A stretch of DNA of 24,501 nt from positions 1 through 24,501 of the IMG/VR virus record IMGVR_UViG_3300032322_002317. One strand, 5' to 3'. Source of the DNA: a virus. Under the pieces are notes generated by a model. That model made no database searches. It saw nothing but the letters and a program-made list of their open reading frames with translations, and was not told where the DNA came from. Below, piece by piece: positions 1-24,501 of this stretch (position 1 is the first letter of the stretch; each line of letters starts with the position of its first letter). Made by a program: the position numbers and the translations under genes.

Positions 1-202
1 CATAACCTGCTGGGAGCGCCTTGAACGAGGCGATCTCTTCGGGATTCTTCTTCAGTAGTTTGGCGAGTTCCCCTTCGGCTCGCTCCAGGGTTAGCCGCAG
101 TTGCTGCACCTCAAGAATACGTGCCTTGATAACCTGCTTGGCGTCATCTCGGACGACAGTTCGTGTCTCCAGAAGAGCCTCTTCGTAGATCGAAAAGGTG
201 TC
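1..202 (-). CDS. Partial coiled-coil-like protein running off the left edge
   Basis: On the minus strand a frame is open from about base 238 through base 1 and leaves the window. The translated stretch is rich in Glu, Leu, Lys, Ala and Arg with heptad-like spacing (ILEVQQLRLTLERAEGELAK), which suggests a helical or coiled-coil segment. No function can be named. The frame has no ATG between the in-frame stop (239-241) and the edge. The only ATG nearby (202-204) is in another frame and would need a -1 slip at a T-run (193-196) to enter this one. A GTG at 107-109 is the first standard start in frame. Either the start is non-standard, the gene is shifted, or this is a remnant. Confidence 0.5.
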
Positions 203-232
203 ATCAGGAGAGACGAGAAAGGAGGTTGAATG

Positions 233-250
233 GACGCGCTATTGCGCGTC
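233..250. repeat. Perfect inverted repeat between two minus-strand genes
   Basis: The arms GACGCGC and GCGCGTC flank a 4-base loop. The hairpin sits downstream of the DUF932 gene. No U-run follows on the minus strand, so it is not a convincing intrinsic terminator; it may be a processing or insulating hairpin. The rest of 251-310 shows nothing recognisable. Confidence 0.45.
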
Positions 251-310
251 AGTGGGTTAGAGCATTGGTGGAAAGGATGCAGAGAGGTTTGGTAGTTGTG
301 TTCTGAAGAA

Positions 311-1456
311 TCAGGCGATGGTCAGGAGGCAAGCCTCGCGGGCGGCCTCGATTCGGTCGGAGCCGGCCCCGCCCCAGAGGGCCTCCAGCCGGGTGCGGGC
401 CGCCTTGACTGGATCTTTAGTCCGACCTGCGTTGTGACTCTCGTATTGAGTGATGGCCTGTAGCAAGCCATAGACCGTGCCAGGGATAATGTCGATTCCT
501 GTGTTACCTGAATAGTGGGAGCGAATCATGCCCGTCTGGGCTTCCAGGTCATCCAAAGTGCGCTCTCGGGGATTCCCTGACTCCTTGTCTTTGATCGGTG
601 TCGCCAGCTCCTTGGCGTAGGTGCTGCGGAGGATAAAGTTTGCAGCTTCCGAAGTTAGCTTTGTGGTGGTCAAAGGCCGCAGGGCGGCGATGTCCTGCTG
701 GAAGGTCTGGTTCTGGATGTCGATCAAGGAAGGGAGGTTCTTCATCCAATCGGTGATTCCGGCGGAATGGCGGAGCTTTAGGCCCTGGCCTGCGGCCTTT
801 GCTTTGGCTGCACCCTTACCGCTGATGTAGCGAATTTGATTCGCGCAGCGGAGCATCATGTCGGAAAAGAATATGGAGAAAGCAGTGGTGCCGTCGAAGG
901 AGTTGCAGGCGTGAAGGAAGCGACGGACGGAGTGACCTTCGGCAACGTCGGCGACGATGTCGATGTAGGCGGAGACGACGACCTTGCGGCCATGATCGAG
1001 GACCAGGATGTTGTCGATGGTCGCGTCTTCGCGGAGGAACTCAAAGAGGTTGATGAGGCCCTCCATCTGAGCCGGGGTGTAACCACGTCCGACATCACCC
1101 AGGAACTGCATGGTGTCCGTGCGGACGATCGCCTTGCGCTCGGCGATGGGGCGCCAATCGTTGCGGTGCTGGATCGGGATCGTGGCGTTCTCGGGGGTAG
1201 CGTCGAAGGCCAGGGGTCGAGAGATGACCGTGAAGTCTGCGCCAGCGGCGGCGAATGCCTGGCGGGGAGTGGCGTTAGCCGGGTTGATGTAGCCCCCGGC
1301 GAGGGCGGCCTGCGGGGCGCGACCCAGGAGGAGCTGCTCGTTCCGGGCGTAAGCCGTAGTGGCTTTGCCCATCAGGGCACCGGAGACGGCGCGAGCCTCG
1401 GGACTGTCGCTCCGGGTGGGCTGGCTGTGATCGGGGGTGTGGACGGTGGTCTGCAT
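311..1456 (-). CDS. DUF932 family phage/plasmid-like protein
   Basis: This 381-residue protein matches the phage/plasmid-like DUF932 family (TIGR03299 type). The diagnostic central pattern is present: FLGDVGRGYTPAQ near residue 117, a GRKVVVSAYIDI strand, HACNSFDGTTAF near 182, then MLRCANQI and LKLRHSAGI. Family members occur on phages and plasmids, but their biochemical role is not established. The N-terminal ~30 residues are low-complexity (Thr, Ser, Pro), so the true start could be slightly internal. A good minus-strand promoter lies about 145 bases upstream (1601-1629), so this gene appears to have its own transcription unit. Downstream is a hairpin (233-250) and then the partial coiled-coil gene. 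Confidence 0.85.
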   Translation of the reverse strand: MQTTVHTPDHSQPTRSDSPEARAVSGALMGKATTAYARNEQLLLGRAPQAALAGGYINPANATPRQAFAAAGADFTVISRPLAFDATPENATIPIQHRNDWRPIAERKAIVRTDTMQFLGDVGRGYTPAQMEGLINLFEFLREDATIDNILVLDHGRKVVVSAYIDIVADVAEGHSVRRFLHACNSFDGTTAFSIFFSDMMLRCANQIRYISGKGAAKAKAAGQGLKLRHSAGITDWMKNLPSLIDIQNQTFQQDIAALRPLTTTKLTSEAANFILRSTYAKELATPIKDKESGNPRERTLDDLEAQTGMIRSHYSGNTGIDIIPGTVYGLLQAITQYESHNAGRTKDPVKAARTRLEALWGGAGSDRIEAAREACLLTIA

Positions 1457-1600
1457 GGGGGAGGGGTGGTAGAGGACAGAAGGACCGGCTGAGCCGGGGA
1501 GAAGGCACTGCGGGCGATAGGCAGAAGGGTGGAATCCTGACCCTCAACAGCTTCTCGGGAGCCCCCGCAGTACCTTGTCACCGGTTCAGCCGATGAGGTC

Positions 1601-1629
1601 AACCTATCAAGAAAGAGAGATGTTGTCAA
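1601..1629 (-). promoter_or_regulatory. Sigma70-type promoter for the DUF932 gene, embedded in operator-like repeats
   Basis: On the minus strand TTGACA (1624-1629) is separated by exactly 17 bases from TAGGTT (1601-1606). The -35 is part of the repeated motif GTCAACCGATTCAGG (1625-1639, plus-strand reading). A second copy, GGTCAACCTATC, spans 1597-1608 over the -10. TCAACC at 1626-1631 and GGTTGA at 1643-1648 form an inverted repeat. Two operator-like copies covering -35 and -10 suggest repression. Confidence 0.55.
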
Positions 1630-1688
1630 CCGATTCAGGAAAGGTTGATGAAACTGCGCTGAGAAGACAGGCTACAACTGGGCTTATG

Positions 1689-1916
1689 TCAAGAAGGGTG
1701 ACTGCCAGGTGCTGCCGCGACCGGGTCGCGGGTGAATTCGTAGCTCCAGTGGGGGTCACCTTCGGCGAGGATCCAGGTGCAGAACTGCCGATCTGGGGAG
1801 ACCACAAACAACTCCCTGTCGCGGAGTTGCTCCAGGGAGCAGATGGGGTTGCCGTGGAGGCTGTTGGCAAGACGGTTCTTCGCCTTGGCTGATAGGGGGA
1901 TGAGCTTGACATTCAT
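1689..1916 (-). CDS. Small hypothetical protein, 75 aa
   Basis: I do not recognise this protein. It has a basic N-terminal segment (KLIPLSAKAKNRLANSLHG), an LEQLRDRELFVVSPD stretch and an aromatic C-terminal half (FCTWILAEGDPHWSYEF). The start overlaps the stop of the upstream gene by four bases (ATGA), which supports translation coupling. It is the last gene of the leftward small-gene run before the DUF932 promoter. No clear intrinsic terminator follows it. Confidence 0.6.
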   Translation of the reverse strand: MNVKLIPLSAKAKNRLANSLHGNPICSLEQLRDRELFVVSPDRQFCTWILAEGDPHWSYEFTRDPVAAAPGSHPS

Positions 1917-2194
1917 GGGGTGAACAGCTCAGGACATAGTTTCTGGGCTTCTATAACCGCGTTGAGGTGATCGCTGCGAACGTTACTACCTTGAAAATTG
2001 ATATAGGTCCAGTCGTCATAGGGGACACTGGCGTCACGGAGTGCAGCTCGTATTGAGTCGGATTTGCTTATTCCGAGAGATCGGAATTGGCAGTATTTGG
2101 CGGCGTAGAGGTTGGGGAGGACGGTAGAGGCGGTAGCCGGGTCGGGGAAGAGGAAGGGGGGTAGGAGCAGGAGCAGGGGGAGGAATCGAGTCAT
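1913..2194 (-). CDS. Predicted exported small protein, 93 aa
   Basis: The N-terminus is a classical signal peptide: MTR, then a Leu/Pro-rich hydrophobic core (FLPLLLLLPPFLF), then an AxA-type cleavage region (DPATAS) near residue 22. The mature ~70 residues include two cysteines, near YC and LC, and a SLGISKSDSIRAALRDA helix. The protein is therefore predicted to reach the periplasm or membrane. It lies in a run of coupled phage genes and overlaps the next gene by ATGA. Function is unknown; a role in envelope interaction or superinfection exclusion would be inference only. Confidence 0.65.
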   Translation of the reverse strand: MTRFLPLLLLLPPFLFPDPATASTVLPNLYAAKYCQFRSLGISKSDSIRAALRDASVPYDDWTYINFQGSNVRSDHLNAVIEAQKLCPELFTP

Positions 2195-2196
2195 GT

Positions 2197-2484
2197 TCAG
2201 ATAGCGTCGGAGTTGCTTAGGTGTTCGATGTGCTGCTCCAGGTATGTGTCAGCGTTGTGCAGCCAGGCGCGGACTTCATCGCGCTCTGCGGAGGCTTTAT
2301 CCCAGCTACCTGGAGGGAGCGGGTAGTAGTTCCGCGAATGGAAGTCGATTCTGTAGAAGGAGTTGATAGCCGATTGTAGGTCACGGCGGGCGTTGTTGTA
2401 CCCGTCGAGGAGGGATTCACGGCTGTTGCCGTTGAGGTGGATGAGGGGGAAGGTGAGACAGGATTGTTCAATGCGGGAGGGCAT
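2197..2484 (-). CDS. Hypothetical helical phage protein, 95 aa
   Basis: The protein is unrecognised beyond looking like a small phage accessory protein. It appears mainly helical, with charged stretches such as YNNARRDLQSAINSFYRIDF and AERDEVRAWLHNADTYLEQH. Its start overlaps the upstream stop (TGATG), and only two bases separate it from the next start, consistent with one polycistronic message. There are no Cys pairs, membrane segments or nucleotide-binding motifs. Confidence 0.6.
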   Translation of the reverse strand: MPSRIEQSCLTFPLIHLNGNSRESLLDGYNNARRDLQSAINSFYRIDFHSRNYYPLPPGSWDKASAERDEVRAWLHNADTYLEQHIEHLSNSDAI

Positions 2485-2717
2485 CAGGAAGAAGGGGAAC
2501 GAGGGGCGATGTCGGGACTCAGCCAGTAGGTGCTACCGACTAAGAACCGTTTGTGGACCGGGTGCAGCACAGGCTCGATCCGCCCGTAGCTGTGACCCAT
2601 TTGGGTCTTGAAGTTGGAGGTGTAAGGCCATTCGCCCTCGGGGGAGGGGTGGAGGTTGCGAAGGCCGATTGCGGCGAAGAACTCTTCACGGGTGACTTCG
2701 CTGAAGTTGTCTTTCAT
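2484..2717 (-). CDS. Hypothetical protein, 77 aa
   Basis: I chose the ATG at 2717 because a strong Shine-Dalgarno (AAGGAGGGG) stands a few bases upstream and because that ATG overlaps the upstream stop as ATGA. The frame stays open further upstream, but only by overlapping the next gene. The sequence begins MKDNFSEVTREEFFAAIGL, with an aromatic-rich centre and a Pro/Ser tail. No family is recognised. Confidence 0.65.
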   Translation of the reverse strand: MKDNFSEVTREEFFAAIGLRNLHPSPEGEWPYTSNFKTQMGHSYGRIEPVLHPVHKRFLVGSTYWLSPDIAPRSPSS

Positions 2718-3073
2718 GTCCCCTCCTTGGGTTTGAGGCAGTCGGGTATGCCTACGCTGTAGCAATGGGGTCGCCCGTTCCTCTCTTCGTGGTCGTTGAG
2801 CGATTGACAGGCCCGCATTGCAGCCCCGTGATCACATTCATCCTGCACGATGTCACCAGAACGGGTGTTGATGATGTAGTGCCGAGACTTCGACAGCGGC
2901 TGCTGTCTGACACGGTGAGGGCGGTCCCATTTGATGTTCCAGCCTTCGGCGGGGATGGTGGGGTCGTTCACGCAATAGTGCCCTTCTCGGGCTCCGCAGA
3001 GCGGACAGGGTTGGTTGATCCAGGGGTGGTAGCCCGAGGGGCGGTGAAATCCCTTCTCTTGTGGGGTTGTCAT
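2714..3073 (-). CDS. Zinc-ribbon-like hypothetical protein, 119 aa
   Basis: Near residue 23 a CPLCGAREGHYC motif gives a C-x2-C-x7-C arrangement typical of small zinc ribbons. Additional Cys and His residues lie near DECDHG and RPHCYSV. The later part (HYIINTRSGDIVQDECDHGAAMRACQSLNDHEE) looks like a compact alpha/beta domain. Nucleic-acid binding is plausible for a zinc ribbon but not shown. Both ends overlap neighbouring genes by ATGA, placing it inside the coupled leftward operon. Confidence 0.65.
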   Translation of the reverse strand: MTTPQEKGFHRPSGYHPWINQPCPLCGAREGHYCVNDPTIPAEGWNIKWDRPHRVRQQPLSKSRHYIINTRSGDIVQDECDHGAAMRACQSLNDHEERNGRPHCYSVGIPDCLKPKEGT

Positions 3074-3285
3074 CTTTCCCCCTTAGCGATGATGCGGTCT
3101 ATTCCTGAGAGGATGTTGTTGTAAGTCACTTCCAGGGTGTTCGCTTCTTCACGTAGCGCGTGGATCCGCTCGTAGAGGGTGGAGCCGATCCCGGCGAGAT
3201 CGGCGCAGGGATCGAGCGGGTCGGGACCGAAGAGGGATTCCAGTTTGGATTGGAGCTTGGAATCAATGGGCGGAAGTTGGGGCAT
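3070..3285 (-). CDS. Small helical hypothetical protein, 71 aa
   Basis: After a Pro-rich start the C-terminal half (LYERIHALREEANTLEVTYNNILSG) reads as a single amphipathic helix or coiled coil. No catalytic motif is visible. It starts four bases after the stop of the previous gene and overlaps the following start by ATGA. Function is unknown; small helical proteins of this kind are common in phage early operons. Confidence 0.6.
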   Translation of the reverse strand: MPQLPPIDSKLQSKLESLFGPDPLDPCADLAGIGSTLYERIHALREEANTLEVTYNNILSGIDRIIAKGER

Positions 3286-3289
3286 TGAG

Positions 3290-3541
3290 TCAACCGGCAG
3301 TGGCCGGGGCGGAGGGGACTAGCTCGAAGTAGGCGCCGATGGGGAACTCGGGTGCATGTGGCCAGGGGCCGCCCCAGTGACCCACAACGAATCGAAGCTC
3401 GCTACCGATCACGCGCATGTGACCGAGTTCGTCGATAACGGCGGGTTGATTCTCGGTCTCGACAGATCTGTAGACGTGGTCGAGCTTGAACATGCCACCT
3501 GTGTAGCGCTTGCTTAGGCGAACGCATTTGTAGTAGGCCAT
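3290..3541 (-). CDS. Hypothetical protein, 83 aa, ending in a PATAG tail
   Basis: The protein begins MAYYKCVRLSKRYTGGMFKL, followed by beta-rich segments (GSELRFVVGHW, IGAYFELVP), suggesting a small beta-barrel-like fold. No family is recognised. The last residues, APATAG, are encoded by a GC-rich hairpin (3294-3307), and nearly the same hairpin and tail recur at the ends of two other genes in this operon (near 3552 and 4364). The next start is about five bases past the stop. Confidence 0.62.
   Translation of the reverse strand: MAYYKCVRLSKRYTGGMFKLDHVYRSVETENQPAVIDELGHMRVIGSELRFVVGHWGGPWPHAPEFPIGAYFELVPSAPATAG
3294..3307 (-). repeat. Stop-proximal hairpin, copy A
   Basis: The arms CCGGC and GCCGG surround a 4-base loop directly at the 3' end of the gene that ends at 3290 and just ahead of the next start. 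The same 14 bases occur at 3552-3565, and a related hairpin occurs at 4364-4377. Confidence 0.5.
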
Positions 3542-3544
3542 CTG

Positions 3545-3808
3545 TTATTTACCGGCAGTGGCCGGGGTGTGACGTGCGGTTCGTAGTTGAGAGGAGCGAG
3601 CTATACAACGCCAGTGGCCACGAATAATGCTGTCCGAGGCCGAGCAATAGTCAGGGTCGCCCGCTTCGATATAGGCCCGCATAGCTGAGAGCCGGGAGGA
3701 GTGGTAGCCGTAGCCGAACTGCGGGCGCCACTCCATTACAGGCTCTGTCCCTAGTGCGATTGAACCTCGGACGACGGGCTTCTTCTGCTCGATAATCCAA
3801 CTAGGCAT
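3545..3808 (-). CDS. Hypothetical protein, 87 aa, ending in a PATAGK tail
   Basis: I do not recognise this protein. A notable segment is the central WRPQFGYGYHSSRLSAMRAY, followed by a Cys-containing stretch (DYCSAS, HWRCIARS). The C-terminus TPATAGK shares its coding hairpin with the gene ending at 3290, although the rest of the two proteins is unrelated. The start overlaps the upstream gene by eight bases. Confidence 0.6.
   Translation of the reverse strand: MPSWIIEQKKPVVRGSIALGTEPVMEWRPQFGYGYHSSRLSAMRAYIEAGDPDYCSASDSIIRGHWRCIARSSQLRTARHTPATAGK
3552..3565 (-). repeat. Stop-proximal hairpin, copy B
   Basis: This is a 14-base copy identical to that at 3294-3307. It encodes the PATAG tail of the upstream gene, and the next start codon follows within about a dozen bases. 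Confidence 0.5.
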
Positions 3809-4079
3809 TGGGTTTACCGAGTGTTACCGGGCAGAGATCTCCGTCAAGAACGACTAAGAACTTATGGTGCTTAGTGTTGATGTAGCAAGTCCCGCTGTTG
3901 CTGAAGCAGCAGCAATAGACACGGTAGAGCCTTTGCGCAATGCGGATCATGTGATCCGTGGGAATTTTCCGGCCATACCCCATGGCAGATCTACCAGACC
4001 AGGGGTGACCATTGAAAGGGGAGTGGATTGGAGTGAAGTCGGGGTGGACTTCGGAGAGGTAAGAGCAACGGGCTGTCAT
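3801..4079 (-). CDS. Cys-rich hypothetical protein, 92 aa
   Basis: The sequence contains a CCCF cluster near residue 52 and further Cys residues (SGTCYI, DLCPV), with an RIAQRLYRVY helix ahead of them and a beta-like KHHKFLVVLDG near the end. Metal binding is possible, but no spaced C-x2-C pair is seen. Start and stop both overlap neighbours (ATGA at 4076-4079), so it belongs to the coupled operon. Function is unknown. Confidence 0.58.
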   Translation of the reverse strand: MTARCSYLSEVHPDFTPIHSPFNGHPWSGRSAMGYGRKIPTDHMIRIAQRLYRVYCCCFSNSGTCYINTKHHKFLVVLDGDLCPVTLGKPNA

Positions 4080-4360
4080 GCGTTGTCTAGTCTATGTGGC
4101 GGACGAAGTCGGGATAAGAGATAGGTATAGATGTAGGGGTAGGAAAAGCTTGATGTCCTCTTAAAGAAATAACCTCCACTGATTACATCGCGTCTTTCGC
4201 CTTCTCTGATGGGCCGATACCCTGATCTTAAAGTTGAGTAACCCGCGCAATCTGCATTTCCATAGGCGGAACCTTGCATGGGCTTGTAAAGCCCGGCGGC
4301 CTGCACCCATTCGGAGAAAGTGAGCCCTTCATTGTTGACGTCGTGGTAAGCCACGGTCAT
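4076..4360 (-). CDS. Hypothetical phage protein, 94 aa
   Basis: The N-terminal half carries LTFSEWVQAAGL followed by a Tyr/Gly-rich stretch and SGYRPIREGERRDV. This loosely recalls a common small phage protein type with an S-x-W-x2-A-A...G...P layout, but the match is weak. The C-terminal FSYPYIYTYLL is encoded by a 29-base direct repeat that also occurs, in a different reading frame, at the end of the gene at 4752-5108. The start overlaps the upstream stop. Confidence 0.58.
   Translation of the reverse strand: MTVAYHDVNNEGLTFSEWVQAAGLYKPMQGSAYGNADCAGYSTLRSGYRPIREGERRDVISGGYFFKRTSSFSYPYIYTYLLSRLRPPHRLDNA
4125..4153. repeat. 29-base direct repeat, copy 1
   Basis: This matches 4757-4785 with one mismatch, at 4127 versus 4759. 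The 26 bases from 4128 are exact. The copies lie inside two different genes and are translated in different frames, so protein conservation does not explain them. Confidence 0.7.
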
Positions 4361-4596
4361 TCACCGGCTGCTACCGGGGTGGGGGGTTCTCCTAGATTAA
4401 AGATGCCCTGTTTTCGTATCTGCAGAAACTCGTCTAGAGTAAGTCTCTCTGTTTGCTTAAGTGCAATGGCCATGTGATTTAAGCAAATAGCCTTTGCCAG
4501 AGCGAACGCTTGTTCAACTGACTGGCCTGACCGTGGTGGGTTGTAATACCCGTCGATACGATGAGCAGCATTATGCTGGGGGACAGAACGATTCAT
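4357..4596 (-). CDS. Hypothetical helical protein, 79 aa
   Basis: After a polar N-terminus rich in Asn, Arg and Pro, the body is helical: QSVEQAFALAKAICLNHMAIALKQ, then ERLTLDEFLQIRKQGIFNLG. The tail PTPVAAGE resembles the PATAG tails of two downstream genes and carries a comparable hairpin. The start is six bases after the upstream stop and its own stop overlaps the next start. No family is recognised. Confidence 0.6.
   Translation of the reverse strand: MNRSVPQHNAAHRIDGYYNPPRSGQSVEQAFALAKAICLNHMAIALKQTERLTLDEFLQIRKQGIFNLGEPPTPVAAGE
4364..4377 (-). repeat. Stop-proximal hairpin, copy C
   Basis: CCGG arms with a 6-base centre lie at the end of the gene that stops at 4357. It is positionally equivalent to the hairpins at 3294 and 3552 but has a different loop and shorter stem. 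Confidence 0.4.
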
Positions 4597-4602
4597 GCGG
4601 TG

Positions 4603-4755
4603 TTACCTCGGTTCGTAGCAGTCACATTCAAGAACCGTGTCCGCATCCGCACCCGTGGCAGATGGGTCGCGGTCAATGCCCCAAGTGATCTCTTCCCCGT
4701 TGCACGTCGGGAAGTCATGGCGGCAGTCGTAGCAGAGATGCTCGGAAGTGCTCAT
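4603..4755 (-). CDS. Cys-rich microprotein, 50 aa
   Basis: The ATG at 4755 overlaps the stop of the upstream gene as ATGA, and the frame ends in TAA six bases before the next gene. The protein begins MSTSEHLCYDCRHDFPTCNG and ends ECDCYEPR, giving C-x2-C, a third Cys seven residues on, and a C-x-C pair near the end. This looks like a compact zinc-binding knuckle. It fills what would otherwise be a gap in a gapless operon, which supports it being real. Function is unknown. Confidence 0.65.
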   Translation of the reverse strand: MSTSEHLCYDCRHDFPTCNGEEITWGIDRDPSATGADADTVLECDCYEPR

Positions 4756-5108
4756 TGTGTAGATGTAGGGGTAGGAAAAGCTTGAGGTAATGCTCGGCGG
4801 ATCATATCGGCGGAGGGGGCGGGCCAGCCTTCAAACCAGATGTTCGGGCCACCTTTGTAATCCTTCCGCCCTTTGCAGGAGCGGAAATAGCCCTTGTGTC
4901 CCATGGTCCCAGGAAATGGGAATAAGGGGAGGTTGATGTAGAGCGTCTCGCTATGGAAGATCGCTTCGCCGGAGACGGCAGGGCCGCCGTAGCAGTGACG
5001 GATGTCATACGCACTCGGGGGGATACCGAGTTCGACGGCGAGAGCGCGGAGGGCTTTGGCGCAGCGGCGATAGGCCCGTTGTTTGTCAGCGGTGGTGTAC
5101 CAACTCAT
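4752..5108 (-). CDS. Hypothetical protein, 118 aa
   Basis: The N-terminal half is helical (ADKQRAYRRCAKALRALAVELG). A central portion could be a small alpha/beta domain (GEAIFHSETLYINLPLF), followed by a basic GYFRSCKGRKDYKGGPNIWF segment. No family is recognised. The last ten residues (QAFPTPTSTQ) are encoded by copy 2 of the 29-base direct repeat, so the C-terminus may have been acquired or altered by recombination. It overlaps the downstream microprotein gene by ATGA. Confidence 0.62.
   Translation of the reverse strand: MSWYTTADKQRAYRRCAKALRALAVELGIPPSAYDIRHCYGGPAVSGEAIFHSETLYINLPLFPFPGTMGHKGYFRSCKGRKDYKGGPNIWFEGWPAPSADMIRRALPQAFPTPTSTQ
4757..4785. repeat. 29-base direct repeat, copy 2
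   Basis: This is the partner of 4125-4153, with one mismatch. It lies at the very 3' end of the gene at 4752-5108. Confidence 0.7.
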
Positions 5109-5110
5109 TA

Positions 5111-5203
5111 CTAGCGTCCGATGTGGGTAACGATTACGGCGAAGATTGTGAAGAAGAAAACCCCGACCGGCATATCAGGGTGGTGCAGAATGCGGCGGAT
5201 CAT
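5111..5203 (-). CDS. Single-pass membrane microprotein, 30 aa
   Basis: The ATG at 5203 overlaps the upstream stop as ATGA, and the frame ends in TAG two bases before the next gene. A short basic N-terminus (MIRRILHHP) is followed by one hydrophobic segment (VGVFFFTIFAVIVTHIG) that is long enough to span a membrane. It sits between two coupled genes with no spare bases. Its job is unknown; small membrane proteins of phages are often lysis or exclusion factors, but that is inference. Confidence 0.55.
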   Translation of the reverse strand: MIRRILHHPDMPVGVFFFTIFAVIVTHIGR

Positions 5204-5355
5204 GAAGTCTCCTCGCTGCTGAAGTTGTAGGACCCGCTCTTATTAGACCCAAAGCCGGAACTGAATCCGGCTTCAATTAACCGCTGCACTTCGGCGAGAG
5301 CGATGGTGAGGTCATCGTCATATTCACCTGTGAGCACTATGGTGACTTTGGTCAT
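5200..5355 (-). CDS. Small hypothetical protein, 51 aa
   Basis: The ATG at 5355 overlaps the upstream stop by one base (TGATG). The sequence starts with a strand (TKVTIVLTGEY), continues with a helix (LTIALAEVQRLIEAG) and ends in a Ser/Gly/Asn-rich tail. That beta-alpha pattern looks genuinely coding. The stop overlaps the start of the membrane microprotein. No family is recognised. Confidence 0.6.
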   Translation of the reverse strand: MTKVTIVLTGEYDDDLTIALAEVQRLIEAGFSSGFGSNKSGSYNFSSEETS

Positions 5356-5579
5356 CAGTCAAGCCCCCTCAGCTTAAGGATCTTCCTGATCTGTGGGGCG
5401 TTGGTTTGAACCCAGACGACTACTTCATCGAAGTCGATGCGGCTAAAGTCGCTGGAAAGGTAGTTATCGCTGTACCACTCTCTTAGGTCAAGTCTGAGCT
5501 GGTGGGTATTAGCTTCCTCCTCAGAGACAAAAAGTCTGCCGTCTGACGTGTGGAACGCTTCGGTTTTAGTTACCGACAT
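5355..5579 (-). CDS. Hypothetical phage protein, 74 aa
   Basis: This belongs to a familiar style of small phage protein that opens with a strand-turn-strand containing TSDGRLF, followed by an EEEA helix (VSEEEANTHQLRLDLREW). The C-terminal half (FDEVVVWVQTNAPQIRKILKL) is a helical segment. No activity is known to me. It starts three bases after the upstream gene and couples to the next by a one-base overlap. Confidence 0.65.
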   Translation of the reverse strand: MSVTKTEAFHTSDGRLFVSEEEANTHQLRLDLREWYSDNYLSSDFSRIDFDEVVVWVQTNAPQIRKILKLRGLD

Positions 5580-5582
5580 AGC

Positions 5583-5993
5583 TCAAGCCCTCGCGGCCTT
5601 GCGGCTCACAGCCAGGGCGACATAGACAGTGGGAGTATTGACAGCCCGCCCGTCTTGCTGCTCTAGCGCTTGCCGCTGTTGGATCCGCAGCATCTCATTC
5701 TGCAGCGGGAGTGAATACTCCCAGTTCTTACGTTCCTTGCGCTGAACTTGGAAGTCGCCTACGTCGATGCGAGAAACGTTGTTCTTGATGCAGTGAGCTT
5801 TGAGAAAGGCTGTGTGGCCGTCTAGATCGGCCTTGAGCCTGTCGATCTCCAGCTTAAGGGCGAAGGCTCGCGCTACTCGGGTGCCGACATCCCCAGTAGG
5901 GGAGTAGGACTTCGGCACAGCCGGTGCCTTGCGGATGGTGCTGGTGGAGCGGGGAGCGACGACGCGGAGCGATGGGCGGGTGGAAGTGGTCAC
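5583..5993 (-). CDS. Conserved phage/cyanobacterial coiled-coil protein, about 136 aa
   Basis: The body has a long coiled coil (RAFALKLEIDRLKADLDGHT) followed by VSRIDVGDFQVQRKERKNW and a Gln-rich helix (LRIQQRQALEQQDGRA). This resembles a phage protein type I have seen in cyanobacterial mobile elements but cannot name. The frame is open to an ATG at 6059. I prefer GTG at 5993 because a leader hairpin (6005-6017) like that just upstream of the gene at 8554-8868 would otherwise lie in the coding region. A strong promoter stands at 6140-6169. Confidence 0.65.
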   Translation of the reverse strand: MTTSTRPSLRVVAPRSTSTIRKAPAVPKSYSPTGDVGTRVARAFALKLEIDRLKADLDGHTAFLKAHCIKNNVSRIDVGDFQVQRKERKNWEYSLPLQNEMLRIQQRQALEQQDGRAVNTPTVYVALAVSRKAARA

Positions 5994-6004
5994 AGGTGAG
6001 TGAA

Positions 6005-6017
6005 CGGGCAGGGCCCG
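6005..6017 (-). promoter_or_regulatory. Leader hairpin upstream of the coiled-coil gene
   Basis: On the minus strand CGGGC and GCCCG enclose a 3-base loop. The flanks GTCCA-y-CTACCA and ACTCA also recur around the hairpin at 8877-8889, upstream of another gene start. This indicates a duplicated 5' leader element of unknown role. Confidence 0.45.
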
Positions 6018-6139
6018 GAGGGTGGTGGTAGATGGACGACTGGCGAAGCCAGGGCGCAAAGGCGCCAGGAAACCTCCGAACGGGTGAGCGCCGGAGGCTT
6101 CGGGGTGCCATTACAGGGAAAGGTGGGCATGATGGGGGC

Positions 6140-6169
6140 ATCATACCCACTGATTAAGGAACGGGTCAA
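6140..6169 (-). promoter_or_regulatory. Sigma70-type promoter for the leftward genes from 5993
   Basis: TTGACC (6164-6169) and TATGAT (6140-6145) are separated by 18 bases on the minus strand. The -35 overlaps the end of the gene that stops at 6166. It would start transcription near 6133 and give a leader of about 140 bases containing the 6005-6017 hairpin. Confidence 0.6.
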
Positions 6170-6858
6170 ATCACACCACGGGTGAGCGCAGCGGCTTTCT
6201 TGCGGCCAGATCCGTGGGCCGGGAAGGTGACGACGACCCGCCGGTCGGCGCGAGCACAGAGGGGGATGCCTCGCGGCCCACCGCAGTTGCGGCAGTTGAT
6301 GTTGTCGCGGAGCGTGGCGGGGCATTGGACGAAGGTGACACCTTCCTCACGGAAGCAAGAGGGAGCTTCCGGGGGGACGACACAGACGGTGGGAAGGCCA
6401 CGGAGAACGTTGAGGGCTGCGATGTGTGTGTCCTCGCAGGACACGTTGACGGTGAAGCCGATCTCGATCGCTTCACGAATAATGCTTAGGTTGTGGGAAT
6501 TGAGTTTGTGATGGGTGTATGTCCAAGATGCCCGAAGGTGGGCGGACACGCGGGCCAGGGTGAAGACCAGTTCCTGAATGAGATAGCCTCCGGCATGGGG
6601 GAGATCTCCTGCCACGTCGTGGCGGAACATGGCGGATGAGGTCAGGCGGCGGAGTCGGTGGATGAAGTCGGGCCAGGGGATGCCGCGCTCGGGGACTTTG
6701 CTCCAGTGGAGCAGGGTGCGACCATATTCGGCGTAGCAGCCATTAGCTTTGAACGGGCAGGTCGGTGGGCAGGACGATTCCTCCGTCATTGAGACGGCGA
6801 TGGGTCCGGTCTTAGCGTTGCTGGAGACGGGGACGAAGTGAACGAGAGGTTCGATCAT
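6166..6858 (-). CDS. Cys-rich phage protein with CPxxCPFK...GCYAE motif (DUF7227-like)
   Basis: This 230-residue protein carries a four-Cys cluster near residues 30-42 (SSCPPTCPFKANGCYAEYG) followed by LLHWSKV. I associate this with a widespread phage family of unknown function (DUF7227-like; loosely reminiscent of the Gp37/Gp68 group). A second Cys cluster (INCRNCGGPRGIPLCAR) lies near the C-terminus and looks like a zinc ribbon. The central region, with SCEDTHIAALNVLRGLPTVCVV, suggests an alpha/beta core. Metal or Fe-S binding is likely from the cysteines but unproven. The start overlaps the upstream stop (ATGA). Confidence 0.7.
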   Translation of the reverse strand: MIEPLVHFVPVSSNAKTGPIAVSMTEESSCPPTCPFKANGCYAEYGRTLLHWSKVPERGIPWPDFIHRLRRLTSSAMFRHDVAGDLPHAGGYLIQELVFTLARVSAHLRASWTYTHHKLNSHNLSIIREAIEIGFTVNVSCEDTHIAALNVLRGLPTVCVVPPEAPSCFREEGVTFVQCPATLRDNINCRNCGGPRGIPLCARADRRVVVTFPAHGSGRKKAAALTRGVI

Positions 6859-7331
6859 TTAACGAGGGAGGTTAGTAAAATTACGTCATTCTTGGGGCGC
6901 TCGTAGTTATCCCACCCCTCCATTGAGCTGTAGCCTGGGAGGTTTTTAAGAAGCTGAGTCTTTAGATCCGCAAGGATCTTGAAGGATGAAGATTGCTCCC
7001 AACCGGGATGCTCACAGGATTGGTAAGCCAAGCAAAGAGCAGCCCTGGCAATTACGCCAGGTTGGGGGAGCAGGTGGATCTGCTTGTAGGGGGTTTGCTT
7101 GAGCCTGCGATAGTCGTCGCCCCACGCTTGTTCTGCGTCTTCGTAGCGGTACTGGAGGGACAGCCAATTCTCATCAATGAACGCATCACGAACGAGCTGG
7201 GGAGCGTTCGCTTGTGTGGCGTTTTCGATCCCCTTGTATTTGAGATAGAGGTGCGTAGAGTCGCGGGGATTTTGGAAGTAGAAGGAGACGAGGAGATCGT
7301 AGAGATCGTTGGAGCAGAGGAAGGCTGACAT
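6855..7331 (-). CDS. Conserved phage hypothetical protein, 158 aa
   Basis: The C-terminal half carries a pattern I recall from other phage proteins of unknown function: CLAYQSCEHPGWEQS, then a helix, then LPGYSSMEGWDNYE. The N-terminal half is helical with many aromatic residues (LYDLLVSFYFQN). There is no signal peptide and no recognised catalytic motif. It overlaps the downstream Cys-rich gene by ATGA. About 50 non-coding bases precede it on the minus strand (7332-7382), with no confident promoter seen. Confidence 0.68.
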   Translation of the reverse strand: MSAFLCSNDLYDLLVSFYFQNPRDSTHLYLKYKGIENATQANAPQLVRDAFIDENWLSLQYRYEDAEQAWGDDYRRLKQTPYKQIHLLPQPGVIARAALCLAYQSCEHPGWEQSSSFKILADLKTQLLKNLPGYSSMEGWDNYERPKNDVILLTSLVK

Positions 7332-7382
7332 TTGGGGATTGCGAGGGGATAAACAAAGGATGGACAGGTTTGGTGCTGTTAA

Positions 7383-7550
7383 TCAGTCGTGAGCTTCTGC
7401 GGCTAGATTGTCATTGACAACAAGCTCCCGTTGCCACCTTTCCAGGTAGACACGGAACTCTGCACGTTCGCCGTCGTTTAGCATGAAGTCGCCAGTGAAG
7501 ACAGCGGCGTCGATCTCTTCGCAGGATCTGCGTAGGTAAGCTCTCATCAT
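7383..7550 (-). CDS. Small helical phage protein, 55 aa
   Basis: I placed the start at the first ATG of MMRAYLRRSCEEIDAAV because it overlaps the upstream stop (TAATG); the frame's longer extension lies inside the next gene. The sequence (GDFMLNDGERAEFRVYLERWQRELVV) matches a common small phage protein style built of two helices with GDF and ERA...YLERW. The function of such proteins is unknown to me. Confidence 0.62.
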   Translation of the reverse strand: MMRAYLRRSCEEIDAAVFTGDFMLNDGERAEFRVYLERWQRELVVNDNLAAEAHD

Positions 7551-7753
7551 TAAGCCCCAACGTGAGGGACAAGACCTAGAGCCTCGATAATTACTCCCGT
7601 TGTGTGGTAGGGGAAGCGGAGACATGTTTTGCCGCTAAATAACCACTTTTGAAAGGTTGGAGAGAACCAGAGGTCTTCAGGGTTGACCCCTACAGAAGAA
7701 AGCTCCTGCGCAGTTACAGGAGGGATGGCGCGATTACGGAAGTGTTCTTTCAC
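7550..7753 (-). CDS. Hypothetical protein, 67 aa
   Basis: The predicted start is GTG at 7753. The protein contains VTAQELSSVGVNPEDLWFSP and an aromatic middle, and ends VIIEALGLVPHVGA. No family is recognised. It lies six bases after the upstream stop and overlaps the next start, consistent with operon membership. Confidence 0.55.
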   Translation of the reverse strand: MKEHFRNRAIPPVTAQELSSVGVNPEDLWFSPTFQKWLFSGKTCLRFPYHTTGVIIEALGLVPHVGA

Positions 7754-7759
7754 GGAAAT

Positions 7760-7993
7760 TTAGGAGTACAACTGGACTTCGGCACCTTTGCCGTACCTTT
7801 CAAAAAGATCCGCCGCGTATTCGGCAGAGACTGTTCGGGAGGCCAGGACACGGCCCGCCTGGGTTCGGGCTTCGGAGAACCACCATCCAGGCCCGTGCAT
7901 TTCTGAACGGTGAAAATGGACCCACGCTGATTGGGAGGGTACAAAGACGCTCCATGCGTAAACCCTGGCTAGGGTTGGGACAAGATCTGCCAT
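7760..7993 (-). CDS. Hypothetical protein, 77 aa
   Basis: I chose the ATG at 7993 (MADLVPTLARVYAW) because it follows the upstream stop directly; the longer frame would lie inside that gene. The middle is Trp-rich (SAWVHFHRSEMHGPGWWFSEA), and the C-terminal part (SAEYAADLFERYGKGAEVQLYS) is helical and then extended. No known family. Confidence 0.58.
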   Translation of the reverse strand: MADLVPTLARVYAWSVFVPSQSAWVHFHRSEMHGPGWWFSEARTQAGRVLASRTVSAEYAADLFERYGKGAEVQLYS

Positions 7994-7994
7994 C

Positions 7995-8363
7995 TCAATA
8001 CATCTGTAGGATGTTGTTGTCATCGAGGTAAACCTCAATTGACGGGAAGGAATGGGCGAGGGTTGTTAGCTTGTCGCCCCATGGGGCATGCCAATCACCA
8101 TCCCAGAAACCAGCTCCGTGGTGGTTTCTGGTCAGGATGAAGTCATGGGCGGCGTAGTCCCACTCGTCCCCCTGGTTAGGGTCGATCATCATGGCTCGAT
8201 GCTCGACTGCGTCGAAGCCGATTAACTCCGCTTGTGCGCGGAAGCTATCCCAGTCTTGGCGGATGCGGTGAATAAGGCCGCTGCTGATACTGGTGCCAGC
8301 TTCGATCTCTTCAGACCAAAGGAGAGTCTGAAGTGCGTGATTGTGTGCTGTCACTTTGCACAC
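7995..8363 (-). CDS. Conserved phage protein of the HDFxLTRNxHGAGFWD type, 122 aa
   Basis: The core HDFILTRNHHGAGFWDGDW followed by GDKLTTLAHSFPSIEVYLDD is a pattern I recognise from many phage and bacterial accessory proteins, usually annotated as hypothetical. The N-terminal half is helical (RQDWDSFRAQAELIGFDAVEHRAM). No enzymatic activity is assigned to the family as far as I know. It overlaps the upstream gene by 13 bases and the next gene follows immediately. Confidence 0.7.
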   Translation of the reverse strand: MCKVTAHNHALQTLLWSEEIEAGTSISSGLIHRIRQDWDSFRAQAELIGFDAVEHRAMMIDPNQGDEWDYAAHDFILTRNHHGAGFWDGDWHAPWGDKLTTLAHSFPSIEVYLDDNNILQMY

Positions 8364-8557
8364 CTCCGGCGAATTTCATCTCCGTATGTAGCCGCCTGGT
8401 CGGAGTAGTAACCTTCCCGAATGGGATTCCAGCCACGCATGGCGGCCTCCGCTTTGCGGCAGTCTGCTGCGGTATAACGTAGAGCGCAGAGACTAAGAGT
8501 TTCTGCGTGAGCCCGCCACTTCACAAAGTCAGCGGGTGTGGCGTAGAGAGTGATCAT
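8351..8557 (-). CDS. Hypothetical protein, 68 aa
   Basis: The protein starts MITLYATPADFVKWRAHAE and ends in a basic stretch (YGDEIRRRCAK). It appears mostly helical, and no family is recognised. The start overlaps the upstream stop by ATGA and its end overlaps the next gene, as is usual in this operon. Confidence 0.58.
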   Translation of the reverse strand: MITLYATPADFVKWRAHAETLSLCALRYTAADCRKAEAAMRGWNPIREGYYSDQAATYGDEIRRRCAK

Positions 8558-8868
8558 TGGTTCCTGGAGAACACAAAGGTTCCAGACTTCTCGTCAATGA
8601 CGGAGAAGTCCAGTAGGACCCAACTCCTACTATTTTTCCAGTGCGAGAGTGCTGCCATGGCAGCGGCGAGGTGGTTTTCGTTTTCTGTAAGGCAGTATTC
8701 CTTGGTTTCGCTGACACGAACCATGCCTATGTAGGCCCGGTATTCTGTGTTACCGTTTTCGTCACGTTGACGAATAGTTCGGACAACGTCAATTAGTGGC
8801 CGGGGCGTGGTAGTACGCCAAAGGTCCATCGCGGCTTTTGCCGGATGGATAGTTGTTGTCGCTGACAT
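8554..8868 (-). CDS. Hypothetical protein, 104 aa
   Basis: This is an alpha/beta-looking protein: helix (HPAKAAMDLW), strands (TEYRAYIGMVRVSETKEYCL), helix (NHLAAAMAALSHWKNS), strands (WVLLDFSVIDEK, GTFVFSR). No family is recognised. It is the first gene of the long coupled run leading leftward to 1689. Its leader carries a hairpin (8877-8889) eight bases before the start and a terminator-like hairpin further upstream (8930-8954). Confidence 0.62.
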   Translation of the reverse strand: MSATTTIHPAKAAMDLWRTTTPRPLIDVVRTIRQRDENGNTEYRAYIGMVRVSETKEYCLTENENHLAAAMAALSHWKNSRSWVLLDFSVIDEKSGTFVFSRNQ

Positions 8869-8876
8869 GAGTCAGA

Positions 8877-8889
8877 CGGGCAGAGCCCG
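8877..8889 (-). promoter_or_regulatory. Leader hairpin upstream of the gene starting at 8868
   Basis: CGGGC and GCCCG enclose a 3-base loop, eight bases before the ATG. The hairpin and its flanks match the leader at 6005-6017. It is positioned to affect ribosome loading. Confidence 0.45.
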
Positions 8890-8929
8890 ATGGTAGGTGG
8901 ACAGGAGGGACAGGCCCTCATCAAAAGTA

Positions 8930-8954
8930 CCCCTAGACGCAGTACGCCTAGGGG
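8930..8954 (-). terminator. Terminator-like hairpin after the 57-aa gene
   Basis: On the minus strand CCCCTAGGCG pairs with CGTCTAGGGG through one G-U, followed by TACTTTTG. It has the same loop architecture as the hairpin at 9451-9475, with compensated stem changes (T-A/A-T exchanged for C-G/G-C). It is more consistent on the minus strand, where the internal mismatch becomes a G-U pair. Confidence 0.5.
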
Positions 8955-8983
8955 AAAATTTTGGGGAGAGATTGTCTAGTCAA

Positions 8984-9157
8984 TTAGATAGCGCTGCGGA
9001 TAAACTTCTTTGCTGCTAGTAAGCTGCAAAATGTATTGTAGCCGTGGTGATTGACAGCAAAATTGTGTTGAAGCCGGCAGTAGCGATCCAGACAGATAAT
9101 GCGGACACCCTTGTAATAGGTATCGTGTGGATTCGCAAGAAGTCCAGTAGGTGACAT
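8984..9157 (-). CDS. Small hypothetical protein, 57 aa
   Basis: An uninterrupted frame from ATG at 9157 to TAA gives a protein-like sequence: MSPTGLLANPHDTYYKGVRI, then CLDRYCRLQHNFAVNHHG, then SLLAAKKFIRSAI. It has clear hydrophobic-polar alternation, two Cys near the centre and a basic amphipathic end. A terminator-like hairpin follows about 30 bases downstream, which fits a real gene. No Shine-Dalgarno is evident. The family is unknown. Confidence 0.5.
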   Translation of the reverse strand: MSPTGLLANPHDTYYKGVRIICLDRYCRLQHNFAVNHHGYNTFCSLLAAKKFIRSAI

Positions 9158-9191
9158 ATTCAGGAATGGGTCAAGGACAGGCGAAGGTTGG

Positions 9192-9425
9192 TTAGGTATT
9201 AGCTAGAGTGTGTGCAAGTTTAATGCTGTCTACATCGCCAGCAGATAACAGATGGCATAGCAGTTGCGCCTTTCTACGATCCTCAGCAGTAAGCTTTATT
9301 GGTGTAGATGGTGCTTTGACCCTAGATTCTGTAAATCCCATAGACCGTAAACTGGTACGACGGGCTACAACAGGCTTGACCCATTCTGCGCGTTTGTGGT
9401 GCGAACGGGGCGGATTTTTTGACAT
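9192..9425 (-). CDS. Basic small protein, 77 aa, possible nucleic-acid binder
   Basis: The first half is strongly basic and Pro/Ser-rich (KNPPRSHHKRAEWVKPVVARR), and the second half is helical (EDRRKAQLLCHLLSAGDVDSIKLAHTLA). That layout suits RNA or DNA binding but is not diagnostic. It is the first gene downstream of the long structured region and has its own promoter (9541-9569) and a leader with three hairpins, one of which could hide its Shine-Dalgarno. An RNA partner for the upstream structured RNA is a speculation that fits the context. Confidence 0.58.
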   Translation of the reverse strand: MSKNPPRSHHKRAEWVKPVVARRTSLRSMGFTESRVKAPSTPIKLTAEDRRKAQLLCHLLSAGDVDSIKLAHTLANT

Positions 9426-9434
9426 AAGCTAAAC

Positions 9435-9451
9435 CTCACAAATAGGGTGAG
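9435..9451 (-). promoter_or_regulatory. Hairpin at the ribosome binding site of the 77-aa gene
   Basis: On the minus strand CTCAC pairs with GTGAG across a 7-base loop. The 3' arm runs into the GAGG Shine-Dalgarno ten bases before the ATG at 9425. It is positioned to sequester the ribosome binding site. Confidence 0.45.
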
Positions 9452-9475
9452 CCCCAGACGCAGAACGCCTGGGGC
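9451..9475 (-). terminator. Strong GC hairpin in the leader of the 77-aa gene
   Basis: GCCCCAGGCG pairs with CGTCTGGGGC (one G-U) on the minus strand, without a following U-run. It is a sequence relative of 8930-8954. It may be a terminator stem, an RNA stabiliser or a regulatory leader element. Confidence 0.4.
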
Positions 9476-9478
9476 AAC

Positions 9479-9503
9479 AAAAACTGACACAGCGCGACTG
9501 TGT
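9479..9503 (-). terminator. Intrinsic terminator or attenuator at the end of the structured region
   Basis: ACACAG and CTGTGT pair around a 5-base loop (9487-9503). Three bases later comes a run of five U on the minus strand (9479-9483). It would end RNAs coming from the upstream promoters and could act as an attenuator for the gene at 9192-9425. Confidence 0.5.
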
Positions 9504-9540
9504 GATCTCGCTATAATAAACTGGAAATATTCTGTTAATG

Positions 9541-9569
9541 ATTGTAGACTGTGTCAGCTTGACTGACAA
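9541..9569 (-). promoter_or_regulatory. Strong minus-strand promoter with an operator-like palindrome in its spacer
   Basis: TTGTCA (9564-9569) and TACAAT (9541-9546) are exactly 17 bases apart. The inverted repeat GTCAG/CTGAC with a 5-base centre (9553-9567) fills the spacer, a typical repressor position. Transcription would start near 9534 and read into the gene at 9192-9425 through the attenuator-like hairpins. Confidence 0.6.
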
Positions 9570-9717
9570 CTGAACGGCTGGCCGTTACAGACTACAACTA
9601 TCCTACAAACCGGATAGACAGGTTGTTTCTATACTCGCATTGTGCAGTCGAAACTGCGTTACTTGCGACGCTCAAGAAACGTGACCGGGAGCAGTGCGGT
9701 TACTCGCATGGCCACAA

Positions 9718-9737
9718 CTATTCTATTGTCAAGGTTC
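9718..9737 (-). promoter_or_regulatory. boxA-like antitermination motif, copy 2
   Basis: The minus strand reads GAACCTTGACAATAGAATAG, 18 of 20 identical to copy 1 at 9877-9896. From memory, the cyanobacterial rRNA spacer boxA is GAACCTTGAAAA followed by CTGCATA; this differs in few positions. Here the motif's GAACCTTG also forms the 3' arm of a UGCG-loop hairpin (9730-9747). Confidence 0.45.
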
Positions 9738-9876
9738 GCAAACCTTGAAACCGACTAGAATCGCGCTAACGGATCGACCGACTTTGCACACTACACCTGT
9801 CCCTCCGTACACACCACTTGCGTGGTTTCGCGTCCGGGATCAGTGGCACCGTGCGCCGATAGTTTCTGGCGCGTTT

Positions 9877-9896
9877 CTATTCAGTTGTCAAGGTTC
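9877..9896 (-). promoter_or_regulatory. boxA-like antitermination motif, copy 1
   Basis: The minus strand reads GAACCTTGACAACTGAATAG, close to the boxA of cyanobacterial 16S-23S spacers as I recall it. Immediately upstream on the RNA is a hairpin with arms CCCGG and CCGGG (7-base loop), in the position a boxB-like element could take. No rRNA sequence is present nearby. Confidence 0.5.
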
Positions 9897-9941
9897 ACCC
9901 GGACTCTCACCGGGGGCAGCCTGGTGGCTGTCGATGTATCT

Positions 9942-9970
9942 AGTATGGCACAGTTTGGCGGATCTGTCAA
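9942..9970 (-). promoter_or_regulatory. Tandem minus-strand promoter 3
   Basis: TTGACA (9965-9970) and CATACT (9942-9947) are 17 bases apart, with the shared GGTTGAC context. It would start RNA near 9935, just upstream of the first boxA-like motif. Confidence 0.5.
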
Positions 9971-10065
9971 CCGGTTTGGATGGTGCCGAGCCCATAAAGG
10001 GGGGTCGACTGGCGAGGGGAGGAGAACCGGGAACGACGTCCGCGGGACTCCCCTCGCTTGAACCA

Positions 10066-10095
10066 AATCTATCACCCGTTTTGCAGATCCGTCAA
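10066..10095 (-). promoter_or_regulatory. Tandem minus-strand promoter 2
   Basis: TTGACG (10090-10095) and TAGATT (10066-10071) are separated by 18 bases. The -35 lies inside the inverted repeat GATCCGT/ACGGATC (10086-10114). The RNA would begin just before the 10-bp stem at 10012-10057. Confidence 0.45.
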
Positions 10096-10162
10096 CCAAT
10101 CCGCCTAACGGATCGGGCCAGGTCCAGCAGTAAGGGGAATCACGCCTGCGCGTGTGTGCGTG

Positions 10163-10191
10163 AGTTTACCATACTTCGGCGCAGCTGTCAA
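10163..10191 (-). promoter_or_regulatory. Tandem minus-strand promoter 1
   Basis: TTGACA (10186-10191) and TAAACT (10163-10168) are exactly 17 bases apart. The GGTTGAC context is shared with promoters 2 and 3 and with those at 1601-1629 and 14005-14033. This is the outermost promoter feeding the structured region. Confidence 0.6.
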
Positions 10192-10294
10192 CCTTACTGG
10201 AGTCGCACCGAGACTCAGGCTGAGACTGGCATCACCTGTTAACTACACATACACCTACTAAAAAATTGTATATGTATGTATTCGCTCAACCACC

Positions 10295-11197
10295 TTATAG
10301 CTCTCCTACCGCCGCCCTAAGTCTGAGCTTTCCTGATTTTAATAACTGACCAATTCTAGACTTACTCAACTGCATCTCGTCCGCAACCTCCTGCAATCCT
10401 TTTTCCTTCACCACAATCTCTTCCAAAACATATCGCTCCTTCTCTGGTAGCTCTTGCATCGCAGCGGCGACCATCTGGTGGTCTTTGGACAAAGGGACAG
10501 ATCCGGGAGGATGGTCGCCGATAGCAGCGCCTGAGGTGTTGAGTGGGGGTAGGTCGTCCTCGGGGGGATCGTCCGCCGCTAACAGGTCACCCAGGCTGCT
10601 GCCCCCATCGACACTGGGACGGTCCAAGCTGACGACTTCCGTTAGGGCGTAGCGCTGGTGTATCAGGAGAATCCGCTCGACGCTGATCCCAGCAAAGTTT
10701 GCCAGCTCCTCAAGAGAGGGTTTGCTGCCAGTCCTTGACTCCACCTCCTGGCTATGTCGCTGAACCTTGTTGAGAGTCTCGTAATTGTTAATAGGGAGGC
10801 GGATTGTCCGCCCTTGGTTGTGGAGCGCCCTGGTAATCCCCTGACGGATCCACCAGTAGGCGTACGTCGAGATGCGGTAACCCCGAGCAGGGTCGTAAAG
10901 CTCCAGACCGCGCATTAACCCGATATTACCCTCCTGAATTAAATCGGAGAATTCAAGCCCCTTGTGTTGAAACTTTTTCGCTATGGATACCACCATGCGG
11001 AGGTTCGTCTTCACCATCGCGTTCATACTGTGGCGACCTCGCTTCTCTAGAGTCCGTGCCGAAGCCGCCTGTTCTGGATAGATATGCGGGTGCAACCATT
11101 CATGAATACGGCGGCAGTGGAGAAGCTGGGCTTCCTCACATAAGATGGGGTGAAGCCCCACTTCCTGCATGTAACTATGTAGTTCGGCGTTAGCCAT
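10295..11197 (-). CDS. Sigma70-family RNA polymerase sigma factor (group 2-like)
   Basis: This 300-residue protein has the core of a primary-type sigma factor. Region 2 (NLRMVVSIAKKFQHKGLEF then DLIQEGNIGLMRG, with ISTYAYWWIRQGITRAL) covers core binding and -10 recognition and melting. A region 3-like segment (RLPINNYETLNKVQR and onward) follows, and region 4 at the C-terminus (ELPEKERYVLEEI ... LQEVADEMQLSKSRIGQLL) recognises -35. It lacks a long region 1.1, like cyanobacterial group 2 sigmas. An acidic Pro-rich linker (near 205-240) between regions 3 and 4 is unusual. It lies last in a leftward phage operon, just upstream of the tandem TTGAC promoters. It may redirect host polymerase to element promoters (inference). 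Confidence 0.92.
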   Translation of the reverse strand: MANAELHSYMQEVGLHPILCEEAQLLHCRRIHEWLHPHIYPEQAASARTLEKRGRHSMNAMVKTNLRMVVSIAKKFQHKGLEFSDLIQEGNIGLMRGLELYDPARGYRISTYAYWWIRQGITRALHNQGRTIRLPINNYETLNKVQRHSQEVESRTGSKPSLEELANFAGISVERILLIHQRYALTEVVSLDRPSVDGGSSLGDLLAADDPPEDDLPPLNTSGAAIGDHPPGSVPLSKDHQMVAAAMQELPEKERYVLEEIVVKEKGLQEVADEMQLSKSRIGQLLKSGKLRLRAAVGEL

Positions 11198-11210
11198 TGG
11201 GATTTATTGT

Positions 11211-11483
11211 TTAACCTGAGTGGAATTCGTGGAATTCATCAACTTCAGCGAATTCCACAGCACCCCAGGTAGGCGAAGACTCAGTGCATTTAGTGTCCGT
11301 GTGGATCAACACGGATGGGGGGAATGTCCCAGTCCGCAGCTCCAGTCCCTGCCACCATCCACAGATAATGTATTCGTTCTGGCCGCTTGTCGTGAAATCC
11401 ATGACGGTCATGACTGGACCGTCCGCAAAGCGAACACGGTGGCCTTGGAGGAACATGTGAGCGTTCACGTTTAGCGGGGGCAT
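11211..11483 (-). CDS. YodC/DUF2158-like small protein, 90 aa
   Basis: The pattern FLQGHRVRFADGPVMTVMDF followed by ICGWWQG and PPSVL resembles the DUF2158/YodC family (usual form: F-x-x-GD-V-x-L-x-SGGP-x-MTV and a later C-x-WF). Those proteins are small beta-barrels of unknown function. The C-terminal VEFAEVDEFHEFHSG is coded by an unusual cluster of GAATTC repeats that also forms a stem-loop just before the sigma gene. Its start overlaps the dNMP kinase stop. Confidence 0.6.
   Translation of the reverse strand: MPPLNVNAHMFLQGHRVRFADGPVMTVMDFTTSGQNEYIICGWWQGLELRTGTFPPSVLIHTDTKCTESSPTWGAVEFAEVDEFHEFHSG
11220..11258. repeat. GTGGAATTC repeat cluster and stem-loop ahead of the sigma gene
   Basis: GTGGAATTC occurs twice in tandem (11220-11228 and 11229-11237) and once inverted (11250-11258). 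Copies two and three form a perfect 9-bp stem with a 12-base loop. It lies in the last codons of the upstream gene, 23 bases before the sigma start codon (11197), where it could influence coupling. Confidence 0.6.
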
Positions 11484-12070
11484 ACAGGAATCCTTGACAA
11501 GATAATGTTGATCTTTACTTGTAGCTCTTTTATGGTGCCATCGTTAATGAGTTCATGATTGAACTCATATCTGTGCAATGGCTGCTGTGAGGCGTGTGAC
11601 ATGACCGCGTCTGAACTTTTTAAGCCGGGGCGCTCAATCCACCAAAGCTCGCTACCTGGAATAGACTGTATGAGCTTCACCTCATTCTCAAACCGGACAT
11701 CGTCTACCACAACACAAGCGTAAGGGCTGAGTTTTGTAAGTGAGGCTTTCCAAACTTTTAGCCAGATCTCGTTGTCAATTACCTTGCGTCCCCACTCAGT
11801 ACCCAAAGTCTGCATCAGCCTTCGGGGAGAGACTCCTAGTTCTGGGATGGGCTGTTCCTTAAGAACAGGGTCAGTACAAAGTGTTTTTGCCTCCTCTAAC
11901 GAGTACCCTAACGATTGCAGCAGCGAGTAGATCATCATGCGGATTGGATCCGCAAATGGGAACACATAGTAGTTGTGTTCTTCGACTAGATGCCTAGCTA
12001 CGACATTACTTTTACCTGCACCTGGGATAGGTGAATGAAGACCGATCAGTCGTGGGAGAGAGGAAGTCAT
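11471..12070 (-). CDS. Phage-type deoxynucleoside monophosphate kinase
   Basis: The start of this ~199-residue protein carries a P-loop (GLHSPIPGAGKSNVV). It then shows FPFADPIRMMIYSLLQSLG, RRLMQTLGTEWGRKVI and a VVVDDVRFENEV segment. This is the layout of phage dNMP kinases (T4 gp1 relatives), which phosphorylate dNMPs to dNDPs for viral DNA synthesis in the cytoplasm. I chose the ATG at 12070, which overlaps the exonuclease stop (TGATG); a TTG one codon upstream is an alternative. Its neighbours are a nuclease and a sigma factor, so it supplies precursors for the rightward replication operon. Confidence 0.85.
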   Translation of the reverse strand: MTSSLPRLIGLHSPIPGAGKSNVVARHLVEEHNYYVFPFADPIRMMIYSLLQSLGYSLEEAKTLCTDPVLKEQPIPELGVSPRRLMQTLGTEWGRKVIDNEIWLKVWKASLTKLSPYACVVVDDVRFENEVKLIQSIPGSELWWIERPGLKSSDAVMSHASQQPLHRYEFNHELINDGTIKELQVKINIILSRIPVCPR

Positions 12071-12744
12071 CAATGAGAAGAATTAGCGTAACGATTGCGG
12101 GCTTGGAAATGGATGAACAGCTGCTTGAGTTCATCCCTCTGGAGGGGTATGACCTGACAGCGGGCGTCGGGGATGCCCACGACAATGCGGGCTCGGGGGA
12201 TGAACAGCTTCATCTCCTTGTAAACGAACTCAGCAGCCGCAACGTAAGCCGCGACCTGGAGCTTGTAGTCATACAGCTTCTCTTCGTCTGCGGGGCTATC
12301 TGCTGACTTCCAGTCGCTTAGGCTGAGTTCGCCACCATCATCTTCGTGGTATCCGAGATGGTCGAGGGACCCGGCGAAACCGTCTGGATGCCAGACAGCT
12401 CCCTCCATCAAAGCGGTGTGCTTGATCTTGCGGACGAATGGGCGGATACTGTTCCAGTAAGGGGTCGCCAGTATGCAGCGCTTTGGCTCTTCCCCCGTCA
12501 GTAAGTAATGCTCAATGCTGTTGTGCATCTTCGTACCGCGCCAACCAGCGATCTTGAGAATCTGATCGGCCTTCTCTTGGCCCTTCCACTCCCTCCACTC
12601 GTTGATCTTGGTCATGTTCTTTGACCGTTGGAGCTTGTTCGTTACACTCCCCGCCCACCCGTGTGGTGTGTTGTAGTGACGTCCGCCTAGAGGATGATCA
12701 TCCTCGCGTTCTAGTGTGTACTTCGGGAGTGTTATGTAATCCAT
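12070..12744 (-). CDS. PD-(D/E)XK exonuclease, RecB/MGME1-like
   Basis: This 224-residue protein shows the order expected for RecB-family nucleases: GWRGTKMHNSIEHYL (His74, Glu78), EGAVWH (Glu114), AGSLDHLG (Asp128), then the signature SLSDWKSAD (Asp144-x-Lys146) and YDYKLQVAAYVAA (Gln163). Such enzymes degrade or resect DNA using divalent metal and serve in phage recombination, end processing or host DNA breakdown. It sits between the XRE regulator and the dNMP kinase, with one-base overlaps or direct adjacency. A Cas4-like Fe-S cluster is not supported, since the Cys residues are not arranged for it. Confidence 0.85.
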   Translation of the reverse strand: MDYITLPKYTLEREDDHPLGGRHYNTPHGWAGSVTNKLQRSKNMTKINEWREWKGQEKADQILKIAGWRGTKMHNSIEHYLLTGEEPKRCILATPYWNSIRPFVRKIKHTALMEGAVWHPDGFAGSLDHLGYHEDDGGELSLSDWKSADSPADEEKLYDYKLQVAAYVAAAEFVYKEMKLFIPRARIVVGIPDARCQVIPLQRDELKQLFIHFQARNRYANSSH

Positions 12745-13011
12745 TTAGTATCTAACACCGTCGATGGGTTTGAGTAATTCATCGGCAGTGCAGTCAAGGA
12801 CACGCGCACACCCAAGAAGAATCTCAGGGTCAATATAGCGAGTGGCTTGTTTGCGGGCTCGGGAGAAGGCTCCACTGGAAATCTGGAGGTCGTCGGCCAT
12901 GGCCTTGAGGGTGATCCCCTTCTGGATCGCTAGAACTTCGACATTCCGCCCGAAAGTTCGGATGATCTGCGCGGAAGTAGGAGTCTCCATCGGGTACATG
13001 GTGTTGGTCAC
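12745..13011 (-). CDS. XRE-family HTH transcriptional regulator, 88 aa
   Basis: The body is a single helix-turn-helix of the XRE/Cro type: FGRNVEVLAIQKGITLKAMA, DDLQISSGAFSRARKQATRY, then DPEILLGCARVLDCTADELL. This small Cro/CI-like protein has no visible second domain, so it probably binds DNA as a dimer. The start is GTG at 13011 or an internal ATG (12999 or 12990). It lies inside the leftward operon, so it could repress that operon. It is one of several candidate binders of the GTCAACC repeats. Confidence 0.8.
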   Translation of the reverse strand: MTNTMYPMETPTSAQIIRTFGRNVEVLAIQKGITLKAMADDLQISSGAFSRARKQATRYIDPEILLGCARVLDCTADELLKPIDGVRY

Positions 13012-13074
13012 AGCTTACATGAAAAAGGGGCGGGAGAAAGCCCACCCCACTCAGAAATCAGGCAGGAGTGTCCA

Positions 13075-13737
13075 TCAATCTGGATCTTCCTCCCCTTCGT
13101 CATCTTCGGTGGCCTTGGACGCTTCTGGGTCAAACGGATTACCGTTGTCAAACAGCACTTCCAGGTCAGCACCTTTATCTAGAAGCGCTTCGTAGGCTTC
13201 TTCAATGTGAGAGCTGACAGCCTTGGGAGGCGCAGCCTTCAGGGCGTACTTCGTGAAGCTGTTCTCCTTCGTCCGGGTGATTTTGATGTCGTACTCCTGC
13301 GGATCGCCAAAGTCGGGGTCCACGATGGCGGCGTGAAGCTCCTGCAGGATCGTCTTTTGGTCGATCATCAAAACAGAGATCCGCTCTTTCGCGTAATCCC
13401 AGACAAAACCGGCTATGAACCGCTTTATGTCGGCAGCCTTGCCTGACTGCTTGTTGATCTGCAGGTTGCCAGGGATCTCGTCCCCTTCCGGCTTTTCGCG
13501 CCAACGGACGGGCTTACTTTTGCCGTCTGTTTCGACCCAAGTGCCGTAACCGGTGATGGCGGCGCCGAGAAAGCGATAGCGGAACGGTTTGCCTTCATCG
13601 AGCTTGGATAGGCCAACGTAGCCGTCATTGGCGGCTGCGTCTCTGGCTACGTCTTCGACTTGGTCGTCGGAGAGAAATGCTGAGGTTGGGCGCTTGGCCT
13701 TCGATGCTGTGGCCTTGGCGGCGGTTGCTGCGGGCAT
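13075..13737 (-). CDS. Putative phage single-stranded DNA-binding protein
   Basis: From the chosen ATG at 13737 the protein has ~220 residues: a basic Ala/Lys N-terminus (MPAATAAKATASKAKRPT), a beta-rich core (FRYRFLGAAITGYGTWVETD), VWDYAKERISVLMIDQKTIL, and FGDPQEYDIKITRTKENSF. It ends in a very acidic tail (EDDEGEEDPD), the hallmark of SSBs and T7 gp2.5-type proteins that contact partners through the tail. The core pattern recurs in a phage family often annotated as DNA-binding. It lies at the head of the nuclease/kinase operon. The upstream extension to 13836 overlaps another gene and lacks protein-like character. Confidence 0.7.
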   Translation of the reverse strand: MPAATAAKATASKAKRPTSAFLSDDQVEDVARDAAANDGYVGLSKLDEGKPFRYRFLGAAITGYGTWVETDGKSKPVRWREKPEGDEIPGNLQINKQSGKAADIKRFIAGFVWDYAKERISVLMIDQKTILQELHAAIVDPDFGDPQEYDIKITRTKENSFTKYALKAAPPKAVSSHIEEAYEALLDKGADLEVLFDNGNPFDPEASKATEDDEGEEDPD

Positions 13738-13801
13738 GATGGTAGAAAGACAGTAACGATTGAACGGGGTTGAGACTGATTCGCCTCGGTTACAACAACC
13801 C

Positions 13802-13990
13802 TCAAGGAGGTGTTGGGATCGACAGAGCCTGGGCATGAGCCCGGATGATCTGCTCGCAGACCTCAGAAGGAGAGGTGCTGTTGGCAGCGGCGAGGGCTAC
13901 CAGATGAGCATGAGCCTGATCGGTTAAATGCAGATGGCGCTTTGTTTTGGGAGCACCGTAGCGGAGGTAACCGGATCGGGAGGTGGGCAA
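13802..13990 (-). CDS. Small possible RHH-type DNA-binding protein
   Basis: The segment KRHLHLTDQAHAHLVALAA followed by NSTSPSEVCEQIIRAHAQAL has the strand-helix-helix layout of ribbon-helix-helix regulators (S-x-S-E-V opening helix 2). No ATG is available. The frame's first start is TTG at 14005, but that codon coincides with the predicted -10, so I prefer the TTG at 13990. It has its own promoter with two operator-like copies, which fits an autoregulated small repressor. Confidence 0.5.
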   Translation of the reverse strand: MPTSRSGYLRYGAPKTKRHLHLTDQAHAHLVALAAANSTSPSEVCEQIIRAHAQALSIPTPP

Positions 13991-14004
13991 TGTCGACTGA
14001 TTCA

Positions 14005-14033
14005 AGAGTAGAGCATCAAGGGGGATGGGTCAA
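14005..14033 (-). promoter_or_regulatory. Promoter with operator-like repeats for the RHH-like gene
   Basis: TTGACC (14028-14033) and TACTCT (14005-14010) are 17 bases apart. The motif GGTCAACCTATC (14028-14039) is identical over 12 bases to that at 1597-1608. A second motif, GTCGACTGATTCAAG (13992-14006), covers the -10/start region. Confidence 0.5.
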
Positions 14034-14039
14034 CCTATC

Positions 14040-14405
14040 TCAGAAAGTTAATAGGGGGTGGGGGCGTAGCTGCTGAATCGGGCTCGGGGGGATCTGTTCC
14101 TGATCGTGTATGGCGCTGTGATGGCAGAAGGTCCAATCTCCTGTGCTGTCGCGGTTAACGGGCACAACCGGGGGTACGGTGCGGAAAGGGTCCAACAGGA
14201 AGTCGTGGAGAAGGGTGAGGTAGGGGGCAAGCAGCGGGACATCGCGAGGAGAGACATGAACACAAACGGGGGTGAGGTGGTCATTCTCACAAATAAGGGT
14301 CACCTCAAAGAAAAGTCGATTATGCGACAGGTGGGCTTCCGCGAGCCGTAAATAAGCTGTGGGCGGATGCTGCGGATTTGGAGGAGGAGAAAGGTAGTAA
14401 GGCAT
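14040..14405 (-). CDS. Hypothetical protein, about 121 aa
   Basis: Past a Pro-rich beginning the middle looks protein-like: AYLRLAEAHLSHNRLFFEVT, followed by VCVHVSPRDVPLLAPYLTLL and a helix. The C-terminal portion is Pro/His/Gln-rich and less convincing. No family is recognised. The start is ATG at 14405 (a TTG lies two codons upstream). A TATAGT hexamer about 25 bases upstream could be a -10 but lacks a good -35. Confidence 0.45.
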   Translation of the reverse strand: MPYYLSPPPNPQHPPTAYLRLAEAHLSHNRLFFEVTLICENDHLTPVCVHVSPRDVPLLAPYLTLLHDFLLDPFRTVPPVVPVNRDSTGDWTFCHHSAIHDQEQIPPSPIQQLRPHPLLTF

Positions 14406-14455
14406 CGGCAAAAGTGATTCGCCGTAAGACTATAGGTAAATTACTGTCGAGAACG

Positions 14456-15166
14456 TTAGGAGATCTCTGCAATTAACTCCTCTTCTGTCTGAGGTCCGCC
14501 TAAAGCTGCCGTCAATTTGGTTAACGCGGGGAGTTCGTTGATTAGCTGCTCGGGCGTCCAGACTGCTTCGGATCGGGCTACACGGGCAATGATGTCGACT
14601 CGATCAATGTCTTTTGCTGGATAGTATAGTCTAAGTATTTTGTCAAGATCTTCATACAAGTCGTAACCTTCGTTAGCGACAAGGCGCCTAAACGCCTTAG
14701 CCCAGATCCTCGACATCCCGGTAGCGTCGTCTTCGGAGTAAAACACGGCGGATAGGTCGATGTCCTTGGGAACACGCTGTCCACAAAAGACTTCAAACCA
14801 CCAACCTGATGTTGGCGGAATACCATCTTCCACGATGCAGTAGCCGTGGGCGTAATAATTGCTACTCTCAGTCCCTGGTATTAAACGCTTTTCTGTGAGG
14901 TAAATGTGCAAACACCTATTTAATTCAGCAATAGCCAGAAAAGTCCTAGGGCCGGGACTGACTAATTTGCCGTGGCGCAGCCCCGAAATCTGAGAGGAGT
15001 GGAGCCATGCAGTCCCTCCTAGAGCGCTTCGGGCTAGGTAGGTCATCACCGGGTGACTCCATTCGTTGGTGTCCATCCAGCGTGTAAAGAGCTTGGCGAA
15101 CGTCTGCACACCATTCTTGTAGCTTTCTACTGTCGATATGTCTTTGACTCTTTCTGGATAGATCAT
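14456..15166 (-). CDS. Predicted HTH repressor of Synechococcus type, about 236 aa
   Basis: A segment near residues 35-80 (HPVMTYLARSALGGTAWLHS, SQISGLRHGKLVSPGPRTFL, AIAELNRCLHIY) reads as a helix-turn-helix that I recall from conserved Synechococcus proteins. The C-terminal two thirds lack a LexA/CI peptidase signature (no Ser-Lys dyad motif seen). I chose ATG 15166 (MIYPERVKDIS); the frame extends to 15262, but that part is poor. It is transcribed away from the primase operon across a ~310-base control region, so a master-repressor role is plausible, though the name is not certain. Confidence 0.65.
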   Translation of the reverse strand: MIYPERVKDISTVESYKNGVQTFAKLFTRWMDTNEWSHPVMTYLARSALGGTAWLHSSQISGLRHGKLVSPGPRTFLAIAELNRCLHIYLTEKRLIPGTESSNYYAHGYCIVEDGIPPTSGWWFEVFCGQRVPKDIDLSAVFYSEDDATGMSRIWAKAFRRLVANEGYDLYEDLDKILRLYYPAKDIDRVDIIARVARSEAVWTPEQLINELPALTKLTAALGGPQTEEELIAEIS

Positions 15167-15475
15167 TGTGACGCTTCTAGAACGGTTGATGTGGTTATTG
15201 GCCTTGTTCAGATCGTAACTCACATTGATCCTAATGCAATCAGCAAAGAGCGTATGTTGCACATAAGCTCACTTTACAACGCACACTGCCGCACTTTTCC
15301 ACCATATACGCCACCCCTCTCAGCAATGTGCATACCCGCATCCTGACCATTCCTGAGAGGAAGGGCCTAGGCTCAGCTGGCTCGGTGCATCCGCGCAGCA
15401 GAAAAGGCCCTCCCCTGCTGGAGAAGGCCCAAACGCTGAGGATGAGTCCAGCGATTCTCACCGCGACTTTAACCT
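15167..15475. promoter_or_regulatory. Divergent control region between repressor and replication operon
   Basis: This ~310-base region separates the minus-strand repressor from the plus-strand primase gene. It contains the minus-strand terminator at 15402-15429. A weak promoter-like pair on the minus strand (TTGTAA then CATACG, 17 apart, near 15250-15280) could serve the repressor. I see no clear consensus promoter for the primase gene, and its ATG lacks a Shine-Dalgarno. A phage-specific sigma or an activator may be needed. Confidence 0.4.
15402..15429 (-). terminator. Intrinsic terminator on the minus strand, shielding the repressor side
   Basis: GGCCTTCTCC pairs with GGGGAGGGCC (two G-U) around AGCA and is followed by TTTTC on the minus strand. 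It would stop antisense RNA from the replication operon before it reaches the repressor gene. Confidence 0.55.
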
Positions 15476-18184
15476 ATGGCTGCTAATCGCCGCAACGACT
15501 CAGGCGACCTTGAAGCGTCTGAAGGCAAGGCGCTGCCGAAAGGCAGTGCCAGAGAGATGTTTGACAAGAGGGTCTTTCCTGAGGATTGGGCCCTGATCCC
15601 AGTCGCCGGGAAGGACACATTCCACAAGGGCTGGACGGACACAAGGATCGAGCGGAAGAACTTCCTGTCCACGCTGGTCATGGACAGTAGGTATCGCGGG
15701 ATCGGTGTTGTGACCGGAGCCCTGTCTGGAGGGCTAATCGCCCTGGACATCGACGGGCATGAGGCGGATGCCAGGTACAAGGCGATCTCGGGGGAGGAGT
15801 ACCTGCCCTATGGGGAGGAGACGACGATGTCGTGGACTTCGGGGAAGCCGGGGCGGAGGCAGTTGCTCTGGCGAGTACCGGAGGCCCTGGTCCCGCAGTT
15901 GAGCCATGTAATCTCGCTGATCCTGCTGGGGGACGGGGTCTGGTGGAGCGGAAAGGGGCGGCAGAACGAGGATGATCCACAGAACCGAGCCCCAAAGGAG
16001 GAGTTGGTGCTGCGGTTTAACCGGTGCATGTCGGTATTGCCAGGAAGCCCTCACCCGGACACTAAGCAGCGTTATCAATTCCTGCAGTACAACGGTGGGA
16101 AGCCTGCAGAAGCTCCTGAATGGGTGCTTGGTGTTCTGCGGGCCCAACTGAAACCGGCTGAGTGGCTGTCTCAGGACGACAAAGACGAGATAGGGTCCGA
16201 GGTAGGTAGAACATTAGTCCCGCCTCGACAGTTGCGGGGGTGGTTCTTCAAGGATGAGGTGCAGAAGAAGCTGCAACCGAGGCTGACCGATCTAGTGTTT
16301 AAGCACTCAGTATTTGATAAGTATGGCTGGGAAGAACGGGGAGGGAGCAAGCCGCAGTTGATGAATGGCTGTCCTTGGCATGAGAGCAGCAGCGGAACTT
16401 CGTTCCAGGTGAATGCGGAGAATGGCTGCTGGGATTGCAAGAGTTGCGGGGTTGGTGGGGATACTCTCGACTTCATCCATAAAATAGAGACCAATGACAT
16501 GTACGCTTCCCGGCCTACTGGGTCGGAGTTGGAGCGATACATCAAGCCGATTGCGGAGGCGCTTGGCTATCGGTATCCAGAGGATCTTCTGATCGTCCAG
16601 AAGACGACTGATGTTCCTAGGGAGATCATCTCTGGGGTTGAACTGCTTGTAAGGGCAGAGAAGATCATTAAGGAAGTGAGGGATCCGGCTGAGCAGTTTA
16701 TTGCGTTGTCGGATCTTGCGGACATGACCGGGCGGATGCGGTTGACTCCGACGAAGATCAAGGAGCTTGTGACAAGGCACAAGCAGTTCACAAAGAACAA
16801 AGAAATCGGGTTGCTTAGGGATAAGGACTGGAGGAAGGACGTCTCCCCGGAGGAGCACATTATTCCTGGCTTGATCCGACGTCCGTCTCAGGTCCTTCTC
16901 CATGCTCGGGGTGGTGTCGGTAAGACGGAAACGGCCATCGCTTTGGCCAAAGCCATTGGTACGGGGTCGTCCATCAAGATCCGTGGGATCGAGGTGCAGT
17001 GCAGGCAGGGGAATGTTTTGTGGATCTCCAGCGACCAGAACAAGTCCCGGTTGGATGCTCAGTTGAGCGCTCAGGATATTACTGAGGCGAATTCGGACTG
17101 GTTCCACTTTGTGGAAAACTGGAAGACGGACCTTCCCCGAGAACTGGCGGAGATTATCAGGAAAGTTGAGCCGGTGTTGGTTGTGATTGACAGCTTGGCT
17201 TCATCGCAAGATGAAACCGGGGTAAAGGAGAATGAAGCGGAGTACGCTGCTCCGCTTTATGCGCTCTCTGTCAACAATGGAGACCTGAGTTCCGATTTTG
17301 GCTTCCCTTCTTGCGCTCTCCTCTGGATTCACCACAACACCAAAGACGGGACGAAGTTCCGGGGGACGGATCGCATCAATAACGCTGTTGATGAGACCTG
17401 GGAGTTGAAGGATCTGTCAGTTGAACAGGAAGCCACCTTCGGTGTGAACTCCCGGCTGATGCAGATTGGCAAATCCCGGTATGACCGGAGCGGGGACCGG
17501 ATGCTGATCCAGCGGGATCTGGAGTTGAACTACAGCATCGAGGATCTGACTCCGCTCCTGGAGAGGGAGGGGGTGAACCGGACTGGGGACATCAGCCCCC
17601 GGAGCCTGGTGTTGGCTGCGGTGACGGACTCGGGGGAAGAGGGGGTCACGCCGAAGGCGATTCGGGAGTTCGTCATGCACAGGATGGAGGGAGCTGGACA
17701 GGAGGATTTCCCATCAAGGACAGCGATCTGGAAGCACCTTGCTGCTTGGGAGAGAGCCGGGATGGTGGAGAAGGTCGGGATGGCCGCTTCGGATGTTGGG
17801 CAGGGAGGGCGCCCCACTATTCGCTACAAAGTGCCTCGCGGGGAGAGATCGAAAGAGGGGGGTACAAACCTTGATTGGGACGACCAAAACACTTGGGGGG
17901 AGGGCTTTTTGAGGTTTGTTACCGGTTTGTTACCCCACCCCAAAAACAGCAGGGGGGTAACAAACCTCCCCGAGGTCGAAGAGGGTGACCTACCTGACTC
18001 CGGGAGGTTTGTTACCAAGGGGCCTGCAGAGGGCGAAAAAGGGCAGGGGGTAACAAACCTCCCCCCTGCCCCCGAGGGTGATCTGCCCCTGTCGGGAGGT
18101 TTGTTACCCCATTCTTCGGCCCACCCCCGCGAGGGGATGGCTGAGTGGCTGAACGCCTTCGGTGGAGGATCAACCGATTCGTGA
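15476..18184 (+). CDS. Prim-Pol / zinc-finger primase fused to RepA-like helicase
   Basis: This 902-residue replication protein has four parts. Residues ~20-200 form a bifunctional primase-polymerase domain (GIGVVTGALSGGLIALDIDG, with the DxD metal motif near 89-91). Residues ~280-340 are a CHC2-like zinc finger (Cys299-x2-His302, Cys321-x2-Cys324, then GGDTLDFI). Residues ~455-690 are an AAA_25/RepA-type hexameric helicase with Walker A GGVGKT (479-484) and Walker B VLVVIDS (Asp572). Residues ~700-790 form a winged helix (RTAIWKHLAAWERAGMVEKV). The last ~110 residues contain a repeated GVTNLP...EGDLP...SG unit coded over a cluster of iterons. It likely unwinds and primes at its own gene. It opens the rightward operon. 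Confidence 0.9.
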   Translation: MAANRRNDSGDLEASEGKALPKGSAREMFDKRVFPEDWALIPVAGKDTFHKGWTDTRIERKNFLSTLVMDSRYRGIGVVTGALSGGLIALDIDGHEADARYKAISGEEYLPYGEETTMSWTSGKPGRRQLLWRVPEALVPQLSHVISLILLGDGVWWSGKGRQNEDDPQNRAPKEELVLRFNRCMSVLPGSPHPDTKQRYQFLQYNGGKPAEAPEWVLGVLRAQLKPAEWLSQDDKDEIGSEVGRTLVPPRQLRGWFFKDEVQKKLQPRLTDLVFKHSVFDKYGWEERGGSKPQLMNGCPWHESSSGTSFQVNAENGCWDCKSCGVGGDTLDFIHKIETNDMYASRPTGSELERYIKPIAEALGYRYPEDLLIVQKTTDVPREIISGVELLVRAEKIIKEVRDPAEQFIALSDLADMTGRMRLTPTKIKELVTRHKQFTKNKEIGLLRDKDWRKDVSPEEHIIPGLIRRPSQVLLHARGGVGKTETAIALAKAIGTGSSIKIRGIEVQCRQGNVLWISSDQNKSRLDAQLSAQDITEANSDWFHFVENWKTDLPRELAEIIRKVEPVLVVIDSLASSQDETGVKENEAEYAAPLYALSVNNGDLSSDFGFPSCALLWIHHNTKDGTKFRGTDRINNAVDETWELKDLSVEQEATFGVNSRLMQIGKSRYDRSGDRMLIQRDLELNYSIEDLTPLLEREGVNRTGDISPRSLVLAAVTDSGEEGVTPKAIREFVMHRMEGAGQEDFPSRTAIWKHLAAWERAGMVEKVGMAASDVGQGGRPTIRYKVPRGERSKEGGTNLDWDDQNTWGEGFLRFVTGLLPHPKNSRGVTNLPEVEEGDLPDSGRFVTKGPAEGEKGQGVTNLPPAPEGDLPLSGGLLPHSSAHPREGMAEWLNAFGGGSTDS
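17861..18108 (+). repeat. Iteron cluster, candidate replication origin inside the primase-helicase gene
   Basis: Six exact copies of GGTAACAAACC or its complement GGTTTGTTACC occur, plus one ten-base variant. They start at 17861 (variant GGTACAAACC, forward), 17913 and 17924 (reverse, abutting), 17956 (forward), 18006 (reverse), 18049 (forward) and 18098 (reverse). Several copies extend to GGGGTAACAAACCTCCC. Part of the array is a ~93-base tandem duplication. Lambda likewise carries origin iterons inside its initiator gene O. Confidence 0.75.
18169..18180 (+). promoter_or_regulatory. Operator-like motif at the end of the primase gene
   Basis: ATCAACCGATTC matches the motif at 1626-1636 and lies just upstream of a promoter candidate (18195-18224) and of an RHH regulator gene. 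The palindromic TGATCA follows at 18182. Confidence 0.35.
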
Positions 18185-18194
18185 TCATGAGGGC

Positions 18195-18224
18195 TTGCCT
18201 ACCCAGGCCCGATGTGGTTAAGAT
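18195..18224 (+). promoter_or_regulatory. Possible promoter ahead of the RHH/helicase genes
   Basis: TTGCCT (18195-18200) and TAAGAT (18219-18224) are 18 bases apart. The match is moderate. It would start RNA near 18231. Confidence 0.35.
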
Positions 18225-18227
18225 GGG

Positions 18228-18256
18228 GGTGTGTTGAGGGTTGATCCCGGCACACC
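18228..18256 (+). terminator. Hairpin with U-rich tail before the RHH gene
   Basis: GGTGTG/CACACC form an outer stem and GGG/CCC an inner stem, followed by TCTTTTCC up to the next ATG. It could partly terminate transcripts coming through the primase gene and so set the level of downstream genes. Confidence 0.4.
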
Positions 18257-18264
18257 TCTTTTCC

Positions 18265-18444
18265 ATGCCAGTGCTAGGTCCCAACTCCGAGCTTGTCCCG
18301 TTAGCGGTGTACGTCTACCCGGAGCAGAAGAAGTTTTTGATTTCTCTCAGCAGGGGCCGCGCTTACTCCGTCAGCAATGTCGTTCGCGACATGATCAGGG
18401 ATCGCCAAGTTCAACACGAATTCCCAACGCTAACTGAAAAGTGA
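18265..18444 (+). CDS. Small ribbon-helix-helix (CopG-like) regulator, 59 aa
   Basis: From ATG 18265 the protein reads VPLAVYVYPEQKKFLISLS then RGRAYSVSNVVRDMIRDRQ, the strand-helix-helix pattern of CopG/Arc-type DNA-binding proteins. Such small dimers control phage or plasmid copy number by binding operators near replication genes. Its position between the iteron-bearing primase gene and the Dda-like helicase fits that role. Its stop overlaps the next start (GTGA). An upstream extension to 18241 runs through a hairpin and is unlikely. Confidence 0.68.
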   Translation: MPVLGPNSELVPLAVYVYPEQKKFLISLSRGRAYSVSNVVRDMIRDRQVQHEFPTLTEK

Positions 18445-19874
18445 CTGCCACTCTTACCCGCAGTGAAAAAGGCTACAGCTCCAAGGTCCAGAATGTCCTC
18501 GTCAGTATTGGGGAAACTCTTGTTCGTGCTCAATACCCCGAACTTACCGAGCGTCAGACAGCAGTCGTCGCCGACATTGTCGAAATGATGGTTGCGGATG
18601 CTATACCTGACTTTCATGCAAGTCTTCGGGGTCCCGCCGGTACTGGTAAAACCGTTCTACTGGTAGGGCTGATTGTCGCTTTGGACATCTTGGAGCTGAA
18701 GGTTGTAGTGACGTCGTTCACACACAAAGCATGCTCCGTGATTGCCGCCCACATGGAGCATCTTAGACCGTACATGCGCCAAAAGGTCGAACCCGTCACC
18801 CTGCACCGGCTGTTGAATCTTAAGCCGCAGCGGGCTGAGTATGGGAAACCTGAGACCTTTACTCAAACAAGACCACCGGAACTAGATGGTGTCGACTTTG
18901 TGCTTGTTGACGAGTGTTCGATGGTGGGTAAAGACCTTGTTTTACATATCGAGAAGGGCATTGTTGAAGCCGGGATTCCGATTCTGTACGCCGGAGATTC
19001 CTCCCAGCTAAAGCCGGTCAACGAGGATACGCTATCCACGACATTCAAAACTCCAATTAAGTACAAACTAACTGAGATCCTCCGGCATGACGGAGCGATC
19101 CTGAACCTAGCGACGAAGATTAGAACAATGAAGTATCTACCTCAGGTGGCTCCGGCCTCAGGCGGTGATACCGATGTAGTGGTTTACAAGAACTCCGGGC
19201 TGTTGGAGCAAGCCTGGTTGGAGTCGGTTCAGCATTCTGACCGAGGGGAAGGTACAGTCATGCTGACCTACATGAATAAGCATAGGAGAGCCTTTAATCG
19301 TCAGGCCCGGATCGCAATAATGGGTGAGGACGCTCCCCGTTTTATAGAAGGGGACACCTTGTTAACACTGTCTCCGATCATGCAGGACGACAAGGTCCTG
19401 TATAGCAACAATGAGGATGTTCATATTGTCGATCCCCCGAAGTTGCTTGAAGGCTTTCAACCTATTCATGAACTGGACTTTACTTGCTCTACTTGGCGGA
19501 TCCGAACAGAGAAGGGTATCCAGCTTTTTGTGCTAGAAGACCAGGGCGAGATAGACAGATTTAACAAGTTCGTCAAGGGACTTGGAGCAGAAATCTCTAA
19601 GGAGGCGAAAGCCGCGAAAGGTGGCTCTTACCAAGATATTCGGGCAGTAAAACGCCGCTGGGCTACACAGTATTTTCCCCTTCGTGCGTTCTTTGCTGAT
19701 GTCGATTTCCGCTATGCACTGACTATTCACAAATCACAGGGCAGCACATTCCGCTACGTCTATATCAATGACGACTACAGAAAAGCGCGGGATCAGCAGC
19801 AGCAGTTGATGTACGTCGCGGTAACGCGAGCTTCGCGAGAAGTACATCATCTTGATACACGGGTTTCCGTGTAA
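18441..19874 (+). CDS. SF1 DNA helicase, Dda/RecD-like
   Basis: This 477-residue helicase shows ordered SF1B motifs: motif I GPAGTGKT (64-71), Ia-like VVVTSFTHKACSVI, motif II VDECSM, motif III LYAGDSSQLKPV, and near the C-terminus LTIHKSQGSTFRYVYI (motif V) and QQLMYVAVTRAS (motif VI). Length and order fit T4 Dda, a 5'-3' helicase that helps replication initiation and recombination. The start is GTG, overlapping the RHH stop. It belongs to the rightward replication operon between RHH regulator and DNA polymerase. Confidence 0.88.
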   Translation: MTATLTRSEKGYSSKVQNVLVSIGETLVRAQYPELTERQTAVVADIVEMMVADAIPDFHASLRGPAGTGKTVLLVGLIVALDILELKVVVTSFTHKACSVIAAHMEHLRPYMRQKVEPVTLHRLLNLKPQRAEYGKPETFTQTRPPELDGVDFVLVDECSMVGKDLVLHIEKGIVEAGIPILYAGDSSQLKPVNEDTLSTTFKTPIKYKLTEILRHDGAILNLATKIRTMKYLPQVAPASGGDTDVVVYKNSGLLEQAWLESVQHSDRGEGTVMLTYMNKHRRAFNRQARIAIMGEDAPRFIEGDTLLTLSPIMQDDKVLYSNNEDVHIVDPPKLLEGFQPIHELDFTCSTWRIRTEKGIQLFVLEDQGEIDRFNKFVKGLGAEISKEAKAAKGGSYQDIRAVKRRWATQYFPLRAFFADVDFRYALTIHKSQGSTFRYVYINDDYRKARDQQQQLMYVAVTRASREVHHLDTRVSV

Positions 19875-19877
19875 GAG

Positions 19878-20093
19878 GTGATCAGTATAGATATGGACTT
19901 ACGTCTTTTCGCCTTTAAGTACATCTCGCCTTTTTCTATTACACCCGACTACAGAGCGATACCGGCGGCCTCGGGGGAGAGGGCTGAGTTGGAGCTGCGT
20001 CGTCAGGTGCCCTGCGCTAGAAACGTCACTCTTATCTCACTTATGGATTACCGCAGACAAACAGCCGGCTCTCATCGTCATGGTAAAGCTTAA
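19878..20093 (+). CDS. Small hypothetical protein, 71 aa, between helicase and polymerase
   Basis: The frame opens at GTG 19878, three bases after the helicase stop, or at ATG 19893, which has GAGGTG about ten bases upstream. It ends 14 bases inside the polymerase gene. The N-terminal DMDLRLFAFKYISPFSITPD is plausible; the remainder is Arg-rich and less convincing. If real it couples helicase and polymerase translation. No family is recognised. Confidence 0.4.
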   Translation: MISIDMDLRLFAFKYISPFSITPDYRAIPAASGERAELELRRQVPCARNVTLISLMDYRRQTAGSHRHGKA

Positions 20094-22035
20094 CAACAGT
20101 CACAGCTTCTTCAATTCACCTAGTCAGCACAAACTGCTTATTGATGAACTGTGGACACTCTGTACGGTTAAAGGTCCTGTGGGGCTTGATACCGAGACTC
20201 TAGGTCTCGACCCCTTCAAAGACCGTGTCCGCCTGATTCAACTGGGCACCCCAGATCATTGCATCATCGTCGATCTTGACGGGTGGCGCACTAGGGATTC
20301 TGAAGGTGAGGTCGTCCGGGCGGTGCCATGGGGGAAGCCAGGGCTGAAGGAGTTGAAAACCATGCTGGAAGGTGCTCAGCCGAAGGTGCTGCAGAACGCA
20401 GCGTTCGATCTCAACATGCTCCGGGCTGAGGGGCTTGTTATCAAGAGCCCGATCTTTGACACCATGATTGCGTCGAAGATCATTACTAATGGGACAGATC
20501 ACAAGAATGACCTTGGTTCTATTGTTGCCCGTTATCTTAAGATCTTTCTCCCGAAAGAACTGCAGAAAGCCGATTGGGGCGGGGTGATCACGGAAGACAT
20601 GCTGGGCTATGCGGCCAGGGACGCCAAGGTGCTGCCGTTGTTGGTTGAGCCGATGATGGACAAGTTGAAGGTCAGCAAGGTCACTTCAACTGTTTCACTC
20701 TTCGATGTCTTCTGCCTGGAGATGCAGGCACTGCGACCGATTGCGTACATGCAGTGGCACGGATTCAAGTTCGACAGTGCCAGAGCGAAGCAGTTAGAAA
20801 AAGATCTAGAAGCTAACTCCGCGAAGCTTAAAGCGGAGTTTCTTTACGCTCTCGACGCTACCCTCCAGCATCGTCACCCTGAGGACGAAACGAAGTGGTT
20901 GCCACGGGATCCTGACGGAAGCCTCAACCTGCGGAAGAGGAACGTAGGGAGAGGGAAGCACAAGATGCTTGCGGGGTTTAACCCTGGTAGTACCCAGCAG
21001 ATGACAAGGGCGCTGACTGATGCGGGGATTATCCTGCCTCCGGCGAAGCCAGTTAAAGGCAAGGCCCCCGAGGCCGGTAAGGTCTCCCTCGACCAGAACC
21101 TGCTCGCTTTCCTGCGGAGCGACTACCCACTGATCGACCAGTACATGACATGGAGCACTGCGGATACGCGAGTGTCCTGTGTGCAGACGTTGCTGAAAGC
21201 TGCGGCGAAGCATGGGGATCGGATCCACTGCCGGTACATGCAGATGGGGACTGCAACGGGGAGGCTGAGTGCAAATGAGCCCAACCTCCAGCAAGTCCCA
21301 CGCGCCAAAGAATTCCGTTCTTTATTCGTCGCTCGTCCTGGGTTCAAACTCGTCTGCGCAGACTTCAGCCAGATCGAGCTTCGTGTTGCTGCTGAGCTTT
21401 CGCTGGAAGAGCGGATGATTCAGGCTTATGCAGATGGAAGGGATCTGCATACTGAAACCGCTTCCTCCATTGCCCGAGTACCTTTGAATGAAGTTACTAA
21501 GGCAATGAGAACCTCAGCGAAGATTGCAAACTTCGGGTTGCTTTTTGGGGCAGGAGCGGCAACGTTCCAACGTCAAGCATTAGCACAATACGGCATTCTC
21601 TATACAATGTCGGAATGTAAGGCTATTGTCGAAGGCTTCCGCATTGCCTATCCTCGCCTTTATGAATGGCAGCAGGAGGAGGGTCAGTCCCGTTCCACAG
21701 CTGTTTTCACTCGGTATGGGCGGAGACGGATCCTGATCGGGTTCAACGATAAATACACGACTCGGATCAATACTCAAGTCCAAGGGACTGCTGGGGACAT
21801 TGCCAAGATTGCTATGGCGATGCTGTGGGAAAAGCTGAGGGAACAACAAGAAGAACACGCTGTACTAATTTCCTCTTGCCATGATGAATTGGTGATGGAA
21901 GTCCGCGAGAGCCAGGTGAAGGAATGGGCTCACACGCTCAAGTCTTGTATGGAAAACGCCGGAGGCGTCGTCTGTAAGAGAGTCCCGATCCTCGCCGAAG
22001 TCGGCATCGGTGATACCTGGGCGGACGCAAAGTAG
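20080..22035 (+). CDS. Family A DNA polymerase with 3'-5' exonuclease
   Basis: This is a 651-residue phage PolA. The exonuclease domain has Exo I GLDTETLGLD (Asp37, Glu39), Exo II near QNAAFDLNML and Exo III YAARDAKVLPLL. The polymerase domain has motif A DFSQIELR (Asp428), motif B RTSAKIANFGLLFG (Arg477, Lys481, Phe485) and motif C HDE (601-603). The position equivalent to E. coli Tyr766 is Phe489, which is unusual. Position 762 is Phe. There is no 5' nuclease domain, as is usual in phage enzymes. It is the replicative polymerase of the rightward operon. Confidence 0.95.
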   Translation: MVKLNNSHSFFNSPSQHKLLIDELWTLCTVKGPVGLDTETLGLDPFKDRVRLIQLGTPDHCIIVDLDGWRTRDSEGEVVRAVPWGKPGLKELKTMLEGAQPKVLQNAAFDLNMLRAEGLVIKSPIFDTMIASKIITNGTDHKNDLGSIVARYLKIFLPKELQKADWGGVITEDMLGYAARDAKVLPLLVEPMMDKLKVSKVTSTVSLFDVFCLEMQALRPIAYMQWHGFKFDSARAKQLEKDLEANSAKLKAEFLYALDATLQHRHPEDETKWLPRDPDGSLNLRKRNVGRGKHKMLAGFNPGSTQQMTRALTDAGIILPPAKPVKGKAPEAGKVSLDQNLLAFLRSDYPLIDQYMTWSTADTRVSCVQTLLKAAAKHGDRIHCRYMQMGTATGRLSANEPNLQQVPRAKEFRSLFVARPGFKLVCADFSQIELRVAAELSLEERMIQAYADGRDLHTETASSIARVPLNEVTKAMRTSAKIANFGLLFGAGAATFQRQALAQYGILYTMSECKAIVEGFRIAYPRLYEWQQEEGQSRSTAVFTRYGRRRILIGFNDKYTTRINTQVQGTAGDIAKIAMAMLWEKLREQQEEHAVLISSCHDELVMEVRESQVKEWAHTLKSCMENAGGVVCKRVPILAEVGIGDTWADAK

Positions 22036-22063
22036 TCTCATTTTGAGATAATGCTGTTATACT
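22036..22063 (+). promoter_or_regulatory. Palindrome plus extended -10 promoter after the polymerase gene
   Basis: A 13-base hairpin, TCTCA/TGAGA with a 3-base loop (22036-22048), overlaps where a -35 would be. TGTTATACT gives an extended -10 (TATACT at 22058-22063). There is no consensus -35, so an activator or a repressor at the palindrome is possible. Confidence 0.45.
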
Positions 22064-22084
22064 GAAAGCAGCCGCACTACTGCC

Positions 22085-22297
22085 GTGGCCCACTCTCTGC
22101 ACCAAGAAATTCGCCGGGAAGTTTCGTTCGCCCTCGGGGAAGCTCAGTCTCAAAACACCTGGGTTGAGGCGGGGATCGCTGTTGAGGTAGTTCGGCATCG
22201 GCTGGAGCGGCATTTTCAGCATGTGATTTTCCAAGGAGAGGACGGCAGGGCAGTTCGTGGCGACCACTACATCCGCAGTCTTATGCAATTACGGTGA
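22085..22297 (+). CDS. Small hypothetical protein, 70 aa
   Basis: The start is GTG at 22085, about 15 bases after the likely transcription start from the extended -10. The sequence is helical and charged (HQEIRREVSFALGEAQSQNT, then AVEVVRHRLERHFQHVIFQG), with a GDHYIRSLMQ end. I cannot name it. It lies between polymerase and cyAbrB on the same strand, and an operator-like motif (22300-22314) starts three bases after its stop. Confidence 0.5.
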   Translation: MAHSLHQEIRREVSFALGEAQSQNTWVEAGIAVEVVRHRLERHFQHVIFQGEDGRAVRGDHYIRSLMQLR

Positions 22298-22299
22298 GG

Positions 22300-22345
22300 G
22301 TCGACCGATTCAGGGGTTGTTTGTCAGACCTTTATGACCTATGCT
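22300..22345 (+). promoter_or_regulatory. Operator-like motif and promoter of the cyAbrB gene
   Basis: GTCGACCGATTCAGG (22300-22314) differs by one base from the motif at 1625-1639. Right after it, TTGTTT (22317-22322) and TATGCT (22340-22345) are 17 bases apart. Transcription would start near 22352. Confidence 0.5.
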
Positions 22346-22825
22346 GAGAGGGTCACTTTCACACGTATCAAATCCGTGTCCACAGTCATTTCCGGTCGCG
22401 ATCTGCTGAGCCTGGTCAAGGAGAACCCCGATATGGGCGGTTCTTCGCTGGCGCTTCTCGCCGGCTACTCGCGCACCAACCGCAAAGATGAGGAGGTCGC
22501 CGACGTCAGCGCCTTCAAGGACGCTCTGCTAGAGGCTAAAGGTCTCTCTATCAAATCCGAGGTGCGCGGTCGTGCCGCCGCCAACGAGACCACTGTGCAT
22601 GCCTCCGGCCAGATCCTGATCGGCTCTATCTACGCCCGTGAAGCAGGTGTCGGCCCTGGTGATGTTTACTCCATCACCATTAACGACGGTGGTCAGATCG
22701 TGCTCGATGTCACTCACCGCGAACCTGGCAGTCCTCTACCGTTCAAGGTGTATGAGCGGCAGCCTAAGGCCACCGGAACTCAGCCGGATAGTGCCCCTGC
22801 GTCCTTGGAGCCGGTCGCTGCCTGA
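22334..22825 (+). CDS. Cyanobacterial AbrB-like transcription regulator (cyAbrB)
   Basis: The protein (up to 163 aa) has the cyAbrB layout. An N-terminal helical part (SGRDLLSLVKENPDMGGSSL, then LAGYSR and DVSAFKDALLEAKGL) is followed by a C-terminal AbrB-like beta domain (TTVHASGQILIGSIYAREAG, then VGPGDVYSITINDGGQIVLD). cyAbrBs are DNA-binding regulators restricted to cyanobacteria that act on carbon, nitrogen and redox genes. The ATG at 22334 lies within the predicted promoter, so GTG 22376 may be the real start and matches the family's usual N-terminus better. The tail is Pro/Ala-rich. It is the last gene of the rightward operon. Confidence 0.82.
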   Translation: MTYAERVTFTRIKSVSTVISGRDLLSLVKENPDMGGSSLALLAGYSRTNRKDEEVADVSAFKDALLEAKGLSIKSEVRGRAAANETTVHASGQILIGSIYAREAGVGPGDVYSITINDGGQIVLDVTHREPGSPLPFKVYERQPKATGTQPDSAPASLEPVAA

Positions 22826-22853
22826 TACTGCCTGATCAGTAACGGTAAAAGGA

Positions 22854-22886
22854 AAAGCCCCCCCAAGGTCGTCCTCGGGGGGCTTT
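22854..22886. terminator. Strong intrinsic terminator, probably bidirectional
   Basis: AAAGCCCCCC pairs with GGGGGGCTTT around a 13-base loop. T-rich tails occur on both sides (TTTCTT on plus, TTTTCCTTTT on minus). It separates the rightward operon from the convergent integrase operon. Confidence 0.85.
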
Positions 22887-22899
22887 CTTGCGTCTGGTG

Positions 22900-23238
22900 T
22901 CATGGAAGTCGCAACTGACTGCGGTTCAGGAACTCATCAACAGCTACACGGCGGTGGAACCGATACCGGGGCTTCTTTACTGTACCTATATTCCTAATGG
23001 ACTTATTAGTAAATATCCCCTTCGCCATATAGTAGCTGAGGCTATTTGGATTTTTGATTCCCGCGATCCTGCAGAACGCTGAGGAATCCACCCAGTCCGC
23101 TCGATCGTCGCTGCTGTCTTCCGCTGTTCGCTTCTCCTGGACCGTTCGCTCCTGTATCAGTTCAGTCAATCGCTGGAGGCACTTCTCGATCCCCTCTAGA
23201 CGGTCGGAGATGAGCAGGTCGGTGCTCGGCTCATTCAT
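22900..23238 (-). CDS. Excisionase-like HTH protein, 112 aa
   Basis: The N-terminal half is a short coiled coil (DRLEGIEKCLQRLTELIQER). The C-terminal half reads DWVDSSAFCRIAGIKNPNSL, YYMAKGIF, RNIGTVKKPRYRFHRRVAVD, EFLNR, a winged-helix/MerR-like pattern I recall next to integrases in cyanobacterial mobile elements. Position directly downstream of the integrase suggests a recombination directionality factor or integrase regulator. This is inferred from context; the protein is larger than typical excisionases. It ends at the bidirectional terminator. Confidence 0.65.
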   Translation of the reverse strand: MNEPSTDLLISDRLEGIEKCLQRLTELIQERTVQEKRTAEDSSDDRADWVDSSAFCRIAGIKNPNSLSYYMAKGIFTNKSIRNIGTVKKPRYRFHRRVAVDEFLNRSQLRLP

Positions 23239-23276
23239 GTACGGGACCGTCCAGCTGTTTCAACCAGAATAGGTCA

Positions 23277-24323
23277 TTACAGATTGAATCTGCCCCTCAT
23301 TTTGGAAAGCTCTGCCGCGTTGAGCCACCGCTGATAGACCCGTTCGTGGATTCCCACTCCGTGTCCCATAAGTCTTGCTGCAAGGCTGCTCGGGACGCCA
23401 GCCAAGAGCAGTCGGATGGCGTAGGCATGCCGGAGGTTGTAGAGGGCAAAGGGGGATGGTCCTCGGGTATGAATATAGATATTCGCCCTGTTGGTGAAGT
23501 GCTCGCGTCTGCAGCTCGGCCTTCGCTCATTGTGTAAATCAAACTTCTCGACCCATGCCTTTGGGGCAGGCCACACAACGCGATAGCCAGTTTTCGTTGT
23601 GTCCCCCACCTCCGCTTCGGTATCGGCTGTTAATCGAACGTCGAACACCTCATGGGGCCGCAGCCCGTAGACGGCGCACATTCCAAACACCCATCTCCAC
23701 TCGGGCTGTTTAATCGCTCCCCAGATCTCCGCGATCTGATCGTCCGGGGGAATATCTCGGGGCCTCAGGGAGCGGACGGTGTAGCCGGTGAACGCCGCCC
23801 GCAGGGGAGCGCAATCCAGCCCGCAGGCACCCGCCACTGCTGTGATCACCTGACCGTAGGACCGCCGCTTCGCCGATTTCGCGGGCATGCGCTCGATTAC
23901 GCCCAGGAGCAAATCGAGGGTCAGCTCCCCCGAGGACGGGACACACCGGAGTGCTGGATCCCAGCGGCGGCTCCAGTTGGTCTTCGTGCCGGATCTCTCG
24001 GCGAATATCCGGCGAGCTGTGGCATGGAACGTTTCCAGCGTGGGCCTCGCCTCGTCCTCGGGGGGTCCCCAGGTCGCCCAGGTGAAGGCTCCTTGGCGGA
24101 TCTGGAGGCCCAGATTCATCGCTTGTCCCTCCGCCACCCCCAGGCCGGCGAGGTTGGCCTCCAGACCGAGGGCGATTCGCTGCTGTCGGCGCCCTACTCC
24201 GGTGCGCTCGGGCAGCGTGGCCACCAGGCTGAGCCGCTTTCCCCGGTGCTCGATACGGCAGCGGAAGCCCGCGACCTTCAGCCTGGCGTTGACCTCCCCG
24301 AGGGTGGCGCGGAAGCGATCCAT
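23277..24323 (-). CDS. int: Tyrosine recombinase (integrase)
   Basis: This 348-residue integrase has an N-terminal arm-binding/core-binding part and a C-terminal catalytic domain. Catalytic residues are visible: Arg222 in YGLRPHEV, probably Lys244 in DTTKTGYR, Tyr295-x2-Arg298 in ALYNLRHAYA (Tyr replacing the usual His), His321 in ARLMGHGVGIHERVY and nucleophile Tyr330. It joins the element to the host chromosome through site-specific strand exchange. It is transcribed leftward, with the excisionase-like gene behind it. Upstream (24334-24377) are three short repeats that could be arm-type sites. No tRNA or att core can be confirmed in the window. Confidence 0.9.
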   Translation of the reverse strand: MDRFRATLGEVNARLKVAGFRCRIEHRGKRLSLVATLPERTGVGRRQQRIALGLEANLAGLGVAEGQAMNLGLQIRQGAFTWATWGPPEDEARPTLETFHATARRIFAERSGTKTNWSRRWDPALRCVPSSGELTLDLLLGVIERMPAKSAKRRSYGQVITAVAGACGLDCAPLRAAFTGYTVRSLRPRDIPPDDQIAEIWGAIKQPEWRWVFGMCAVYGLRPHEVFDVRLTADTEAEVGDTTKTGYRVVWPAPKAWVEKFDLHNERRPSCRREHFTNRANIYIHTRGPSPFALYNLRHAYAIRLLLAGVPSSLAARLMGHGVGIHERVYQRWLNAAELSKMRGRFNL

Positions 24324-24333
24324 GGAATGGGGT

Positions 24334-24377
24334 TGGCTTGAATCTGGCTTAAACCAGTCTGACTGTGGTGGCTTAAA
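24334..24377. repeat. Three TGGCTTrAA repeats upstream of integrase
   Basis: TGGCTTGAA (24334-24342), TGGCTTAAA (24345-24353) and TGGCTTAAA (24369-24377) lie just upstream of the integrase start. The middle copy is part of a palindrome with CTGG/CCAG arms. They are candidates for integrase arm sites or an autoregulatory operator. The remaining bases to 24501 hold a GGGTTTT/AAAACCC hairpin and nothing else I can name. Confidence 0.4.
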
Positions 24378-24501
24378 CAGGTCAAGCGAAGTACGAAACA
24401 GTCCGGTTGTGATCGGGTAGAGCGGCTGCGCTGCAGGGGGTTTGAGGCTACGCCTGGGTTTTGGCCCCTAAAACCCATAGCTCTGAGTCCTCCCACCAGG
24501 G

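Follow-up and report, generated by a model that had tools for sequence, protein, structure and literature searches.

The 24.5-kb viral record analyzed here (the window, meaning the whole stretch at its full length) raises the question of what a cluster of short repeats in both orientations is doing inside the coding sequence of a replication protein. We conclude that the seven repeats are very probably sites for the winged helix of the protein in whose gene they lie and that together they most likely form the replication origin of the phage. The window is viewed as a cyanobacterial phage carrying its probable replication start site within the gene for the protein that reads this site.

The repeats lie at the 3' end of a gene whose 902-aa product is composed, in this order, of a Prim-Pol domain, a CHC2 zinc finger, an AAA_25 (RepA-like) helicase, a winged helix and a low-complexity tail:

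15476 to 18184, plus strand: replication protein gene, 902 aa (open reading frame; Pfam PF09250, PF01807, PF13481; PHROGs DNA polymerase/primase)
15581 to 16123, plus strand: Prim-Pol domain, aa 36-216 (PF09250, E 1.8e-15)
16358 to 16498, plus strand: CHC2 zinc finger, aa 295-341 (PF01807, E 1e-07)
16841 to 17350, plus strand: AAA_25 RecA/RepA-like ATPase-helicase domain, aa 456-625 (PF13481, E 1.3e-14)
17597 to 17830, plus strand: predicted winged-helix domain, aa 708-785 (AlphaFold2 model, H1-H2-H3-beta hairpin)
17717 to 17755, plus strand: recognition helix, aa 748-760, with variable T749 and W752 (helix 3 of the model; predicted reader of the iteron 5' half)
17768 to 17830, plus strand: wing beta-hairpin, aa 765-785 (strands of the model; predicted reader of the iteron 3' half)

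The AlphaFold2 model of the winged helix is of moderate confidence (mean pLDDT 71), and its Foldseek matches were the winged helices of Fur/Nur and Orc1/Cdc6; comparison of the winged-helix sequence with the PDB gave weak matches only, the best being TnsB (E 0.009). The Prim-Pol gene is followed in the window by genes for a Dda-like helicase, a family-A DNA polymerase and an integrase. Relatives of the protein were found in phage contigs and in elements integrated in genomes of Synechococcus, Cyanobium and Vulcanococcus. The terminase, portal, head protease and tail genes in part of a 64-kb related contig show that these are tailed phages. The window also bears a phage-borne sigma-70 family factor (regions 2-4) at 10295-11197 on the minus strand.

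As the initial annotation had described, the 11-base repeat GGTAACAAACC occurs in six exact copies and one degenerate copy, in both orientations, at 17860-18108, in the part of the gene that encodes the tail:

17860 to 17870, plus strand: iteron 1, degenerate, GGGTACAAACC, two mismatches or one A deleted
17913 to 17923, minus strand: iteron 2, exact GGTAACAAACC
17924 to 17934, minus strand: iteron 3, exact GGTAACAAACC, abutting iteron 2
17956 to 17966, plus strand: iteron 4, exact GGTAACAAACC
18006 to 18016, minus strand: iteron 5, exact GGTAACAAACC
18049 to 18059, plus strand: iteron 6, exact GGTAACAAACC
18098 to 18108, minus strand: iteron 7, exact GGTAACAAACC
17860 to 18108, no strand: whole array, probable replication origin, three units of about 93 nt, each an inverted iteron pair
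17968 to 17988, and again near 18071-18088, plus strand: second element inside the pair, CCCCGAGG followed by a CGA/GGGTGA stretch (recognized by eye)

One of the three inverted pairs has an extra iteron copy. Outside the array, the next-best matches to GGTAACAAACC in the 24.5 kb had 2 mismatches. When the window was simulated 100 times with an order-2 Markov model, no exact 11-mer clustered in more than 2 copies (both strands, 300 bp), compared to the 6 observed. The array has a period of 93 nt (31 codons), seen as 79% identity over 42 nt between 17953-17994 and 18046-18087. The duplication of about 93 bases noticed at the outset thus stands as a period, the repeat unit being one inverted pair within an architecture whose positions are conserved, and falls as a sign of recent tandem growth. 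Array growth by tandem duplication was not borne out, spacing and copy number being largely stable within clades.

The second element is not confined to the window. A CCCCGAG-type sequence and a CGA-containing stretch between paired plus and minus iterons were also seen in L080, L081, L086, L090, L126 and L131, and the CCCCGAG-type element recurs in distant relatives, in coding and non-coding arrays alike; the CCCCGAGG family was also the output of the motif finder for L031, L102 and L105. Two flanking sequences were noted as well: a GCGTGCGTTG-type sequence 5' of the first iteron in L080, L081, L086, L090 and L131, in coding and non-coding settings, and an alternating CACGCGCGCG-type sequence 3' of the array in L081, L086 and L131.

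Among the closest relatives, GGTAACAAACC itself is nearly absent, with one exact copy in L001 and none in L002-L004. These proteins are 90% (L001) and 82% (L002-L004) identical to that of the window, and their arrays keep the positions and orientations of the window array with a different sequence, GGACACAAACC in L001 and GGTTGCAAAAT in L002-L004, the repeat being replaced in most or all copies. In these relatives all or most sites have thus shifted together to another sequence. The initial annotation had held that absence of the repeats from close relatives that keep the protein would speak against its reading; because of this concerted change such a test would have misfired, since the exact 11-mer is nearly gone while a different repeat occupies the same places. 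When the window was compared to L001 and L002, the iterons showed no higher substitution rate than the remaining tail (Fisher p 0.67-0.73), so that our claim rests on the concerted identity of the copies and not on their rate of change.

Nearly every relative (proteins 37-90% identical) was found to harbor a two-orientation array of its own. The 63 scored loci gave about 30 consensus sequences (32 strings, some of which differ just by an undetermined base). Motif scores were mostly 4-8.5, compared to mostly 2.5-3.5 for shuffled sequences; some members scored weakly. The motif search gave no clear array in L031 and L106, and few or degenerate sites only in L102, L105, L124 and L132. A common plan consists of six sites in the order + - + - + - (three inverted pairs) with mirror-symmetric spacing, for example, 41,32,38,31,42 in L081, L090, L093 and L094, whose sequences differ, 42,31,37,31,42 in L131 and 41,32,25,32,42 in L130. 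All listed sites lay inside the initiator ORF in 57 of the 63 scored loci, and 4 loci were mixed. In L086 and L131 the array is located entirely 3' of the stop codon, indicating that it is the DNA that is conserved and not the peptide. Among individual loci, L222, whose wing type lies outside the predictions described below, has the array GGAACAAAA, and L133 has a repeat, TGATTCGATCA, that is itself nearly palindromic, unlike those of other loci. L245, a second match in Synechococcus BO 8801, is a shorter 403-aa helicase/winged-helix frame with 7 copies of the two-orientation repeat CGCACTTATT 250-500 nt past its stop. L128 and L129 are two integrated elements of one genome, Vulcanococcus limneticus LL, with cores 95.6% identical and different repeats; L128 adjoins tRNA-Pro and an integrase 44% identical to that of the window. 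Near L128 and L129 we noted tRNA-Pro, tRNA-Ser and restriction or methylation genes, and two members each were also present in genomes G014 and G277.

A tblastn search of cultured phages with the window protein gave no match, and with L080 the sole match was S-LBS1 (L136). In this phage, TGCCTAACCT occurs 17 times, in both orientations, in the stretch immediately after the Prim-Pol gene (MG271909.1, 34236-34641), a number that may be inflated, as about 255 nt are repeated at the end of the record, possibly as a terminal repeat or an assembly effect.

In an unsupervised scan of the whole protein, we compared repeat differences with protein differences in every scan window of 8 columns, corrected for overall divergence. 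For the 5' half of the repeat, the top scan window over all pairs was aa 747-754, in the recognition helix (r 0.83; best core window, 0.76), and for the 3' half, the top region in near pairs was aa 769-784, in the wing (r 0.76; best core window, 0.505). In the near-pair scan, helix and 5' half ranked below some core windows. Permutation within clusters left the association of wing and 3' half intact (r 0.79; 0 of 5000 permutations reached the observed value), and that of helix and 5' half, which is weaker and involves few changes, gave r 0.56 with 3 of 5000 reaching the observed value. The crossed associations were weak (-0.08 and 0.18). The top covariation windows are thus the parts that the predicted fold places at the DNA.

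Pairs of relatives point in the same direction. In L090/L122 and L022/L026, the helix is identical, the wing has changed, and of the repeat the 3' half alone has changed. Conversely, window/L001, L088/L095 and L128/L129 show changes in the helix and in the 5' half, the 3' half being unaltered. Within the helix segment aa 744-764, T749 and W752 are the only residues that differ between the window and L001, being F/A in L001 and Q/G in L002. The core wing motif, GGRPT or KGGRPST, is largely kept in the helix-change pairs, and their wings differ at 4 of 18 residues in L128/L129, 7 of 22 in window/L001 and 8 of 21 in L088/L095, for which reason the latter two are not pure helix-only pairs. Among the wings, xD-K goes with TTGC, Q[R/N]-[K/R] with TTCA, xK-[T/A]P with TCGT and KGGRP with AAACC. 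Predictions of the 3' half from the wing, fixed in writing before new loci were fetched, were correct in all five new loci with a covered wing, namely, L160, L169 and L172 (xD-K, TTGC) and L190 and L192 (QR, TTCA). Overall, these comparisons strongly support recognition of the sites by the DNA-binding domain of the initiator itself. To judge from the sequences, the DNA sites and two protein surfaces predicted to contact them change together across dozens of relatives, like a lock and key that are re-cut.

L090 and L122 illustrate a natural swap. Their cores are 99.9% identical and their helices identical, while the wings differ at 10 of 20 residues and the sites in their 3' half; at the DNA level, identity is 96-100% in both flanks compared to 44-76% over most of the stretch from wing to array. 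The recurrence of the L122 cassette in L169, an independent assembly, speaks against a chimeric contig, and L075/L076 resembles the wing-change pattern of L022/L026, with one difference in the helix segment. Wing and array thus move as one cassette. Since the wing-coding DNA and the array together fit within about 400 bp, protein specificity and DNA site would be exchangeable in a single recombination event, and such an exchange would allow a phage to switch its origin specificity and to escape cross-talk with relatives already resident. We give even chances to the broader proposal that wing or helix plus array constitutes an exchangeable specificity cassette under diversifying selection, swapped for compatibility or for escape from origin cross-talk, with about 30 lock-and-key pairs; the selective force behind the exchange would be incompatibility. 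Together with the covariation and the arrays beyond the stop codon in L086 and L131, the swaps strongly support the view that the winged helix reads an iteron array lying next to it in its own gene.

What the array does once bound is most likely to serve as replication origin. In each site, the 5' half would be contacted by the recognition helix and the 3' half by the wing, and several subunits on the three inverted pairs would recruit their fused helicase and Prim-Pol primase domains to the array, where the helicase would open the DNA and Prim-Pol would prime. Helicase loading, opening and priming at the array are proposed from the domain content and from lambda, P4 and RSF1010 (PMC6022878, PMC4234260). 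No marked AT-rich unwinding element was found beside the arrays in 40-nt bins around them, and we therefore do not file the array as a classical iteron-plasmid origin, only as one working like it. The GC skew, suggested earlier as a check on the origin, turned out to be uninformative: it is mostly of one sign, G-rich on the Prim-Pol-coding strand, even where genes run opposite (window 0-9 kb), and no sign switch was seen at the array in the window and five related contigs (L003, L002, L122, L123 and L100), so that long-term bidirectional forks starting from the array are not supported. Of the original proposal, reading of the array by the winged helix is strongly supported and the origin role is probable; a marked AT-rich element and a skew switch that might have accompanied an origin were not seen.

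Two explanations we regard as negligible. The repeats could stem from selection for repetitiveness in the protein tail, or from tandem duplication by chance, and the tail is indeed of low complexity and the period corresponds to 31 codons. However, the copies occur in two orientations and are read in all three frames (GVTNL, RFVT and GLLP), and protein-preserving codon shuffles lost the array, reaching at best a score of 4.75 or less compared to 6.00 observed; protein and codon use thus do not explain it, in agreement with the initial annotation, and this explanation is already contradicted by the persistence of the L086 and L131 arrays in non-coding DNA. Equally remote, and likewise already contradicted, is the possibility that the array is an inserted repeat element or belongs to a known RNA or CRISPR family. 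An Rfam match to CRISPR-DR31 was obtained, but it scored below the family cut-off (22.4 bits versus 35), the spacer structure is absent and array positions are conserved among relatives. A dispersed repeat was rejected, the extended 15-mer GGTAACAAACCTCCC being found just once in each of 10 viral contigs, relative L001 among them.

The remaining alternatives concern function. The array could be bound by the winged helix for control or exclusion (titration or handcuffing) or for partition, with replication starting elsewhere, and since covariation speaks to binding and not to function, this unlikely option draws on the same data, as well as on the missing skew switch and AT-rich element. In lambda, an infecting phage can be kept from replicating by iterons carried on a plasmid (PMC3349717), an effect that also hints at a reason for specificity to diversify. 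Against it, exact copies elsewhere in the searched contigs are rare (one stray, in G004), no second array stands out, and the placement, at the gene of an initiator that joins primase and helicase to its binding domain, is in keeping with the known origins of lambda O, P4 alpha and pRN1. It is less probable still, and in our view improbable, that the inverted repeats act mainly as single-stranded stem-loops, i.e., as priming or assembly sites as proposed for pRN1, copy identity being secondary. The strand does fold far better than shuffled sequences (z -5.4), and pRN1, whose protein is of the Prim-Pol/SF3/winged-helix type, depends on a stem-loop of 100 nt immediately downstream of the gene (PMC4234260). 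Stems, however, need complementarity within a pair only, yet the copies share their sequence across pairs and change together, which makes a stem-loop function alone less likely; in addition, the repeat sequence tracks helix and wing residues, and there are extra same-strand copies (17913/17924). An origin bound by its own initiator remains our preferred reading.

A report of this system was not found in a literature search, most subscription journals being outside its reach. In-gene iteron origins and iteron-initiator pairs are already known. The variants that, so far as we could tell, are new comprise the union of all functions in one gene, an array with mirror symmetry, an exchangeable cassette of wing and array, and the helix/wing code. 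With primase, helicase, site-reading domain and sites in a single gene, and about 30 natural site-protein pairs, near-isogenic swaps included, it becomes testable which winged-helix residues determine which bases and by what route phage origins acquire a new specificity while avoiding a nonfunctional intermediate. With the arrays, probable origins can also be located in many cyanobacterial phages that have not been cultured, and the cassette reading, if true, would amount to a natural winged-helix recognition code in picocyanobacterial phages and integrated elements.

The lambda origin is composed of four 18-bp iterons, each itself an inverted repeat, and an adjacent AT-rich region, and lambda O is neither a primase nor a helicase. 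As in the window, these iterons lie inside the coding sequence of the initiator (PMC6022878). The likeness to lambda O drawn initially thus applies to the placement of the sites and not to the initiator, which is not homologous: the window protein had no match to the lambda O family in Pfam and is a Prim-Pol/AAA_25 protein. The window sites are also shorter (11 bp), with alternating orientation and without a marked AT-rich element found beside them, and primase, helicase and binding domain all reside in one protein. P4 alpha has an SF3 helicase and origin repeats outside its gene. Like the window protein, it combines primase, helicase and winged helix in one polypeptide that binds origin repeats, with a primase of the bacterial type (Toprim) (PMC4234260), whereas the window combines Prim-Pol with AAA_25 and has its repeats in the gene tail. 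ORF904 of pRN1 likewise contains Prim-Pol, helicase and winged helix, and its origin lies directly 3' of the gene, but this origin is a stem-loop without iterons, specific binding by its protein was not detected (PMC4234260), and the helicase of the pRN1 family is SF3, in contrast to the AAA_25 domain (PF13481) of the window protein, which has no SF3.

S-LBS1 resembles the relatives of the window in having two-orientation repeats at the Prim-Pol gene, but just the Prim-Pol part is detectably similar, and its array is intergenic and of another sequence. Specificity classes are known from lambdoid phages, through the work of Furth and Yates on lambda-phi80 and lambda-82 hybrids as cited in PMC6022878, and in geminiviruses iterons vary among closely related viruses and correspond to the cognate Rep (PMC12548392), although the proteins are unrelated to that of the window and geminiviruses replicate by rolling circle. 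RSF1010 encodes the helicase RepA, the primase RepB' and the iteron-binding initiator RepC (PMC4234260); the helicase domain of the window protein has an AAA_25 family match. In RSF1010 these functions reside on three separate polypeptides, whereas in the window they are fused in one gene that also holds the sites.
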